Below are positions 1 through 64,000 of a stretch of DNA of 64,000 bases, piece by piece; positions within the stretch are counted from its first letter, which is position 1, and the number at the start of each line of letters is the position of its first letter. This DNA is from Nitrospira japonica (GTDB lineage Bacteria; Nitrospirota; Thermodesulfovibrionia; UBA6902). The translations under genes were made by a program, and so were the position numbers. The notes under the pieces were generated by a model. It had not been told where the DNA came from, made no database searches, and saw only the letters and a list, made by a program, of their open reading frames with translations. Location: assembly GCA_020723105.1 (NCBI GenBank), contig DYJL01000016.1, positions 1 to 64,000 of the forward strand, written 5' to 3'.

Positions 1-85
1 AAAGATTGCTTCGCTTCGCTCGCAATGACAAGCGAGGGACCCGCTCGCAAAGACAGCTAAAATACTTTTTCAGCAACCTGTTAAT
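1..85. repeat. Right end of a MITE-like palindromic element (cut by window edge)
   Basis: These 85 bases match 53413-53497 with only a few differences. At 53.3-53.5 kb the same sequence forms the right half of a short non-coding element with terminal inverted repeats, so this is the right end of a second copy whose left part lies outside the window. It ends in the terminal motif CTTTTTCAGCAACCTG. Confidence 0.8.
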
Positions 86-97
86 GAAATATTTTTT

Positions 98-148
98 AAC
101 CAATTCAACCAATTTATCCCATATCCCTTAATCCCTATCCCTTAACTC
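98..148. repeat. Low-complexity tract (AACCAATT then ATCCCTTAATCCC units)
   Basis: A degenerate tract that starts with AACCAATT-like units and passes into pyrimidine-rich ATCCCTTA/ATCCCTAT units. The same two motif families recur between genes throughout the window. It lies directly upstream of a truncated ATPase gene. Confidence 0.7.
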
Positions 149-164
149 TGCAATGGTCAAGCCT

Positions 165-1088
165 TCAGGACTTTGAGAAATTAAGAGAGTCTTTTCTGGA
201 ATTAAATCCACATCTTTCAGGCAAAGAGACAGTATTTTTATTAGATGAAGTCCAGAATATTGAGGGCTGGGAGAAATTCTGCAGGAGAGCTGTAGCGCGC
301 TAAAATATAAGTGTTTTTGTAAACAGATCTTCGTCTAAGATGATGCCTTCTGAGATACATACGGAACTTAGAGGGAGATCGTGGAGTATAGAGATACTAC
401 CTTTTTCATTTAAAGAATATCTTCTTGCCAGGAACGTTGATATAAAAGATAAAAATATTATGTATGGTGCAGGGAAAACGCTTTTAAAGAATCATTTCTC
501 CGAATATATGAAATGGGGAGGATTCCCCGAAGCAGCGCTCCTCAAGACAGATTTTGAAAAGACAAAACTTATAAAAGAATATATGAGCGCAATGTATTTC
601 AGGGACCTCGTTGAAAGATATAACATAACAAACATCTCCTGGAGAATCTTACAGACAAGATCTTCTCGTTATTTTCCATGAAGTTTTCCCTGACATCATT
701 TTATAAACAGTACAAGGACAAGTTCCCTTTCTCGAAAGACCTGCTTTTCAGATACTATAAATATTTTCTTCAGAGCATGCTTGTCTTTGAGGTGAAAAAA
801 TTTTCGGAATCCACCTATAAAAGAATGAGAAACCCTGCAAAGGTTTATCTCATAGATACAGGGCTGTGCAGGAGAATGACCTCTGACGATGCAGGACGGT
901 CTCGAATGAGTTAAATGAGGCAAACGAAGAGAGAGATCGGCGGTCTGACAGATGCGTGCAAACACCTTGGCACGGATGAAGGCACGATACTTACATACGA
1001 TGAAGAAAGAGACCTGATCCGGAACGGTATCAGTATAAAAATAGTGCCTGTGTGGAAATGGTGTCTTGAGAACAGCTTGCAGGCTTGA
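165..1088 (+). pseudogene. AAA ATPase (DUF4143 type), decayed
   Basis: Broken remains of a P-loop ATPase of the AAA_14/DUF4143 type. From 165 the frame reads a Walker B block (VFLLDEVQNIEGW) up to a stop at about 303. A second frame (340-681) carries the middle region with LPFSFKEYLL and KWGGFPEAAL. A third (678-914) carries the DUF4143 part ending KVYLIDTGLCRR. After an in-frame stop at 912-914 the same frame continues from 915 to 1088 with the family's C-terminal block (GTILTYDEE, VPVWKW). The Walker A region is missing. The 5' break sits at a CAATGGTCAAGCC sequence resembling the dispersed AATAGTCAAG repeat found at other gene breaks here. Certainly non-functional; the family assignment rests on motifs. 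Confidence 0.8.
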
Positions 1089-1100
1089 CAGCTTGCCGGC

Positions 1101-1127
1101 TTCTGTAACCCAGACGGCGGAGCAGTG
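1101..1127 (+). repeat. Dispersed element with core GACGGCGGAGCAGTG, copy 1
   Basis: First of four copies in 1-5.7 kb of a sequence whose core reads TTCTGTA(A/G)C-CGAGACGGCGGAGCAGTG. This copy follows the end of the decayed ATPase and is preceded by AGCTTG/GCCGGC low-complexity sequence. All four copies have the same orientation and each lies just 3' of a TA or ATPase gene. Confidence 0.7.
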
Positions 1128-1256
1128 ACGGGCAACTGTTACTCTGATTTAATGAAATTCAAAATTTCCGACTAAAAATCTCTTTTACGGAAAAGGAAAA
1201 TATTAACTGTATCTTTCGGTGCGATTTTGATATTATATTTTCAAGGATAATTGCTT

Positions 1257-1490
1257 ATGTCTACGGCAACAAAACATAATTATATTGAAAAAGATCCGTT
1301 AAAATATGAAGGGAAAGCTGTTATAACAGGCACTCGAATTCCTGTTGCCTCGATTGTTAATCATTATCGTTCCGGCATGAGCATGGAAGAAATTCTTGAG
1401 GGCTACCCCCTCATCTCTCCCGCTAAGCTTTTTGATGCCCTTAGCTATTACTTCGACAATAAGGAAGAAATCGATAACGAGCTTACATAA
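1257..1490 (+). CDS. DUF433 family protein (putative antitoxin)
   Basis: A 77-residue protein with the DUF433 signature: KYEGKAVITGTRIPVASIVNHYRSGMSMEEILEGYP. These are small winged-helix DNA-binding proteins normally encoded just upstream of a DUF5615 PIN-like toxin and thought to act as its antitoxin and autorepressor. I prefer ATG 1257 over TTG 1251 because AAGGA lies at 1243-1247. The next gene begins right after the stop and its first 14 residues are the expected DUF5615 start, but the rest of that toxin has been replaced. The antitoxin is therefore probably an orphan. Family call firm; role inferred from family context. Confidence 0.85.
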   Translation: MSTATKHNYIEKDPLKYEGKAVITGTRIPVASIVNHYRSGMSMEEILEGYPLISPAKLFDALSYYFDNKEEIDNELT

Positions 1491-1997
1491 ATGATAAAGC
1501 TCTATCTCGATGAGGATATTCATAAAAATATTGCTACTGTGCACAATTGCAAGCCAGACCCCAAAATTTCTATGTCAATTCAGGAATTAATCGCACAAGA
1601 ACTGCAACACTACGACTTTATTGTATTTGCGTTTCTTTTCGGTTCTTACGCAGAAGGTCGCGCAACCGACATAAGTGACATAGATGTGGGAATATATACA
1701 GATAAGGTTTTAAGCCTGACAGATATCGGATTGATAACCGCACATCTTGAAAAGACAGCCCGAAAGAAAACAGACTTGCTGATCCTGAACGACCTGCATA
1801 AAAAAAAGCCCGTCATGTCTTTTGAAGTAATTGCAAAGGGCAAATTGATCTTTTGCAAAGACCATGAGAAACTGACCAAGTTCAAAAAAAATGTATTTCT
1901 GTACTTTGCTGATACAAAGCCATTGCGGGACATGATGGACACGGCATTCAGGAACAGGTTGAAGAGCGGGCATTTTGGAGAAAGAAATTATGCTTGA
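1491..1997 (+). CDS. Chimera: DUF5615 toxin N-terminus joined to MNT nucleotidyltransferase
   Basis: Residues 1-14 (MIKLYLDEDIHKNI) look like the start of a DUF5615 PIN-like toxin, the usual partner of the preceding DUF433 gene. After a short linker encoded by AAGCCAGACCCCAAAATTT, a dispersed repeat also seen at 2448 and 8723, the protein becomes a minimal nucleotidyltransferase: GSYAEG at 51-56 and DID at 63-65, the catalytic pattern of MntA antitoxins. The native MNT start is probably ATG 1572. Its 3' end overlaps the HepT gene, as usual for mntA-hepT. MntA proteins block HepT by modifying it with AMP. The fusion looks like a deletion between repeats; whether the longer form is made is unknown. 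Confidence 0.75.
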   Translation: MIKLYLDEDIHKNIATVHNCKPDPKISMSIQELIAQELQHYDFIVFAFLFGSYAEGRATDISDIDVGIYTDKVLSLTDIGLITAHLEKTARKKTDLLILNDLHKKKPVMSFEVIAKGKLIFCKDHEKLTKFKKNVFLYFADTKPLRDMMDTAFRNRLKSGHFGERNYA

Positions 1998-2385
1998 ACG
2001 GCTGAAACTGCTTGAAGAAAACATAAATGAACTGATGGCGTTCAGAAAAAAGTATACGTTAAAAGATGTGCAGGAAGATAAAGCCAGGGAATGGGCTTTG
2101 CGCTACGGATTGCTTGAAACAATTCAGGCAGTCATTGATATCTCATGCCATCTTGTGAGTAAGTATAATCTCGGCAACCCTGCTTCCTATTCAGAGTGCA
2201 TCGAACTTCTGGGCAAGTTCAACTACATTGATAATGAGCTGATAATAAAGTTAACGGGGATGGTCGGTTTAAGGAATCTGCTGATTCATGAATATATGAT
2301 AATCGAAGTGAATAAGTTGTATGATCTGTTAAACGACGTCGGGGACTTTAATAAATTTGCGCAGAAAATCAGTGAGATGGTTTGA
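1990..2385 (+). CDS. HepT-like HEPN ribonuclease toxin (DUF86)
   Basis: A 131-residue helical protein with the HEPN active-site pattern R-x4-H-x-Y in RNLLIHEY near residues 98-105. HepT toxins cleave RNA and are neutralised by the adjacent MntA-type nucleotidyltransferase; the 8-base overlap with the upstream gene fits a translationally coupled pair. ATG 1990 is chosen because GGAG lies at 1977-1980; an in-frame TTG at 1975 is possible but less likely. Intact by length for the family. Confidence 0.85.
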   Translation: MLERLKLLEENINELMAFRKKYTLKDVQEDKAREWALRYGLLETIQAVIDISCHLVSKYNLGNPASYSECIELLGKFNYIDNELIIKLTGMVGLRNLLIHEYMIIEVNKLYDLLNDVGDFNKFAQKISEMV

Positions 2386-2560
2386 AAGATTAACTGACAG
2401 TAGAAGACACCATTTGACCAGCTTGCCAGCTTGAATATCAATAGTCAAGCCATACCCCAAAATTTACATATATTGAATTTTGACTTTCTAATGATCTATT
2501 CATTAAAATTATTCCATAAAGCTGGATTCAACCTTCCGAATTATTTAAGGAAGAAATAAT
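2386..2560. repeat. Intergenic stretch with AGCTTG and AATAGTCAAGCC repeats
   Basis: No gene seen. It holds an AGCTTGCCAGCTTG unit (about 2418-2431) followed by AATAGTCAAGCCATACCCCA and AAAATTT (about 2440-2465). The latter repeat is also present at the chimera junction at 1551 and at 8723-8742. Confidence 0.6.
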
Positions 2561-2923
2561 ATGGCAGAACTGGCTCAGCAAAAAGACACCTCAGGTTTAA
2601 TACAGACAATAATAGAAAGAATAAAGGCTTTGAATCCTTATAAAATAATTCTTTTTGGCAGCTATGCATGGGGGGTACCGGATGAGAACAGCGATTTAGA
2701 CCTGATTGTGGTAATAAATGACGATTTAATGCCAACCAGTTACAATGAAAAACTGCAAATTTATTTAAAGGTATCTTATGTGCTTACAGATATTCTGAGA
2801 AATGTTCCTATTGATTTGATTGTGCATACGAAATCCATGCATAAACGGTTTATAGAGCTTGACAGCATGTTCTACCGGGAAATAGCTCAAAAAGGGATTG
2901 TATTATATGAACGAGCTAACTAA
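2561..2923 (+). CDS. MNT-type nucleotidyltransferase (antitoxin-like)
   Basis: A 120-residue nucleotidyltransferase with GSYAWG at 33-38 and the metal-binding pair D45/D47 in NSDLDL. It belongs to the small NTase proteins paired with HEPN partners. The downstream HEPN gene overlaps its 3' end, so the two form an operon. It appears intact, while its partner is frameshifted. Confidence 0.85.
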   Translation: MAELAQQKDTSGLIQTIIERIKALNPYKIILFGSYAWGVPDENSDLDLIVVINDDLMPTSYNEKLQIYLKVSYVLTDILRNVPIDLIVHTKSMHKRFIELDSMFYREIAQKGIVLYERAN

Positions 2924-3303
2924 GGAATGGCTCGCAAGGGCAAATGACGATCTTGAGACAATAAGAGAAATTATAGACAATTCAGAATTAACCAATATTG
3001 CAGCCTTTCATGCACAGCAGGCCATAGAAAAATCTCTGAAAGCAGTTATTGAAGAATTCAAAATAGGCTTTGTTAAAATCCATAACCTTGAAAAATTATT
3101 TGCCCTCATAAACAACTATATACAGATAGCAATTAATCTGGAGATGGTAAAAACTTGATGCACTCTACATAGACTCCCGCTATCCCAGTGAATTTGGTAT
3201 CCTGCCTTATGGAAAACCAACAGTTGAAGATGCTGCTGAGTTTTACGAATTTGCAAAAAAAGTTGTCTCTGAAATAAACAGTTCTTTAATGAAACAGCAA
3301 TAA
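2907..3303 (+). pseudogene. HEPN-domain protein, frameshifted
   Basis: A HEPN-domain protein of the kind paired with MNT nucleotidyltransferases: AFHAQQAIEKSLKAVIEE around residues 30-47, then HNLEKLFALI. The frame stops at 3158, but the next frame continues the family's C-terminus (LDALYIDSRYPSEFG, LPYGKPTVEDA) to a stop at 3303. One surplus base in the run of five A at 3149-3153 explains the break, so this is either a recent frameshift or a sequencing error in a homopolymer. ATG 2907 has AAAGGGA upstream. Confidence 0.8.
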
Positions 3304-3365
3304 CCATCTGGAGGACACCTGTACTTTCAACCCTTGACTTAGCTGACAGATGAACGCTGACTGCT

Positions 3366-3392
3366 TTCTGTAGCTGAGACGGCGGAGCAGTG
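3366..3392 (+). repeat. Dispersed element with core GACGGCGGAGCAGTG, copy 2
   Basis: Second copy of the element described at 1101, here just after the HEPN gene. It is followed by TAGCTTGACGGCTTG, the same AGCTTG-type sequence that accompanies copies 1 and 4. Confidence 0.7.
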
Positions 3393-3490
3393 AAGGGAAA
3401 GGTGTTTGATAGCTTGACGGCTTGTCTGTTTAATTCTGGATGAGTTAAAAAAACTAATGCGAGAGACATTTATTAATGTTCTGCCCAAAG

Positions 3491-3635
3491 AAAAGATTTA
3501 ATAGAAGATGCTGTAATAGAAGCAATAGAGGACATTGGATTGGGCGTGGCAATGCAAGAGGGCCGGACAGGTGAATATATAGAAAACAAAGAATTTTTAA
3601 AAAAGTTAGACAGAAAGATCAAAGCTGCTAAATGA
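3491..3635 (+). pseudogene. Antitoxin remnant upstream of RelE-like gene
   Basis: The frame ending at 3635 reads DLIEDAVIEAIEDIGLG then VAMQEGRTGEYIENKEFLKK to the stop, with no convincing start; a stop lies just upstream of the readable part. It overlaps the ATG of the next gene, the usual layout of relB/relE-type pairs. It is probably the C-terminal two-thirds of the antitoxin; the exact family is not recognisable from this piece. Confidence 0.55.
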
Positions 3636-3995
3636 AATTCCGAGTTGAAAAATCATTCAGCAGGGATATTAATGACGTTAAGGATAAAAAAGTTCTACAG
3701 AAATTGAAAGAATATATTTTCAAAATAGAAAATGCTGATGATATACGAGCAATTTCCAAGATAAAGAAAATAGAAGGCTTTGATGTTTTTTACCGCATAA
3801 GAATTGGTGATTATGCGACTGGGCGTAGAACTTTCTCCCAATAATGAAATAATTCTTACAAGATTTTTACATAGAAAAGACATCTATCGATATTTTCCAA
3901 AAAATAATTTTTTTGCAGGGAGACAGTCCCTGCCTATCCCATATCCCTTAATCCTTACCCCCTACTACCTATCCCCCTGTTCTCTGTCTTATTGA
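3632..3995 (+). pseudogene. RelE/ParE-like toxin, frameshifted
   Basis: MKFRVEKSFSRDINDVKDKK followed by IKKIEGFDVFYRIRIGDY is a RelE/ParE-superfamily toxin. At 3815 one extra base breaks the frame; the shifted frame continues RLGVELSPNNEIILTRFLHR and KDIYRYFPK, the expected C-terminus. That frame then runs on into the low-complexity tract at 3931-3979, encoding a spurious LPIPYPLILTPYYLS tail. Inactive as it stands. Confidence 0.75.
3931..3979. repeat. Low-complexity tract (TATCCCATATCCCTTAATCC type)
   Basis: Pyrimidine-rich tract of CCTATCCC, CATATCCC, TTAATCC and TTACCCCC units. It overlaps the 3' end of the RelE-like frame. A second, shorter block of the same type follows at 4071-4110. 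Confidence 0.75.
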
Positions 3996-4070
3996 CCTAT
4001 CTCCCTGCAAGTAATACAATATCCCCTGTAGAATTTCAGGGACGGGTTTGCGGCGAGTTATGTTTTTCAT

Positions 4071-4253
4071 AGCCCCTCTCCCTTATCCCATAATCCCTAC
4101 CTCATATCTCTGCTTTTTGTAGCTGAGGCGGCGGAGCAGTGCCGGGAAAAGTCTGCGGGCTTAATAAGCAAAACAATTATTGACTTTTATGAGTATATAC
4201 CTTTAATATTATCTCATTAATTTAAGATAATTATATAAATCAAATTAAATTAA
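4071..4253. repeat. Tract plus dispersed element copy 3
   Basis: No gene seen. A CCCTTATCCCATAATCCCTA-type tract lies at 4071-4110. The third copy of the GGCGGAGCAGTG element lies at 4114-4141. The rest is AT-rich sequence that may carry the promoter of the ATPase gene at 4254. Confidence 0.6.
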
Positions 4254-5552
4254 ATGGATAAGGAACTTTTATTCCCAAGAAAAACAGTCCAAAAGATTAC
4301 AGGATATCTTGATACTCCTGAGATCATCCTTCTTATCGGCGCACGGCAGGTAGGAAAGACCAGTATTCTTTATCTGCTGATGGATGAACTCAGAAGAAAA
4401 AAGGTTTTGGATAGTCATATTCATTATTTTGATCTGGAAGACTTAGATACACTTCAAACCTTTAACCGGGGGGCAAAAGAATTCATTGCATATCTTAGCG
4501 CCCGTGGATCAGATACAAAAAGTAAAAATTATATATTTGTTGATGAGATCCAGTATATGGATAATCCTACGAACTTTCTCAAGATAATCGCAGACCATTA
4601 CCATAACTTCAAACTCATTGTTTCAGGCTCCTCAACTCTTGAAATAAAACGGAAATTCAAAGACTCCCTTGCCGGAAGAAAGATCGTTTTTGAAGTATAC
4701 CCACTGGATTTTTATGAATATCTTATTTTTAAAAAAGAGGATGCATTGTGCAGGGCCCTTTTAAAAAGCGACGTAAGACATATGGATCTTAAGACAGATA
4801 TAAAAAATATTCCTGCAAGATTGTTATCAAAGGAATTTGCAGGGCATTTCAATGAATACCTGATATTTGGCGGTTATCCGCGAGTCGCACTTGAGCCCGT
4901 TCATGATAAAAAGTTGTCTTATCTGATTGAGATATACAACTCCTATGTGAAAAAGGACATCAAAGACCTCATGAGGATAGATAATATCACAGCATTTAAT
5001 AATCTCTTGAAAGCCCTTGCCCTTCAGGTCGGCAGCCTTGTAAATATTACCGAGCTTTGCAATACCGTAAAGATCGCGCGTGAGACAATTGAAAGATATC
5101 TGTTTATCCTTGAAAATACATTTATCATAAAAACTGTATCACCTTTTTCCAATAATCCAAGAAAAGAGATAAGCAGGATGTCAAAGATATACTTTACCGA
5201 TACGGGCTTGAGAAATATAATTATCAAGAACATGGACGCGCCTCACGAGAGGGTTGATGCAGGAGCGTTGATTGAAAACTGTGTTCTGAGCCAATTTCTT
5301 AAAAACCTTTTGCCGTTACAAGAGATACATTTCTGGAGAACACTTGCAAAAAATGAAGTCGATTTTGTGCTTATGGAAGGGAATTTCTCAACTCCTGTGG
5401 AGGTTAAATATACTTCCTTTAAATTACCAAAAGTGCCCCTGGGAATAAGGTATTTTCAGAGAGATTATAAAACGGACAAAAGCTTTGTACTGACAAAAGA
5501 CTATTTCGGCAAGGCGGATAACAGCATATTTTTGCCTTGTTGGTTAGGGTAA
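4254..5552 (+). CDS. AAA ATPase with DUF4143 and nuclease-like C-terminus
   Basis: A 432-residue P-loop ATPase: Walker A GARQVGKTS at 29-37, Walker B YIFVDEIQ at 93-100, sensor-like IVSGSSTLEI, then a winged-helix/DUF4143 region (GGYPRVALE, YFTDTGLRN). The C-terminal block around 360-390 has EVDFVL and PVEVKY, resembling a PD-(D/E)xK nuclease core (D, then E-x-K). Such proteins are widespread accessory ATPases with no settled function. It appears intact, and four relatives (one dead) lie elsewhere in the window, each bordered by low-complexity tracts. Confidence 0.85.
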   Translation: MDKELLFPRKTVQKITGYLDTPEIILLIGARQVGKTSILYLLMDELRRKKVLDSHIHYFDLEDLDTLQTFNRGAKEFIAYLSARGSDTKSKNYIFVDEIQYMDNPTNFLKIIADHYHNFKLIVSGSSTLEIKRKFKDSLAGRKIVFEVYPLDFYEYLIFKKEDALCRALLKSDVRHMDLKTDIKNIPARLLSKEFAGHFNEYLIFGGYPRVALEPVHDKKLSYLIEIYNSYVKKDIKDLMRIDNITAFNNLLKALALQVGSLVNITELCNTVKIARETIERYLFILENTFIIKTVSPFSNNPRKEISRMSKIYFTDTGLRNIIIKNMDAPHERVDAGALIENCVLSQFLKNLLPLQEIHFWRTLAKNEVDFVLMEGNFSTPVEVKYTSFKLPKVPLGIRYFQRDYKTDKSFVLTKDYFGKADNSIFLPCWLG

Positions 5553-5587
5553 CTTATTGCTTTTGGTTTTGGCTGAAAGCTGACCGC

Positions 5588-5615
5588 TTTCTGTAACCGA
5601 GACGGCGGAGCAGTG
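5588..5615 (+). repeat. Dispersed element with core GACGGCGGAGCAGTG, copy 4
   Basis: Fourth copy, 36 bases after the ATPase stop. It is followed by AGCTTGCAAGCCAGCCAGC-type low-complexity sequence to about 5665, as in copies 1 and 2. Confidence 0.7.
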
Positions 5616-5684
5616 CCAAATGAAGCTTGCAAGCCAGCCAGCTTACCGGCTGACCAGCCAACTTGATATATTAGATGTGAGTCC

Positions 5685-5811
5685 GTCATTCCCGTGAAAA
5701 CGGGAATCCAGTTTTTCACAAACCATCACCTATTACTTATGACCCTTGTTTTTACTTAACCCTTAATCCTTATCCCATAATCCGTAATGTCAATAGTCAA
5801 GTCTGACCCCG
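5685..5811. repeat. Composite dispersed repeat, copy 1
   Basis: Four parts in order: GTCATTCCCG...CGGGAATCCAG palindrome, an ACAAACCATCACCTAT stretch, a TTAATCCTTATCCCATAATCC tract, then AATGTCAATAGTCAAGTCTG and ACCCC. The same order recurs at 7456-7587 with a variable middle, and a more degenerate copy covers about 5930-6030. The rest of 5812-6131 holds no gene that I can see. Confidence 0.75.
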
Positions 5812-6131
5812 CAGCCACAAACTGTAAGATTTGACAGATTGAATCTTAAATTTACGATTTTGAATCCTAACTTATTGTTTACTCCTGATTTATTGACTCA
5901 TGTATAAATAATGTCTGCTATTCTTCATTCGCAGGTCTTAATCGGGAATACAGTTTCTTTTTTCATAACCTATGACCTATGACCTATTACCTTTTTTACA
6001 TAACCCTTTGTTTCTATAACCCATATCCCAATATTGTAATGCGATATGCTCAATGACTTTCAATTAATCTTGAAAGAGCGAGAAAATAAGACTTTTATGC
6101 TATATTATAGGTAATATTTGAGGTTAATAGT

Positions 6132-6362
6132 ATGATCCCATTTGAAAGAATTGAGCTTGATCCAAAAGTATGCAACGGGAAGCCTGTAATAAAAGGGACG
6201 AGAATTCCTGTTACTGTGATACTTGAGCACATAGCTGAGGGGGAGTCATGGGAGAAAATACTTGCGAATTATCCGGAGATAACAAGGGAAGACATTCATG
6301 CAGCCCTGCTGTACGCAAGCGCAGCATTAGACCACACAGAGCTTAAAGCCATAAATGCCTGA
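6132..6362 (+). CDS. DUF433 family protein (putative antitoxin)
   Basis: A 76-residue DUF433 protein: CNGKPVIKGTRIPVTVILEH and WEKILANYPEITREDIHAAL. As in the first copy at 1257, it precedes a DUF5615-type PIN-like toxin, with an 8-base overlap. The pair is probably an antitoxin/toxin operon, but the toxin is cut short here. Confidence 0.87.
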   Translation: MIPFERIELDPKVCNGKPVIKGTRIPVTVILEHIAEGESWEKILANYPEITREDIHAALLYASAALDHTELKAINA

Positions 6363-6506
6363 ACGTTACAAACTTTATCTGGATCAGATGTTTGGCATGG
6401 AAATAGCTCAAGCATTACGAGACGAGGGGCATGATATTTTACGCGCATCAGAGATCGGTCAAGCACGGGCGGATGACCGGCAAATTCTACAAAAGGCAAT
6501 TTCAGA

Positions 6507-6605
6507 AGCAGTAAACGTAATGGAACTTTATATGCGGGGATTACTTCAGATATTGTTAAAAGGGTTTACGAACATAAGAATGGAAATGTCAATAGTCAAG
6601 TCTGA
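6507..6605 (+). pseudogene. GIY-YIG endonuclease remnant
   Basis: In the frame starting at 6507 the DNA reads SSKRNGTLYAGITSDIVKRV followed by YEHKNG, the beginning of a GIY-YIG domain protein (family pattern: KRNGTLYIGVTSNL...R..EHK). After about 31 residues it ends in the AATGTCAATAGTCAAGTCTG repeat, whose TGA closes the frame. It lacks a start and the rest of the domain; this is a fragment wedged into a toxin gene. Confidence 0.7.
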
Positions 6606-6617
6606 CCCCGAACGATT
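6585..6617. repeat. AATGTCAATAGTCAAGTCTGACCCC dispersed repeat
   Basis: A copy of the repeat that also ends the composite elements at 5811 and 7587. All three copies share AATGTCAATAGTCAAGTCTG, and two continue ACCCCGAACGAT. Here it marks the end of the GIY-YIG fragment. Confidence 0.75.
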
Positions 6618-6729
6618 CAGCGATTTGGATTTGTTATAATTTTGTATAAGCTGGACTTCAGCAAGTTGAGGTTGCAGATTGAGCAAGCTACGGCTTGTTG
6701 ACGCTAAAATAGTTGAAAGGAGATTAGTG

Positions 6730-7035
6730 ATGGTCAATCAGAAAATCATTTCAAATATTTTGAAGCCTCTCGTAATATCAGGAGTTTATAAGGATGAAAC
6801 GGTAGCTTTGAAAGATATTGTTGCAGATTATATGCAACGGAGAATAGAAACATACGTATCTGTCATAAAAAAAATGGAGTCTAAATACGGCAAAGATTTT
6901 GTTGCTGTAAGTAAAAAGATCAGGAAAAAGGCAACAATAGAAGTTGAAGACGACTGGATGGAATGGAAGGCTGCAATAGTAATGAGTCAGTCATGGGATC
7001 AAGCATTAAAGAAACTCCTCAATAATGCTGCATAA
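6730..7035 (+). CDS. Hypothetical small protein, probable antitoxin of the DUF6516 pair
   Basis: A 101-residue soluble protein rich in Lys and Glu, with no motif I can name with confidence. ATG 6730 has GGAG nine bases upstream and is preferred over the longer in-frame TTG at 6679. It overlaps the next gene, a DUF6516/TumE-like protein, by 11 bases, so the two are co-transcribed. By analogy with such pairs it should be the antitoxin; the sequence does not prove it. Confidence 0.65.
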   Translation: MVNQKIISNILKPLVISGVYKDETVALKDIVADYMQRRIETYVSVIKKMESKYGKDFVAVSKKIRKKATIEVEDDWMEWKAAIVMSQSWDQALKKLLNNAA

Positions 7036-7402
7036 ATTTGATATATATAAAATAATTGCAGCCCTCAGGAAAATTTCTATAGTATCAAATGTTGAGATAT
7101 TACTTATTGATGAAATCGAACATCGTGGATTCTATAAATTACGGTGTACGCTTATTCCTTCCAAATTCAAACTTGACATAAAATATATCAGCACAGAAAA
7201 AGATATCTTGTATTCATACCAGCTATATACAGACAAAGCGGTTGCGAGATGGGATAACGAACCTCATTATCCCGGTTTTAATAACTATCCACATCATTTT
7301 CATTATAAAGAAAATATTGAAGCATCCGTACTTTCCGGGAATCCGATACATGATGTTAATAAAATATGTTCATTCGTTAAAGGGATAATAGGGAACATTT
7401 GA
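7025..7402 (+). CDS. DUF6516 / TumE-like toxin
   Basis: A 125-residue protein with the family's features: LRCTLIPSKFKLDIKYI, YSYQLYTDKAVARWDNEPHY and FNNYPHHFHY. The YSYQ, RWDN and PHH.H elements are typical of DUF6516 proteins, annotated as toxins of TumE-type TA systems. It is paired with the overlapping small upstream gene. No frameshift seen. Confidence 0.75.
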   Translation: MLHKFDIYKIIAALRKISIVSNVEILLIDEIEHRGFYKLRCTLIPSKFKLDIKYISTEKDILYSYQLYTDKAVARWDNEPHYPGFNNYPHHFHYKENIEASVLSGNPIHDVNKICSFVKGIIGNI

Positions 7403-7455
7403 AACTTGTAAGCGGGGCAGCTACCAAGGTTGTCATAAGTAAAGCCACATAGTTT

Positions 7456-7590
7456 GTCATTCCCGCAGGTCTTAAGCGGGAACCCAGTTTTTTTACAAAC
7501 CATCATCTATGACCTGTAACCTTTTTTCCCATAACCCTTAATCCTTATCCCATAATCCGTAATGTCAATAGTCAAGTCTGACCCCGAACG
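7456..7590. repeat. Composite dispersed repeat, copy 2
   Basis: Same order as 5685-5811: GTCATTCCCGC...GCGGGAACCCAG palindrome, ACAAACCATCATCTATG, a TTAATCCTTATCCCATAATCC tract, and AATGTCAATAGTCAAGTCTG. The ends match copy 1 closely while the middle differs. No gene is seen in 7403-7697. Confidence 0.75.
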
Positions 7591-7697
7591 ATGGGGAAAT
7601 TAAAATCATCAATCCCTTTCAGTGCTATAATTCAATAGAAGCATTAAACTCAATTGTGTTATATTACCGATATATTCAATAAATAGAGGAGGTAAAT

Positions 7698-7916
7698 ATG
7701 CCAAGACTTAAGGAGATTGATATAAATTATGAGCAGGTCAGGGACCTGTTTTCACAACTTGATTTTGAAAAGAAAATGGCATTGATAAAGGAAGTAATTA
7801 AGGATAAGAGATATAGAGAAATTTTCTACGCATATACAGAAGAACTGGCAACAAAATATAAGATTCCAGCGATGAGTGAAAAAGAACTTGATGCTTATCT
7901 GCATGGAAACAATTAA
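7698..7916 (+). CDS. Hypothetical small protein, probable antitoxin of a PIN toxin
   Basis: A 72-residue protein behind a strong Shine-Dalgarno AGGAGG at 7686-7691. It is charged and helical (VRDLFSQLDFEKKMALIKEV, ending MSEKELDAYLHG). It lies 11 bases upstream of a PIN-domain toxin, the standard place for the antitoxin. No DNA-binding motif is obvious, so the role is inferred from position. Confidence 0.7.
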   Translation: MPRLKEIDINYEQVRDLFSQLDFEKKMALIKEVIKDKRYREIFYAYTEELATKYKIPAMSEKELDAYLHGNN

Positions 7917-7927
7917 GGGACCATATA

Positions 7928-8350
7928 TTGGCTATAAGGATTGTAATTGATACCAATATATATATTTCTGCTATTTTCTGGAATGGCAGACCCAGGGAAG
8001 TAATAGACCTTGGACGTGACGGAAAGATTCTAATTTTCACTTCAGTAGACATAGAAATTGAGATAGCCGATAAATTAAGAACTAAATTCAAGCTCCCCGA
8101 GGAGGATGTCAGCCGGATACTTCTGGACTTTTCTGGATTTACGTTGCCGCTTAGACCCAACAGGAAAGTAACCGCAGTACAAGATGACCCTGATGATAAT
8201 AAATTTATAGAGTGTGCTATCGAAAGCAGGGCGGATTATATTGTGTCAGGCGATGCACATCTGTTAAATCTAAAAGAATTTGAAGGAATTAAAATTCTCA
8301 AGGCATCAGAGTTTTTAGAAAGATTTTATAACCAGAAACAAAGAAAATAA
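7928..8350 (+). CDS. PIN-domain ribonuclease toxin (VapC-like)
   Basis: A 140-residue PIN protein of the type annotated as putative TA toxin, PIN family. It has the first acidic site in VIDTNIYISAIFW, the central DDPDDNKFIECA and the C-terminal SGDAHLLNLKEF. These carboxylates bind the metal for RNA cleavage. It starts at TTG 7928, just behind the small upstream gene, and is probably co-transcribed with it. It appears intact. Confidence 0.87.
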   Translation: MAIRIVIDTNIYISAIFWNGRPREVIDLGRDGKILIFTSVDIEIEIADKLRTKFKLPEEDVSRILLDFSGFTLPLRPNRKVTAVQDDPDDNKFIECAIESRADYIVSGDAHLLNLKEFEGIKILKASEFLERFYNQKQRK

Positions 8351-8761
8351 TGTATCTTTGTAATAACAAGAAACAAAAGAATCAAAATAACAATAAAATA
8401 AGTAATAGAAATAAATAGAGTTGCTTCACCATTCAGAAAGTTCAAATCTTGCATAATCCACTGTCCTTGCACAATCTTTTTAACGACCTTATTTAATGAA
8501 GAAAAAAAAGAAAAATATCTGTGTTTATCTGTGTCAATCTGTGGCAACATGTTTTTTTAAGATAAAAAACGTGCTGACCGAGTGTGGAATGAATTTCAGC
8601 AGGGGAATATACATTGGTCCAAGGTGTGGGCGATGGTGGTTATGGGCAATATTATTCGCAGACAAGATAATAAAAACAATTGCAGGTTGGCTCGCTGAAG
8701 GACATAACAAATGCGCAAATCCAAGTCATACCCCAAAATTTAAAATTCATTTATAAAAACA
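8351..8761. other. Intergenic region with CTGTG-type tract and a gene fragment
   Basis: No intact gene. A tract of ATCTGTGTTTATCTGTGTC and AATCTGTGGC lies at about 8517-8545. From 8561 to 8698 an open frame without a start reads RADRVWNEFQQGNIHWSKVW to a TGA; this resembles the C-terminal helix of asparagine synthase-like proteins but is too short to be sure. At 8723-8742 there is another AAGTCATACCCCAAAATTT repeat, 20 bases before the flippase start. Confidence 0.45.
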
Positions 8762-10206
8762 ATGTCTCTGGCCAAGAAAGCAATATCAGGCGCTTTATGG
8801 ACATCCGGGATCAGCTATATAGGTTTTGCCGTAACTTTTTGCATACAACTTATACTTGTTCGTCTGCTTGTTCCAGAGGATTTCGGACTTTTTGTACTTG
8901 GGTTGTCGATAGCTGAGATCCTTTTCTTTTTTTTCAGTTTCAGTTTCTCCATGGCTGTCATACAGATACAGGAGGCTGATGACTTATTTGATACAGCCTA
9001 TTATCTTGCGCTCTTTTCAGGGAGCGTTATTGTATTAATCGGTGGACTCGTGAGTCTGGGGCTTTCATCTTATTATCCGGAGCGGGCAATTATAATTCTT
9101 GCAATACTATGCGCTATCTCACCCATCCAGGGCTGTGCGTTAATATATGCCGCCTCCATGGAAAAAGAAATGCAGTTTAAGAAAACAGCACTTGCCGGCA
9201 GTATTGCCTCCAATGTGTCGGCTGTTGGAACAGTCATTCTGGCATATGCCGGGTTCGGGGTCTGGAGTCTTGCAGGAAAAGAGATAATAAAAGTTGTTCT
9301 TTTGTTCCTCTCAACCAGATTGATGTCACGTTACAGGTTCAAGAGGAAATTTAACAGAGATACGGCAAAGAAGCTTATGTCCTTTGGTTTTAAGATGTTT
9401 TTTTCGAGAGGACTTGAAGTACTCTATTACAGGGCGCCCCAATTCTTTATAGGAACATTTGCCGGAACATCCATGCTGGGTCTCTTTAGCCAGACATATT
9501 ACATTGCGAGTGTACCCAATGTTGTACTGCAGCCTGCAACTTCCAATGTAGCATTTTCCACATACTCAAAGCTGCAGAATGATAAAGATAAGATGAGCGA
9601 GGCATTCTATATTACAAACTACTTTTTTATCAGACTATTATTGCCGCTAATGCTGATTTTTTTTCTTTATCCGAAAGATGTTATAGCGGTTCTCTATGGA
9701 GATAAATGGATAGATGCTTCACCAATGCTCGGCTATCTCGCTGTATATGCGGCATTTGTCCCGCTCTTTTTTAATGCAAAAACTTTCGCCTATGGGTTAG
9801 GGAGATTAATAGAAGTCAGCAAGGCATATTTATTAAAAATAATATTGCTTGCAATCGGCATGACAATAGCTCTGTCTGTAAATAAAGTATATTTAGGGGC
9901 CTTGTCTTACTCAGTCAGTATCATTATCGGTTTGTTTGCGGTTTTCTATTTCTTAAAAAAAGATAACATGGACCTCTATGTAAAAAAACTTTTCCTTGTC
10001 CCCGTTACATTCTCCGCAGCTATTGCATTTATCTGGCCACTGGTCCTGAATATTATTCATATGCCATTTCCTGAAAAAATGTAATGCGATTTGTTTATTT
10101 GCTGACTCTTTATATGGTGTTTGTAACAGCGCTGTTTCTTTGTGAACCTAAAATGGTTATGAATAATTTTAAATATTTGCAGAAGAAACTGATTCTGGAA
10201 AAGTAG
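8762..10206 (+). CDS. Wzx-type polysaccharide flippase (C-terminus frameshifted)
   Basis: An oligosaccharide flippase of the MVF/MATE superfamily that moves lipid-linked sugar units across the inner membrane. The frame from ATG 8762 gives 440 residues with about a dozen hydrophobic segments and the typical start LAKKAISGALWTSGISYIGF and LVRLLVPEDFG. It stops at 10084 right after a run of six A; a frame overlapping that stop (10084-10206) supplies a further hydrophobic stretch YLLTLYMVFVTALFL and a basic tail, bringing the total to about 480, the usual family size. I read this as one gene with a homopolymer frameshift, possibly a sequencing artefact. First gene of the polysaccharide cluster. 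Confidence 0.82.
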
Positions 10207-10260
10207 TTGTTGAAGCTAAAAATAGCTAACTATCCTGTTAGCTTGTCAGCTTGAAAAAAA
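10207..10260. repeat. AGCTTG-type low-complexity tract
   Basis: Degenerate units AGCTAAAAATAGCTAAC, GTTAGCTTGTCAGCTTG, partly in inverted order. It lies immediately upstream of a four-helix-bundle gene remnant, the same arrangement as the tracts at 27.7, 33.8 and 36.7 kb but with another motif. Confidence 0.65.
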
Positions 10261-10264
10261 TGCT

Positions 10265-10409
10265 CTACAAAGACCTTATGCTATAGCATAAAAACAGATG
10301 AACTCGTTTTCAGATATATAAACTCACAAAGAGTTTTCCTAAGGATGAAATGTACGGTTTTACTTCCCAGCTAAGAAGGGTTGCGGTATCAAGAGGTGGT
10401 GTAAATTAA
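10265..10409 (+). pseudogene. Four-helix-bundle (S23/Avd-like) gene remnant
   Basis: The stretch from 10265 reads YKDLM, then in another frame from 10335 FPKDEMYGFTSQLRRVAVS before a stop at 10407. The family's N-terminal half usually reads YKDL.VW.KA..L....Y..T..FPK.E.YGLTSQ.RRAAVSIP, so this is a decayed copy missing its second half. It is the fourth member of this family in the window and also sits beside a low-complexity tract. The remaining 10410-10640 shows no gene. Confidence 0.7.
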
Positions 10410-10640
10410 AAATATGCGGATAGAATATGAAGTTTATTTCAACAAGGGGATATCCATTCTAATCCATAGGGGTTGCATGCGATATACGTGTACATGTAAA
10501 TTAAAGGGCGGAGCCATAACATTTCCATGATGTACTGTGTTATTCATGAGGCTGCGAAACTTACTCTAAGTCTTTGCACAAAGCCTCTTTTAAGCCAATA
10601 TGATAATTATGCAGGTTGTTAAGGGTTTAATACTAAGAAG

Positions 10641-11273
10641 TTGATTATTTTATCTCACAGGGGTTTCTGGAAGGCCGAGCATGAAAAAAATAGCCTTGCA
10701 GCTTTTGAGAGGTCTTTGTTATCCGGTTTTGGTACAGAAACAGACCTGAGAGATTACAAGAATGAACTTGTTGTTTCGCATGATATCGCAGACGAAAGTT
10801 CCGCAAGGTTAAGCAGTTTTATTGAGATGTACAGGAATGTGAATAACAACCTTCCTCTTGCATTAAACATAAAGGCAGATGGTTTGCAGGTAAAGTTGAA
10901 ACAACTTCTTAAAAAATACGATGTAGAGAACTATTTTGTATTTGACATGTCAGTGCCTGATACACTTATTTATCTGAAATATGATTACAATGTGTTTACA
11001 AGACAAAGCGAATATGAGAGAGAGCCTGTTCTTTATAAAGAGTGTTGTGGTGTATGGCTTGACGAATTCAATATTCACTGGGTAACCAGGGATGTCATAG
11101 GGCAGCATGTTGATAGCGGTAAGAAGGTTTGTATTGTATCACCGGAGTTGCACAAACGGGAATACAGGAGAGAATGGGAAGACTATAGAAAAATTGAAAG
11201 AAGATTGGGTATTAATGATATAATGTTGTGTACTGATCACCCTGAAGAAGCAAGAGAGTTTTTTGATGGATAA
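10641..11273 (+). CDS. Glycerophosphodiester phosphodiesterase-like protein
   Basis: A 210-residue GDPD-like TIM-barrel protein. It has the catalytic signature H6-R7 in SHRGFW, E33-x-D35 in TETDLRD and H47-D48 in VVSHD, the residues that bind metal and act in phosphodiester cleavage. It ends FCTDHPE-like (LCTDHPEEAREFFDG), as in the family. Start TTG 10641 is the only one that keeps the SHRG block near the N-terminus. It overlaps the next gene, so it belongs to the cluster; a role in handling a glycerol-phosphate or similar decoration of the polymer is an inference. Confidence 0.8.
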   Translation: MIILSHRGFWKAEHEKNSLAAFERSLLSGFGTETDLRDYKNELVVSHDIADESSARLSSFIEMYRNVNNNLPLALNIKADGLQVKLKQLLKKYDVENYFVFDMSVPDTLIYLKYDYNVFTRQSEYEREPVLYKECCGVWLDEFNIHWVTRDVIGQHVDSGKKVCIVSPELHKREYRREWEDYRKIERRLGINDIMLCTDHPEEAREFFDG

Positions 11274-11901
11274 AATAAAAGCCATAATTTTCGACATGGA
11301 CGGTGTCCTGATAGATGCCAAAGAATGGCATTATGAAGCTCTAAACAAGGCATTATCTCAGTTTGGCATGGAAATCAGCAGGTACGATCATCTTGTCACC
11401 TATGACGGCCTGCCAACAACTAAAAAATTAGAAATGCTGAGCATGGAAAGAGGACTGCCGAGAGGATTGCATAAGTTTATCAATGAGATTAAACAACAGT
11501 ACACTCTGGAAATAACGCATGCTAGGTGTAAACCGATATTCAATCATGAGTATTCCCTTTCAAAACTAAAAAATGAAGGTTATGAGTTAGCAGTGTGCTC
11601 CAATTCTGTAAGAAACTCCATGGAAGTTATGCTGGGGAAAGCCCAGCTTAAAAAATATCTATCCTTCTTTATATCGAATGAAGAAGTGGTTAATCCCAAG
11701 CCGGACCCGGAAATTTATTTTAGTGCGATAAACCGCCTTGGCCTTAAACCTGAAGAGTGTCTGGTAGTTGAAGATAATGAAAAAGGCATAAAAGCGGCAA
11801 TAGCAAGCGGTGCTCATTTATTTAAAGTTGACAGTATCGACGATGTTACATACCAGAATATTAAGAACAGAATAAATAATATAGAGGATGGAAATGATTA
11901 A
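11266..11901 (+). CDS. HAD-superfamily phosphatase/phosphomutase
   Basis: A 211-residue HAD protein of the beta-phosphoglucomutase-like group: motif I FDMDGVLID (nucleophile D10, acid D12), motif II CSNS, motif III lysine in NPKPDPEIY, motif IV VVEDNEKGI. It has an alpha-helical cap between motifs I and II. ATG 11266 overlaps the end of the GDPD-like gene by 8 bases. It probably acts on a sugar phosphate made in this operon; the substrate is unknown. Confidence 0.85.
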   Translation: MDKIKAIIFDMDGVLIDAKEWHYEALNKALSQFGMEISRYDHLVTYDGLPTTKKLEMLSMERGLPRGLHKFINEIKQQYTLEITHARCKPIFNHEYSLSKLKNEGYELAVCSNSVRNSMEVMLGKAQLKKYLSFFISNEEVVNPKPDPEIYFSAINRLGLKPEECLVVEDNEKGIKAAIASGAHLFKVDSIDDVTYQNIKNRINNIEDGND

Positions 11902-12631
11902 TATTCTTATGCTTATGGCTGGGAAGTCGTCTTTTTTCCCTGCTGATGAATATCAGTTCAGCAAGCCTCTTATTGAAATAAACGGCAAATCAATGATTGG
12001 CCTGGCAATAAAGAATTTAAATAACATCAAAGAAGAAAAAAAGTTTGTTTATGTTGTTCAGACGTCTGACTGCGATAAATATCACATTGATGCAGTATTG
12101 AGTTTATTGACTGAATCTGATGAGAAAATAGTAAAAATAAACGGAGAAACCAAGGGGGCGGCATGCAGTGCTCTTATGGCAATAGAGCATATCAACAATG
12201 ACGAAAAACTGATTATCTCAAATTATGATCAGATAATTGAAGAGGACTTAAATACAGTTCTTGAGCATTTTGAAAAAAGAGACGTAGATGCAGGCGTTGT
12301 CTGCATTGAAACAGTTCATCCACGATGGTCATATGTGTCTATTGATGGAGCAGGTAAAATAATCGCAGCAGTAGAAAAAAGACCTATAAGCAAGAATGCT
12401 ATTGCAGGTTTTTATTATTTTAAAAAGGGTAGCGACTTTGTGAAGGCCGCGATGGAGTCAATTAAGAAAGAGGCCAGTGTAGAAGGTAAATATTATATAG
12501 CCCCTACGTTAAATGAAATGATCCTGGAAAATAAAAATCTGGAAATGTATAAAATAAATAACGACAAATATCATACCTTTTACTCACCTCAGAAAATCCA
12601 TGAATACGAGAAGGAAAGAGGTCGGGACTGA
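11894..12631 (+). CDS. Nucleotidyltransferase-fold protein with altered signature
   Basis: A 245-residue member of the sugar-1-phosphate nucleotidyltransferase fold. It has the KPLIEINGKSMIG block and SNYDQIIEED (metal-binding region), but the glycine-rich nucleotide loop is changed to LMAGKSSFFPADEY in place of the usual GxGxRF. It is a clear relative of the gene at 13063, which keeps the canonical loop. ATG 11894 fits AGAGGA at 11882-11887. It may be an active enzyme for an unusual nucleotide sugar or a diverged partner of its paralogue. Confidence 0.75.
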   Translation: MINILMLMAGKSSFFPADEYQFSKPLIEINGKSMIGLAIKNLNNIKEEKKFVYVVQTSDCDKYHIDAVLSLLTESDEKIVKINGETKGAACSALMAIEHINNDEKLIISNYDQIIEEDLNTVLEHFEKRDVDAGVVCIETVHPRWSYVSIDGAGKIIAAVEKRPISKNAIAGFYYFKKGSDFVKAAMESIKKEASVEGKYYIAPTLNEMILENKNLEMYKINNDKYHTFYSPQKIHEYEKERGRD

Positions 12632-12737
12632 AGGTGCTTGGATAATGTCCATGTCGTGTGCCATATTACTTTTTAGTACAGCCTGTATTGTGTGGGTGAT
12701 TAAATGAAAAATCTATATCTGTATGATGTGAGTTAGA

Positions 12738-13070
12738 ATGGAAACAGCAAAACTCAGCGATATGATCGGCGGTTGGTTTGTAGGGAATTTTGAGCCATCG
12801 CTGAGTAAGACTAATGATGTAGAAGTTGCAGTTAAGACATACAAAGCAGGAGATAGTGAGCCGGAGCATTATCACAAGTTAGCAAAAGAAATAACCGTCA
12901 TTGTAAGTGGGACAGTTAGAATGAATAATACAAAATTTGAAGAGGGCGATATAATTGTTATAGAGCCGAACAAATCAACAGATTTTCACGCCCTTACCGA
13001 CACCGTCACGACTGTGGTAAAAATTCCGGGCGCGAATAATGACAAGTATTTAGGGAGAGCAGATGATTAA
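12738..13070 (+). CDS. Cupin-domain protein
   Basis: A 110-residue single-domain cupin: the first motif is in GDSEPEHYHKLAKEITVIVSG (H-x-H and E), the second in FEEGDIIVIEPNKSTDFHAL. Such proteins bind a metal and act as sugar-nucleotide epimerases or isomerases, dioxygenases or sensors. Its position between two nucleotidyltransferases, with an 8-base overlap with the second, suggests a sugar-modifying step. The substrate cannot be read from the sequence. Confidence 0.75.
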   Translation: METAKLSDMIGGWFVGNFEPSLSKTNDVEVAVKTYKAGDSEPEHYHKLAKEITVIVSGTVRMNNTKFEEGDIIVIEPNKSTDFHALTDTVTTVVKIPGANNDKYLGRADD

Positions 13071-13791
13071 CATTGTCATCCCCATAGCCGGGGCTGGAAG
13101 CCGCTTTGTAAAGGCGGGCTATAAAAAGCCCAAACCCTTTATCGATGTCTTAGGCAAACCTATGATAGTAAGGGTACTTGAGAACCTAGAATACAGTAGT
13201 GCAAGATACATACTTATCGCGAGAAAAGAGCACATTGAGCAGGAAGCAGAAACGGTTGAACAAATAATAAAGAATTATAATGCTGTTTTCATTCCTATAA
13301 GTAAGCTTACTGAGGGTGCGGCTAACACGGTGCTTTATGCCAGAAAATATATTAACAATGATGACCCGCTTGTTGTGGCTAATTCAGACCAGATTATAGA
13401 CGCCCGCTTTTCCGACTTTGTTGATGATTGCGTTAACAGGGGTCTTGACGGCTCAATTATGACATTTATTGATCCGTATAAGGACACCAAGTGGTCTTTT
13501 GCAAGCATAGACGGTAATGATCTTGTAAGCGAGGTAAGGGAAAAGGTTGCGATCTCTAAATATGCTACAGTTGGAATATACCTTTTTTCTAAAGGTGAAG
13601 ACTATGTAAACGCGGCCGTTGATATGATAATAGAGAATGACAGGATTAATAACGAGTTTTATGTTTGCCCCGTTTATAATTATGCTCTAAGAGAAAATAA
13701 GAAAATAGGTATTTACAATATCCTGTTTGATCAAATGCACGGTACGGGAACCCCGGAAGATCTTGATAAATATTTGGATATAATTAAGTAG
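13063..13791 (+). CDS. Sugar-1-phosphate nucleotidyltransferase
   Basis: A 242-residue nucleotidyltransferase with the canonical loop PIAGAGSRFVKAGYKKPKPF, the LGKPMI motif, and ANSDQIID as the metal site. It makes an NDP-activated sugar or alditol for polymer assembly. Family members of this size often use CTP or dTTP; the base used here cannot be decided. Paralogue of the gene at 11894; together with the HAD and GDPD-like proteins and the cupin it forms a compact operon of overlapping genes. Confidence 0.82.
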   Translation: MINIVIPIAGAGSRFVKAGYKKPKPFIDVLGKPMIVRVLENLEYSSARYILIARKEHIEQEAETVEQIIKNYNAVFIPISKLTEGAANTVLYARKYINNDDPLVVANSDQIIDARFSDFVDDCVNRGLDGSIMTFIDPYKDTKWSFASIDGNDLVSEVREKVAISKYATVGIYLFSKGEDYVNAAVDMIIENDRINNEFYVCPVYNYALRENKKIGIYNILFDQMHGTGTPEDLDKYLDIIK

Positions 13792-13857
13792 ACGCACCCG
13801 GCTGAATGTTTGTTTCGGCACACCATTTAATATTTCATTTCTCAGTGCAATCAGCAC

Positions 13858-15405
13858 ATGACAAATTATATTTCACAACCAGCAATTAAAAACCGCTTTT
13901 CCCGTGCGTTAAAAGCATATGGGGTTTCTGTCGGCAATGACGGGATGAATATGCTGGTTATTTTCATAATTACCCCTGTCATTCTATCTCTTATCTCTTC
14001 TAACAGCTATGGGTTTTGGATGACGATATTGCAGATGGTAGGGTTGCTCGGCATTATGGACATGGGCGTGACAATTGCTATCACCAGAAAAATAGCCGAT
14101 CCTGAAATTGCGGGTGACGAGAACCGTTTGAGCCGGCTGATCTCGTCGGGGGTATTAATACAACTTGGTCTTGCCTCCTTAATTTTAATTGCCGGATTTG
14201 TTTTTGCCGACAATATGCTCGCTTTGTTCGATATTGACACTAAACAGGAACCAACAGGGAAAATTGCCTATATAGTTATGATTGTATGGTTTACATTGAG
14301 TTTACCGCTCGGTGTGATTGATGCGATGCTGAACGGCAGGCAGGAAATGACGCTTGTGAATCTCGTTACCGGAATCAGCAGGGTAGCAGGAACTGTTTTA
14401 ATTGTGCCTCTGCTTTATACCGGCCTGGATTTAATGGCATTCCCTGTATCATTAATAGTGCCGGGGGTTACCGGTGCATTAGTTTTATTTTATTATTTGA
14501 AAAGACTTGTACCTCACTTTAAACTTGGCATTTCAAATGTTTCATGGGATGAAATTAAAAGGCTCAGCTCTTTTTCTGCCTTGTGGTGGATGTCGAAGCT
14601 TGGGTATCTGGTCCTTTACAGTTCTGATAACATTATCCTTGCATCTACTGTCGGTGTGGATTTGGTTACAGTCTATTATTTGAATAACCGACTGCCTTTT
14701 ATGCTGGGAATGCTGAGTTCAAAAATAGCTAATGCCGCAATGCCGGGCATATCGGAGTTGTACGCTACTAAAAACTATGACGGCCTTCAGAGGGCAGCCT
14801 CATCACTGCTTTTCTTTAGTACGCGCATAGCGATTTTTTTTATGGCTATAACTATGTGCCTGAATTCAAGGCTTATTCCGATATGGGTTGGCGCTGAGTA
14901 CTACAACGGCATAGGTTTGACCATTTTGCTTTCATTAATCTGCCTGAGCAATACAATGATCGGCGGGATTGGCAGTCTGGTAATTTCTTCAGGGAAAATA
15001 AAAGCTTTTGGATGGATTTTTTTTACAGAGGGTATTTTGAAAGTCGCCCTGTCGCTACTGCTGATTCCGTATTTTGGCATTGTTGGTCTGGCGCTTGGGC
15101 ATATTATTGCGGTAGGGGTATTCAGTCTGCTCTTCTTCCCGGTTCAAATCAGCAAACTGGTTAATATGAATTTCAAGGAATTGTTTGCTACCAGCATGCT
15201 GAAACCTATTTTATATTCTATCCCTTGTTTAATTATGCTCATATTGTTATTAATGATTGTCCCCGTTTCATGGGGATGGCCCGGTATATTTCTAATTGGC
15301 ACCGGAGGCTTGCTGGTGAACATAGGGATTTTTGATTTTATGAAACTCAAAAATTCTACGGGGCAAAACTGGCTCTATAGGCTTAAGCTGATAATAACCC
15401 CGTGA
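13858..15405 (+). CDS. Wzx-type polysaccharide flippase
   Basis: A 515-residue integral membrane protein of the MATE/MVF oligosaccharide flippase group with about 14 hydrophobic segments. The N-terminal region NDGMNMLVIFIITPVILSLI and YGFWMTILQM is typical. The C-terminus carries the usual paired helices. Second flippase of the cluster, which suggests either two polymers or one relict copy (the first is frameshifted). Confidence 0.87.
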   Translation: MTNYISQPAIKNRFSRALKAYGVSVGNDGMNMLVIFIITPVILSLISSNSYGFWMTILQMVGLLGIMDMGVTIAITRKIADPEIAGDENRLSRLISSGVLIQLGLASLILIAGFVFADNMLALFDIDTKQEPTGKIAYIVMIVWFTLSLPLGVIDAMLNGRQEMTLVNLVTGISRVAGTVLIVPLLYTGLDLMAFPVSLIVPGVTGALVLFYYLKRLVPHFKLGISNVSWDEIKRLSSFSALWWMSKLGYLVLYSSDNIILASTVGVDLVTVYYLNNRLPFMLGMLSSKIANAAMPGISELYATKNYDGLQRAASSLLFFSTRIAIFFMAITMCLNSRLIPIWVGAEYYNGIGLTILLSLICLSNTMIGGIGSLVISSGKIKAFGWIFFTEGILKVALSLLLIPYFGIVGLALGHIIAVGVFSLLFFPVQISKLVNMNFKELFATSMLKPILYSIPCLIMLILLLMIVPVSWGWPGIFLIGTGGLLVNIGIFDFMKLKNSTGQNWLYRLKLIITP

Positions 15406-15461
15406 AAGCTGTATTGCCCTAAAAATATGTATGCCTGTATCATTAATAGCCTGATTTAATT

Positions 15462-17015
15462 ATGCTGACACTTATAACAAACGGACACCCGCTGCATGAG
15501 ATAGGCGTGAAATCATTAGCAGGATATGTGCAGTTTCACGGCATACCTGTTCAGGTTATATACATGAGTTATTGCAGGATACTGCACAGACGACTCAGAC
15601 AACAGATTCTGGAAATAGCAGGAAATTCTAAACTCATAGGCTTATCGTTGATGACTAAAGATGTAGGTTTATTTAAGCCCCTGATTAATGACATTCGTCA
15701 GGAATTTCAAATTCCCGTTGTCCTTGGTGGTATTCACCCAACTGCAATGCCCGGGGAATCTCTGGAATTTTCAGATTATGTATGCGTTGGAGAAGGGGAA
15801 GAACCTATCCGGCAGTTATACTCGGCTGTCACCGGTAACTTGTCTATTAATGCGATTCCAAATATTTGCTATAGAAACCCTGGCGGGGACGTTATCGTCA
15901 ACCCGGTTACTTACTTTACAGACAATCTTGACGACCTGCCCTATCCTGACTACAAATTTGAAAGCAGCTACTATTATAATCAGGTTAAAATTGAATCAAT
16001 AACGCCGGAAATTCGCAAAAATTGTTTTGACAGTTTTTATTTTTACAGTCAGAGGGGATGCAAGCTTGCGTGCGCATACTGTTCAAATTCAATTTACTCA
16101 AGGATTGCCAGGAACACCGGCAAGAAGTGGTACAGGCTCGCATCAACCGGACGGGTTGTCGATGAGTTGGGGCAGCACTTAAAGGATTTTCCTCAGATAA
16201 AATCGGTCACCTTTAACGATGATGATTTTCTTGCCAGGAGCATAGATGAGATCAATGAAATAACATCTGTTATGAAGCGCGAATTTAAACTCCCTTTTTC
16301 AATTAACGGGATACCGGCTTATGTCACGGATGAGAAGATAAAACTGCTGGTAGAGAATGGCCTGAAAGTTATAGCTTTTGGTGTTCAAAGCGGATCGCCC
16401 AGGATCCTCAAGAATTATTATCGAAGGCCTGTGACCAGGGAGAGTGTATTAAAGGCTGCGAATATTGTTGCCAGGTATCATGACACAGGATTGAACGCCG
16501 ACTACGGCTTTATCCTGGATAATCCCTATGAAAATGAAGATGAGTGGCTTGAAACCCTTGACCTGATCCGGGCTCTTCCCAAACCGCGCACAATAAGTTT
16601 GTACTCATTAGAGTTTTTCCCAGGAACGGTGCTTACCAACAGGGCAGTGAATGATATGATTGTTGATAATCAACAATTTGTAAATTATAAAAAGGACTAC
16701 CGGTCTGATATTCAGTACAACCTCAAGAATACAATTATCTTTATTTACAGCTATTTTCATATCCCCTGGTGGCTGGACTCACTGCTGCTTTCAAATTTTA
16801 TAATCGGGTCTCGTTTGGGAGCCCCTGCAAGATTTCTGATTGCTTACCCGCTGGGATATTTGATAAGAATGAGCCGACGCGTTGCTGTTGCCAACAGGGA
16901 AGTGTTTGTTGTAACCAAAATTCTTAAAAAAATCTGGTTTATTAAAACGGCCAAACACTACATAAAACAAAGATTGCAAAAAACGGGTGGAGTGCCTGCT
17001 GGTAGATCGGCTTAG
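15462..17015 (+). CDS. B12-binding radical SAM protein
   Basis: A 517-residue protein with an N-terminal cobalamin-binding-type domain (VVLGGIHPTAMPGESLEF, VCVGEGEEPI) and a radical SAM domain with the cluster motif GCKLACAYCSNS (C-x3-C-x2-C). A GVQSGSPRILKNYYRR block is typical of the B12-dependent methylthiotransferase/methyltransferase class. In polysaccharide clusters such enzymes often methylate unactivated carbons or rearrange sugars; here the substrate is unknown. Hydrophobic residues in the C-terminal part may contact the membrane. Confidence 0.85.
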   Translation: MLTLITNGHPLHEIGVKSLAGYVQFHGIPVQVIYMSYCRILHRRLRQQILEIAGNSKLIGLSLMTKDVGLFKPLINDIRQEFQIPVVLGGIHPTAMPGESLEFSDYVCVGEGEEPIRQLYSAVTGNLSINAIPNICYRNPGGDVIVNPVTYFTDNLDDLPYPDYKFESSYYYNQVKIESITPEIRKNCFDSFYFYSQRGCKLACAYCSNSIYSRIARNTGKKWYRLASTGRVVDELGQHLKDFPQIKSVTFNDDDFLARSIDEINEITSVMKREFKLPFSINGIPAYVTDEKIKLLVENGLKVIAFGVQSGSPRILKNYYRRPVTRESVLKAANIVARYHDTGLNADYGFILDNPYENEDEWLETLDLIRALPKPRTISLYSLEFFPGTVLTNRAVNDMIVDNQQFVNYKKDYRSDIQYNLKNTIIFIYSYFHIPWWLDSLLLSNFIIGSRLGAPARFLIAYPLGYLIRMSRRVAVANREVFVVTKILKKIWFIKTAKHYIKQRLQKTGGVPAGRSA

Positions 17016-17064
17016 TTTCCCCGAATAACTTCATAGCCCGAGCCTGCTGGATTACTTATTAAAA

Positions 17065-18129
17065 ATGCATAAGATAATGTCTAACACTATAAAGCGCATA
17101 ATGGCAATGATATGCAAACTGATATCAATTGCTAATAAGAAACTCAGACTAACAGACAAAACCCATTTTATGCAGCAAATTATTGAGCATTTTGAAAAAG
17201 ACAACAATTCATTTTTCACCTATCATGTAAGGCCGATGGAATCGATATTTATCGATGCAGTCTGTGAGCCGAGTGAAGCGACAAAGAAGCTTGCTATTGT
17301 GCTCCAAGGGCCGCTTTTAACGGAAAATAATTTCACATACGAAACAATTATGATATATCAAAAACTCTTCTGTGGAGCGTCTTTGGTATTGTCGACGTGG
17401 GAAGATGAACCTCTGACTGTCATCAGACAGTTTGAAGATATGGGCATCCCTGTAGTTCTTAACCGAAAGCCAGCCTATGCAGGGGTGAGTAATATTAACA
17501 TGCAAATCACCTCTTCGCGAAGCGGCATCCTACGGGCAAAAGAATTGAATGCGGAGTACGTCCTCAAGACTCGCACTGACCAGCGGATGTATGCCCCTAA
17601 TCTTACTGACTTCTTCTACAATTTAACCGAGACCTTTCCGGTGCATGGTAACTGGCCTAAACAAAGGAAGAGAATTGTAGGGTGCAGTCTGAATACATTC
17701 AAGTATCGCATGTATGGGCTTTCGGACATGCTTAGCTATGGGCATATAGATGATATGTTGTTGTATTGGGACATTGGGCTTGATAGCCGTGTTTTTAATG
17801 AATTGGAACAGCATCAAGCGTGCACCTCGCTTAGGAACTTTGCACTGTGGCGTGTTTGCGAAGTTTACTTGACAACAGAGTTCTTAATGAAAGTGGGCCA
17901 CAAACTTGAGTGGACTCTTAAAGACAGCTGGGGGGCTTTCGCGGATCATTTCTACATTGTTGATAAGGAACAACTGGATCTGTTCTGGCCCAAATATAAC
18001 CGGCTGGAATACAGGTGGCGTAATTATCCCTGTAAAAGTCAGAATGAAGAAATGACTAACAGAGACTGGGTAAACATATATGCTGGATTAAACCAGATGG
18101 AAGTCCCTGAGCATGTACTCAGATCTTAA
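17065..18129 (+). CDS. WavE-like lipopolysaccharide synthesis protein
   Basis: A 354-residue protein of the WavE type: LAIVLQGPLL near 81-90, ASLVLSTWEDE, INMQITSSRSGILRAKEL and YVLKTRTDQRMY, all characteristic of this GT-A-like family in LPS core and capsule clusters. The KTRTDQ element plays the part of a DxD motif. A second start, ATG 17077 region, is possible. It is likely a glycosyltransferase of the cluster. Confidence 0.8.
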   Translation: MHKIMSNTIKRIMAMICKLISIANKKLRLTDKTHFMQQIIEHFEKDNNSFFTYHVRPMESIFIDAVCEPSEATKKLAIVLQGPLLTENNFTYETIMIYQKLFCGASLVLSTWEDEPLTVIRQFEDMGIPVVLNRKPAYAGVSNINMQITSSRSGILRAKELNAEYVLKTRTDQRMYAPNLTDFFYNLTETFPVHGNWPKQRKRIVGCSLNTFKYRMYGLSDMLSYGHIDDMLLYWDIGLDSRVFNELEQHQACTSLRNFALWRVCEVYLTTEFLMKVGHKLEWTLKDSWGAFADHFYIVDKEQLDLFWPKYNRLEYRWRNYPCKSQNEEMTNRDWVNIYAGLNQMEVPEHVLRS

Positions 18130-18176
18130 AAAATGCAGCAATTATTGAATAGCTGTTTATGGGACGGTAATCAATT

Positions 18177-19136
18177 GTGTTAGAAAATAGCTTTAGAAAG
18201 AATATATCTGTATCATGCCCAATATGTGAAAAATCGGACTGCAAAGTGATTTTTCGTGATCATAACCGCAGGGATGGAATTGATTGTTCAGGCACTTATG
18301 TCCTGTGCAGAGAGTGTTCCCTGATTTACCTGCAGGACCGTTCACCATGGGAGGAAATTGTAAAGTTTTACTCTTCGTCAAATAAGGGCCATACAACCAA
18401 TGCAGGGCATATCTCTGCAACCGAACTGCGGCAAAAGATCAAAAAAAATATTCCTGCATGGAAAACACTTCTGCGCAAAGTTCGTTTTCGGCCTCATTCA
18501 TGGCCTCTGGATCCTGTTCAGCAGGGTAGCAAGCGTTTGCTGGATCTGGGGTGCGGTAATGGATCAAAGCTTTTTGAATTTATCGAGAGAGGCTATGATG
18601 TATGGGGCGTGGATGTGAGCATCGATACCATTCGTGTATGTCAGGAAGTATTGTCTCATGGGCATTTTATTCAGGGAGAACTGCATGAAACAGGCCTCCC
18701 TGACTCCAATTTTGACTATATCCGAATCGATAACACCTTGGAGCATGTACCAAACCTTAAAGAAGTCATGGCGGAAAGCCACAGACTATTAAAAGAAAGG
18801 GGGCAGATTCTGATTTACGTGCCTAATGGAAGAAGCTTTAGTATGCGCTTTATGAAAGGTGATTCTATTTCTTCATGGATTCCGTTTCATCTGCAGTTGT
18901 TTACAAAAAGATCTTTGTCACGGCTTCTCACCGAGGCAGGGTTCAAGAACATTAAAATTAATGGTTACAATCCTTCTTCATGGCTTCCTATGAGTTTTAT
19001 GCAATTCAAGAATAGACATAATCCATCATTCCAACTTACTTGCCCGGGATGGCTTACTCTGGTTTGTTACCCTATCGGTTGGTTGGCGAATCAAGTTGGA
19101 CTAAGTGAAGAGCTTGTAGGTGTGGGGGAGAAATAA
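18177..19136 (+). CDS. Class I SAM methyltransferase with zinc-ribbon N-terminus
   Basis: A 319-residue protein. The N-terminus has paired cysteines (CPICEKSDC and CRECSLIY), a zinc-ribbon common in cluster-borne methyltransferases, followed by the SAM-binding motif LLDLGCGNGSKLFEF, acidic VDVS and RIDNTLEHVPN. GTG 18177 is the likely start. It would methylate a sugar or lipid-linked intermediate. Confidence 0.85.
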   Translation: MLENSFRKNISVSCPICEKSDCKVIFRDHNRRDGIDCSGTYVLCRECSLIYLQDRSPWEEIVKFYSSSNKGHTTNAGHISATELRQKIKKNIPAWKTLLRKVRFRPHSWPLDPVQQGSKRLLDLGCGNGSKLFEFIERGYDVWGVDVSIDTIRVCQEVLSHGHFIQGELHETGLPDSNFDYIRIDNTLEHVPNLKEVMAESHRLLKERGQILIYVPNGRSFSMRFMKGDSISSWIPFHLQLFTKRSLSRLLTEAGFKNIKINGYNPSSWLPMSFMQFKNRHNPSFQLTCPGWLTLVCYPIGWLANQVGLSEELVGVGEK

Positions 19137-19155
19137 TGAGTGCGAGGAGCAAAAG

Positions 19156-20598
19156 TTGATTAAAAATAGTTGCTGGATGGTGTTATTTGGTGGTATTATT
19201 ATCAGCTTTATATTGTTGCTGACAATCCCTGAAGATGATATAGTTCTTAGATCAGTTCCCATTACTTTTATTGCTGTAGTCTCAATAGGTTACTATCTAT
19301 ATAAACGCTATTACAAAAAGATCTCCATTCAATCAGATTTGCTGATCTCAGTTAATACACTGTTTCAATTTCTAATTCCTGTATTGTATTTAGCTTTCTA
19401 TTATAATGCGAATCCGGAATTTGATGAATTTGCTCATTACAGATTGGGGTATGCAATTACCTCGTTTGCGGCGCTTATCGGGCAGGCAATGTTTTTTCTG
19501 GGCTATGAAAGCATAAAACCTTCAATCTGCTTCCCCCGCATACAAATAACAGTGCGATCATACAGCAACCTTTTTTTTGTGTTACTGCCTTTACTATCTC
19601 TAATATGGATTGGACGTTCTGTTTTGATCGCAACTGGCAGTTATTATCAGATTTACAGAACTGATTACCAATCTACCAGCCCCTTTTTTTCTGTTTTTTC
19701 ACAACTCAGTGACTATGGACTGATAGTACTCGGGGCATTATTTCTGATTGCTTTTTCTGAAAAACGAAAAAGACAAAGAAAAGTCAAATTTACAATTGCC
19801 ATAGCCGCGTTCATGCTTGAAATGCTATGGTTTGTTCCCGCTGGATCAAGAGAACCCATATTATATACTATCTTTGCTGTAATGTTTGCTTATATAGTCA
19901 TAAAAAGAACGATTCCCGTGAAAACAATTGTAGTTCTTGCCATTATATCCATTCCGCTTCTGGCTGTTTTTGGTAGCTACAGGTATGTTGCGTCATCCTA
20001 TAATGAAGTATCAGAAATAAACTTTAATGTTACATTGCCTGCGCTTCTTGAGGCAAAGGAAAGATTGAATATTCAAAATGTTGATATGTTCGCAACAGTC
20101 GTAGACCGGATATATGATGGTAAAAGTTTAGGGTATTTACTAACGCATTATTCGAATGATTATGACTATGAATTAGGATATACTTATAGAAATATTCCGT
20201 TTATTGTTATTCCAAGATTTATTTACCCGGACAAGCCGGTTTTCACAACTTCCCTTAACGAATGGTATATACTCGTTGGGGGGTCTATGCCGGTAACTTT
20301 CTGGGGTGAGTCTTATGTTAACTTCTCATGGGCCGGAATTATAATAATGGCATATTTACTGGGCGTTTTGCTAAAGGGGTTTGACTATTTATTTATCCAG
20401 AGAGCACATAAGCCATACTGGATGTATATTTATCTTTTTAGTTCTATTCATATCATGAGGCTCCCCATGGAGGCGGCTGTGATATGGCTGGGCTTTCTTC
20501 TTAAGGCAATTTTACTAGCAGTTATATTAACTGCATTACATGCGGACCTAACTAATATTATAAAAAAATCATATAGGAAAGCAGTGTTAACTGGTTAA
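19156..20598 (+). CDS. Putative oligosaccharide repeat-unit polymerase (Wzy-like)
   Basis: A membrane protein of about 480 residues with ten or more hydrophobic segments and a large periplasmic loop (VDRIYDGKSLGYLLTHYSND then PRFIYPDKPVFTTS), the arrangement seen in O-antigen polymerases. TTG 19156 has GAGGAG at 19144-19149; an upstream GTG at 19120 would overlap the previous gene by 17 bases and lacks a good ribosome site. Wzy proteins are diverse, so the call rests on topology, the PRFIYPDKP block and context. Confidence 0.75.
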   Translation: MIKNSCWMVLFGGIIISFILLLTIPEDDIVLRSVPITFIAVVSIGYYLYKRYYKKISIQSDLLISVNTLFQFLIPVLYLAFYYNANPEFDEFAHYRLGYAITSFAALIGQAMFFLGYESIKPSICFPRIQITVRSYSNLFFVLLPLLSLIWIGRSVLIATGSYYQIYRTDYQSTSPFFSVFSQLSDYGLIVLGALFLIAFSEKRKRQRKVKFTIAIAAFMLEMLWFVPAGSREPILYTIFAVMFAYIVIKRTIPVKTIVVLAIISIPLLAVFGSYRYVASSYNEVSEINFNVTLPALLEAKERLNIQNVDMFATVVDRIYDGKSLGYLLTHYSNDYDYELGYTYRNIPFIVIPRFIYPDKPVFTTSLNEWYILVGGSMPVTFWGESYVNFSWAGIIIMAYLLGVLLKGFDYLFIQRAHKPYWMYIYLFSSIHIMRLPMEAAVIWLGFLLKAILLAVILTALHADLTNIIKKSYRKAVLTG

Positions 20599-20610
20599 TA
20601 TTCTGAAACA

Positions 20611-21798
20611 GTGAAAGACCTACTTAAAAAATCAAGCGTACTGAACACCTTAAATTCAGTCTTCAAGGCATGCTGCCAGGAACGCAGTGCTAAAAGAAGT
20701 AACGAATATTATTTTAAACATACCAGCGAAGTTCCGGGTATCAAAAGCAACTCAGATATTACATCAGCGCTTAAAAAAAGACTCCTTAAAAGGGGTATTA
20801 ATCCAACTCCAATAAAAATGGGAGAATTGCATATATTTCTGGCTTATCCCATGTATAACTGGGAACAAGTTTTGTCCCTCGCATTAAAGCCGTTTGGGAC
20901 TGTAACGGAATTTGAGTGGCGATCTCATGGATATGATGAACAGTCGTCGGACTGGCCGCAACGCAGAGATGCCATGAACGCAGAGATGTTGAGTGTGTTT
21001 GAGAGAGCTCATGCAATAAAACCTGTTGATGCCGTTGTCGGGTATTTATCCGGATATACTGTCTCGCCTCAAACTGTTCAATCGATAGGTAATGCCGGGG
21101 CAATTTTTTTTAATTTTTGCTTTGATGATAAATTAAACTTTCCGGGTAAGAATATAGGTGGACGTTTTACAAGTCCTGCTTCGATTGCATCTGCGGTGGA
21201 TCTCAATCTCACCAATGCTCTGGAATCTGTTATGAAATACTCCATCCATGGCGGTCTGGCTATGTTCTGGCCGGAGGCTGCACATCCTGATATTCACAAG
21301 CCTTATGATGTTCCATTTGAATATGATGTTTCCTTTATAGGAGGGAAATATGGCTGGAGACCGAACTTCATAAAGAGATTGCAAAAGATGGGAATAGATG
21401 TAACATGTTTTGGTAATGGATGGGAGAATGGGCCATTGCCTGATGTGGAAATGATCAAGCTCTATTCTCGCAGTCGTATTAACATTGGATTTGCAGGTGT
21501 AGGTCATTCCCAAAAATTAATGTGTCTTAAGGGAAGGGATTTTGAGATTACAATGGCTGGCGGCTTGTATCTTACCCAGGACAATCCGGAGCTTTCTCTG
21601 GTTTATGACATTGGTAACGAAATAGTGACGTATAAGGATGAAAAGGACTGTGCAGAAAAAATAAAGTGGCTAATTAGTAATCCTGACGAAGCAGATATGA
21701 TCCGTAAAGCAGGTAGGACCAGGGCGCTGAATAATCATTCCTGGGAAAAGAGATTTCAACAGATCTTTTCGATGACTGGATTGTTGGAAGTATCATAA
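20611..21798 (+). CDS. CgeB-like glycosyltransferase
   Basis: A 395-residue GT-B protein of the CgeB/Glyco_trans_1_2 kind. The central YDVSFIGGKYGWRPNFIKRL, the NIGFAGVGHSQKLMCLKGRD segment and the C-terminal FEITMAGGLYLTQDNPELSL are typical. It starts at GTG 20611, 13 bases after the polymerase gene. It is related to the gene at 24290, which lies in the same cluster. Confidence 0.82.
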   Translation: MKDLLKKSSVLNTLNSVFKACCQERSAKRSNEYYFKHTSEVPGIKSNSDITSALKKRLLKRGINPTPIKMGELHIFLAYPMYNWEQVLSLALKPFGTVTEFEWRSHGYDEQSSDWPQRRDAMNAEMLSVFERAHAIKPVDAVVGYLSGYTVSPQTVQSIGNAGAIFFNFCFDDKLNFPGKNIGGRFTSPASIASAVDLNLTNALESVMKYSIHGGLAMFWPEAAHPDIHKPYDVPFEYDVSFIGGKYGWRPNFIKRLQKMGIDVTCFGNGWENGPLPDVEMIKLYSRSRINIGFAGVGHSQKLMCLKGRDFEITMAGGLYLTQDNPELSLVYDIGNEIVTYKDEKDCAEKIKWLISNPDEADMIRKAGRTRALNNHSWEKRFQQIFSMTGLLEVS

Positions 21799-21812
21799 TT
21801 GGAGGAATACAT

Positions 21813-22595
21813 ATGAATTTTGAATCTGTTCTAAATGCAGGATCTTATCTTTTCAAAACATATATAACTGCAATCCCTCGGATATTTTATCGATCTTCGA
21901 TTTCTTTAATGATTGACCCCAAAGGTCCTCAACGCTTTCTCCAGCAAGTGCTGAATGCTCAGGACTTAGAAAGTGATGATCCCGTATTGGGCAGTTTTGA
22001 CATTGATGATCTATTGGGGAGGGGCGAGGTAGATGTAGAGTTTATAGGTCCATATCACAGTCGACGTAGCAGTGATACCAGGTTGCTTCAAGAGCTTGCC
22101 TGTTTGGCATATTTAATGAGAGTCTTGCAACCGCACTTAGTTTTTGAAATGGGTACGTTTGTAGGAAGAACTACAAGGCTAATGGCCGTAAATAGTCCAC
22201 ACGATTGCCGTATCCTTACGCTGGATCTGGCGCAAGACCAAGTTGAGCATCAAATTGGTGAGGCATTTCAAAGGGATGAAGGAATTCCTGAAAAGGATAA
22301 GATCAAACAGTTATATGGTGATAGTCGTACATTTGACTTCTCTCCATATTATGGTCTATGTGATTTTGTGTGGGTGGATGCTTGTCATGATTATAAATAT
22401 GTGGTCAGCGATACTTAGCATGCACTGAAGCTTTTACGGCCAGGGGGATGGATTGGATGGCATGATTATAGACACACTGCGTGGTGGTCCGGGGTGACTC
22501 GCTGCGTGCGGCAGTTACGCAAGCAATATGCGGGTATCCGGCATCTTAGAGGAACAACAATAGCTGTGATGGAAAAAACAAAAGAAAAAGGTTGA
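21813..22595 (+). pseudogene. Class I SAM methyltransferase with internal TAG
   Basis: A SAM-dependent O-methyltransferase-like protein (CmcI/rhamnosyl-methyltransferase type): VFEMGTFVGRTTRLMAVNSP is the SAM loop, ILTLDLAQ the acidic end, and VWVDACHDYKYVVSDT the catalytic strand. A TAG at 22416-22418 stops the frame after 201 residues, but the same frame continues without interruption as HALKLLRPGGWIGWHDYRHT to a TGA at 22593, giving the normal full length of 260. A single base change from GAG or CAG would explain it. Probably a nonsense mutation or a base-call error. Confidence 0.8.
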
Positions 22596-22641
22596 AGGCA
22601 AGTTTAATAAAGGCAAGACATTAAGGATAAGCTTTTTCCCC

Positions 22642-23457
22642 ATGTTAGGATTTAAGGATTATAATTTTCTTGCAAGATATGCAAGGAAAGATAATTCCAA
22701 GGCTGCAAATCAATTGCTTGCTGCAAGCATAGTAAATGAATTGAATGTCAAATCTATTTTGGACATTGGAGGTGGAACAACTTCATATGCTTGTTCCTTA
22801 GAAGATGATGTGACAACTGCAATAGTCGATGTTGCATCGGCAAGTTTAGACAATGTCCATGCGCAAATAAAAATAGCCAGTGCACTGCCAAATATTGCAA
22901 TTCAGAATGGAGAATATCAGTTCGTTTCTGCACTTGAAGTACTAGAACATCTTGACCCTTCGATTTATGAAGATTCACTTTGGGAAATATCCAGAATTTC
23001 CAATCGATATGTATTTATCACATCGCCTTTTCTACAGGATTTATCCCAGGCATTTGTATTATGTGACAAATGCGGCGCAGTTTTTCAATGCGAAGGTCAC
23101 CTCCGGCGATTTGGTCTGAAAGAAGTAGAAAATTTGCAAAAGTATTTTGGAGGAATAAAGGAGCTTTACTTCATCGGCCCACAGGCCGGACTTTTACCCT
23201 TAGTTGAAGCCAGGCAGCAGCTAAAATCTCTTTTGCGAAGGTTTTTACAGATAGCCTTCAAAAAGAAGTACTGCCGCCCCCCTTTTACAAAATGTCCAGT
23301 TTGCAATTATGAGATTTTTAACAACTATGATGAATATCTAAAGGCCGATCCTTCGACTGACCTAAATACTGATTGGTGGAAATGGAGAGATAAGAGAGAA
23401 GTTTCCTTTCAGTTTGGAGTACTGTTTGAGAAACATATATCTCACATACGATTATAA
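22642..23457 (+). CDS. Class I SAM methyltransferase-like protein with zinc-binding cysteines
   Basis: A 271-residue protein: SAM loop SILDIGGGTTSYACSLE, VSALEVLEHLDP as the post-motif, then cysteine pairs CDKCGAVFQC and CPVCNY that could hold zinc. It lies in the run of three methyltransferases of the cluster. The acceptor is unknown. Confidence 0.78.
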   Translation: MLGFKDYNFLARYARKDNSKAANQLLAASIVNELNVKSILDIGGGTTSYACSLEDDVTTAIVDVASASLDNVHAQIKIASALPNIAIQNGEYQFVSALEVLEHLDPSIYEDSLWEISRISNRYVFITSPFLQDLSQAFVLCDKCGAVFQCEGHLRRFGLKEVENLQKYFGGIKELYFIGPQAGLLPLVEARQQLKSLLRRFLQIAFKKKYCRPPFTKCPVCNYEIFNNYDEYLKADPSTDLNTDWWKWRDKREVSFQFGVLFEKHISHIRL

Positions 23458-23555
23458 TCAAAATATATAGTGGTGATTTGGTGAATAATTATAATTGATC
23501 TATTGTGTGTTAATACTAATATTAAGATGGTATTTAGCGTCAAAAATAAATTGAA

Positions 23556-24278
23556 ATGAATGAATATCGAAAGAGAATTTATGACTGCTATGCTTCACGC
23601 ATGCAGGAAGCGTCTGCAGTCTTCGATCAGAAGACTGCTTCTATCTGGGGTATAGCATATGACTTATTTTTAAGAGGATGGCTTCCGATCAATAAGGATG
23701 CGGCCATACTTGATGTAGGATGTGGTGGGGGCGAACTCCTTTATTTTTTTAAAGCGAGAGGCTATACACATTTACAGGGGGTAGATATTAGTCCTGAACA
23801 GGTAAGCATATCTCGTCAGGTAATTAATAACGTGACAGAAGCTAATGTTCTAGATTATTTAGGGAAGCATCCAGGAAAATATGATCTTATCACAGGCCTT
23901 GATATTGTAGAACATTTTCATAAAGATGAAGTGTTAAGGTTTTTTGATACCTGCTATGCTGCATTGCGGCCGGGTGGACGGTTAATCTTACAAACTCCAA
24001 ACGCGGAAAGTCCGTGGGGATTGAAAGTAAGATATGGAGATTTTACCCACGAACAAGCGTTTGATCCAAACTCTTTGCGACAGTTACTTTCTCTATCGGG
24101 ATTTTCTGACATTATGTCGAGGGAAGCAGGTCCTGTAATACATGGTGTAGTTTCGCTGGGAAGATATGTAATCTGGAGGGTTATCCGGACTGGGTTGACC
24201 ATATGGAATCTTGCCGAAACAGGAAGCAAAGGGAGCGGCATTTATACAAGAGTATTTTTAATTTCAGGTAAAAAGTGA
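23556..24278 (+). CDS. Class I SAM methyltransferase
   Basis: A 240-residue methyltransferase: ILDVGCGGGELLYFFKARGY (SAM loop), GVDISPEQV, GLDIVEHFHKDEVL and LRPGGRLILQTPNAESPWG. These are standard methyltransferase_11/23 features. It ends 11 bases before the next glycosyltransferase, so the two are likely co-expressed. Confidence 0.87.
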   Translation: MNEYRKRIYDCYASRMQEASAVFDQKTASIWGIAYDLFLRGWLPINKDAAILDVGCGGGELLYFFKARGYTHLQGVDISPEQVSISRQVINNVTEANVLDYLGKHPGKYDLITGLDIVEHFHKDEVLRFFDTCYAALRPGGRLILQTPNAESPWGLKVRYGDFTHEQAFDPNSLRQLLSLSGFSDIMSREAGPVIHGVVSLGRYVIWRVIRTGLTIWNLAETGSKGSGIYTRVFLISGKK

Positions 24279-24289
24279 GTTGTAGCTAA

Positions 24290-25315
24290 ATGCGTATATT
24301 GTATGTCGGGCCACTAGTGGGCACTTGTTTATCAAGGATGAATGGTCTTATACGGCTTGGGGCAGAAGTTATACCTATTAACACCGATACCTATATCTTC
24401 TCTAAGAACCGCTGGATTCACAGAGTTCATACCCATTTACTGATTGGGCCGGGGATTCATTCTCTCAACAGAGAGATTCAGCAAAAGGCGCTTGAACACA
24501 AGCCTGATATAGTGTGGATCGACAAAGGAAATTATATCTGGCCTGACACGCTCAGGAGCATTAAACATAAAACCAACGCTGTCCTGGTTCACCACAACAC
24601 AGATGATATTAAAAATAATCAACATAAATTCAAATTCTATCTGCAGGCGCTTGACATATATGACGCACATTTCACATCCAATCTTTATAACGTTGACGAA
24701 ATGCAAAGCATGACAAAAAGCTACGTCGGTTACAATGAGTTGGGCTACGATGATGAGGTCTTTCGTCCAGTTAACAGTCATGAAATAGATCAGCGATTTA
24801 AAAGTGATATTTTTTTTATCGGACACTGGGAACCCAATACGGAAATGTATATCAAGGCACTTGTAAAAGCCGGTTTACCGGTAATTGTCCGCGGAGAAGG
24901 TTGGATAAAGCCGTTTAAAAAAAGGCAGCTTAAAGATTTTGTCCTGTCCGGCTCCATCTTTAATGAAGAATATGTAAAAGCTCTAAATGGCGGAAAGATT
25001 GGTTTGGGGATCTATTCAAAATGGAACAGAAATACAACTGCTGCACGTGTTTTTGAGATTCCTGCCTGTGGCACTATGCTACTTGCACTGAGAACCCGTG
25101 TTCTTGAAGGATTATATAAGGACGGGAAAGAAGCTGCTTTTTTTGATCACCCGGCAGAATTGGTACAGAAAGCAAGATACTTTCTTAATAATGATACAGA
25201 ACGGGATGCTATTGCTCTATCGGGACGAGATCGTTGCATAAAAAATCAATGCTCATGGAAGGACAGGGTTTCTGAAGTGCTGACAGATCTGAAATCTACC
25301 GGTATTCTGCGTTGA
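24290..25315 (+). CDS. CgeB-like glycosyltransferase
   Basis: A 341-residue GT-B-fold protein. N-terminal MRILYVGPLVGTCLSRMNGL, central SDIFFIGHWEPNTEMYIKAL, and the donor-side FEIPACGTMLLALRT, as in CgeB proteins. The CSWKDRV motif near the end is shared with the gene at 20611. It overlaps the downstream GT9 gene by four bases. Confidence 0.82.
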   Translation: MRILYVGPLVGTCLSRMNGLIRLGAEVIPINTDTYIFSKNRWIHRVHTHLLIGPGIHSLNREIQQKALEHKPDIVWIDKGNYIWPDTLRSIKHKTNAVLVHHNTDDIKNNQHKFKFYLQALDIYDAHFTSNLYNVDEMQSMTKSYVGYNELGYDDEVFRPVNSHEIDQRFKSDIFFIGHWEPNTEMYIKALVKAGLPVIVRGEGWIKPFKKRQLKDFVLSGSIFNEEYVKALNGGKIGLGIYSKWNRNTTAARVFEIPACGTMLLALRTRVLEGLYKDGKEAAFFDHPAELVQKARYFLNNDTERDAIALSGRDRCIKNQCSWKDRVSEVLTDLKSTGILR

Positions 25316-26382
25316 AAAAAGAAATCAGGAAAATTCTAATCTTCAGAATCGGTCAACTCGGGGATACGATTGTTGCCCTTCCGTCTATGCATGTAATCCG
25401 TCAGTATTTTTCTAACTCACATGTCACGTTACTTAGTGACAGGCATCCGGGCAAGGCGTACGTGCTTGCAAATGACTTGATAGATTCTACCAATCTTGTT
25501 GATGAGTTTATCTCCTTTGAGGCTAATGTAGAAGGAATTAGTGGACGAAAAATGATAGCATTGCTGCCAGAGTTGAAACGCAGAAACTTTGACTTGCTCG
25601 TTTATCTGGCACCACGGTTGCGCAATAAATGGCAGGTCTGGCGGGACCTGAGTTATTTTAGAGTAGCAGGCATTAAAAACTTCATAGGACATCATGGCAT
25701 AACGCCATTGCCACAGAAGAACGGTAACGAGCCATTGCTTTTGGTAGAGCATGAAGCTGATCACTTGTTGAGCCGTTTGAAAAAAAGTGGACTACCTGTT
25801 CCAGATACAGGCGCTGGATGCATCGACCTTCAGCTTTCAGATGAAGAAAAACAAAAAGCTGTGCAGTTTATCGATTCTCATTTATCCTCTGGGAATAAGT
25901 CCCTATTAATGGGTTTTGGGCCGGGCAGTAATTGGCCGTCAAAAATCTGGCCTAAAGAGAAATATGCTGAAACTGGTAATCAAATAATCTGCAGATATAA
26001 TATTCTACCTGTAGTTTTTGGGTCTCCAGAGGATAGACAATTAGGAGACTGGCTTATTAAGAAATGGGGCAAAGGCATTAACGCTGCAGGTGTTCTCAAT
26101 GTCAGGGAAGCTGCTGCAGTTTTGAAACATTGCAGGTTGTATATTGGGAATGACACTGGGACCATGCATCTGGCAGCTGCTGTCGGAACTCCGTGCGTTG
26201 CAGTCTTTTCTTCTCAGGACTGGCCTGGTCGATGGAACCCCTACGGCAAACAACATATTGTGTTGCGTAGTGCTGTTCCATGCGAAGGGTGTAAGGCATA
26301 CACTTGTCCTAAAGAGAGTATAGATTGTCTGAACGCGATTTCGATTTCAAATGTTTTTAATGCTTGTGAATCTTTACTATGA
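25312..26382 (+). CDS. Glycosyltransferase family 9 (heptosyltransferase-like)
   Basis: A 356-residue GT9 protein: LIFRIGQLGDTIVALPSMHV at the N-terminus, GFGPGSNWPSKIWPKEKYAE in the middle and YIGNDTGTMHLAAAVGTPCV as the nucleotide-sugar motif. GT9 enzymes add heptose (or related sugars) to LPS core. Start TTG 25312, overlapping the stop of the previous gene. A CEGC...C cysteine group near the C-terminus is common in the family. Confidence 0.88.
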   Translation: MKKEIRKILIFRIGQLGDTIVALPSMHVIRQYFSNSHVTLLSDRHPGKAYVLANDLIDSTNLVDEFISFEANVEGISGRKMIALLPELKRRNFDLLVYLAPRLRNKWQVWRDLSYFRVAGIKNFIGHHGITPLPQKNGNEPLLLVEHEADHLLSRLKKSGLPVPDTGAGCIDLQLSDEEKQKAVQFIDSHLSSGNKSLLMGFGPGSNWPSKIWPKEKYAETGNQIICRYNILPVVFGSPEDRQLGDWLIKKWGKGINAAGVLNVREAAAVLKHCRLYIGNDTGTMHLAAAVGTPCVAVFSSQDWPGRWNPYGKQHIVLRSAVPCEGCKAYTCPKESIDCLNAISISNVFNACESLL

Positions 26383-26595
26383 ATGAGCCCACTTTCAGTA
26401 GGTTAGACACTTGACAATACATTTTATGATGATAAAAGGGTTTGGCCAATATTTTAAGTTTTAGGACGGTTACGTGGCGTGGTCACGACTGTGGGTCCTG
26501 TTCATATTCTGCAATCGGACAAAACGTCACAGGATGACCTTGTAGCTCCCCCCTGAAATGCGTTCCACATAAATTATCTCAAACAAGGATATTAA
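26383..26595. other. Intergenic stretch, no gene seen
   Basis: 213 bases without an open frame of interest. A TTGACA at 26412-26417 is the only promoter-like piece and lacks a well-spaced -10 box. It separates the overlapping cluster genes from the last glycosyltransferase. Confidence 0.4.
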
Positions 26596-27777
26596 ATGAG
26601 AATAGCTATTGTTAATAAAACCGGCGGTGGGATGAGCGGGGGGTATAGAGAGTATTTACGCAATATAATCCCACGAATGGCAAAGCACAACGATGTGGAT
26701 GCTATACTTTGTGCTGCGCCTGAATCTACTAATATTCAAGATTTGTTCGAACTAATGCCGAATGTCAGGTTTGTAGGTTGTAAACCGTTTCGATTTTTGT
26801 TTCGACATCGAGATATTGAGTTGTTGATGGAACTGCGAAGGTTTTCACCAGATGTTATATTTGTGCCGGTTGAACGTACCTTTTGCTTTAAGAATGTACC
26901 TGTTGTAAACATGATTCAAAATATGGAGCCATTTGCAGATAATATTAATGGAACTCCTTTTATTGAAAGGATGAAACAACGGATTCAATATATGGATGCA
27001 AAGAGAGCTGTAGGAAGGTCTGATAGATTCATCGCTCTTTCAAGATTTGTTTCTGATTTTCTTGTGACGCGTTGGAATATTCCGAGTGAAGAAATTGGCT
27101 TAGTTTACCATGGAATAGATGTAAATAAGAATGGAAATGGATGCAAACCTGACATTATTCCAAAAGACTGGCAGGATAAGTTTATATTTACGGCCGGTTC
27201 AATTCGACCAGCAAGGGGTCTTGAGGATTTATTGCTGGCTATGAAACACATTGTGTCACAAGAAAATCAAATAAGAGGATTAGTAATCGCAGGCGAAACC
27301 AGTTCAAGAATGGTTGCCTATCAGAAAAGGTTAATAGACTGGATTCAGAAGCATAATCTGTCATCCAAGATTTGCTGGACAAACAGTTTAAGCGCTGGTG
27401 AAATGGCTTGGTGTTATCAAAATTGCCGTATGTTTGTGATGTCAAGTCGTGTTGAATCCTTTGGAATAATTATAGGTGAGGCAATGGCGCATGGCTGTAT
27501 ATGCATTTCAACGACAAGTCCTCCAATGCCGGAAATTTTTGGTGAAGCGGCAATGTATTATGATGCAGAAGACCCCAAATCACTTTCTGAAGCAGTCAGT
27601 TCAGTCCTTTGCCTGGATAATGATAAACGAAGGGAGTTATCTGAAAAAGCAAAAAAACGGGCCGGGGATTTTTCGTGGGACATTTGCGCTGAAAGGACTG
27701 TTGAAGAGTTGAAGAAGGCGGTTGCAGGGGGTAGGGGGGTAAGGATTAAGGGGTATGAGATAAGGATTAGGAGATAA
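26596..27777 (+). CDS. Glycosyltransferase family 4
   Basis: A 393-residue GT-B retaining glycosyltransferase: AGSIRPARGLEDLLLAMKHI (donor-domain start) and SSRVESFGIIIGEAMAHGCI with the E-x7-E pair. The last 18 or so residues (GGRGVRIKGYEIRIRR) are encoded by the low-complexity tract that starts at about 27725, so the natural C-terminus has been replaced or extended by it. The sequence from 27620 to 27722 is repeated, diverged, at 33671-33790, again next to a tract and a four-helix-bundle gene. Confidence 0.85.
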   Translation: MRIAIVNKTGGGMSGGYREYLRNIIPRMAKHNDVDAILCAAPESTNIQDLFELMPNVRFVGCKPFRFLFRHRDIELLMELRRFSPDVIFVPVERTFCFKNVPVVNMIQNMEPFADNINGTPFIERMKQRIQYMDAKRAVGRSDRFIALSRFVSDFLVTRWNIPSEEIGLVYHGIDVNKNGNGCKPDIIPKDWQDKFIFTAGSIRPARGLEDLLLAMKHIVSQENQIRGLVIAGETSSRMVAYQKRLIDWIQKHNLSSKICWTNSLSAGEMAWCYQNCRMFVMSSRVESFGIIIGEAMAHGCICISTTSPPMPEIFGEAAMYYDAEDPKSLSEAVSSVLCLDNDKRRELSEKAKKRAGDFSWDICAERTVEELKKAVAGGRGVRIKGYEIRIRR

Positions 27778-27820
27778 GGGATAAAGAATATGGGATAGGG
27801 ATTATGGGATAAGGGTTAAA
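27723..27820. repeat. Low-complexity tract, GGGATAAGGATTA type (left flank of 4HB gene)
   Basis: Degenerate purine-rich units such as GGGGTAAGGATTAAGGGG, GAGATAAGGATTAGG and ATGGGATAGGGATTATGGG. It overlaps the 3' end of the glycosyltransferase frame and ends about 30 bases before the four-helix-bundle gene. Confidence 0.85.
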
Positions 27821-27853
27821 AGGCAGGTTGAAAATGCAAGAAAAGGAGGGGAC

Positions 27854-28036
27854 ATGCATTGGAAGGATTTGGAAGTTTGGAAAAAGGCACATATGTTAGT
27901 TTTAGAAATATACAAGGTTACATCAGCATATCCAAATACAGAACGTTATGGATTAATTGATCAGATAAGAAGGGCTTCTTATTCTGTAACAGCCAATATT
28001 GTAGAAGGACAATCAAGAAATACGATAAAGGATTAA
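27854..28036 (+). pseudogene. Four-helix-bundle protein (S23/Avd-like), truncated
   Basis: Sixty residues with the family's N-terminal half: MHWKDLEVWKKAHMLVLEIY, YGLIDQIRRASYSVTANIVEG. Full members have about 115-125 residues. The frame ends at GGATTAAGGGA (28030-28040), the first unit of the following tract, so the second half of the gene has been replaced by tract sequence. AAGGAGGGG precedes the ATG. Related proteins are the S23/IVS-encoded proteins and the Avd accessory protein of diversity-generating retroelements, both helical RNA-binding proteins. Confidence 0.85.
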
Positions 28037-28205
28037 GGGATATGGGGTAAGGATTAAAGAGGCAGAACGGTTTGATCAAATCCCTTAGAACCTAATCCAT
28101 AATCCCTATCCCATACCCCATAATCCTTTAATGATTAAAGGGTTGATTGGTTGGATTGGTTTCAGAGAACAATAGACAGGTTAAATTGGTTTTATCGTTT
28201 TAATG
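28030..28205. repeat. Inverted low-complexity tract (right flank of 4HB gene)
   Basis: GGATTAAGGGATATGGGG units at 28030-28062 are followed at 28089-28135 by the opposite orientation (CCTAATCCATAATCCCTATC and CCATAATCC), so the two halves can pair. From 28138 the motif changes to GGTTGATTGGTTGGATTGG. The segment ATAATCCTTTAATGATTAAA then GGGTTGATTGG recurs at 30136-30172. No gene is seen here. Confidence 0.8.
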
Positions 28206-28269
28206 GCTCTTATGCAGCGTATTGCATTTTGGTCTTGACTTTTATGCACTTTAATGCAAAATAGTCCTT

Positions 28270-29391
28270 ATGAAACGCGGTATCGAAGATAAGATAAGAG
28301 CAGACCTTGCGCAAAAGATGGTCCTTTTGAGCGGCCCCCGCCAGGTGGGTAAGACGACTTTATCCAAAGCACTTTATCCCGGCAGCTCCGAATATTTCAA
28401 CATGGACAATGTAGAGCATCGCCTCCTTATTCAAAAACAGGCATGGCGTCGTGATTGCGACCTTGTGATATTCGATGAACTTCATAAAGTGCGAAAATGG
28501 AAGAACTGGATCAAGGGAATTTATGATACCGAAGGGGTGAGGCCGCGCCTTCTGGTTACCGGATCCTCCCGGCTTGACATCTACCGGAAGGGGGGTGATT
28601 CACTGGCGGGCAGGTTTTATTCATACCGCTTACATCCCTTTTCAGTGGCTGAGGTTAAAGAAAAGTATTCGGCTGATGCGGCCCTTGAACATATTATGAG
28701 ATTGGGAGGATTCCCTGAGCCATTTCTTAAAGGGAGCGGGGAGGAAGCAAAACGCTGGCGTCGCTCTCATGTGGACCGCATCCTGCGCGAAGATTTGCTG
28801 GATGTTACGTCGGTCCGGAACCTCAGAAGCATGGAAACGCTGGTGGAATTACTGCGCAATTCAGTCGGGAGCACTATCTCATATGAATCCCTGTCCCGGG
28901 ACCTTCAGGTTTCTCCTCATACGGTGAAACAGTGGATCGGCATTCTGGAAAGTCTTTATATTCTCTTTGTGGTGACGCCATATCACCGCAACATCGGCAG
29001 AAGTCTGATCAAGCAGCCAAAGATCTATTTTTATGATACAGGTTTTGTGAAGGAAGATGAGGGGGCCCGGTTTGAGAATGCTGTTGCATGTGCTTTGCTG
29101 AAGCGGCTCCATTTTCTCGAGGATACGGCGGGGGAGAAGTGCGCTCTTCATTATGTGAGGGACAAGGATAAGAGAGAGGTGGATTTCCTGACGGTGCGGG
29201 ATGGGAAGCCGGAGCAGCTTATTGAGACCAAGCTGGTGGATACCGAGGTTGCCTCTCTGAGGCATTTTTCCGGATATTTCACAAACAAAACAAAAACGTT
29301 TCTTCTTGTAAAGAATTTAAAGAGGGAGTTATTTCTTGACGGCGTCTATATCAAAAAGGCCGGCAGTTGGCTGCAGGGACTTGAGGCATAG
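28270..29391 (+). CDS. AAA ATPase with DUF4143
   Basis: A 373-residue P-loop ATPase: Walker A SGPRQVGKTT at 21-30, Walker B LVIFDE at 65-70, sensor VTGSSRLDI, DUF4143 region with MRLGGFPEPFLKG and IYFYDTGFVK, and a C-terminal REVDFLTV...LIETKL block like a PD-(D/E)xK core. A separate lineage from the ATPase at 4254 by sequence. Tracts of the same motif type border it on both sides. Confidence 0.85.
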   Translation: MKRGIEDKIRADLAQKMVLLSGPRQVGKTTLSKALYPGSSEYFNMDNVEHRLLIQKQAWRRDCDLVIFDELHKVRKWKNWIKGIYDTEGVRPRLLVTGSSRLDIYRKGGDSLAGRFYSYRLHPFSVAEVKEKYSADAALEHIMRLGGFPEPFLKGSGEEAKRWRRSHVDRILREDLLDVTSVRNLRSMETLVELLRNSVGSTISYESLSRDLQVSPHTVKQWIGILESLYILFVVTPYHRNIGRSLIKQPKIYFYDTGFVKEDEGARFENAVACALLKRLHFLEDTAGEKCALHYVRDKDKREVDFLTVRDGKPEQLIETKLVDTEVASLRHFSGYFTNKTKTFLLVKNLKRELFLDGVYIKKAGSWLQGLEA

Positions 29392-29406
29392 CATCTGAAA
29401 ATAGCA

Positions 29407-29452
29407 GGGGATTTAGGGATTATGAGATAAGGATTAGGGGGTAAGGGGCAAA
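29407..29452. repeat. Low-complexity tract, GGGATTATGAGATAAGG type
   Basis: Purine-rich tract of GGGATTTAGGGATTATG, AGATAAGGATTAGGGGG and TAAGGGG units, of the same type as the tract at 27.7 kb. It begins just after the ATPase stop. Confidence 0.8.
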
Positions 29453-29580
29453 AAAGGAGGGAATATATTGCTTTTTTCAACTCTCTTTTTTTAAAGTAAG
29501 ACAGATTATCGTTAACAACAAGATCATTTGGGCTGCAACAGAGCAACTAACTACTTAATATTTCAAGGCAGAATAGCACT

Positions 29581-29847
29581 ATGGGGAAATATGATAAATT
29601 ATTGGCAAAAATACTTCGTGGGACATCAGATGCAAATATTTCTTTTTCTGAAATTTGTCAGTTATTAAAAAAATATGGTTTTGATGAAAGGATTCGGGGT
29701 GACCATCATATCTTTACAAGAAATGGCATCGAAGAAATTTTGAACTTACAGCCAAGAGGTTCAAAGGCAAAACCTTATCAGGTTAAGCAAGTGAGGAATC
29801 TTGTGCTAAAATATAAATTAGAATATGAGGAGAAAGGTGAAAAGTAA
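29581..29847 (+). CDS. hicA: HicA-like mRNA interferase toxin
   Basis: An 88-residue HicA-family protein with the double-stranded-RNA-binding-like fold: ISFSEICQLLKKYGFDERIR and the active-site histidine segment GDHHIFTR, then KPYQVKQVRNLVLKYKLE. HicA cleaves mRNA until bound by HicB. It overlaps the HicB gene, the usual order. Appears intact. Confidence 0.88.
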   Translation: MGKYDKLLAKILRGTSDANISFSEICQLLKKYGFDERIRGDHHIFTRNGIEEILNLQPRGSKAKPYQVKQVRNLVLKYKLEYEEKGEK

Positions 29848-30049
29848 ATACGAGATAATAATTTACTGGAGCGCTGAGGATCAGGCATATATCGCAGAGG
29901 TGCCGGAATTGCCGGGCTGTATGGCTGATGGGAAAACATATCAGGAAGCCCTTTCAAACCTTGAGGTTATCATACATGAGTGGATTGAAACAGCAAAGGC
30001 ATTGAAACGTACAATCCCGCAGCCCAAAGGCCGACTGTTATATGCCTAA
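29825..30049 (+). CDS. hicB: HicB-like antitoxin
   Basis: A 74-residue HicB protein: YWSAEDQAYIAEVPELPGCM is the family hallmark, followed by GKTYQEALSNLEVIIHEWIE. It binds and blocks HicA. GTG 29837, with AGGAG at 29828-29832, is an alternative and perhaps better start. It lacks an added C-terminal DNA-binding domain. Confidence 0.88.
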   Translation: MRRKVKSKYEIIIYWSAEDQAYIAEVPELPGCMADGKTYQEALSNLEVIIHEWIETAKALKRTIPQPKGRLLYA

Positions 30050-30110
30050 GTTAGTCACTTCCGCTGAATTTTTCTTACGCAAATCATCACTTTATTGAGT
30101 CAGTTATCAA

Positions 30111-30225
30111 AACTTAATCCATAATCCTTATCCCATAATCCTTTAATGATTAAAGGGTTGATTGGTTGGATTAGTTAACTAATAAAACAAATACGACTAA
30201 TCGAACTAATAAAACAGCCTCATTA
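30111..30225. repeat. Composite low-complexity tract
   Basis: AATCCATAATCCTTATCCC units, then ATAATCCTTTAATGATTAAA and GGTTGATTGGTTGGATTAG, then the opposite strand form ACTAATAAAACAAATACGAC and TAATAAAAC. The first 60 bases closely follow 28089-28160. No gene is seen in 30050-30278. Confidence 0.75.
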
Positions 30226-30278
30226 ATTCTTGCCTCCAGTTGTTGTTTAAGTAGTTGTTCTCCAGTATAATAAAAAAT

Positions 30279-30545
30279 ATGAAAAATATAGCAATAACAG
30301 TGAACGTTTCATTTAAATATCCTATTAGCGAGAAAAAGCTTTCAGCTCTTATTAAAACAGGGACAGTGGAACAAAAATATCTGCCGCACATTTTTGCCTT
30401 TTTCACCGATGTCCCGACTCCTGATGTTTTGCATTTTATCAAAAAATTTCATATCCCCCTGCTTCTGCTTAAAAATTACTATACAAATTATGTGAAAGAT
30501 CTCTATCCAAACAAAGAATTGGAAGATATTTTCACTTATGAATAA
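30279..30545 (+). CDS. Hypothetical protein upstream of AbiEii-like gene
   Basis: An 88-residue protein with no motif I recognise; it ends LYPNKELEDIFTYE. Its stop overlaps the ATG (30538) of the AbiEii-like nucleotidyltransferase interrupted by the IS element, so the two formed an operon. In AbiE systems the upstream gene is the antitoxin; this one does not look like AbiEi, so it may be another kind of partner. Confidence 0.6.
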   Translation: MKNIAITVNVSFKYPISEKKLSALIKTGTVEQKYLPHIFAFFTDVPTPDVLHFIKKFHIPLLLLKNYYTNYVKDLYPNKELEDIFTYE

Positions 30546-30717
30546 TAAAGTATCTCCTGTCGATTGGACAACCCTCTTTAAGATCAGCTGTATGATACTT
30601 GCCTCAAAGGTCAAGTAATTTCCATAGGCGTTTTTTGACCTGAGAAGTTAAAGAAACGACCTTCTCAGATGCCATAGGATTGATTATCTCGGACCGATCC
30701 ATATCTAACATCTCCTG

Positions 30718-31464
30718 CTATTGGGAATCACCGCCCTTCTTTTTGAGGTTCTTTGTCCTGTAGCTCTGGCCGTTAATCTTGATGACCGCACTGTGATGTG
30801 CGATTCTGTCTATGATGGCAGAAGACAGGACGCTGTCGGCAAAGATATCCGCCCATTGTTCAAAGCCCTTGTTTGATGTGATTATGACAGATCCCTTCTC
30901 GTATCTTTTTGAAATCACATCGAAGAAGTCATCGGCGCTGTGGCCGGGCATTTTTTTGAACCCCAACTCATCCAGAATGAGAAGGTCGGCGGCAAGATAA
31001 TGCTTCAGTTTCTGATAGAAGCTGTTGTCTGCCTTGGAGAGGTGAAGATTCTGAAGCATTTCACTTACCGAGGTAAAGAGGACTTTATATCCTTTAGTGA
31101 GGGCCTTTATACCTATTGCTATGGACAAATGGGTCTTGCCAGTGCCGGGATTACCGACAAAGACGATGTTTTTCTTCTCGGCAATGAACTGACAGGTCGC
31201 GCAGTCATTGATTACCCTTTTGTCTATCGAGGGCTGAAAGCCATAATCGAAATCCTCCATAGTCTTGTAATAAGGAAACTTGGCCTTGGCGTAACGTTTC
31301 TTGTACCCATTGGCCCTGCGGTTATTTACCTCATCCTCAAGGAGAAGTTCGAGGAACTCCATATAAGAAAGACCCTTGTCATTGGCATAAGCAATGCGTT
31401 CTTCCACTGAATTATAGATCCCTGAGAGCATGAAGTCCCTGAGCCTGCTTTTAAGTAGGTTCAT
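30718..31464 (-). CDS. istB: IS21 helper ATPase IstB
   Basis: A 248-residue DnaC-like AAA+ protein: Walker A GNPGTGKTH at 104-112, Walker B LLILDELGF, and the sensor ITSNKGFEQW. IstB assembles the transposase-DNA complex and activates IstA. Its start overlaps the istA stop by four bases. Confidence 0.93.
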   Translation of the reverse strand: MNLLKSRLRDFMLSGIYNSVEERIAYANDKGLSYMEFLELLLEDEVNNRRANGYKKRYAKAKFPYYKTMEDFDYGFQPSIDKRVINDCATCQFIAEKKNIVFVGNPGTGKTHLSIAIGIKALTKGYKVLFTSVSEMLQNLHLSKADNSFYQKLKHYLAADLLILDELGFKKMPGHSADDFFDVISKRYEKGSVIITSNKGFEQWADIFADSVLSSAIIDRIAHHSAVIKINGQSYRTKNLKKKGGDSQ

Positions 31465-32864
31465 GCCGTCACCTCTGTGATGGTTTCAAACTCCACCGGA
31501 AGAAGGTACGCGCCGTTTTGACAGATGTTTCTTACGATATGGTACTGCCAGGCCCCATAGGAAAGCGCCCTTTTGCAGGCAAGCTCCACTATAGCTTTGG
31601 GATAAATCTTCGTAAGGGACAATATCCCTCTTACCGGCTGATGCCAGTAGGTCTTTGTTTCTTTCAGAATCAGAAAGAACAACTGCTCCGCAAAGACCCC
31701 TATCTCGGCCATCTTCGTCTGGTACTTCTCCTGATGTTCCGTCTCGGAGTACCGCTTGTATTTCGGATAATGGCTCTGATCTGTGCTGAATTGCCCTTTC
31801 CCTTGAAGTCTTGTATGAAGAGCAACCTGTGTCCCCTTGTAAAAGACCCTTATCAGGGTATCGGCAATCTCTATATCAACCTCTTTGCCGACATATTCAA
31901 AGGGCACGGAATAATAGTTGCTTCCGACAAAGATATGGCAATCGTGGTATACCAAACGGGTCCCGGCCTGGCATGTCTTGTACTTTGACGCAGGCAGGGA
32001 CAGCAGTTTGGCCTTCTCTTCTTTTTCAAAGACTTCCAGAGGGACCTTTTTCGTAGTGCCGTGGAGCCTTTTGTTTGCATCTTCAGTCCACAGCCTCAGT
32101 TTCCGGTCACAATCAGTCCCATTTGCGAACTTCCTGCCTTTGAAAAAGTTCCCTTTGACAAACTTTATCCCGGATTCGACCTTCCCTTTGTCATTGGGAT
32201 GATATATCCTGCAGGGCAGCGGCTTGAATCCATAGTGATCGGCCAACTCTCGGTACATCTTCTGATATACAGGCCCGTAAAAGTTGGCTTCCAGAATCGC
32301 CGCCTTGAGATTATCGATCTTGACCACTTCCGGCACTCCCCTAAACGCTTCAAAGGCATTGATATGGCAGTTGATGAACGTCTCGACTTTCTGGTCATAG
32401 ACCTTCTCGTAGTAATCAAGGCGGCTGTAGCTCAGCCGCATATTGAATATCCATGTCTTCCTGCTTGCGCCGGCGTCATCTTTCGTCCTGCCCACGTATC
32501 CGAAATCCACCTGTGCCTCATGCCCGGCAGGGGTATGCACTCTTACAAAAACTTCTTTCCCTTTTATTTTCCGCACATATTTCTTCACCGCCGAGTATTT
32601 GCCGGTGAATCCTTCAGCCCCAATCTCCTGGTGGATCCGGACCGCCGTGAGTCCTTCTTCCATGAGCTTTATTACAATCTCCTTATAAGGCTCTACCGTA
32701 CTGCGCCTCTCTTTCATTTGAGGCCCCATCACCCCACGGTTGATCTCCCGGATTACCTTCTGCACCGTCTTCCAGTCATGCCCGGTTATTCGGGCTATCT
32801 CGCTCTTACTCTTCCCAAGCTCCTTCAATGTCTTGATTGTCGTGTACATAGCCGCTCCTACCAT
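31461..32864 (-). CDS. istA: IS21 transposase IstA
   Basis: A 467-residue DDE transposase: N-terminal helix-turn-helix (LKELGKSKSEIARITGHDWK), catalytic core with D in EAQVDFGYVG, D in VVKIDNLKAAI and E in DKGKVESGIKFVKG, then the C-terminal RNase-H-like tail region. It is transcribed from the right end of the element. Appears full length. Confidence 0.93.
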   Translation of the reverse strand: MVGAAMYTTIKTLKELGKSKSEIARITGHDWKTVQKVIREINRGVMGPQMKERRSTVEPYKEIVIKLMEEGLTAVRIHQEIGAEGFTGKYSAVKKYVRKIKGKEVFVRVHTPAGHEAQVDFGYVGRTKDDAGASRKTWIFNMRLSYSRLDYYEKVYDQKVETFINCHINAFEAFRGVPEVVKIDNLKAAILEANFYGPVYQKMYRELADHYGFKPLPCRIYHPNDKGKVESGIKFVKGNFFKGRKFANGTDCDRKLRLWTEDANKRLHGTTKKVPLEVFEKEEKAKLLSLPASKYKTCQAGTRLVYHDCHIFVGSNYYSVPFEYVGKEVDIEIADTLIRVFYKGTQVALHTRLQGKGQFSTDQSHYPKYKRYSETEHQEKYQTKMAEIGVFAEQLFFLILKETKTYWHQPVRGILSLTKIYPKAIVELACKRALSYGAWQYHIVRNICQNGAYLLPVEFETITEVTA

Positions 32865-33600
32865 CCTTCCTCCTTGAATTCAGATCAAGGAGAAATCGTA
32901 TCAGTTTTGGTTTACTTTAAATTTTGCGGCCTATGGAATTTTGGGGGCCACGACCTATGGAATTTATTGTGCCATTGATACTTGCCAGGGAGAAGATACC
33001 GGATAAATACTGGTCGTTTGGCGGTGGAACGGCGCTCATGACGTACTACAAACATAGGGTAAGCAAGGATATAGACATATTTCTGCGAGATGTTCAATTA
33101 TTAACGCGTATCACTCCCAGACTCAACGATTTTGTTTCTGAAAAGGTAGACGATTATACAGAAATGTCCAACTATCTGAAGCTCAAAGTCGGGAAACAGG
33201 AAATTGATTTTATCGTTGCTCTCTTCTGACCAAACATCCAACCATAAAAAAAACGGTTGCCGGCTGCAAAATACCTGTTCGAGTTGAGACTCCGGAAGAA
33301 ATTATCATCAAGAAAATATTCTACAGAGCCGATTCTTTTAAAGTTCGTGATATTTTTGATATGGCAGTTGTTATCAAACACAAAGAAAATGCTCTTTGGG
33401 AAAATATGGATATTATCTCGAATAAAATGAAAACACTTAAAGCAAGAATCCCGAAACTGAATAAGGTTTACGACACTGAAATCTCTGCATTAGAAATTAT
33501 AGATAAAGAAACAGCAGAACATGCTCTGACAATCACAGGCAACTTTATAAAAAAATGTCTGGGAACATCGCAGAGTTAACCCATTAAAAGACGCTTCCCA

Positions 33601-33632
33601 GTAATCCTTAATCCATATCCCATAATCCTAAA
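33601..33632. repeat. Low-complexity tract, ATCCTTAATCCATATCCC type
   Basis: Short tract GTAATCCTTAATCCATATCC-CATAATCC just after the AbiEii remnant and before the glycosyltransferase-end duplicate. Confidence 0.7.
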
Positions 33633-33670
33633 ATAATTATTCTCGGTTTAAACGCAGACCTTTTAAAAGG

Positions 33671-33790
33671 GATGATAATAAACGAAGAGCGTTGTCTGAA
33701 AAGGCAAAAAAACGGTCCGGGGATTTTTCCTGGGACATTTGCGCTGAGAGAACTGTTGAGGAGTTGAGGAAGGCGGTTGAGTTAACATAA
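33671..33790 (+). pseudogene. Glycosyltransferase 3'-end fragment (duplicate of 27620-27722)
   Basis: Encodes DDNKRRALSEKAKKRSGDFS-WDICAERTVEELRKAVELT and a stop, nearly the same as the C-terminus of the GT4 protein ending at 27777. There is no upstream part of the gene. Here the natural end (ELT stop) is kept, whereas the copy at 27.7 kb runs into a tract. It probably travelled together with the following four-helix-bundle and ATPase genes. Confidence 0.85.
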
Positions 33791-33792
33791 CT

Positions 33793-33829
33793 GTTGGATT
33801 GGTTTCATTAGTTTTATTGGTTAGGGCTC
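33793..33829. repeat. Low-complexity tract, GGTTTTATTGGTT type (left flank of 4HB gene)
   Basis: TTGGATTGGTTTCATTAG and TTTTATTGGTTAGG units between the GT fragment and the four-helix-bundle gene. The equivalent position at the 27.7 kb locus holds a wholly different motif. Confidence 0.75.
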
Positions 33830-33851
33830 ATTAAAATTCAAGGAGGGGGAC

Positions 33852-34251
33852 ATGGGGACGATTAGACGGTTTGAGGAACTGGAGTGCTGGAAAGAGGCGA
33901 GGGAGTTTGTGAAGTTGATTTATGGAATAACCAGAAAGGAGAAATTCGGGAAAGATTTTGAATTAGTATCACGGGTCAGAAGAAGCTCGGTCTCTTCTAT
34001 GGATAATGCAGCGGAAGGGTTTCATAGAAACAGCAGTAAAGACTTTATGAAGTTCCTGGATTATTCAAGATCATCTGTTGCAGAGACTGTAAGTCATTGT
34101 TATGTGGCAGTAGACCAGAATTATATAAATGAAAATGAGATGGAGCGTGTTATTCAACAAGCCGATATGTTGGAAGAAAGTGAATAATTTTATTGCTTAT
34201 TTGAATATGCGGAGTCAAGAAGTTTTATTGGTTAAAAAATTGTTTTATTAG
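33852..34251 (+). CDS. Four-helix-bundle protein (S23/Avd-like), 3' end frameshifted
   Basis: From ATG 33852 the frame gives 111 residues: RFEELECWKEAREFVKLIYG, VSRVRRSSVSSMDNAAEGFH, then KDFMKFLDYSRSSVAETVSH. It stops at 34187, but another frame from 34180 reads VNNFIAYLNMRSQEVLL, the usual last helix, to 34251 inside the tract, so one base seems lost or gained near 34180. AGGAGGGGG precedes the start. Same family as 27854 and 36728; these proteins form pentameric basic bundles in Avd and S23 proteins and may bind RNA. Confidence 0.83.
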
Positions 34252-34262
34252 TTGAACAGTTG
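34220..34262. repeat. Low-complexity tract, GTTTTATTGGTT type (right flank of 4HB gene)
   Basis: GTTTTATTGGTTAAAAAATTG and TTTTATTAGTTGAAC units, the same motif as the left flank at 33793. It encodes the very end of the frameshifted four-helix-bundle frame. No further gene is seen up to the ATPase ribosome site at 34377. Confidence 0.75.
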
Positions 34263-34388
34263 GTGCAAATGCGATCGGGAAGATGTGCAGCAATATACAA
34301 GCAAAATGCCTAAGGTTGCCATTTGATAGTTTCTATTTACAAATGGCAGAGTTTATTGTAAAGTATAAAATATAAAAGGAGGGATGTA

Positions 34389-35636
34389 TTGCTTTTTGAA
34401 CGCACATTAACACAAGAAATTATGATGTATATTGAGGGTCCGGAAGCTATAATGATTCTTGGCTCACGACAGATTGGCAAAACCACTCTTTTGAAAATTA
34501 TTATGGAAGAGATAAGAGCTTCTAACAATGCGTTTTATCTTGATCTGGAGTATCCTCGAAATCTTGAAATTGTTGAGAAGGGTACTGAAAACCTTATTGA
34601 ATATTTATCTTCTTTAGGCGCCGACCTGAAAACAAGAAACTATATCTTTCTGGACGAAATTCATTATATGAAAAACTCTTCAAGATTCATAAAACTCAGT
34701 GTGGACCACTATGCAGATAAATTAAAGATTGTATGCACGGGCTCATCTGCATTGGGAATAAAAATGAAATTGCAGGATTCTTTTGTTGGAAGAAAATTAA
34801 TCTTTACGCTTTACCCGTTAAGTTTCAGAGAATTCCTTCTTTTCAAGGAGAAGAAAAATTTGGCTGACAATTTGCCGGTGCGTCCATATGAGCAGGAGAA
34901 AGATCTTACCCGCTTTTTTAAGGATGAGTACCACCGGTTTTTCACTGAATTTCTGATCTTCGGAGGTTATCCGAGAGTAGTTCTTGAGAATAGTTTTGAA
35001 AAAAAAGAAAAACTCCTTGGAGAAATTGTAACAGCATATATATATAAAGATATAAGAAGTCTTTTTAGTATTGGAGACATTACTAAATTTAACAACCTGA
35101 TAAAAATTCTTGCAAATCAGGCGGGGTGTCTTATTAATACTTCTGAAATTTCACGGGCTGTCGGAATATCGAGACCAACAGTGTTGAACTATATCTCGAT
35201 ACTAGAAAATTCTTTTCTCATAGCCCTATTGCCGCCTTATTCTAAAAATTTGCGTATTGAGATTCGCAAGTCTAATAAAATCTATTGGCTTGATAATGGA
35301 TTGCGCAATTACCTTATCAGCGATCTGAGCCCCTCGCTTTCGAGAACAGATATCGGCGTTCTCCTTGAAAATGTGATGTTCACAGGTCTTGTGAAAAGAA
35401 AGAAGGAGATAGAAAATCTTTTTTACTGGCGTACAAAAGATAAAACCGAGATAGATTTTGTTTATAAGAGTGACAACAGGATAATTCCAATCGAAGTTAA
35501 AACCCGGTCCCGTCCGCATCGCGGACTTGTAAATTTTATGAAAAAATATAATATTGAAAAAGGTTATATCGCACACATTGGTGATTTTGAGAAAAAAAAT
35601 AATATTTCATTCATCCCCGGTTATTGGCTTGCTTGA
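34389..35636 (+). CDS. AAA ATPase with DUF4143
   Basis: A 415-residue ATPase similar in layout to the one at 4254: Walker A GSRQIGKTT at 25-33, Walker B YIFLDEIHYM, VCTGSSALGI, GGYPRVVLEN, YWLDNGLRNYL, and a C-terminal EIDFVYK...IPIEVKT nuclease-like block. TTG 34389 is set by AGGAGGG at 34377-34383. It follows the four-helix-bundle gene, as the ATPase at 28270 does at the other locus. Confidence 0.85.
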   Translation: MLFERTLTQEIMMYIEGPEAIMILGSRQIGKTTLLKIIMEEIRASNNAFYLDLEYPRNLEIVEKGTENLIEYLSSLGADLKTRNYIFLDEIHYMKNSSRFIKLSVDHYADKLKIVCTGSSALGIKMKLQDSFVGRKLIFTLYPLSFREFLLFKEKKNLADNLPVRPYEQEKDLTRFFKDEYHRFFTEFLIFGGYPRVVLENSFEKKEKLLGEIVTAYIYKDIRSLFSIGDITKFNNLIKILANQAGCLINTSEISRAVGISRPTVLNYISILENSFLIALLPPYSKNLRIEIRKSNKIYWLDNGLRNYLISDLSPSLSRTDIGVLLENVMFTGLVKRKKEIENLFYWRTKDKTEIDFVYKSDNRIIPIEVKTRSRPHRGLVNFMKKYNIEKGYIAHIGDFEKKNNISFIPGYWLA

Positions 35637-35640
35637 CAAA

Positions 35641-35690
35641 ACTTTTATTGTTAACAAATAAAACTAATAAAACCAATAAAACGGTTTAAT
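35641..35690. repeat. Low-complexity tract, AACCAATAAAACC type
   Basis: TAACAAATAAAACTAATAAA and ACCAATAAAACGG units: the reverse complement of the GGTTTTATTGGTT motif that flanks the four-helix-bundle gene of this locus. The tracts on either side of the ATPase are therefore inverted relative to each other. Confidence 0.8.
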
Positions 35691-35698
35691 TTTTATAA

Positions 35699-36685
35699 AT
35701 GAATTCAATTGTTATTGTTGATAAATTAGAGTCAGGAGAGGACTTGCGCTCTCTGACAAGACAATTCGCTCATACGTTTAGACAATTATCCGTTGATGAT
35801 AATTTCAAGAAAGCGAATGCTGTTTTTATTAAACCGAACCTTACCTATCCGGTTTATAAAAAAGGTGTCACAACCCGGAAAGAGGTTATCGAGGGGCTTG
35901 TCACGGCTTTGAGAGAGATAAACAGCACAACGATGATCTATATCGGTGAAGGCGAGGGAGGCTATAACAGTTTTTCAATGACTGCTGCTTTTGAAAATAT
36001 GGGCTTTTTTGAACTTGAAAAAGAATTTCCTAATGTAAAAATAGTTAACCTTTCTAAACTGCTTTCAAAAGAGATTGAAATAGAAACACCGAGAGGTCCT
36101 TACAAGATCGCTTTGCCGGCAATATTTTTCAATGAGATTGATTTTTCGATCAGTTGTCCTGTTCCGAAAGTGCATTGCATGACAGGCATTACGCTTTCGT
36201 ACAAAAACCAGTGGGGGTGTCTCCCGGATACTATGAGATTAAAAAATCATTATATGTTCGATTATATTATCTCGAAAATCTCAGACATTCTTAAATTCAG
36301 GTATGCTTTTTTGGATGGAAAATATGGACTAACGAACAATGGACCGATGGTTGGTGACCCGGTTGAGGTTAACTGGTTCGCCGCGTCGAATTCTCTTGGG
36401 GCATTTGACAGTGTTGTTTCAGAAATGATGGGCTTTGACTGGAAAAAAATCAGCCATCTGAAAATGGCAGGGGAATATGGATTCATTCCGAAAAGAGAAG
36501 ATATAAGAATTATAGGAGACATTGAATTGCTGAAAAGGAAATTTACCCTTAAACGGAGCTTCTGGAATTATCCGGCGCTGGCGGCATTTCAGTCAAAAAA
36601 ATTAACTCATCTGGTTTACTTTTCAAGATGGGCAAAAATCCTTCACGATATAATGTATACTTTCAGGAAAAAACCGATTGAATGA
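35699..36685 (+). CDS. DUF362 domain protein
   Basis: A 328-residue protein of the DUF362 family: VFIKPNLTYPVYKKGVTTRK, MIYIGEGEGGYNSFS, ISCPVPKVHCMTGITLSYKN-QWG and DGKYGLTNNGPMVGDPVEVN. These proteins often carry a ferredoxin-type domain, which is absent here. In polysaccharide clusters they are found next to dehydrogenase/heparinase-type genes, but the reaction is unknown. Confidence 0.82.
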   Translation: MNSIVIVDKLESGEDLRSLTRQFAHTFRQLSVDDNFKKANAVFIKPNLTYPVYKKGVTTRKEVIEGLVTALREINSTTMIYIGEGEGGYNSFSMTAAFENMGFFELEKEFPNVKIVNLSKLLSKEIEIETPRGPYKIALPAIFFNEIDFSISCPVPKVHCMTGITLSYKNQWGCLPDTMRLKNHYMFDYIISKISDILKFRYAFLDGKYGLTNNGPMVGDPVEVNWFAASNSLGAFDSVVSEMMGFDWKKISHLKMAGEYGFIPKREDIRIIGDIELLKRKFTLKRSFWNYPALAAFQSKKLTHLVYFSRWAKILHDIMYTFRKKPIE

Positions 36686-36727
36686 TTTAGGAATTCAGAG
36701 ATTTAGGAATTTAGGAATTTAGGGATT
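36682..36727. repeat. Low-complexity tract, TTTAGGAATT type (left flank of 4HB gene)
   Basis: GATTTAGGAATTCAGAG, ATTTAGGAATTTAGGAATTT units between the DUF362 gene and the four-helix-bundle gene, right up to the ATG. Confidence 0.8.
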
Positions 36728-37099
36728 ATGAATTATAAAAAATTTGAGGAATTGCCGTGCTGGCAGAAAGCAAGAGAATTGTGTAAGGCTGTGTATGAGA
36801 TGATAATTAAGAGCAGACTTGGAAAAGATTACAGCTTAAGGGATCAAATATGGAAGTCTGCCGGTTCAGTTATGGATAACATCAGCGAAGGCTTTGATGA
36901 TGGAAGCAGAAAAGAATTTATTAAATTTTTAGGCTATGCTCAACGGTCGTGTGGTGAAGTGCAATCCCAATTATATAGGTCTTTAGATTGTGGACATATT
37001 GTTGAATTGGAATTTAATAAAGTGTATGAGCTTGCAAGTGATTGTAGGCGGCAGATTAAGGGATTTCGAAAATATTTAAGAAATTATAAAAGGGATTAA
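36728..37099 (+). CDS. Four-helix-bundle protein (S23/Avd-like)
   Basis: A complete 123-residue member: KFEELPCWQKARELCKAVYE, LRDQIWKSAGSVMDNISEGF, KEFIKFLGYAQRSCGEVQSQ, LYRSLDCG and a final helix RRQIKGFRKYLRNYKRD. It is the only undamaged copy in the window. The stop codon lies in AGGGATTAAGGGA, the first unit of the downstream tract; the truncated copy at 27854 ends at the same GGATTAAGGGA. A ribosome site is not obvious because the left tract reaches the ATG. Confidence 0.88.
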   Translation: MNYKKFEELPCWQKARELCKAVYEMIIKSRLGKDYSLRDQIWKSAGSVMDNISEGFDDGSRKEFIKFLGYAQRSCGEVQSQLYRSLDCGHIVELEFNKVYELASDCRRQIKGFRKYLRNYKRD

Positions 37100-37201
37100 G
37101 GGACTGTGAATTTAGGAATTAAGGGATTCAGGAATTACGAATTTTGGGATTGTTTTTTTAATTCCTTAATTCTTGAATTCTGAAATTCCTGAATTTCTTT
37201 A
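37093..37201. repeat. Inverted low-complexity tract (right flank of 4HB gene)
   Basis: GAATTTAGGAATTAAGGG and ATTCAGGAATTACG units are followed, after a T-rich spacer at about 37149-37158, by the complement AATTCCTTAATTCTTGAATT and CTGAAATTCCTGAATTT. The two arms can form a long imperfect hairpin, which may also serve as a terminator. Confidence 0.82.
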
Positions 37202-37205
37202 GATT

Positions 37206-39428
37206 ATGAAACAAATTATTCAAAACTATCGCACGGGAAAGCTTGATCTGGCAGAGGTGCCTGTCCCTGTCTGTTCATCAAATAAAATTCTGGTGAAAAA
37301 TATGGCTTCCCTTATCAGTATAGGTACAGAGCGCTCAATTATTGAATTGGGGCAGAAGAGCCTGCTTGGCAAAGCAAAGGCGCGGCCTGATTTAGTTAAA
37401 AGATTTTTGGAAAAGGCCAGGAAGGAAGGTATTCTTAAGACCTTTAATGAAGCGCTCGGCAGGCTTGATAATCCTACTCCTCTTGGATACAGTTCTGCCG
37501 GAGTTGTTATTGAAGCCGGCAATAATGTCCATAAATTTTCTCCCGGCGACAGGGTGGCCTGCATCGGAGCGGGCTATGCCGCTCATGCTGAATATATAAC
37601 GGTCCCGGAAAATCTGTGCTGCAAGATACCTGACGATCTTTCCTTCGAAGAGGCGTCTTTTGGAATGCTCGGCATAATAGCGCTCCATGGAATAAGATGC
37701 GCCAGGCTTACATTTGGAGAATCAGTTGCCGTGATCGGGCTGGGGTTGTTGGGACTGCTTTCAGTTCAAATACTTAAGGCATATGGATGCAAAGTTGCCG
37801 GGATGGATATTGATCCCTCCAAAGTAGAGCTTGCAAAGACGCTGGGAGCAGATTTGGCATTTACTTCCATCGAGGAATTTAAAAACGGCACAGAACGCTT
37901 TACGAACGGTTATGGCGCCGATGCAGTGATAATTACGGCGGCTGCAAAAAGTGATGCCCCGGTGAATACGGCTGTAGAGATCGCCCGATATGGGGGCCGG
38001 ATCGTCCTGGTGGGCGTCGCTGATATTCATCCCCAAAGAAACGAGATGTGGCATAAAGAAGTTGAGATCATTGTATCAAAGGCGGGCGGCCCCGGCACTT
38101 TTGACCCTTTTTATGAAAATAAAGGAATAGACTATCCCATCGGATATATAAGGTGGACTGAGAACAGGAATCTTGAAGAGTTCTTAAGCCTGGCAGCAGA
38201 AAAAAAGGTTAATGTGCGGGATCTGATCTCTCATAAGTTCCCAATAGAACAGGCTAAGACAGTATACGGTGATATGCTTGAGGGCAGGGGCGGACCGTAT
38301 ACAGGGGTGGTTTTGGAATATCCTGAAGACAATAAAGATGTTGGATTGGTTAGATTGGTTGAATTAGTTAAAACCAATAAAACCAATAAAACTAATCCAA
38401 CCAATAGAACCAATTTAACCAATAAAACAATCTCTGTTGGCGTTATCGGCGCCGGTCTTTTTGGAAAGGCCCTGCTACTGCCTGCATTGAAAAACATTAA
38501 AGATATAAATCTGCATACCCTTTCAACCTCGTCAAGCGCAAACACATATCATACGGCAAAAAAGTATGGGTTTGAAAATTGTACTACAGATTATAACGAG
38601 TTGCTTTGCAATGAAGAAATAAACTCGGTAATAGCGCTTACTCCTCACAGCCTTCACGCCAAAATGGTGAAAGAAGCTTTAAAGGCCGGGAAGCATGTTT
38701 TTGTTGAAAAACCCCTTTGTATCAATGAAGAAGAGTTGAAAGAGATTACGGATGTTTACTTACCCCTTACCCCTTACCCCTTACCCCCTGTTTTAATGGT
38801 CGGTTATAACAGAAGGTTTTCTCCCCATGCTATAAAGGTTAAAGAGTATCTGGAGAACAGGCAGGAGCCATTGGTAATTACATACAGGATCAACGCGGGT
38901 TTTGTTCCTGCTGGCCACTGGGTGCATTCCGGGGAAGAGGGTGGCAGCAGGATCATCGGCGAGGTCTGCCATTTTGTTGATATGCTGCAGTTTCTGACAA
39001 AGAGCAATCCTGTCCGTGTTTATGCTGAACGCATATCGGGCACTAACAGAACGGCCTTAAACAGCGATAATGTGATAATTACGATCAAGTTTGAGGATGG
39101 TTCAGTCGGCAATATAATATATTCAGCATCAGGAGATAAGGCGTATTCCAGAGAGCAGATCGAGATCTTTTCTGAAGGTAAAACAATTGTTATTAAGGAT
39201 TACAAAGAAACCAACTTTCATTCTTCAGGAAGAAAGAAGACTTTTAAAACAATGAACCAGGAAATGGGTTACAGGGAAGAATTACAGCATTTCTTTGATG
39301 TGATACGCGGGAAAAGCGGTATGAACCTGTCTCCGGAAGAAATATTCTGTTCCACATTAACAGTTTTCAGGATAAATGATTCACTTTTTTCCGGAGAACC
39401 CCGGTCCCTGTCCATGAATAATGTATGA
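37206..39428 (+). CDS. Two-domain oxidoreductase (zinc-dehydrogenase-like plus Gfo/Idh/MocA)
   Basis: A 740-residue fusion. Residues 1 to about 370 are a medium-chain dehydrogenase (TPLGYSSAGVVIEAGNNVHK, VAVIGLGLLGLLSVQIL-KAYG nucleotide fold). Residues about 405-740 are a Gfo/Idh/MocA oxidoreductase (VGVIGAGLFGKALLLPALKN, GKHVFVEKPL with the catalytic lysine, GGSRIIGEVCHFVDMLQF). Such fusions are known from capsule and sulfated-glycan clusters and act on sugar or uronate substrates. Unusually, the linker (about residues 378-408) and a loop near residue 518-529 are encoded by low-complexity tracts of the intergenic types. Confidence 0.85.
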   Translation: MKQIIQNYRTGKLDLAEVPVPVCSSNKILVKNMASLISIGTERSIIELGQKSLLGKAKARPDLVKRFLEKARKEGILKTFNEALGRLDNPTPLGYSSAGVVIEAGNNVHKFSPGDRVACIGAGYAAHAEYITVPENLCCKIPDDLSFEEASFGMLGIIALHGIRCARLTFGESVAVIGLGLLGLLSVQILKAYGCKVAGMDIDPSKVELAKTLGADLAFTSIEEFKNGTERFTNGYGADAVIITAAAKSDAPVNTAVEIARYGGRIVLVGVADIHPQRNEMWHKEVEIIVSKAGGPGTFDPFYENKGIDYPIGYIRWTENRNLEEFLSLAAEKKVNVRDLISHKFPIEQAKTVYGDMLEGRGGPYTGVVLEYPEDNKDVGLVRLVELVKTNKTNKTNPTNRTNLTNKTISVGVIGAGLFGKALLLPALKNIKDINLHTLSTSSSANTYHTAKKYGFENCTTDYNELLCNEEINSVIALTPHSLHAKMVKEALKAGKHVFVEKPLCINEEELKEITDVYLPLTPYPLPPVLMVGYNRRFSPHAIKVKEYLENRQEPLVITYRINAGFVPAGHWVHSGEEGGSRIIGEVCHFVDMLQFLTKSNPVRVYAERISGTNRTALNSDNVIITIKFEDGSVGNIIYSASGDKAYSREQIEIFSEGKTIVIKDYKETNFHSSGRKKTFKTMNQEMGYREELQHFFDVIRGKSGMNLSPEEIFCSTLTVFRINDSLFSGEPRSLSMNNV
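38339..38431. repeat. Tract inside the oxidoreductase gene encoding the interdomain linker
   Basis: GTTGGATTGGTTAGATTGGT units followed by the opposite strand form AAAACCAATAAAACCAATAA. The inverted halves can pair. In frame it codes for a Lys-Thr-Asn-rich linker. Same motif as the tracts at 33.8-35.7 kb. Confidence 0.85.
38757..38791. repeat. Second tract inside the oxidoreductase gene
   Basis: TTACCCCTTACCCCTTACCCC units within the Gfo/Idh/MocA part, coding for VYLPLTPYPLPPV between the EKPLCINEEELKEI helix and the strand VLMVGYNRRF. This belongs to the pyrimidine-rich tract type. Confidence 0.8.
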
Positions 39429-40636
39429 ATATTGTTTTGATCACAGACTCTTATCCTCCTGAAATCCGCTCAGCATCCCATCTGATGCAGGAAATGGCTG
39501 AAGAGCTGAGAAACAGAGGGCATAAGATCACCGTACTGACTTCATATCCGCAATATAATCTCGCTGATGATTTTGCCGGCCGGCAGTTTGAAGAACATTC
39601 TTTTGAAAATGATATTGAAGTGATACGCATTAGAACACTTCCTCATCATAAAGTCAATTTTATTGTCAGAGGGATTTCTCAACTGACTATGCCAAACCTT
39701 TTTTTTTATAAATTTAAAAAATACTGCAGGAAAAAACCGGATATTGTTCTTGTCTACAGCCCGCCCCTCCCGCTCGCAATAGCGGGAAAAAAGATCAAGG
39801 AAAAATACAGGGCGAAATTCATTCTCAATATCCAGGATATATTCCCGCAAAACGCGGTCGATCTCGGGGTACTGAAGAGCACAGCCTTAATAAGTTTTTT
39901 TGAGCGGATCGAAAAGGCCGTATACAAAAGCGCTGATGTCATTACAGCTCATTCAGAGGGGAATCAGGACTTTCTGACCGGAACAAAAAAGGTGCCTTCC
40001 TGTAAAGTCTTTACGTTACACAACTGGGTTGACGTAAGTTTGTTTTCAGGCCTGAACGGAAACGGCAAATACAGAAAGGACTTTGGCCTCGAAAATAAAT
40101 TTGTTTTCCTGTTTGCAGGAGTTATCGGGCCTTCACAGAATCTGGACTTGATCATTGAAGCAGCAAACAGGCTGAAAGACTACAGCGAAATTTGTTTCCT
40201 GTTTGTAGGTGACGGTACGGAAAAAGAAAAATTAAAGAGGATGAAGGAAGCCTACGGATTAAAGAATATTATTTTTCAACCATTCGTATCAAAGGAAGCT
40301 TATCCCCGGCTTGTAAGAGATTCAGATGTTGGATTAATATGCCTCAGCAGTATGAATAAGACCCCGGTTGTCCCCGGTAAGCTCCTGGGATATATGGCGG
40401 CCGGGATCCCCGTGGTCGCCTTTCTCAACAGGGAGAGTGACGGGCATGACATTATCAAAAAAGCTGAATGCGGATATTCTGCGTTTTCCGATGATATTGA
40501 GAATATGAAAAACATAATCCTGCAAATATATAAAGAAAAAAACAGCCTGTCCCGATACGGGGAAAACGGGTTTAACTACGTGACGAAGCATTTCGACAGG
40601 AAAGTCTGTATTGATACTTTAGAAAAATTATTTTAG
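39425..40636 (+). CDS. Glycosyltransferase family 4 (WcaI/WbuB-like)
   Basis: A 403-residue GT-B protein: MNIVLITDSYPPEIRSASHL at the N-terminus, FAGVIGPSQNLDLIIEAANR at the donor domain and YPRLVRDSDVGLICLS then GKLLGYMAAGIPVVAF near the end. The start overlaps the oxidoreductase stop by four bases. Probably adds an N-acetylhexosamine-type sugar; linkage unknown. Confidence 0.87.
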   Translation: MNIVLITDSYPPEIRSASHLMQEMAEELRNRGHKITVLTSYPQYNLADDFAGRQFEEHSFENDIEVIRIRTLPHHKVNFIVRGISQLTMPNLFFYKFKKYCRKKPDIVLVYSPPLPLAIAGKKIKEKYRAKFILNIQDIFPQNAVDLGVLKSTALISFFERIEKAVYKSADVITAHSEGNQDFLTGTKKVPSCKVFTLHNWVDVSLFSGLNGNGKYRKDFGLENKFVFLFAGVIGPSQNLDLIIEAANRLKDYSEICFLFVGDGTEKEKLKRMKEAYGLKNIIFQPFVSKEAYPRLVRDSDVGLICLSSMNKTPVVPGKLLGYMAAGIPVVAFLNRESDGHDIIKKAECGYSAFSDDIENMKNIILQIYKEKNSLSRYGENGFNYVTKHFDRKVCIDTLEKLF

Positions 40637-40651
40637 GAGGGATATCCGGTT

Positions 40652-41686
40652 ATGGAAGAGGCATACTATTCAGCTTATCATGATAAAACAATATTAGTAA
40701 CAGGCGGCGCAGGCGCTATCGGGACGAATCTATGTTCAGCATTATCTGATGCGGGGGCCAAATTAGTGATAATCCTTGACGATCTTTCCTCGGGCTATAC
40801 ATGGAACATCCCTCAAAAGAAAAACATTATGTTTGTGAAGGGGTGTGTTACCGATGATATTATTCTCAAGAGGGTATTCTTTGAGCAGCCGCAATATGTC
40901 TACCATCTCGCCGCCTTTTTTGCAAATCAAAATTCGGTAGACTATCCTGAAAAGGATATAAATGTTAATGGTCTCGGCACCCTCAAATTGCTGGAATATT
41001 CCCTCTTCAATAAAGTTGAAAGGCTTGTCTATGCTTCCTCCGGGTGCTCGATCTACGGGAGTTCTGCGCCTTTGCCATTAACTGAAGAATTCATGTCCAT
41101 GAACTTAAGCACCCCTTATCAGATCACAAAGATGCTCGGGGAGCTATATTGCAATTTCTTCTTTAATCATCATGGGCTCAAAGTCGTCAAGACACGTTTT
41201 TTTAACTCCTATGGCCCGGGAGAAGTGCCGGGACAGTATCGTAATGTCATACCTAATTTTATTTACTGGGCCTTAAAGGGTGAGGCTTTGCCGATCACGG
41301 GGACAGGAGAAGAAACAAGGGACTTCACATATGTTGAAGATCTCGTAGGTGGATTGTTGCGGGCGGGATCGTATGAGTCTGCGATTGGTCAGGAATTTAA
41401 TCTTGCATCCGGAGTGGAAACCCGAATAGTCGATTTAGCAAACATGATAAACGAAGCAGTGGGAAACAAAGCAGGGATCAAATTTTCTCAGCGAAGAAAG
41501 TGGGACACGAAGAGCAGGCTTCTGGCTTCCGTAGACAGAGCAAAGAAGCTTATTAAGTACGAGCCCAAGACTGAATTCAGGGAAGGGTTAATGAACACTA
41601 TCCAGTGGTTCAGGGATAACTGGAGCCATATAGAAAAAAGCGCATCATTCGGCCCCGGCGTATCTTCTGCTGTAAGAGACAAGTAA
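40652..41686 (+). CDS. NAD-dependent sugar-nucleotide epimerase/dehydratase
   Basis: A 344-residue extended short-chain dehydrogenase: GGAGAIGTNL near residues 18-27 binds NAD, LVYASSGCSIYG carries the catalytic Ser, and TPYQITKML holds the Tyr-x3-Lys pair. The GEETRDFTYVEDLVGG motif is typical of UDP-sugar epimerases. AGGAGG at 40635-40640 precedes ATG 40652. Confidence 0.87.
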   Translation: MEEAYYSAYHDKTILVTGGAGAIGTNLCSALSDAGAKLVIILDDLSSGYTWNIPQKKNIMFVKGCVTDDIILKRVFFEQPQYVYHLAAFFANQNSVDYPEKDINVNGLGTLKLLEYSLFNKVERLVYASSGCSIYGSSAPLPLTEEFMSMNLSTPYQITKMLGELYCNFFFNHHGLKVVKTRFFNSYGPGEVPGQYRNVIPNFIYWALKGEALPITGTGEETRDFTYVEDLVGGLLRAGSYESAIGQEFNLASGVETRIVDLANMINEAVGNKAGIKFSQRRKWDTKSRLLASVDRAKKLIKYEPKTEFREGLMNTIQWFRDNWSHIEKSASFGPGVSSAVRDK

Positions 41687-41687
41687 A

Positions 41688-42836
41688 TTGAGAAAGCTCT
41701 TAATTGTATTCGGCACACGTCCTGAAGCGATAAAACTGGCTCCTGTCATTCATAAACTAAGGAGCGGAAACGGACACTGGAACAGTGTCGTGTGCGTTAC
41801 CGCACAGCACAGGCAGATGCTGGATCAGGTGCTGAAAATATTCAAAATATCTCCACAGCATGATCTGGACTTGATGAAGAAAAACCAGGACCTGTTTGAT
41901 ATTACGTCCGGCGCCCTGTCAGGATTGAGAGACATAATGCTTGAAGAAAAACCAGACCTGATAATGGTGCAGGGAGATACTACAACAGCTTTTGCCGCCG
42001 GACTTGCGGCATATTATCTCAAAATACCCATTGCGCATGTAGAGGCAGGATTAAGAACTTACGATAAATACAGCCCGTTTCCTGAGGAGATGAACAGGCA
42101 TTTGCTGAGTGTTCTAACTGATTACCATTTTGCCCCTACAGAATGGAGCAAATCCAACCTGAAGAAAGAGGGTATTCAGGAAGAGAGAATATGGGTTACC
42201 GGAAATACAGTTATTGATGCACTGTTCTATACAGTTAACAGACAGAATGACAGAGAGAATACAGATCGGTTTCAATCTTTTTTCAGGGAGAGATGGAATA
42301 TTGATATGCCCGGGAAAAGCAGCTCTGAGAAATTGTTGCTGGTAACAGGCCACAGGCGTGAAAATTTTGGTGAGGGGTTCAAAAATATATGCAGTGCCTT
42401 AAAGGAAATAGCGCAGGTACGAAAAGACGTCAGAATAATTTATCCTGTTCATCTTAATCCAAATGTACAAAAGCCTGTAAATGAGATCTTGAAAGGAATA
42501 CCGAATATATATTTAATTGATCCGCTGGAATACGAACCGTTTATATTTTTGATGAATCAATCTTATCTTATTCTCACTGATTCAGGCGGTGTTCAGGAAG
42601 AAGCCCCGTCTCTTGGCAAACCTGTTCTTGTTATGAGAACTACTACAGAAAGGCCGGAAGGCATAGAGGCAGGGATTGTAAAGCTGGTAGGGACTGACAA
42701 GGAGGCTATAGTTAAAAATACATTGAACCTTCTGGACGATCCGTCGATTTATGACAAGATGTCGAAAGCCATTAATCCATATGGGGATGGCAGGGCAGCG
42801 GAAAGAATTGTTGAAATAATTGATTCAATTTATTAG
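41688..42836 (+). CDS. wecB: UDP-N-acetylglucosamine 2-epimerase (non-hydrolysing)
   Basis: A 382-residue WecB-type enzyme that interconverts UDP-GlcNAc and UDP-ManNAc. Features: FGTRPEAIKLAPVIHKL, VQGDTTTAFA, HVEAGLRTYDKYSPFPEEMN, ILTDSGGVQEEAPSLGKPVL and the RTTTERPEG allosteric/UDP-binding segment. TTG 41688 follows the upstream stop by one base. It supplies ManNAc or ManNAc-derived units for the polymer. Confidence 0.92.
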   Translation: MRKLLIVFGTRPEAIKLAPVIHKLRSGNGHWNSVVCVTAQHRQMLDQVLKIFKISPQHDLDLMKKNQDLFDITSGALSGLRDIMLEEKPDLIMVQGDTTTAFAAGLAAYYLKIPIAHVEAGLRTYDKYSPFPEEMNRHLLSVLTDYHFAPTEWSKSNLKKEGIQEERIWVTGNTVIDALFYTVNRQNDRENTDRFQSFFRERWNIDMPGKSSSEKLLLVTGHRRENFGEGFKNICSALKEIAQVRKDVRIIYPVHLNPNVQKPVNEILKGIPNIYLIDPLEYEPFIFLMNQSYLILTDSGGVQEEAPSLGKPVLVMRTTTERPEGIEAGIVKLVGTDKEAIVKNTLNLLDDPSIYDKMSKAINPYGDGRAAERIVEIIDSIY

Positions 42837-43008
42837 TTAACTAAGTCCCCAGCAACAGAAGCCTGAAAAATCTGTTCATTAAAAGCTCTGAAGATTATAA
42901 GGCGTGGAAGGTGAATGACCTCGACGGCGGGTTTTATACCATCCTTCTGAAAAACCTCTCCAAACTGCCGCAGTTTTTTGTCAGATAAAGAAGTTCTGTA
43001 ATTTCACT
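42837..43008. other. Gene-end fragment with a 29-base direct repeat
   Basis: An open frame without start reads KSSEDYKAWKVNDLDGGFYT-ILLKNLSKLPQFFVR to a stop at about 42987. It is the tail of an unrecognised gene. The segment 42947-42975 recurs exactly at 44297-44325 on the far side of the ATPase gene. No other gene is seen. Confidence 0.6.
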
Positions 43009-44184
43009 TCAATCGCTTTCTACAGATTTCAGCATCTTATAGACTTGCACGGCGGGATAAATTTTATAGCCGCTCCTTATCTGCACTTCATCTCCGCCAT
43101 AAAAAATCCCTCCCCCCCATGGCAAATGAGGATGGATCCTGGCAAATTTTTTCAGTCCCCTGAAATAGTCATTAGTAATAGTTGCCCCTGCTTTAATTTC
43201 GACTGGAAACACATCATTTCCGATTTCATAAATCATATCAATTTCATTGCCGGCGCTGTCGCGGTAAAAACTGAGATTGCTGCGCTTGCCGTTGTTGGCC
43301 CTGTATTTGAGGGCTTCCACTATCACCATATTTTCAAAAAGATTTCCTCTTAAAGGGTCCCTGCTCATTTGTTTAGTATTTTCAATTCCCAGAAGATAGC
43401 TCGCCAGTCCTACATCATAGAAATAGAGTTTGGGAGATTTAACAAGCCGTTTTGAGATATTCCTGAAGTAAGGGTGCAGAAGAAAAATGATATAACTTGC
43501 TTCAAGTATAGTGATCCAGCTTCTCACTGTTGTGTGAGATACGCCAACCTCGTTTGCAAGGTTATGCATGTTCAGTATCTGCCCGATTCTTCCCGCACAA
43601 AGTTTAAGAAATTTCTGAAAAAGACCAAGGTCCCGGATATTGATGATCTGACGTAAGTCACGTTCCACATATGTTTCAAGATAATCTCCGAGAGCCTGGG
43701 TGGGATTTAACTTCATATCATAAATTCTGGGATAAAACCCTTGAAGAAGCAGATGATCAATTGAAGGGATTTCACTTATGCTTTTAATTTCTTCTATGCA
43801 AAAAGGGAGAAGTTTTAGCAGGGCCGTTCTTCCGGCAAGCGACTGTGTAATGTTCATGATGACTTCAAACTGTTGACTTCCCGTAAGGATGAACTGCCCG
43901 GTCTTCTTCTGTTCATCTACAAGCACCTGAATGTAGGATAAAAGTTCCGGAGCTCTCTGTATTTCATCGAGTATCGCTCCATCGGGGTATCCGGACAAGA
44001 ATCCTCGAGGGTCCTCCTTTGCAAATTGTCTCGTGTCGATGGCCTCAAGATTGACATATGCTTTTTTTAAAAAAACTTTTTTGCATAGTGTTGTTTTTCC
44101 ACTTTGGCGGGGGCCTGTTATGGTTATGACGGGATATTGTTTTGCAAGACTTATCAAAACCGGTTCGATCGCACGATCAATCAT
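43009..44184 (-). CDS. AAA ATPase with DUF4143
   Basis: A 391-residue ATPase on the minus strand: Walker A TGPRQSGKTT at 23-32, Walker B GAILDEIQRA, ILTGSQQFEV, LLQGFYPRIYDMK, YFYDVGLASYLLG and a C-terminal NEIDMIYE...FPVEIKAG nuclease-like block. It is opposite in direction to its neighbours and bounded by a 29-base direct repeat (42947 and 44297), as if inserted as a unit. Confidence 0.87.
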   Translation of the reverse strand: MIDRAIEPVLISLAKQYPVITITGPRQSGKTTLCKKVFLKKAYVNLEAIDTRQFAKEDPRGFLSGYPDGAILDEIQRAPELLSYIQVLVDEQKKTGQFILTGSQQFEVIMNITQSLAGRTALLKLLPFCIEEIKSISEIPSIDHLLLQGFYPRIYDMKLNPTQALGDYLETYVERDLRQIINIRDLGLFQKFLKLCAGRIGQILNMHNLANEVGVSHTTVRSWITILEASYIIFLLHPYFRNISKRLVKSPKLYFYDVGLASYLLGIENTKQMSRDPLRGNLFENMVIVEALKYRANNGKRSNLSFYRDSAGNEIDMIYEIGNDVFPVEIKAGATITNDYFRGLKKFARIHPHLPWGGGIFYGGDEVQIRSGYKIYPAVQVYKMLKSVESD

Positions 44185-44523
44185 ACAATATGCTACCTAC
44201 ATTTTGTGTATTTTGCAAGTTAAACTTTCAAATTACATGTATTTATTGGTTGATAAAAAACTGTTTTATTGGTTTGATTAGTTGAATTGGTTGAACCTGA
44301 AAAACCTCTCCAAACTGCCGCAGTTGTTTAGAAAATAACTGTGGCATATCGTAGAAAAAATAAAAAAAGAAGTTTGATAAATTTATCTTCAGAATGTTGG
44401 GGACATACTACATTTTAAGGGGACAAAGGGGACATTGAAGAATGAAGTCAGCTCCATACTCTGCCTCGATAACGATAAACTTGGTTTTATTGGTTGGGTT
44501 GATTTAATATGTTACAATAGCTC
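44185..44523. repeat. Intergenic region with tracts and direct repeat
   Basis: A TTTATTGGTTGATAAAAAAC and GTTTTATTGGTTTGATTAG tract lies at 44239-44295. It is followed directly by the second copy of the 29-base repeat (44297-44325). GGGGACATACTACATTTTAA and GGGGACAAAGGGGACATTG units lie at about 44399-44438, and a GGTTTTATTGGTTGGG tract at 44482-44503. No gene seen. Confidence 0.7.
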
Positions 44524-44949
44524 ATGAAACAGAAACGGGTATTAAATACAGAAGAAAAGAAGCATCTGATAGAAAAAATAGCTGCTTTTTTGCAGGAGAG
44601 GGGATATATTCTATTTGCTTATATCTTTGGTTCTTTTACTTCGGGGAAAAGCTTTAACGATATTGATGTAGGCATTTTTATTTCTGCTGAAAAACCGGAA
44701 TCATTGCTGGGTTTGGAATTAGCTATGGAAAGAGAACTTGGTGATATTCTTCATATCCCTGTTGATGTCCGGGTTATTAACAACGCTCCCCTCCCTTTTA
44801 CTTATAATGTCTTAAAAAGCGGAGCCGTAATTCTGGACAACAATAAATCTCTGAGGACTGATTTTGAAGGATTAATCTATAAAAAGTATTTTGATTATAA
44901 GCATCTCAGAAATGAATATTTAAGAGAAATTGTAAATGCCTCTTTTTAA
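44524..44949 (+). CDS. MntA-like nucleotidyltransferase antitoxin
   Basis: A 141-residue minimal nucleotidyltransferase: YIFGSFTSGKSFNDIDVGIF has the G-S and D-x-D catalytic residues. It overlaps the HepT gene by 14 bases. MntA-type enzymes inactivate HepT by AMP addition. Intact, unlike the chimeric copy at 1491. Confidence 0.88.
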   Translation: MKQKRVLNTEEKKHLIEKIAAFLQERGYILFAYIFGSFTSGKSFNDIDVGIFISAEKPESLLGLELAMERELGDILHIPVDVRVINNAPLPFTYNVLKSGAVILDNNKSLRTDFEGLIYKKYFDYKHLRNEYLREIVNASF

Positions 44950-45370
44950 TCCTGATAAAATAACAAAACTGGTTTCCGAGATGCGCAAGGCTGTAAATCG
45001 TTTGACCTTTCTCAAGACGCTTGAGAAGGAGGCATTTTTAAATGATCCTGACAAGATTGGCAGCGCAAAGTATAATTTTGTTGTGGCAATAGAAGTCGCC
45101 ATTGATATATGTAATCACGTCATATCACAAAACAGCTACAGGGTCCCTGATGATTATGCAGACACCTTTCAGGTTTTGGGCGAACAGGGAGCTTTCGATA
45201 CAGGCTTTATTAATGATCTGAAAGAGATGGCAAGATTCCGGAACAGATTAATACACTTATACGCGGAAGTGGATGACGAACAGATATATAGTATTCTCCG
45301 GTCACGGCTCGATGACTTTAAAACTTTTCTGGATAAAATTGCAGTATTTTTAAGACTGGATAAATTTTAG
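44936..45370 (+). CDS. HepT-like HEPN ribonuclease toxin (DUF86)
   Basis: A 144-residue HEPN toxin: RFRNRLIHLYAEVDDEQIY contains the R-x4-H-x-Y active site. YNFVVAIEVAIDICNHVIS is the usual first half of the bundle. It partners the overlapping MntA-like gene. Confidence 0.88.
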   Translation: MPLFNPDKITKLVSEMRKAVNRLTFLKTLEKEAFLNDPDKIGSAKYNFVVAIEVAIDICNHVISQNSYRVPDDYADTFQVLGEQGAFDTGFINDLKEMARFRNRLIHLYAEVDDEQIYSILRSRLDDFKTFLDKIAVFLRLDKF

Positions 45371-45384
45371 AGCTATTAACAAGC

Positions 45385-46746
45385 TTACCCCTTAATCCCT
45401 TCATTAAAACTCCCCATCCCCATCCCCACAAATGCGCAATAAGTAAAAAATACAGGGGCAATGTTTATTCCACTGCCAATGGTATATATCAGAACACACG
45501 GGATAAAGGCTATCAATGCTGAGAACAGGTTTTTCATATCCTGAGACAGTGCCTGCTCTCTTAATTTATAGAGTGTGATAGAGAGAAAGACGATCAAGTT
45601 GATAAACAGTACAGTGCCCACAATCCCCGTCTCAGCCAGTATTTGAAACCAGAATTGCTCGATACCCCCTACTTTTTTTAACGTTACCAATGCTATAGGA
45701 TAGATCTCATATTTTTTATAGTGTTCCAGATCATAATATGGTGAATCGTATTTAACTGAAACAACCCCGCCAAACATTCCGGGCCCGGCTCCCCACATAG
45801 GATGTTCTTCCCATATTTTTACAGCCATCTGCCGTGTTTGTGCCCGTATGTCAAAGTAACCCGGATCTTCATTATTGACATTATTCATTTTGTTAAAGAG
45901 GAGAAAAACTGTAATAAGCAGAAGCAGAAGAATGATCCATCTCCTGCGCTTAATGAGTTGCAGCAGTGTTACAAAAAACAGTCCTCCAAATGCCATCCTT
46001 GAGACACTCAGGAGAACTCCGGATAAAAGCGGAATAACTACTTTAATGTTTGCTATTTTCTCAGTATATAAATAGATAGTAAGTATCAGGAGATTCAGCA
46101 ATCCGAGTACATATGAATGGTATCCAGTTAATGATACAGGCCTGAATATACCATATCGCCATACTACATTTTTAAGAGTCGCTGTATCATCAACGGATAT
46201 ATTTGAAAAGATATATATGCTTTTATCTGTAATTTCTTTCCCCAATATATAAACAGAACCCATCGCCCAGACAAATTGTATTAGAGCAGTTATGCTGAAT
46301 ATTATCGCTATGATTAACAGAATACGAAATAATTTTCGGAAATCATTGAGGTCTCTGAAGAAGGCAGCATAAATGAAGATTACGAAAAAGTTTTTCAGAT
46401 AATCAAATGTGCCAAGAGATGTTACAAGGAGAGAATTCCCGTTGAGAATTCCGGATACCAGCCCATAACTACCAAAGAGAATTAAGGGGAAAAGCAAAAA
46501 AAAAAATATTTTACCGGAAAGTTTTCTGTGGTTATAGTATTCTCTGATTGCAAGCAACAGAAAAACGACAACTGTAAGTTCATCCAGATTATTAATGATA
46601 TTTGAAAGTTTGATGCTCCATAGTGAAACGTAGTCTGCAATTTTTAACTGAAAAGGTAATATTAAAAGAATAGTTGTAAGCCATAATCTTATGAGGCGTG
46701 TGTACGTAGTATTTTCAATGTATTCCTGATTGGGTAGTTTCTTCAT
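45385..46746 (-). CDS. O-antigen ligase/polymerase-like membrane protein
   Basis: A protein of about 453 residues with ten to twelve hydrophobic segments and a large loop containing HPMWGAGPGMFGGV, the Wzy_C/O-antigen ligase signature. ATG 46746 is preferred; the longer frame from 46821 would add 25 residues encoded by a GTCATTCC...GGAATGAC dispersed palindrome. The C-terminal GMGMGSFNEGIKG is encoded within a CCCCATCCCC/CCTTAATCCC tract at 45384-45430. Paired with the Wzz/GNVR gene. Confidence 0.82.
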   Translation of the reverse strand: MKKLPNQEYIENTTYTRLIRLWLTTILLILPFQLKIADYVSLWSIKLSNIINNLDELTVVVFLLLAIREYYNHRKLSGKIFFFLLFPLILFGSYGLVSGILNGNSLLVTSLGTFDYLKNFFVIFIYAAFFRDLNDFRKLFRILLIIAIIFSITALIQFVWAMGSVYILGKEITDKSIYIFSNISVDDTATLKNVVWRYGIFRPVSLTGYHSYVLGLLNLLILTIYLYTEKIANIKVVIPLLSGVLLSVSRMAFGGLFFVTLLQLIKRRRWIILLLLLITVFLLFNKMNNVNNEDPGYFDIRAQTRQMAVKIWEEHPMWGAGPGMFGGVVSVKYDSPYYDLEHYKKYEIYPIALVTLKKVGGIEQFWFQILAETGIVGTVLFINLIVFLSITLYKLREQALSQDMKNLFSALIAFIPCVLIYTIGSGINIAPVFFTYCAFVGMGMGSFNEGIKG

Positions 46747-46758
46747 GCTTTCTAATGC

Positions 46759-46815
46759 ATCGTCATTCCGGCTTGTCCAGAATATTTTCTGGATTCCTGC
46801 CTTCGCAGGAATGAC
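46759..46815. repeat. Dispersed palindromic repeat (CGTCATTCCGG...GGAATGAC)
   Basis: An inverted repeat with CGTCATTCC at one end and GGAATGACAA at the other, and CCAGAATATTTTCTGG inside. Related to the GTCATTCCCG palindromes at 5685 and 7456. It lies at the junction of two minus-strand genes and adds the spurious MIVIPAKAGIQKIFW extension. Confidence 0.75.
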
Positions 46816-46817
46816 AA

Positions 46818-48071
46818 TCAAGCCTTTTTTCTGAATGAAAGATATTTCTTGAGAGTGTCAAGCCGTTCATTCTTAGGGGCCTTCTCACGATATTCCATAA
46901 AAAATGCTAAAAAACAGGAGAAGAAAAAAGCAAAAATTGTAGTCATCAGAGCTTTTTTAAAGCCATATGTTCTTGTTGTCTTCTTTTTCTCCGGTGGGAC
47001 AGCTTTATCTATCACCTGGATCACAAAGGCGTCTTTCGACTCATCTATTTTTGCCAGTTCATATTGTTTAACTAAAATCTCATGAAGGGTTTCGTTGAAT
47101 TTCAATTCCCTGAATTTCCTCTTGTATTCCAGACCCAGAGAAGGTATCGTTCCGGTCGGGACAAAAAGATTCCTGCCGCTACTTTTGTCTGATTCAAGCT
47201 TTGCCAGTTCTTTTTTCAGCACCCGGATAGTTTCCTCAACCTTTTGGACGTCGGGGTTACTTATAGTAGAGTAAGATTTCATCACCTGCAGCTCAACCTC
47301 TTTTGCGGTTATCTGAGCTTCAAGGTTTGCGATTTTTTCGATGACCATTGTTGTCTGGGATTCTACCTGCAGCAAACCTGTTTTTTGCTGGAACATTTTG
47401 ATATCTTCTTCTGATTTTGCAAGGGCTTCATTGGTGTGTTTTAACTGCTCCTCGAAGAAGAGCCTCCTTTGAGCAGCCTCAGTAATAGCAAAATTCCTGA
47501 TAAAAAATTTCAATTCCTCAACTATCGCATTTGCAATGTTGACGGCCCTTTCGGCATTCTGATTCCTTACTGATATTCTCATTAAGGGAGATTGTGGCCC
47601 TTTAAGCAGGCTTACTCGGCTCTTATCTGTGAAATCAGGCTGAATCGTTATATCTCTAAAAAATCTTTTTCTTGTTGCTTCCAGGTCTTTTGCTCCATAA
47701 GCATCTTTCAATTTAAATCTATTGATAATCTTGTCTGAAAAAGTCCTGCTTTTGATGATTTCGACCAGCAGTTCTTGCTGGTTATAGATATTGCCACGTC
47801 TGACAGGGAAGATCCCAAAATCGCGAATAAACTGATTTGCTATGCTGATATTTTCTTCCTGGGGAGGCAATATGGATGTCTCAGCTTCATAAAAAGAAGC
47901 CTTAAGGAGAAGAGCTGTAATAAATGTCAATACAGCTACAGACAGGGTTATAGCAAGTATCAGCTTTTTCCGTTTTGCGAGGACAATGAGATAATCAAGA
48001 AGGTGTATCTCTTCCTCTTCCATCTCGGTATTGTCTTTAGCTGCTTTTTGCTCTTCCGGTTTATTTTCCAT
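46818..48071 (-). CDS. Wzz/GNVR chain-length determinant protein
   Basis: A 417-residue polysaccharide co-polymerase: N-terminal cytoplasmic segment, first membrane helix LILAITLSVAVLTFITALLL near 35-54, long periplasmic coiled coil (about 170-320), and second helix MTTIFAFFFSCFLAFFM near 388-404. It has no C-terminal tyrosine-kinase domain. It controls the chain length of polymer made by the Wzy partner encoded next to it. Confidence 0.87.
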   Translation of the reverse strand: MENKPEEQKAAKDNTEMEEEEIHLLDYLIVLAKRKKLILAITLSVAVLTFITALLLKASFYEAETSILPPQEENISIANQFIRDFGIFPVRRGNIYNQQELLVEIIKSRTFSDKIINRFKLKDAYGAKDLEATRKRFFRDITIQPDFTDKSRVSLLKGPQSPLMRISVRNQNAERAVNIANAIVEELKFFIRNFAITEAAQRRLFFEEQLKHTNEALAKSEEDIKMFQQKTGLLQVESQTTMVIEKIANLEAQITAKEVELQVMKSYSTISNPDVQKVEETIRVLKKELAKLESDKSSGRNLFVPTGTIPSLGLEYKRKFRELKFNETLHEILVKQYELAKIDESKDAFVIQVIDKAVPPEKKKTTRTYGFKKALMTTIFAFFFSCFLAFFMEYREKAPKNERLDTLKKYLSFRKKA

Positions 48072-48144
48072 GCAATTCCCCTGGGATTTCTCTGGACAGA
48101 TTTTTTAAGACCGTACCAATATTAAATGAGATTTCGTCACATTG

Positions 48145-49209
48145 TCAATCTGCTGGCAGGGTCTTGTACCAGATATTGCACGAGCCTTCCATGGACACCA
48201 TGCAGGGGCCTTTCGGGGTTTTTGGAGTGCAGGCTTTTTTAAATAATTTACACGCAGAGGGATAAGCCTTCCCCAGTACGATAGTTCCGCAGATGCAACC
48301 GGGGATTTTAGCCTCTTTTATATCTTCAAGCTCAAAGACCTTTCTGGCATTTCTTTCAGCGTACTGTTCCCTCAGTTCGAGTCCCGAAGCTGGAATGCAA
48401 CCGATACCCCTCCAGTTTACATCTGAAACCTCGAAGTATTTGTTCATAATCTTTTGCGCCTGAACATTTCCCTCTGGTTTGACCACCCCTTTATAGACAT
48501 TGGAAGTTTCCGCTTTTCCATTTTTTAACTGCTGCAGTATTTCCAGAATTCCGAGTAAAAGATTTTCTGCCTCAAAACCTGCTACAACTGTCGGGATGCC
48601 ATATTTTTCAGAAAACACATTCCAGGCATTTGAACCGACAATTGCTGAAACATGTCCCGGAGCGATAAAGCCGTCAATTCCGATTTCCGCATCCTTGACC
48701 AGAACCTCCATTATTGTCGGTGTTAATTTGTGCGAACTGAGGATGAATAGATTATCAGGGACCCCCATCTCCAGAATGCCGGCAGTGGGCGCGGTTGTGG
48801 TCTCAAAACCGATGGAGAAGAATACGAGCTTTTTGTCAGGATTTGATTTTGCAATATTTATCGCTTCAAAGGGCGAGGTGATCATCCTGAAATTTTTCCC
48901 TTGAGACCTGATGGAGCCTTTTTGTGTAGGGACTCTCAGCATGTCACCGTAAGTAACAAGGATAACGTCGTCTCTTGTTGAAAGGTTGATGGCATTGATG
49001 ATGTCGCTTTCAGGGCATACGCAGACCGGACAACCGGGTCCGGGGATTATCTCAAGATTTTCAGGCATCAGAGTTCTCATTCCTGAAAAGGCGATCGTGT
49101 GTTCATGCGAGCCGCAGACGTTCATGATGCGGATCTTCCTGTTGTCAGAAACAAGCGAGTGAATAAGTTTTATGATGTTTTTGGTCTTATGCATGTGTTT
49201 TCCTGGCAA
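48145..49209 (-). CDS. hypD: Hydrogenase maturation protein HypD
   Basis: A 354-residue HypD: NVCGSHEHTIAFSGMRTLMP, IIPGPGCPVCVCPESDI and the C-terminal cysteines PGCICGTIVLG and KACTPKTPKGPCMVSMEGSC for the [4Fe-4S] cluster. With HypC it builds the Fe(CN)2CO group of NiFe hydrogenase. A second start at ATG 49194 (MHKTKN) is possible. Last gene of the hypCABED run. Confidence 0.95.
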   Translation of the reverse strand: MPGKHMHKTKNIIKLIHSLVSDNRKIRIMNVCGSHEHTIAFSGMRTLMPENLEIIPGPGCPVCVCPESDIINAINLSTRDDVILVTYGDMLRVPTQKGSIRSQGKNFRMITSPFEAINIAKSNPDKKLVFFSIGFETTTAPTAGILEMGVPDNLFILSSHKLTPTIMEVLVKDAEIGIDGFIAPGHVSAIVGSNAWNVFSEKYGIPTVVAGFEAENLLLGILEILQQLKNGKAETSNVYKGVVKPEGNVQAQKIMNKYFEVSDVNWRGIGCIPASGLELREQYAERNARKVFELEDIKEAKIPGCICGTIVLGKAYPSACKLFKKACTPKTPKGPCMVSMEGSCNIWYKTLPAD

Positions 49210-49215
49210 TTCTCT

Positions 49216-50220
49216 TCAGCAGATCCTGGGCAGCAGGTCCTCTTCGAGCAGGTCCAGCAAACGCTCGCCTCCTATCCGGGTCCTTAACTTTACTCTCCTG
49301 AAATCAGAAGTGATGTGCCCGATGATTGCTGCATTTTGCCCCAATGAGTGCTTCTTTAAAATATCAAGAATTTTGTCAGTGCTGTCTTTCGATACAATGA
49401 TAAGGGCCTTGCCCTCGTTTGCAAGATAAAGCGGATCATAGCCTAACATGTCCGAAATAAAGCGGACGTCTTCCCTTACCGGCACCTGGTCCTCAAACAC
49501 CTCTATGCCGAATCCAGTGCTTCCGGAAAGTTCGGCCAGCACAGTGGCAACTCCTCCGCGTGTGGGGTCTCTCATCCATTTCAGTCCCTCAATATCAAAC
49601 AGCGGCGTAAGCAGATTATTTAACGGCGCACAGTCGCTTGCAACCGGCGCTTTGATATCAAATTCATTCCTTGCAATTGCAATGGCGGTGCCATGATCTC
49701 CGATTGTGCCTGTCACAAGCACCACATCACCATCTGATACATTATCTGAATGCAAGGTCCTGACAACCTCGCCAAAGCCGGTTGTATTGATATACATGCC
49801 GTCGCATTTATCTTTCTCAACCACCTTGGTGTCTCCTGTTACTATATGAACTCCGGCATGCTGCACAGCTTCTCTGATACTTTGAAGAATGTCCTCAAGG
49901 CTTTCAACTGAAAAACCTTCTTCAAGAATAAATCCGATTGAAAGATATCTCGGCAGGGCCCCGCTTACAACAAGGTCATTGACAGTCCCGCAGACAGAGA
50001 GTTTGCCTATATTGCCCCCGGGGAAAAACAGGGGACGTACGACATATGAATCTGTGGTTATTGCTGAATGATGAGTTTTAAGATGCACATATGCCGCATC
50101 TTCAAGCGGTCTTAATTCTTCAGAGGCTATATGTTTCAGAAACACCTTTTCTATCAGCTCTCGTGTGAGCCTGCCTCCGCTGCCATGGCCGATTTCAATT
50201 TTTGAATTACTATTTTTCAT
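49216..50220 (-). CDS. hypE: Hydrogenase maturation protein HypE
   Basis: A 334-residue HypE that dehydrates the carbamoyl thioester on its C-terminal Cys to a cyanide. It starts MKNSNSKIEIGHGSGGRLTR and ends with the required PRIC. An upstream in-frame start at 50283 would add IVSHREHRERQEEK, which is encoded by a CTCTGTGCTCTCTGTGGC tract overlapping the hypB end and is unlikely to be real. The hypB stop overlaps the ATG by four bases. Confidence 0.95.
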   Translation of the reverse strand: MKNSNSKIEIGHGSGGRLTRELIEKVFLKHIASEELRPLEDAAYVHLKTHHSAITTDSYVVRPLFFPGGNIGKLSVCGTVNDLVVSGALPRYLSIGFILEEGFSVESLEDILQSIREAVQHAGVHIVTGDTKVVEKDKCDGMYINTTGFGEVVRTLHSDNVSDGDVVLVTGTIGDHGTAIAIARNEFDIKAPVASDCAPLNNLLTPLFDIEGLKWMRDPTRGGVATVLAELSGSTGFGIEVFEDQVPVREDVRFISDMLGYDPLYLANEGKALIIVSKDSTDKILDILKKHSLGQNAAIIGHITSDFRRVKLRTRIGGERLLDLLEEDLLPRIC

Positions 50221-50954
50221 TTTCTCTTCTTGTCTTTCTCTGTGCTCTCTGTGGCTAACAATTTTTTTATATAATCCACCCAATCTTCAATCCCTTCTCC
50301 TGTTTTAGCGGAGGTCACAAGAATCTTTAAAGACGGGTTCAAAGACAGAGCATCTTTTTTAATCTTTTCCATATCAAAGTCAAAATAAGGCAGAAGGTCT
50401 GATTTTGAAATAATGAGCGCCTGTGACGTCCTGAGGGCCTTTGGATATTTAAGCGGTTTGTCAGGCCCTTCAGGGACAGAAATAAGCACAACCCTCAAAT
50501 GCTCGCCGAGGTCAAAAAAAGAAGGGCATACGAGATTGCCCACATTTTCAATGAACAGGATGTCCAGCTTCTTGCCATCCAACTGATGCTCAAGCAAATG
50601 GAATCCTTTGTGAACAAGGCTTGAATCAAGATGACAGGCTCCTTCGGTGGTGAGTTGAATTGCAGGAATGCCTTTCTTCCGGATCCTTTCGGCATCGAGT
50701 TCTGTTTCAATATCGCCTTCGAGCACCCCGATATTTATTTCATTCTTCAGCACATCAATTGTCTTTTCAAGGAGCGTGGTCTTGCCCGAACCCGGAGAGC
50801 TGATAATGTTTATCGCAAGGATGCCGCCTTCAGTGAAGTGTTTCCTGTTATCTGCAGCAGCCTTTTCGTTTGCTTTCAGCAGACTCTGATTGACGTCAAT
50901 GATTTTCGTCCCGTTATGATTATGGTTATGGTCACATCCGCACACATCACACAT
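50217..50954 (-). CDS. hypB: Hydrogenase nickel-incorporation protein HypB
   Basis: A GTPase of about 245 residues: N-terminal MCDVCGCDHNHNHNG (the CxxCGC nickel site plus a short His stretch), P-loop SSPGSGKTTLLEK, GDIETELDAERI, ENVGNLVCPS and KSDLLPY. It delivers nickel to the hydrogenase large subunit with HypA. ATG 50954 matches the conserved start. The C-terminal ATESTEKDKKRK is encoded by the low-complexity tract at 50220-50262. Confidence 0.94.
   Translation of the reverse strand: MCDVCGCDHNHNHNGTKIIDVNQSLLKANEKAAADNRKHFTEGGILAINIISSPGSGKTTLLEKTIDVLKNEINIGVLEGDIETELDAERIRKKGIPAIQLTTEGACHLDSSLVHKGFHLLEHQLDGKKLDILFIENVGNLVCPSFFDLGEHLRVVLISVPEGPDKPLKYPKALRTSQALIISKSDLLPYFDFDMEKIKKDALSLNPSLKILVTSAKTGEGIEDWVDYIKKLLATESTEKDKKRK
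50220..50262. repeat. CTGTG-type tract at the hypB/hypE junction
   Basis: TCTCTTCTTGTCTTTCTCTG and TGCTCTCTGTGGCTAAC units. The same kind of tract lies at 8517-8545. It forms the last codons of hypB and a possible false extension of hypE. Confidence 0.65.
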
Positions 50955-50993
50955 TATGTTTGCCTCCAATTGGTTTGTCCGGGCATGAGTAAT

Positions 50994-51344
50994 CTATACC
51001 TCCACTTCAACATTCTCAATATGCTGCTCTTCTCCTGACAGTATTTTAAAGTTGTATGACTGACAATTTGGGCACATTGCAAAAGCATAGGCATCCATCT
51101 CAAATGGTTTGCTGCATTTATTGCATTCGTATACCATCGGGACTTCCTCTATCAGGATTGTTGCTTCGGACAGAAAGGGGTGTTCGAGCTTTACGGCATC
51201 AAAGGCAAATATCAGTGAATCTGTTACAATGCCCGACATCTTCCCGATTTTCAATTTGATGTTTGTGACTTTCTTTGCATTGTTTTCGCGTGCTATTTTC
51301 TTAAGCTCCTCAATCAGGCCCAGCGCTATCGAGACTTCATGCAC
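50994..51344 (-). CDS. hypA: Hydrogenase nickel-incorporation protein HypA
   Basis: A 117-residue HypA. GTG 51344 gives the conserved MHEVSIALGLIEEL with the nickel-binding His2; longer starts would lose this. The zinc site is YECNKC...MCPNC. It works with HypB to insert nickel. It overlaps the hypC stop by eight bases. Confidence 0.93.
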   Translation of the reverse strand: MHEVSIALGLIEELKKIARENNAKKVTNIKLKIGKMSGIVTDSLIFAFDAVKLEHPFLSEATILIEEVPMVYECNKCSKPFEMDAYAFAMCPNCQSYNFKILSGEEQHIENVEVEV

Positions 51345-51582
51345 CTTTTTCCTCCTCATCCATGGCCCTGAGGATTTCATCGAGGGTCCCCCATATCTCG
51401 TCAGCCATCTGCCGGTCTATCTTCTCAATCGCAAACCCCACATGCACAATGACATGGTCGCCGATATGGATTTGATCTTCTGGCAGGAGCTGCAGCCCTA
51501 TTTCCCTTTGCACGCCTTTGGCTTCTGCAACTCCTGAAGGATAATTTATTTCTACAATCTGCATGGGGACGCCGACGCACAT
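51337..51582 (-). CDS. hypC: Hydrogenase maturation protein HypC
   Basis: An 81-residue HypC/HupF chaperone starting MCVGVPMQIVEI with the essential Cys2, then GLQLLPEDQIHIGDHVIVHVGFAIEKID. It carries the iron group with HypD to the hydrogenase precursor. First gene of the hyp operon; GGGAG lies upstream of the ATG. Confidence 0.94.
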   Translation of the reverse strand: MCVGVPMQIVEINYPSGVAEAKGVQREIGLQLLPEDQIHIGDHVIVHVGFAIEKIDRQMADEIWGTLDEILRAMDEEEKGA

Positions 51583-51618
51583 GATGAGCTCCCGGTTAAA
51601 GGTTTTTTTAACTGGTAT

Positions 51619-51649
51619 ATTATAATCTTTTTGAGAAATATCTTTTCAA
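51619..51649 (-). promoter_or_regulatory. Possible sigma-70 promoter of the hyp operon
   Basis: On the minus strand TTGAAA (51649-51644) and TATAAT (51624-51619) are separated by 19 bases, 37 bases upstream of hypC. The -10 box is perfect but the spacing is a little long. The region 51650-51975 otherwise holds a CCCCCTACACCCTATCCCC tract at 51787-51822 and no gene. Confidence 0.45.
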
Positions 51650-51975
51650 TATGTTATTAACATCGGACATCTTAAAACATATTTAAGATCTTTCAGCAGA
51701 CATGAAAGCCTGTTTCAGAATTTCTATAATCGACAAACAGCATATTACATTTTTGCTTCGAGCTGTTTTTCTTATTTCTTTTTGTCTACCCCCTACACCC
51801 TATCCCCTAATCCCTTTTTAGATGTGTCGTATAGAAATTCTTCACCAGCCTCTCATGTCTGCAAACATTGGAATAGGATTCGCCATGATAATCCGGGATA
51901 GAATTCAATCAGAAATTGTGCTATATATAAATAAGCCTTCTTTGATTTGATAATAATTCGGGGGAAAGGGAATTT

Positions 51976-52305
51976 ATGAAAAAGTTCAAAATCTTAATAA
52001 TATGGTTTGTTGCAGGAGGAATGTTGTTGTGCAATTTTCAGCTCTTCATGGCCCATGGCTTTTCCAATGATGGAGTGGCCTATGCACAGGACGAATGGAA
52101 AAAAGAATTTGACGACATCTGTTCAAAAACACAGGATGCCATGACAATGGCTGCAGCCGAACTGAAAACCCTCATCGACCGGTGTGACAAATTAAAACCG
52201 TCCATTGAGACGCTTGACGAGACAAAAAGGAAAGTTTACCTGAAAAGGCTTCAGAAATGCCGGGACCTCTTTGTTTTTGTGCTCGAATCACAACAGAACA
52301 AGTAG
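51976..52305 (+). CDS. Small exported protein of unknown function
   Basis: A 109-residue protein with a signal peptide (KKFKILIIWFVAGGMLLCNF, cleavage probably near AYAQ-DE at about residue 38), then a helical, charged domain with two or three cysteines (DDICSKT, LIDRCDKL, LQKCRDL). GGGGAAAGGG lies upstream of the ATG. No family recognised. It is the first gene of the electron-transfer block, though 38 or more bases separate it from the next gene. Confidence 0.7.
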   Translation: MKKFKILIIWFVAGGMLLCNFQLFMAHGFSNDGVAYAQDEWKKEFDDICSKTQDAMTMAAAELKTLIDRCDKLKPSIETLDETKRKVYLKRLQKCRDLFVFVLESQQNK

Positions 52306-52358
52306 AAAATATTCCAAGCTGATGTCTTCTTGTAAGTCCAAAAATGTTATTATGTTTT

Positions 52359-53267
52359 ATGAGTAAAATTTTTGTTGCAGCATTTTTTGTCCTGTTTCTT
52401 ATAGCCGGATGCAATAAGGTTGAAACAGCAACTGACAAGGATGTATCGCAGCAGAAAAAACTTGTTATAGGACTTTTGCCGGAGCATAATATTTTTTTTC
52501 AGCTTGAGAGATATGAACCTCTTGTCAAATACCTCTCCGGAAAAATTGGAATTCGGGTAGAACTGATCATTCTCTCCCGATATGGCAACATTATCAATAA
52601 CTTTGTCTCCGGCAAGATGGACGGCGCTTTCTTCGGAAGCTTTACCTATGCATTGGCACATTCAAAGTTGGGGCTTGAGATAATGGCGAGGCCGGAAAAT
52701 ATTGAGGGTATATCCACATATTACGGCCTGATATTTACGAGAAAGGACAGCAGGATAAGAACAGCAAAAGATATGGAGGGAAAGATTTTTGCCTTTGTGG
52801 ACAAAGCTACAACTGCCGGATATCTTCTTCCACAGGCATATTTTAAGAAGCACGGGATTGAAAATTATAAAAATTACCTGAAAGAGACCTATTTTACAGG
52901 AACTCATGAGGGGGTAATAAACGATGTCATCAGTGGGAAGGCTGATATCGGGGCTGCAAAGGATACGGTGTTTTACAGGGTTGCAAAGAACAACAGCAGA
53001 ATAATGGATGAACTGGTTGTGCTTGAAAGGTCCCCGGATGTGCCTGAGAATGGACTGGCGGTGAGGAAGGATCTTGACGTCGCGCTGAAAAACAAGATTA
53101 AGAAGGCCCTGCTGGATATGCATAATGATGCCTCTGGCAAAGAAGTTTTAAAGAAATTTGGAGCAAAGAGGTTTATCAAAACAACCACTGATGATTACGA
53201 GCCTGTTTTTGAATATGCGAAGGAAATAGGATTGGATCTCGCCACCTATGATTATCTGAATGAGTAA
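52359..53267 (+). CDS. PhnD-like periplasmic binding lipoprotein
   Basis: About 302 residues: lipoprotein signal with lipobox LIAGC, then a phosphate/phosphonate-binding PhnD/SsuA-like type II fold (IGLLPEHNIFFQLERYEPLV, GSFTYALAHSKLGLEIMARP, FTRKDSRIRTAKDMEGKIFA, YFTGTHEGVINDVISGKADI-GAA). ATG 52359 puts the positive charge right before the hydrophobic core; 52344 is an alternative. There is no permease or ATPase nearby, so it may be a sensor partner rather than a transporter part. Close relative of 57532. Confidence 0.83.
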   Translation: MSKIFVAAFFVLFLIAGCNKVETATDKDVSQQKKLVIGLLPEHNIFFQLERYEPLVKYLSGKIGIRVELIILSRYGNIINNFVSGKMDGAFFGSFTYALAHSKLGLEIMARPENIEGISTYYGLIFTRKDSRIRTAKDMEGKIFAFVDKATTAGYLLPQAYFKKHGIENYKNYLKETYFTGTHEGVINDVISGKADIGAAKDTVFYRVAKNNSRIMDELVVLERSPDVPENGLAVRKDLDVALKNKIKKALLDMHNDASGKEVLKKFGAKRFIKTTTDDYEPVFEYAKEIGLDLATYDYLNE

Positions 53268-53290
53268 TGAGGAAAAAGATAATTTAAGTA

Positions 53291-53497
53291 CTAGCAGGCT
53301 GCTGAAAAAGTCTGTAATTGTCATTGCGAGGAGCATATTTTGCGACGAAGCAATCTCAAATTTATTGCTTTATAAAGAAGTGAGGTTACGGAGTTTATCC
53401 CGAGCGGTAAAGAAAGATTGCTTCGCTTCGCTCGCAATGACAAGCGAGGGACCTGCACGCAAAGACAGCTAAAATACTTTTTCAGCAACCTGTTAAT
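53291..53497. repeat. MITE-like element with terminal inverted repeats
   Basis: About 205 bases. The left end CAGGCTGCTGAAAAAGT and the right end ACTTTTTCAGCAACCTG are inverted copies with one mismatch. A second inverted pair inside (TGTCATTGCGAGGA and TCGCTCGCAATGACA) makes most of the element self-complementary. It has no coding capacity. Its right 85 bases match 1-85. It lies between the binding-protein gene and the cytochrome gene. Confidence 0.85.
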
Positions 53498-53571
53498 TGC
53501 AGGCTTTAACGTTAATATGGGAAAGTCATAATGTTTACAAGCGACTCTACTAATATGTAAAATATTCGGCA

Positions 53572-54594
53572 ATGAAACGTATAGTCACATTAAGAAATAT
53601 TTTCTTTTTCCTGGTTCTGCTCATAGTAATACTGGCAGGCTGCGAAACTCTCAAAATTTCCAAACCGATCATGCCTGTCAGGGAATATGAAAAATTAATT
53701 GTCGGGAGACTTGATGCCCAGTATGTAGGAACCCAGAACTGCCTCTCTGCCTGTCATTATCATGATACGATAAGACGCAACTTTGAGGCCAGCACCATGG
53801 GCGTCCAGCTTACAAGGAAGTCAGGCATGCCCGTAGTCAATTGCGAATCATGTCATGGACCTGGCAGCCTTGCCATAGAAGGGCTTACTCCGGAGAAAGT
53901 CGCAGAAGATGCAAAAGAGGGGAAGCAGACAGCCTGTAATTATGACACCTTTATTGACATAAAAAATCTTCCTCCACAGGCCCAGTCCCTTATATGTCTT
54001 AAGTGCCATACTGCAAATGCAACCTTCAACCTTCATAACTGGAATGCAGGCGCTCATGCCATAAGCGATGTTTCCTGCATAGACTGCCACAATATTTGCA
54101 AAACTTTTAAGAAGGGCGGTCCGGATCTGACGGTAAAGCCGAGAGATACAGCCGCTATGTGCTATAAGTGTCATCAGGAGGTAATAGCGGCCTTTTCACT
54201 GCCGAGCCGGCACCCTGTGCCCGAGAAGAGAATTTTCTGTACAGATTGTCATGACGCTCATGGCACAACTAATGACAAATTATTAAAAAAGCCAACGATA
54301 AAAGAGGCCTGTACCCAATGCCATGCGGAAAAAGAGGGCCCCTTTGCGTTTGAGCATGCTGATACTACAGAGGACTGTAAAACATGTCACAGCCCTCATG
54401 GTTCGGTAAATGACAAGCTCCTTCTGCTCAGGGAGCCTTTCCTGTGCCTGCAATGCCATTCAGGACACCGCACTTCAAGTACATCCACAGCAGAATCAAA
54501 GAGCGCCCGTTTTACAAGATGTACGGACTGTCATTCACAAATCCATGGCACAGATATACCTTCTGCAAGCGGAGAGGGGCGTTTTATTCAGTAA
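53572..54594 (+). CDS. Decaheme c-type cytochrome lipoprotein (MtrA/DmsE-like)
   Basis: A 340-residue exported lipoprotein (hydrophobic LFVLVLLI-type segment and lipobox ILAGC) with nine CxxCH sites (CESCH, CLKCH, CIDCH, CYKCH, CTDCH, CTQCH, CKTCH, CLQCH, CTDCH) and one CX3CH (CLSACH), ten in all. The length and number match the MtrA/PioA/DmsE decaheme family that carries electrons through an outer-membrane porin. The porin gene follows after 14 bases. First heme site is atypical. Its lipid anchor differs from soluble MtrA. Confidence 0.9.
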   Translation: MKRIVTLRNIFFFLVLLIVILAGCETLKISKPIMPVREYEKLIVGRLDAQYVGTQNCLSACHYHDTIRRNFEASTMGVQLTRKSGMPVVNCESCHGPGSLAIEGLTPEKVAEDAKEGKQTACNYDTFIDIKNLPPQAQSLICLKCHTANATFNLHNWNAGAHAISDVSCIDCHNICKTFKKGGPDLTVKPRDTAAMCYKCHQEVIAAFSLPSRHPVPEKRIFCTDCHDAHGTTNDKLLKKPTIKEACTQCHAEKEGPFAFEHADTTEDCKTCHSPHGSVNDKLLLLREPFLCLQCHSGHRTSSTSTAESKSARFTRCTDCHSQIHGTDIPSASGEGRFIQ

Positions 54595-54608
54595 GATAAG
54601 GTGATGGA

Positions 54609-56585
54609 ATGAAAAGAACCTACAGGTTAATTACAGCATCTATTTTCTTTTTATCTTTGATTATCCTCACCAGCGCAGCCCTTGCTCAGGAAAGAGATTA
54701 TATTGAATATGAATTCCCGGTGATAGAACCTATGGGCTATCTGTACGGGGGCTACCGGTTTGTAGACCACATCGGTTCTGAGAAGGCTGGCGAGTATGAA
54801 TATCTGCATAATTCCATAGCCCTGGGCGGGGATTTGAGGGTGTTTTCATTCCCCAATAAATTAAGTATAGACCTGCGTATAAGAAACCAGAAGGATTATT
54901 TCGGAGAGGTTAAGTATGCGCATAAGGATGTTTTTTATTTCAGGGGAATAAACAGGACTCTGTTTCATAACCTTGACAACCTTCGTCTTTTAGATCTGGA
55001 CACTACTACATTATCGCCTGGTGTTGATGTTAGAGATGCAGACAGAATATACGGCATAACATCAGGTATTACGAGTCTCTTCCTGAGATTCAAGACTCCT
55101 GATTTTCCATCCCACTTTTATATAAGCGGCAATCTTCTTGAAAATTCAGGGACTCAACAACAAAGGAGTCTTTTTGGATCGGGGTCCTTTACCAGCCTTG
55201 TCAGGGCTTCACAGCGCAGGGATATCAGCCGCCAGGCCAGAAGCATTGTTGTCGGGGCCAACAGTCATCTCGGCCTTGTAGAGATAGAGGTCTCCCATGA
55301 GGAGAAGAGACTGGATGTAAATGCAGATAAAGTGCTTTACGATACTTACAGTGATGCCGGTTCTCCAGCAGGCTCTACAAGGGAAGGAGGTATCTTCCCG
55401 CACAATCTGACTCCTGAATTAAAAGGCTCGACCAACACCATTCATGTTCATACTTCATATACAGGCGGCCTGGTTGCGTCTGCGACTTTATCAAGCACCG
55501 AGAGAGAAAACCAGGACAGCAAGGCCCGGTCAGATTATTTAACAGCGGCGGGTAATGTGATATGGATGCCGATGCCCAGGCTGACTTTTTTCCTGAGATA
55601 CAAACATAAAGAGAGAGATGTGGAAGACCAGGGTGCTGCTGCCTTGCCTGAGGTTTGCAGCCCTTCAAATAATATTGCGAACAATTATGCCTGTGTAATA
55701 AAACCTTCCATCTCTTCAGAAACAGATACCCTTTCCGGAATCTTGCGATATCAGCCTGTTAAAGGGGTGACCCTCAGGACGGAATACTCTTACGAAGAAA
55801 CTGAGCGGCAACATGCTGATAGACGGGGTTTGCCGGAGTCCACAAGAAAAGATGCTGTTTCTTTATCTTCTGATATGAAAATCATGCAGGGCCTGAATCT
55901 CAAGGTAAAGTATATACATAAAGAAATAGAAGACCCTGTATATAATACTGATCCGAACCGCGCGGATGAAGCCACATTTCAGATCGCTTATCTGCCTGTT
56001 GTAAAGGTCAATACGCTGCTCAGTTACACCATATCGAAGGAGAGGCGGAACGAGCTTAGTTTTAACGGGGTTGATGCAGCAGACCGGGACGTGAGGCGGG
56101 ACCGGCTTATGGGAAGCATTACATCCCATGTTTTAAATAATCTGTTTATTACAACAAGCTATGCTTACATGAACAATAAGACAAAACAGGATATACGTTA
56201 TGCGTCCAGCATATCGCCTTATAACATCTTGACCGATACAGGAGTTCCTTATGAGGATGAAGCCCATAACTATGCGGTTGGGTTTCATTATGTACCCGCA
56301 GACAATCTGAGTCTTGCTACGGATGTGAGTCATACCGTAATGAAGGGGGCATTCTCTCCTTCAGAGCAGGATCTCCTTGAACCTGTATCAATAGCAACTT
56401 TCTCGGAATTTAAGGCCAAAGAAACAGTCTTTTCTGCCAGCGGGAAGTATAGATTCAAGAGCGGTTTTACGGGGGGGCTTAGATATAAACATATTGAATG
56501 GGACGAAGTGACAGAGAATCCTCATGATGATATAGCGGATGGCAAGGCACATGTTGTTTTATTGACCATCTCCAAGAGCTGGTGA
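54609..56585 (+). CDS. MtrB/PioB-like outer-membrane beta-barrel
   Basis: A 658-residue protein with a signal peptide (ITASIFFLSLIILTSAALAQ), then alternating amphipathic strands throughout and a C-terminal Trp (LLTISKSW), the mark of BAM-inserted barrels. About 26 strands would fit the length, as in MtrB. Repeated RYKHKERDVED / KYIHKEIEDPVY / RYKHIEWDEVT strand-turn units resemble MtrB/PioB. Directly after a decaheme gene, it most likely forms the porin-cytochrome conduit. Sequence similarity in such barrels is weak, so context carries much of the call. Confidence 0.82.
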   Translation: MKRTYRLITASIFFLSLIILTSAALAQERDYIEYEFPVIEPMGYLYGGYRFVDHIGSEKAGEYEYLHNSIALGGDLRVFSFPNKLSIDLRIRNQKDYFGEVKYAHKDVFYFRGINRTLFHNLDNLRLLDLDTTTLSPGVDVRDADRIYGITSGITSLFLRFKTPDFPSHFYISGNLLENSGTQQQRSLFGSGSFTSLVRASQRRDISRQARSIVVGANSHLGLVEIEVSHEEKRLDVNADKVLYDTYSDAGSPAGSTREGGIFPHNLTPELKGSTNTIHVHTSYTGGLVASATLSSTERENQDSKARSDYLTAAGNVIWMPMPRLTFFLRYKHKERDVEDQGAAALPEVCSPSNNIANNYACVIKPSISSETDTLSGILRYQPVKGVTLRTEYSYEETERQHADRRGLPESTRKDAVSLSSDMKIMQGLNLKVKYIHKEIEDPVYNTDPNRADEATFQIAYLPVVKVNTLLSYTISKERRNELSFNGVDAADRDVRRDRLMGSITSHVLNNLFITTSYAYMNNKTKQDIRYASSISPYNILTDTGVPYEDEAHNYAVGFHYVPADNLSLATDVSHTVMKGAFSPSEQDLLEPVSIATFSEFKAKETVFSASGKYRFKSGFTGGLRYKHIEWDEVTENPHDDIADGKAHVVLLTISKSW

Positions 56586-57535
56586 TGAAGGTTATTAGGT
56601 CCAATATCAACAGTTCAAAGCGCAACGCCGCATTTTCATGCCTGCTTATATTTCTTCTGGTTACCTGTAATACTTTTGCAGCGGAAAAAACTATCGGCGT
56701 AATAATGTCCGGGGATACCCCTTACTACGCAGAGGTCCATAATGCATTTATGGCAAGGCTCAGCAAAAAAGGTTATTCAGAGAAAGTAGAGATATTAGTT
56801 CAGAAACCATATCCGGACCCTATTTCATTAAGCAATGCAGCCCGGAAATTCATAGCGCTCAATGTTGATATAGTTGTTACCTACGGAGCGCCTGCGACAG
56901 ATGCGGCAATAAGTGAAAAAAGTGGCATCCCGATTGTTTATACCTCCATGTATGAACCCTGCAAACTGACAGGGTTCAGAAATGTTACAGGTGTGTGTTC
57001 CAAAGCGCTTGTCTCCAGTCTTTTGCGCTATCTGAAGGCTCTTATTACCATCTCCAATCTTGGAGTCATTTACAATTCAAACGAAGAAGACTCCCTGTAT
57101 CAGATGCAGGAATTAAACAGGCTTTCAGACCAGTATGGCTTTAAGGTTGAAGAGATAAACCTCAAGATCCCCCGGGATGTTAAACAGAAGCTCTCGGCAA
57201 AGAGAGTGGATGCGCTTTTTATTGCAAGCAGTTCAACGACAGGTATGGCATTCCCTTCAATTATTGAATTCTCAACGGAACAAAAGATCCCAACTGTATC
57301 CTTTCTGTCTGACAAAAACCATTACGCAACAATAACCCTGTCGCCGGCTCCAAAAGAACAGGGCGAAAAGGCAGCGGAAAAGGTTATCAGTATTCTGGAA
57401 GGTGTTCCTCCTAACAAGATTAAGGTGGATATCTCAAGTGAAACCGATCTTGTCTTTAATCTGAAGGAAGCAAAGACCATAGGTTTTAAAATACCTATGG
57501 AACTTGTCACAGAGGCGACAAAGCTTATCCAATGA
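56585..57535 (+). CDS. ABC transporter substrate-binding protein (TrpX/DUF534-like)
   Basis: About 316 residues: a signal peptide (SCLLIFLLVTCNTFAAEKTI), then a periplasmic-binding-protein fold of the ABC_sub_bind type (IGVIMSGDTPYYAEVHNAFM, VTYGAPATDAAISEKSGIPI-VY, LGVIYNSNEEDS, RVDALFIASSSTT). It has no permease or ATPase next to it. The ATG overlaps the barrel stop. It may give ligand input to the kinase at 58407. Confidence 0.83.
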   Translation: MKVIRSNINSSKRNAAFSCLLIFLLVTCNTFAAEKTIGVIMSGDTPYYAEVHNAFMARLSKKGYSEKVEILVQKPYPDPISLSNAARKFIALNVDIVVTYGAPATDAAISEKSGIPIVYTSMYEPCKLTGFRNVTGVCSKALVSSLLRYLKALITISNLGVIYNSNEEDSLYQMQELNRLSDQYGFKVEEINLKIPRDVKQKLSAKRVDALFIASSSTTGMAFPSIIEFSTEQKIPTVSFLSDKNHYATITLSPAPKEQGEKAAEKVISILEGVPPNKIKVDISSETDLVFNLKEAKTIGFKIPMELVTEATKLIQ

Positions 57536-58410
57536 CAAAGAGAATATTTGGAATTGTTATTTTCTTTCTTGTAATCGTATGTATTCCATTAAAAGCAGCT
57601 TGTAAGGAAGAACTTCTCATTGGGTTGATTCCTGAGGAGAATATCTTCAAACAAATGGACCGGTATACGCCCCTTGCAGAGTATCTGTCTTCCAGGCTTG
57701 GCATTAAGGTAAAGCTGACAATCCTGAGCAGATATGGAGATATTATTGACAGATTTGTTACGAGGGACATGGATGGCGCCTTTTTCAGCATTCTGACAAG
57801 CGTTCTGGCCACAGAGAAATTAGGGGTAGAGCCAATAGCCCGGCCTGTAAATCTTGATGGGACATCCTCGATAACAAGTTATATCTTTGTAAGAAAAGAT
57901 AGCGGAATAAAGACAGTCAGTGATATGAAAGATAAAAGGATAGCCTTTGTGGACAGGGCTACAGTAAGTTATCTCTTTGCCCTTGCTTTTCTTAGGGGGA
58001 AGGCTGTCAGGGACATAGACAGTTACTTCAAGGAATATTATTTTACCGGAAGTCATGACTCTGCCATTTACTCTGTACTGGACAACCGGGCTGATGTGGG
58101 CGCAGCAGAGAGCAAGGTCTATGAGAAGATGATTAAAAAAGACCCGACGATCAGGGACGAGCTTGACATTATTGCCAGATCTGGCGAATTCCCGGATACT
58201 ACTCTTTGTCTCAAAAAAGACCTGCCTGTCCAGATAAAGACAAAAATAAAAAATATACTGTTAAACATGGACCGGGACCCGGGTGGTAGAGAGGTGCTTA
58301 ATAAATTAGAGGCCCGGGAATTTGTCCGGGCTGATAAAAAGGATTTTCTCCCCCTTTTTGACCTGGCGCGTAAGGCGGGGATAAGTATAAGGGATTATAA
58401 GTATAGATGA
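57532..58410 (+). CDS. PhnD-like periplasmic binding protein
   Basis: A 292-residue protein with a signal peptide (MTKRIFGIVIFFLVIVCIPL) and a PhnD-like fold: IGLIPEENIFKQMDRYTPLA, LTILSRYGDIIDRFVTRDMD-GAFF, VRKDSGIKTVSDMKDKRIAF, YFTGSHDSAIYSVLDNRADV-GAAE. A paralogue of 52359. It overlaps both neighbours by four bases, so it is translationally coupled to the sensor kinase; PhnD-type proteins coupled to kinases usually act as ligand receptors. Confidence 0.85.
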   Translation: MTKRIFGIVIFFLVIVCIPLKAACKEELLIGLIPEENIFKQMDRYTPLAEYLSSRLGIKVKLTILSRYGDIIDRFVTRDMDGAFFSILTSVLATEKLGVEPIARPVNLDGTSSITSYIFVRKDSGIKTVSDMKDKRIAFVDRATVSYLFALAFLRGKAVRDIDSYFKEYYFTGSHDSAIYSVLDNRADVGAAESKVYEKMIKKDPTIRDELDIIARSGEFPDTTLCLKKDLPVQIKTKIKNILLNMDRDPGGREVLNKLEAREFVRADKKDFLPLFDLARKAGISIRDYKYR

Positions 58411-60248
58411 AAAAAAGGCTTATCTATTCACTTTCACTCCTCTTTTTATTCTTCTCAATAGGTGTGGGATTGACTGTATGGCATACATACCGGGTAACAA
58501 AAAATCTTGAATCAGTTGTTAACCTCCATAGAATTGAAATAGTCCGCAAGGACCTTGTTATCAACCTTCAGACCGTACAGGGCAATCTCTATACTGAGGG
58601 GACTGTTTTTGGAAAGGAACTGGATGTTATAGTCGGCAATGTCACTACAATGGATCATTCCATTCAGAGCTGCTCAGGCTGCCATCACAGTCAGGAGATG
58701 ACATCAAGATTGCAGGAAGTCAGTAATATGATTGAGCAGTACAAGGAAGCCATAAGCTATCTCATCACCACAACGGCGAATCCCGAAAGGGTAGAGAGGC
58801 TGAAGATGGTGGCTGTGGGTATAGGAGATTCTCTCCTTTCAAAGACACAGGAGATGGCCTTTATAGCAGACAGGAATCTCACAAACAAAACTATTAATTC
58901 TCTCAATGATATTAATAAATCGAGATTTATTCTCTTTACGACTCTTCTCGTAACTTTTTGTGTCGGCATAGTAATCGCTATTGCCCTGACAAAACAGACC
59001 ACGAGGCCCGTATATGAGCTTGTAAAGGCAGTGAGGGAGATTACGTCAGGAAATCTGGGACACACAATAACGTATCAGGACAAGACTGAATTTGGTGAGT
59101 TGGCAAATGCCTTTAATAAGATGGCTCAGACCTTGCAGGACAATATTAACAGAATTGAGGAAAGCGAGCGGCGCTACAGAATGCTTTTCGAAAGCGCTGG
59201 AGAGGCTATTTTTATCTTCGATGCTGAAGGGAAAAATATGGGGCGGATTGTTGCAGCTAACAAGACTGCGGCAGAAATGCACGGTTACACAGTTGATGAA
59301 CTGTTATTAATGAATATAACGGACCTGGATGCGCCCGGCATTGCTGCAGAAGCATCATACAGGATAAGAAAGATATTAAATGGCGAGTGGATTAACGAAG
59401 GAACAACCCATAGTAAGAAAAACGGTATAGTGTTCCCTGTTGAAGTCAGCGCCGGGCTGTTTGAATATTCAAAACATAAATATATTCTCAGCTTTAATAA
59501 GGATATTACCGAGCGCAAAGAAGCAGACGAGAAAATCCGCCGCGCTGAACAGATGATAGTGTGCGGTGAAGTAACAACAGGGTTGGCCCATGAAATTAAA
59601 AACCCCCTGGCAGGCATCAAGGCTTCAATAGGATTGTTCTCTGAAACAGCTTCACTTACCAGCTCAGAAAAAGATATTCTGCAAAAGGTGGTCCATGAGA
59701 TAAAACGGATAGAGTCTTTGATAAGGGATATCCTGGATTTTGCCAAGCCGCCCCGGCCGCAATTCAGCAGCGTGGATATAAACAAACTCATTGAACACTC
59801 TCTTACATTCTCAATTCAATCATTGTCTTTTGCGCATAATTCATCAAAACAGATACATGTTATGAAAGATTTCGATGCCCATCTTCCTGAAATCATGGCC
59901 GACCCCTTGCAACTTAACCAGATATTTATTAATCTGTTTATAAATGCTGCTGATGCAATGACAGGCGGCGGCACGTTATCTATAAGAACCATGTACGACA
60001 CTTTGAAGGAATCGGTGCACATAAACATATCAGACACCGGCGGTGGCATAGAAGATGAGATGCTGGAACAGATCTTCCAGCCCTTTTTTACAACCAAGCC
60101 AAAAGGCACGGGCCTGGGACTGGCCATCAGCAAACGTTTGATAGAACAGCAGGGAGGCATGATCAGTGTTAAGAACAATCCTGACGGAGGAGCCACCTTC
60201 ATGATTGAGATGCCGGTCCGGAAAGTCGAGAAGGCACATTTAATATGA
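58407..60248 (+). CDS. Sensor histidine kinase with periplasmic heme motif, HAMP and PAS
   Basis: A 613-residue kinase: membrane helix 1 at about 7-25, a periplasmic domain of about 145 residues with CSGCHH near 89-94 (a c-type heme site), membrane helix 2 at about 172-192, HAMP, PAS (about 255-375), HisKA LAHEIKNPLAGI with the phospho-His, and HATPase with NLFINAADAM, DTGGGIEDEM and GTGLGLAISK. The heme suggests sensing of redox state, oxygen or NO. It is coupled to the binding protein before it and the regulator after it. Confidence 0.9.
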   Translation: MKKRLIYSLSLLFLFFSIGVGLTVWHTYRVTKNLESVVNLHRIEIVRKDLVINLQTVQGNLYTEGTVFGKELDVIVGNVTTMDHSIQSCSGCHHSQEMTSRLQEVSNMIEQYKEAISYLITTTANPERVERLKMVAVGIGDSLLSKTQEMAFIADRNLTNKTINSLNDINKSRFILFTTLLVTFCVGIVIAIALTKQTTRPVYELVKAVREITSGNLGHTITYQDKTEFGELANAFNKMAQTLQDNINRIEESERRYRMLFESAGEAIFIFDAEGKNMGRIVAANKTAAEMHGYTVDELLLMNITDLDAPGIAAEASYRIRKILNGEWINEGTTHSKKNGIVFPVEVSAGLFEYSKHKYILSFNKDITERKEADEKIRRAEQMIVCGEVTTGLAHEIKNPLAGIKASIGLFSETASLTSSEKDILQKVVHEIKRIESLIRDILDFAKPPRPQFSSVDINKLIEHSLTFSIQSLSFAHNSSKQIHVMKDFDAHLPEIMADPLQLNQIFINLFINAADAMTGGGTLSIRTMYDTLKESVHINISDTGGGIEDEMLEQIFQPFFTTKPKGTGLGLAISKRLIEQQGGMISVKNNPDGGATFMIEMPVRKVEKAHLI

Positions 60249-61636
60249 AAAGCAAAGGAAAGATATTCCTTGTAGATGATGACGAATTGATCATACAGAT
60301 ATTGTCTGCTTTATTAGAGGGCGAAGGGTATGAGGTGCGCACCGAGAACAAGGACTTTAAAAATGTTGTAGACAAAATCGCACCCTTTCTTCCTGATGCA
60401 GTAATGCTTGATATAAAACTGCCGAGAACCAGCGGACTGGATATTCTTAAGGAAATAAAAAATCGTGGGATAGAGGCCCAAATTGTAATGCTCACTGCTG
60501 ATGACACGGCCGACACGGCCGTAAGGGCCATGAAACTTGGGGCTGCGGATTATCTGACCAAGCCTTTTAACAACGATGAAGTAAAGATTGTTATTAAAAA
60601 TACCATTGAGAAGGTAAGGCTTCAGCACGAGGTTGAACACCTCAGGAAAATTAGCTGTGAATATTTTGAAAGAGATTTAATAGGCGAGTCCCAGATGATA
60701 CGTGATCTGAAGGCCACCATAGAGAAGATGACGTCGGTGCATGTCTCAAGCGTGCTGATTACAGGAGAAAGCGGAACCGGCAAAGAGCTTATAGCAAGAT
60801 ATATTCACTACCTGATGTTTGGCAGTTGCAAGTCAAGATGTGAACCTTTTGTTGCGGTTAATTGTGCAGCCTTGCCGGACCACCTGCTTGAGAGTGAATT
60901 CTTCGGCCATGAAAAAGGCGCTTTCACAGATGCAAAAGCTGAAAAAAAGGGAGTCTTTGAACTGGCAAACGGCGGCTCCCTGCTCCTTGACGAGATAGGG
61001 GAAATGAAGCCTAATCTTCAGAGTAAATTATTGAGGGTCCTTGAGGAAAGAACTACAAGACGCATTGGCGGAAAAGAAGATATCCCGATTGATGTAACTG
61101 TGTTAGCCACGACAAACAGGAATCTTGTTGATGCTGTCAATAAAGGTGAATTCAGGAAAGATTTATTTTTCAGGCTGAGCACCTTCTATCTGCATATCCC
61201 GCCGATCAGAGAAAGACAGGAAGATATCCCGTTGCTAGCCAGGTACTTCCTCACACATTACAGCACCCGATATAACAAAAAGGTAATTAAGAGCTTTTCA
61301 CCAGAGGCTGAGAAGCTCTTGATTTCATATAACTGGCCCGGCAATGTCAGAGAGCTTAAAAACCTCGTAGAGCGGCTTGTAGTGCTTGAGAATGTGGAGG
61401 AAATCCCCATTGAGCGCATGCCGGAGTGGTTAAGGAGTCAATCTATAACCATAGATTCATCGGCTGAGAGAAAATTTATATTACCTAAAACAGGAATATC
61501 ACTTGAAGAGCTGGAGAAAGACCTCATCAAACAGGCCCTTGAAAGATCCGGATATAATAAGGCCATAGCAGCAAAGCTGCTTGATGTCAGTTATGACACT
61601 ATAAGATACCAAATGAAAAAATTTGGAATGGAATAA
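60245..61636 (+). CDS. NtrC-type sigma-54-dependent response regulator
   Basis: A 463-residue activator: receiver domain (LVDDDELIIQ, phospho-Asp in VMLDIKLPR, KPF), AAA+ domain with GESGTGKELIAR, the sigma-54 contact loop ESEFFGHEKGAFTDA, Walker B GGSLLLDEIGEM, and a Fis-type HTH at the C-terminus (YNKAIAAKLLDVSYDTIRYQ). It overlaps the kinase stop by four bases, forming a two-component pair. It would act at sigma-54 promoters such as the one at 62608. Confidence 0.94.
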   Translation: MKSKGKIFLVDDDELIIQILSALLEGEGYEVRTENKDFKNVVDKIAPFLPDAVMLDIKLPRTSGLDILKEIKNRGIEAQIVMLTADDTADTAVRAMKLGAADYLTKPFNNDEVKIVIKNTIEKVRLQHEVEHLRKISCEYFERDLIGESQMIRDLKATIEKMTSVHVSSVLITGESGTGKELIARYIHYLMFGSCKSRCEPFVAVNCAALPDHLLESEFFGHEKGAFTDAKAEKKGVFELANGGSLLLDEIGEMKPNLQSKLLRVLEERTTRRIGGKEDIPIDVTVLATTNRNLVDAVNKGEFRKDLFFRLSTFYLHIPPIRERQEDIPLLARYFLTHYSTRYNKKVIKSFSPEAEKLLISYNWPGNVRELKNLVERLVVLENVEEIPIERMPEWLRSQSITIDSSAERKFILPKTGISLEELEKDLIKQALERSGYNKAIAAKLLDVSYDTIRYQMKKFGME

Positions 61637-61678
61637 AGTAAGACAGGGACAAGTTACAAGGAGAAAGGATTTATTACG

Positions 61679-62365
61679 CTACAGTAACTTAACTCCGGCG
61701 CGGTATTTGTTGACAGTAGTGTTAGATTTAGCCGAGCTCCATTTGACGAGCCCGGTTTTATGTTTGCTTCCCAATTTAAATGTTATTATCTGTCCGTAAT
61801 GAAGGGGATATTCAGTCTGGATGCCAAGGCCTGTCTTGCTCGTATCAACTATAGTTGCTCTGAGGCTCAGCGTCTTTGATTCACCAAGGACCAGGTCAAA
61901 GACATACTCAACAGGCATTGTAAGGGGTTTTCTCTCAATGCTCCTCTTCTCAACAAAGGTAGAATAATGAAGTGCATTGGCATGATCATCATGGTATTCG
62001 TGGGGCGTCTCTTCTGCGGCGTGTTTCACAAGAGTTCGGATCTGCAGAAGGTCAAAAGGCTTGGGAATAAACTCATATGCATTATGTTCAATTTCTTTTT
62101 TATCAGCATCGCCTAAATCGTCACACGTCATGATAATAACCCGGGTCTTTGGCGAAACTGTCTTTATCTTCCGCATAACTTCTATGCCGTTTATATCCGG
62201 CAGGTGCACATCAAGGAAGCAGACATTATAAAAAGAACTGTTGACTTCCGAGAGAGCTTCCCCGCCGCTTTGAACCGTGGTGACTTCCAGCGAATTTCTT
62301 TTGATGGTTCTTTCTAACAAAAGAAGAATCAATGGGTCATCATCTACGACTAAAATCTTTCTCAT
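61679..62365 (-). CDS. REC-PilZ response regulator
   Basis: About 228 residues: receiver domain (MRKILVVDDDPLILLLLERT, phospho-Asp in VCFLDVHLPDINGIEV, KPFD) joined to a PilZ domain (RKPLTMPVEYVF, DTSKTGLGIQTEYPLHYGQI). The c-di-GMP-binding RxxxR and D/NxSxxG patterns appear as RSIERKP and DTSKTG. ATG 62365 gives the normal receiver start. No partner kinase nearby on this strand. Probably links a signal to surface behaviour or polysaccharide output. Confidence 0.87.
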   Translation of the reverse strand: MRKILVVDDDPLILLLLERTIKRNSLEVTTVQSGGEALSEVNSSFYNVCFLDVHLPDINGIEVMRKIKTVSPKTRVIIMTCDDLGDADKKEIEHNAYEFIPKPFDLLQIRTLVKHAAEETPHEYHDDHANALHYSTFVEKRSIERKPLTMPVEYVFDLVLGESKTLSLRATIVDTSKTGLGIQTEYPLHYGQIITFKLGSKHKTGLVKWSSAKSNTTVNKYRAGVKLL

Positions 62366-62498
62366 GTTATTATGAAAGAATTTATTGCAATTATCAGACC
62401 AATTATTTTTAAGAACCATCTCTTCTGAAAAAAAACATGTTTTTTCTAAATTGATTACGGAGATATTTGCTTCAGAGGTTCAGAGAAACAGACTTCAG

Positions 62499-62512
62499 GG
62501 AAACCGGTTTCC
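62499..62512. promoter_or_regulatory. Palindrome upstream of sigma-54 promoter (possible activator site)
   Basis: GGAAACCGGTTTCC is a perfect 14-base palindrome about 110 bases upstream of the -24 element at 62608, a usual distance for NtrC-type activator binding. The link to the regulator at 60245 is inference. The wider region 62420-62567 shows no gene; AAAAAACATGTTTTTT at about 62429-62444 may be a terminator. Confidence 0.45.
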
Positions 62513-62607
62513 TGTGAAATAACCAGTCAGGTGTTGTTTTTACAGATCAGGATGTTCTTGTCTCTTCTTACCTATCCCCTACCCCCTAATCCCTATGTAA
62601 TATATCT

Positions 62608-62622
62608 TGGCACAGTGCTTGC
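62608..62622 (+). promoter_or_regulatory. Sigma-54 promoter
   Basis: TGGCACAGTGCTTGC matches the consensus TGGCACNNNNNTTGC with exact GG-N10-GC spacing. It faces the flippase gene, starting 76 bases upstream of its ATG. A CCTATCCCCTACCCCC tract lies just before it at 62570-62596. Confidence 0.85.
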
Positions 62623-62697
62623 ATTATACTTTAATAACAGAAAGATGCTTAGTATGTTTTTAAGTCTTTCACTTTTTTTAATGTTAAAATATGGCAC

Positions 62698-64000
62698 ATG
62701 AACCAGGCCTGGACAAAATATTTGCCGTCTTTCATCCAGCAAAAACTTGAAGGTCGTCACGCCCTGCAAAAGGCAATAAGCAACACAGGCTGGCATGCTG
62801 CAGACAATATTGTGCGTATGGTAATCGGCCTCGTCATTGGTATCTGGCTGGCCCGTTACCTCGGCCCGGAAAAATTCGGGCTTTTCAGTTATGCATTAGC
62901 CTTTGTGGCCCTGTTTTCTCCCATTGCTTCACTGGGGCTGGATGACATTGTGGTGCGCAATCTCGTGCGGGAACCGGCATCAAGGGACAGGACTCTTGGA
63001 ACGGCCTTTGTTCTGAAACTGATAGGCGGCACATGCTCTTTTCTGGCCGCAGCCGGGGTCATCTTTATCTTGCGCCCGGCTGACAACCTGAGTCATGGGC
63101 TGGTTGGAATTATTGCTCTGGGAGCAGTATTTCAGGCTTTTAATGCAATTGAGTTCTGGTTCAATTCCCAGGTACAGGCGAAATATTCAGTTTTCGCTAA
63201 GAACATAGCTTTCCTCATCTGCTCTGCAATAAAAGTCGTCCTCATTGTTACCAAAGCACCATTGGTTGCCTTTGCCTGGGTCAGCCTGTTAGAAATTATG
63301 GCTGGTTCAGCGGGACTGGTTATGGCTTATAGGTTGAGGCATTACCGTATTCGGGGCTGGTTAAGTAACATGAAGACTGCGAAGACCTTGCTGAAAGACA
63401 GTTGGCCTCTGATTTTTTCAGGTCTTGTCACTATGATCTATCTGCGGATTGATCAGGTTATGCTTGGGGAAATGGTAGGCAGTGAAGAAGTAGGTGTCTA
63501 TTCAGTGGCAGTACGCCTGGCAGAAGTATGGTATTTTATTCCCACTGCAGTCTACTGGTCAGTCCTTCCGAGTATCGTGGATGCAAATGCAGGCGATGAG
63601 TCTCTTTTCTACAACATGCTGCAGAAATATTACAATGTGATGGCCTTGACAGCCTATGCGGTTGCTATCCCGGTGACGCTCTCTGCAAAATGGATAGTCC
63701 TGACTTTCTTTGGCGAGCCTTTTGCAGATGCCGGCCTTATGCTGGCAATATTAATCTGGGCCAACTTGTTTATATATCTTGAAATGGCGCGCAGCGCTTT
63801 TTTTACAGCAATGAACTGGAACAGGATTTATCTTGTAACGCTTTGCCTCGGCGCTGTTCTTAATATTGCGCTGAACCTTGTATTGATTCCCCGATATGGC
63901 GGCCTGGGCGCTGTCATTGCATCCTGTATCGCCTACTGGTTTGCAGCACATGGGGCCTGTTTCTTCTTTAAACCGCTTCGTAAAACAGGTTATATGCTGA
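62698..64000 (+). CDS. Wzx-type polysaccharide flippase (3' end beyond window)
   Basis: An open frame from ATG 62698 to the window edge (434 codons so far): NTGWHAADNIVRMVIGLVIG, WLARYLGPEKFGLFSYALAF, VALFSPIASLGLDDIVVRNL, IDQVMLGEMVGSEEVGVYSV. This is a MVF/MATE oligosaccharide flippase with about 12 membrane segments expected. The sigma-54 promoter ahead suggests its operon is switched by an NtrC-type regulator, possibly the one at 60245. Confidence 0.9.
   Translation, partial: MNQAWTKYLPSFIQQKLEGRHALQKAISNTGWHAADNIVRMVIGLVIGIWLARYLGPEKFGLFSYALAFVALFSPIASLGLDDIVVRNLVREPASRDRTLGTAFVLKLIGGTCSFLAAAGVIFILRPADNLSHGLVGIIALGAVFQAFNAIEFWFNSQVQAKYSVFAKNIAFLICSAIKVVLIVTKAPLVAFAWVSLLEIMAGSAGLVMAYRLRHYRIRGWLSNMKTAKTLLKDSWPLIFSGLVTMIYLRIDQVMLGEMVGSEEVGVYSVAVRLAEVWYFIPTAVYWSVLPSIVDANAGDESLFYNMLQKYYNVMALTAYAVAIPVTLSAKWIVLTFFGEPFADAGLMLAILIWANLFIYLEMARSAFFTAMNWNRIYLVTLCLGAVLNIALNLVLIPRYGGLGAVIASCIAYWFAAHGACFFFKPLRKTGYML

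Follow-up and report, generated by a model that had tools for sequence, protein, structure and literature searches.

A gene for a two-domain oxidoreductase carries two tandem-repeat tracts within its reading frame, one encoding the linker between the domains and the other a loop of the second domain. The linker tract has probably arisen through the in-frame insertion of a dispersed hairpin repeat into an enzyme that was already fused, or through overwriting of its linker by such a repeat, and the loop tract would then be an independent second event. The gene lies in a stretch of DNA of 64,000 nucleotides, referred to here as the window.

Two repeat tracts in one reading frame

The frame at 37206-39428 is single and free of stops over its full length in the list of open reading frames (ORFs), and both tracts keep it open, as the initial annotation had held. 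According to Pfam, the 740-aa product combines a zinc-type ADH domain (ADH_zinc_N, residues 182-299) with a GFO/IDH/MocA domain (GFO_IDH_MocA, from residue 409). The presence of both domains in one ORF and its end-to-end alignment with fused orthologues place it among the bi-domain oxidoreductases. Both tracts, which had earlier been set at 38339-38791, were found, and their limits were refined to 38340-38428 for the linker (residues 379-408, an inverted repeat with a 9-bp unit) and 38755-38792 for the loop (residues 517-529, heptamer TTACCCC).

Tandem Repeats Finder (TRF) reported an array of period 9 in the linker (38369-38428, 6.7 copies, score 78) and one of period 7 in the loop (38759-38787, 4.1 copies, 100% match, score 58). 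The arms of the linker tract, ATTGGTTAGATTGGTTGAATTAGTT and AACTAATCCAACCAATAGAACCAAT, are complementary over 25 positions apart from a few mismatches, a degree of pairing matched by none of 60 shuffles, and the RNA fold of the tract reaches -29.5 kcal/mol (z = -7.5). The heptamer loop tract is one-armed. A search for known structured RNAs returned no Rfam family in 33000-40000. Chance low complexity was ruled out as a source of the tracts by these shuffles and by a first-order Markov simulation matched to 291 kb of the source genome, which yielded no TRF array at the score cut-off of 45, compared with 42 arrays scoring at least 45 in the real sequence.

An AlphaFold model of the protein was built on 22 sequences and has a mean pLDDT of 83.9. 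Only residues 376-405, which correspond to the linker tract, fall below a pLDDT of 50 over a long stretch, and in the model they follow the last ADH strand (367-371) and precede the first Rossmann strand (409-414). The linker encoded by the tract is predicted from this model to be disordered. The loop tract forms the end of helix 508-521 and the loop that precedes strand 530-532. Pfam and the model together bear out the earlier placement of the inverted tract between the dehydrogenase and Gfo/Idh/MocA domains, and the model agrees with the assignment of the second tract to a loop of the second domain.

Table 1. Location of the oxidoreductase gene, its tracts and related features (window positions unless a locus identifier is given)
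Feature	Location	Strand	Evidence or remark
Two-domain oxidoreductase gene, 740 aa	37206..39428	+	ORF, Pfam, fused orthologues, structure model
Linker tract, left arm, three ATTGGTTNN-type units, peptide VGLVRLVELV	38340..38369	+	Lag-9 tract; inverted relative to right arm
Linker tract, right arm, six AACCAATNN-type units, peptide KTNKTNKTNPTNRTNLTNKT	38370..38428	+	TRF period 9; family matches at 38372, 38381, 38399
TTACCCC heptamer tract, helix-strand loop of second domain, peptide VYLPLTPYPLPPV	38755..38792	+	TRF period 7; other genome copies; model loop
GGGATTA / TAATTCC hairpin tract	37090-37211		Between IVP gene and oxidoreductase gene; G-rich arm first again
Intergenic two-armed copy, 9-bp family	30161..30210
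Intergenic one-armed copy, 9-bp family	33798..33822		30 bp upstream of 23S_rRNA_IVP gene
Intergenic one-armed copy, 9-bp family	35653..35677
Intergenic one-armed copy, 9-bp family	44268..44292
23S_rRNA_IVP genes	33852-34187, 36728-37099; L160:13239-13649; L161:7159-7533; L162:8902-9291
Heptamer tracts as N-terminal or signal-peptide-like region (FlgH, FlgI, ATP synthase b subunit, other apparently exported proteins)	L072:14386-16393, L163:6325-6909, L161:2902-4893, L070:2818-3483
Cobalamin cluster, in-frame heptamer tracts at loops	L157 (source genome C94:65000-84999), L215-L219		Common loops, differing units
Orthologue tracts, Thermodesulfovibrionales, linker and/or loop	L031		Units AGGTGAT (inverted), AACTTAT
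Orthologue tracts, WOR-1, linker and/or loop	L043		Units GGTCTTG, AGACAGC
Orthologue tracts, Aminicenantota, linker and/or loop	L044		18-bp unit; CCAATAA
Orthologue tracts, Desulfobacteraceae	L050		Linker: degenerate tracts, below detection threshold; loop: ACACAGACAG tract

Age of the fusion and reuse of the same sites

Among 396 genomes drawn from across the phylum, 70 contain a full-length fused orthologue, and the fused protein also occurs in MAGs of about ten phyla, including Pseudomonadota, Elusimicrobiota, Acidobacteriota, Planctomycetota and Aminicenantota. Each of the 53 orthologues in the comparison has the fused form. Because fused forms that lack the tract occur across these phyla, the fusion is, on sequence comparison, much older than the linker tract. 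The Lys-Thr-Asn (KTN) repeat linker, whose recurrence in homologues that lack nearby tracts had been named in advance as evidence against the initial annotation, is present in none of the 53.

In an alignment of 54 sequences, with the linker measured from the end of ADH to the (V/I)GVIGAG motif, most sequences have a tract-free linker of 23 residues, whereas this gene has 37 and the other tract-bearing sequences have 31-42. A net gain of 14 residues set against a tract span of about 30 means that some 16 residues of the ancestral linker have disappeared or been overwritten, and so simple insertion is insufficient; judged from these lengths, the tract both lengthened and overwrote a pre-existing linker. 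The tract-bearing loop has 15 residues, compared with 12-16 in near relatives, and since its length is barely altered the loop tract replaced sequence more than it added.

Orthologues from four further lineages carry tracts with different units in the linker, the loop or both (Table 1). Inverted tracts occupy this linker in the Thermodesulfovibrionales and Aminicenantota orthologues as well, and two additional in-frame tracts fall in the ADH domain of the Thermodesulfovibrionales and Desulfobacteraceae proteins. Mapped on a protein tree, in which the linker was not explicitly masked and sparsely filled columns were dropped, the tract trait requires five changes, at least four of them forced by well-supported branches. 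In the Thermodesulfovibrionales genome the unit was found again in a second inverted element. The WOR-1 unit was found nowhere else in the WOR-1 genome outside this gene, and therefore local amplification also happens.

Repeat families in the genome and its congeners

The linker tract belongs to a family with the architecture (ATTGGTTNN)n-spacer-(AACCAATNN)n, in which positions 8-9 of the unit are variable. Allowing one mismatch, the pattern AACCAATAAAACCAAT matches the source genome at 19 places, G005 at 27 and G008 at 19, and the remaining seven of the nine congeners have no match; the reversed pattern, used as a control, gave 0-1 matches. There is no exact copy of GGATTGGTTGGATTGGTT in the source genome because unit positions 8-9 vary. 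In all 17 distinct two-armed copies the minus-arm precedes the plus-arm, a uniformity that would not be expected from chance or plain slippage. The family is almost purely intergenic, the copy in the oxidoreductase gene being the one clear exception and a weak ORF of 141 aa the only other candidate. One intergenic locus is retained by each of the ten genomes of the genus (L228-L237), with a different short palindrome in almost every congener. Here the source species has an element of about 78 bp and G004 only a few bases, and in other congeners the gap between the two conserved genes holds an unrelated GTAGGGGCGACCC or TCATTCCCG palindrome, a heptamer hairpin or a small ORF. As the content of this conserved locus varies, the gain and exchange of elements must keep pace with the divergence of species.

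Lag 7 gives the strongest signal, with 27.0 per 10 kb in intergenic and 9.0 in coding DNA, compared with 0-8.3 in intergenic DNA for the other lags from 3 to 13; period 7 is thus over-represented and mainly intergenic, as in the heptanucleotide tandem repeats of other bacteria. Gene calls were ORF-based, and the genomes compared include MAG assemblies. In an unbiased subset of 346 kb, 14 heptamer tracts lie in 11 of the 246 ORFs with a length of 150 aa or more, or about 4-5% of genes. Across the roughly 650 kb of genome sampled, which is partly biased as some portions were chosen around known tract matches, a 7- or 9-bp tract occurs in 36 of 477 ORFs, and 17 of 53 in-gene tracts begin no further in than residue 45. 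Within genes, units free of stops only in the sense direction outnumber those free of stops only in antisense by 26 to 1, a bias that marks a coding filter and is absent from intergenic tracts (8 to 9). The heptamer classes used by 83 tracts number 48, where 79 would be expected.

The cobalamin biosynthesis cluster of six congeners has 29 tract sites in ten genes, and 23 of these sites bear tracts in at least two species. Pairs of species at one site have a common unit in 25 of 114 cases and differing units in 89 of 114, compared with 3.3% common units in random pairs. Since sites are common to species and units mostly differ, the sites persist and the repeats turn over. In CobD and CobH the tract corresponds to extra or divergent loop sequence relative to solved homologues.

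At the N-terminal end of proteins, the tract in FlgI and FlgH makes up the stretch ahead of the mature part, the place expected for a signal peptide, and the N-terminus of the ATP synthase b subunit is formed by a tract. Free-standing four-helix 23S_rRNA_IVP (PF05635) genes also stand among the tracts: five of six have a tract at most 150 bp away (controls, 104 of 538), and three of six have tracts on both sides (controls, 13 of 538; relatives, 11 of 24).

The dispersed genomic copies agree with the original description of both tracts as being of intergenic types. Furthermore, the orthologues, the congener genes and the structure model uphold the view that such tracts reach coding DNA and are tolerated at domain borders and loops. 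The entry of repeat tracts into coding DNA holds more broadly than was first claimed, at linkers, loops and N-termini.

Origin of the tracts and comparison with known systems

In the explanation that we consider probable, a copy of the (ATTGGTTNN)n-spacer-(AACCAATNN)n element entered the weakly constrained linker of the pre-fused enzyme, either inserting into it or overwriting it. Such a copy would have survived because its length preserved the frame and its units read in a stop-free frame; it would now encode a disordered hinge, and we infer that the insert is neutral for the enzyme. The TTACCCC loop tract would represent a separate and independent event of like kind, drawn from another repeat family. 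A repeat could have reached its new site by being copied or mobilised, through template switching mediated by the hairpin, or by slippage that began at a short seed, after which slippage would remodel the tract and selection would retain only in-frame, stop-free cases at permissive positions. Neither a target-site duplication nor a mobilising enzyme was found, and both results count against this explanation, as do the modest gain in linker length, the nearly unchanged loop length and the confinement of the WOR-1 unit to its gene, a pattern suggestive of local amplification in WOR-1.

The main rival, which we regard as somewhat unlikely, is pure local slippage, whereby the unconstrained linker and loop grew repeats through polymerase slippage without any dispersing element. 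It has been proposed for long simple repeats in bacteria that heptamers are favoured as 7 nt may equal the polymerase contact length. Slippage accounts for the dominance of period 7, which is shared with other bacteria (PMC4679880, PMC4692102), and for the turnover of units at one site in the cobalamin cluster, and the unique WOR-1 unit fits it well. However, it does not account for the uniformly oriented two-armed 9-bp family, whose unit and fixed arm order recur at 17 sites, nor for the small number of heptamer classes, and slippage alone yields no inverted arms.

A functional mRNA hairpin, for example one that slows the ribosome at the domain border to aid folding, appears improbable. The strong RNA fold lies precisely at that border and inverted tracts recur in the linker of two other lineages, but most orthologues have a short linker free of tracts, the same elements are intergenic elsewhere, and the loop tract has a single arm. 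An assembly or consensus artefact is very improbable: although the draft genome consists of 94 contigs and low-complexity tracts are prone to misassembly, the frame is kept through both tracts, and tracts occupy the same sites in genomes that were assembled separately and the same loops in six congeners. Least credible is the suggestion of the initial annotation that the tract fused two separate genes by taking the place of the intergenic space, which the position exactly between the domains seemed to favour and which the tract-free fused orthologues of about ten phyla, with 53 of 53 fused, refute.

Beyond the insertion or overwriting of a dispersed repeat in one enzyme, a bolder proposal, which we consider unlikely at present, is that many phyla harbour a widespread and so far undescribed class of short hairpin-forming tandem elements, whose members repeatedly displace one another at fixed positions that tolerate them, namely linkers, loops, signal peptides and gene ends. 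The site would stay and the unit be exchanged through a dedicated copying process, possibly tied to the free-standing genes of the 23S_rRNA_IVP type among the tracts, and the class would be a continuing source of new protein segments. If the favoured account is true, this lineage routinely draws on simple 7- and 9-bp repeats to build linkers, surface loops and signal peptides, and the origin of hypervariable protein segments could be traced site by site among related species. Moreover, peptides such as LTPYPLPL and NSKFKIQNSK in MAG proteins would be repeats at the DNA level and not domains.

Rickettsia palindromic elements (RPEs) are longer elements of defined sequence and do not consist of 7- or 9-bp units in tandem. 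Like the tracts described here, they are short dispersed palindromes that also occur in frame within protein genes and are translated, and an in-frame RPE has been reported (PMC5656822). The 9-bp family resembles them in its dispersed copies of a common sequence (19 pattern matches in the source genome) and in its palindromic hairpin architecture (17 two-armed copies and the fold of the linker copy), whereas translation inside several genes was found for the heptamer tracts and not for the 9-bp family. In contrast to RPEs, a given site here has different unit families in different species, and the host lineage is unrelated to Rickettsia.

Heptamers are the commonest repeat class in many bacterial genomes, with GGGAATC in Xanthomonas, GGGGA(T/C)T in Nostoc and TAACTGA in Beggiatoaceae as examples (PMC4692102, PMC4679880). 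These repeats likewise form dispersed, degenerate 7-bp tandem arrays that are mostly intergenic and sometimes inverted. However, one or a few units per genome, chiefly intergenic, have been described, whereas here dozens of units coexist, lie in frame in conserved enzymes and are accompanied by a 9-bp hairpin family. In Geobacter metallireducens, a 4 x 7-bp element with the unit GGGACCG occurs 49 times, both inside genes and between them, and some genes have several copies; the accessible part of that report describes a single consensus unit proposed as a regulatory RNA element, without an analysis of in-frame linkers or loops (PMC2700814). Mitochondrial protein genes of Nematomorpha also hold inverted repeats (PMC6649704), which the accessible part of the source presents as long, perfect inverted repeats in animal mitochondria and not as tandem 7- or 9-bp units. 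As far as the literature searched shows, three findings are new: the same protein sites have been occupied time and again in different phyla, units turn over at sites that stay fixed, and a 9-bp hairpin family specific to the lineage has one copy that is clearly coding.
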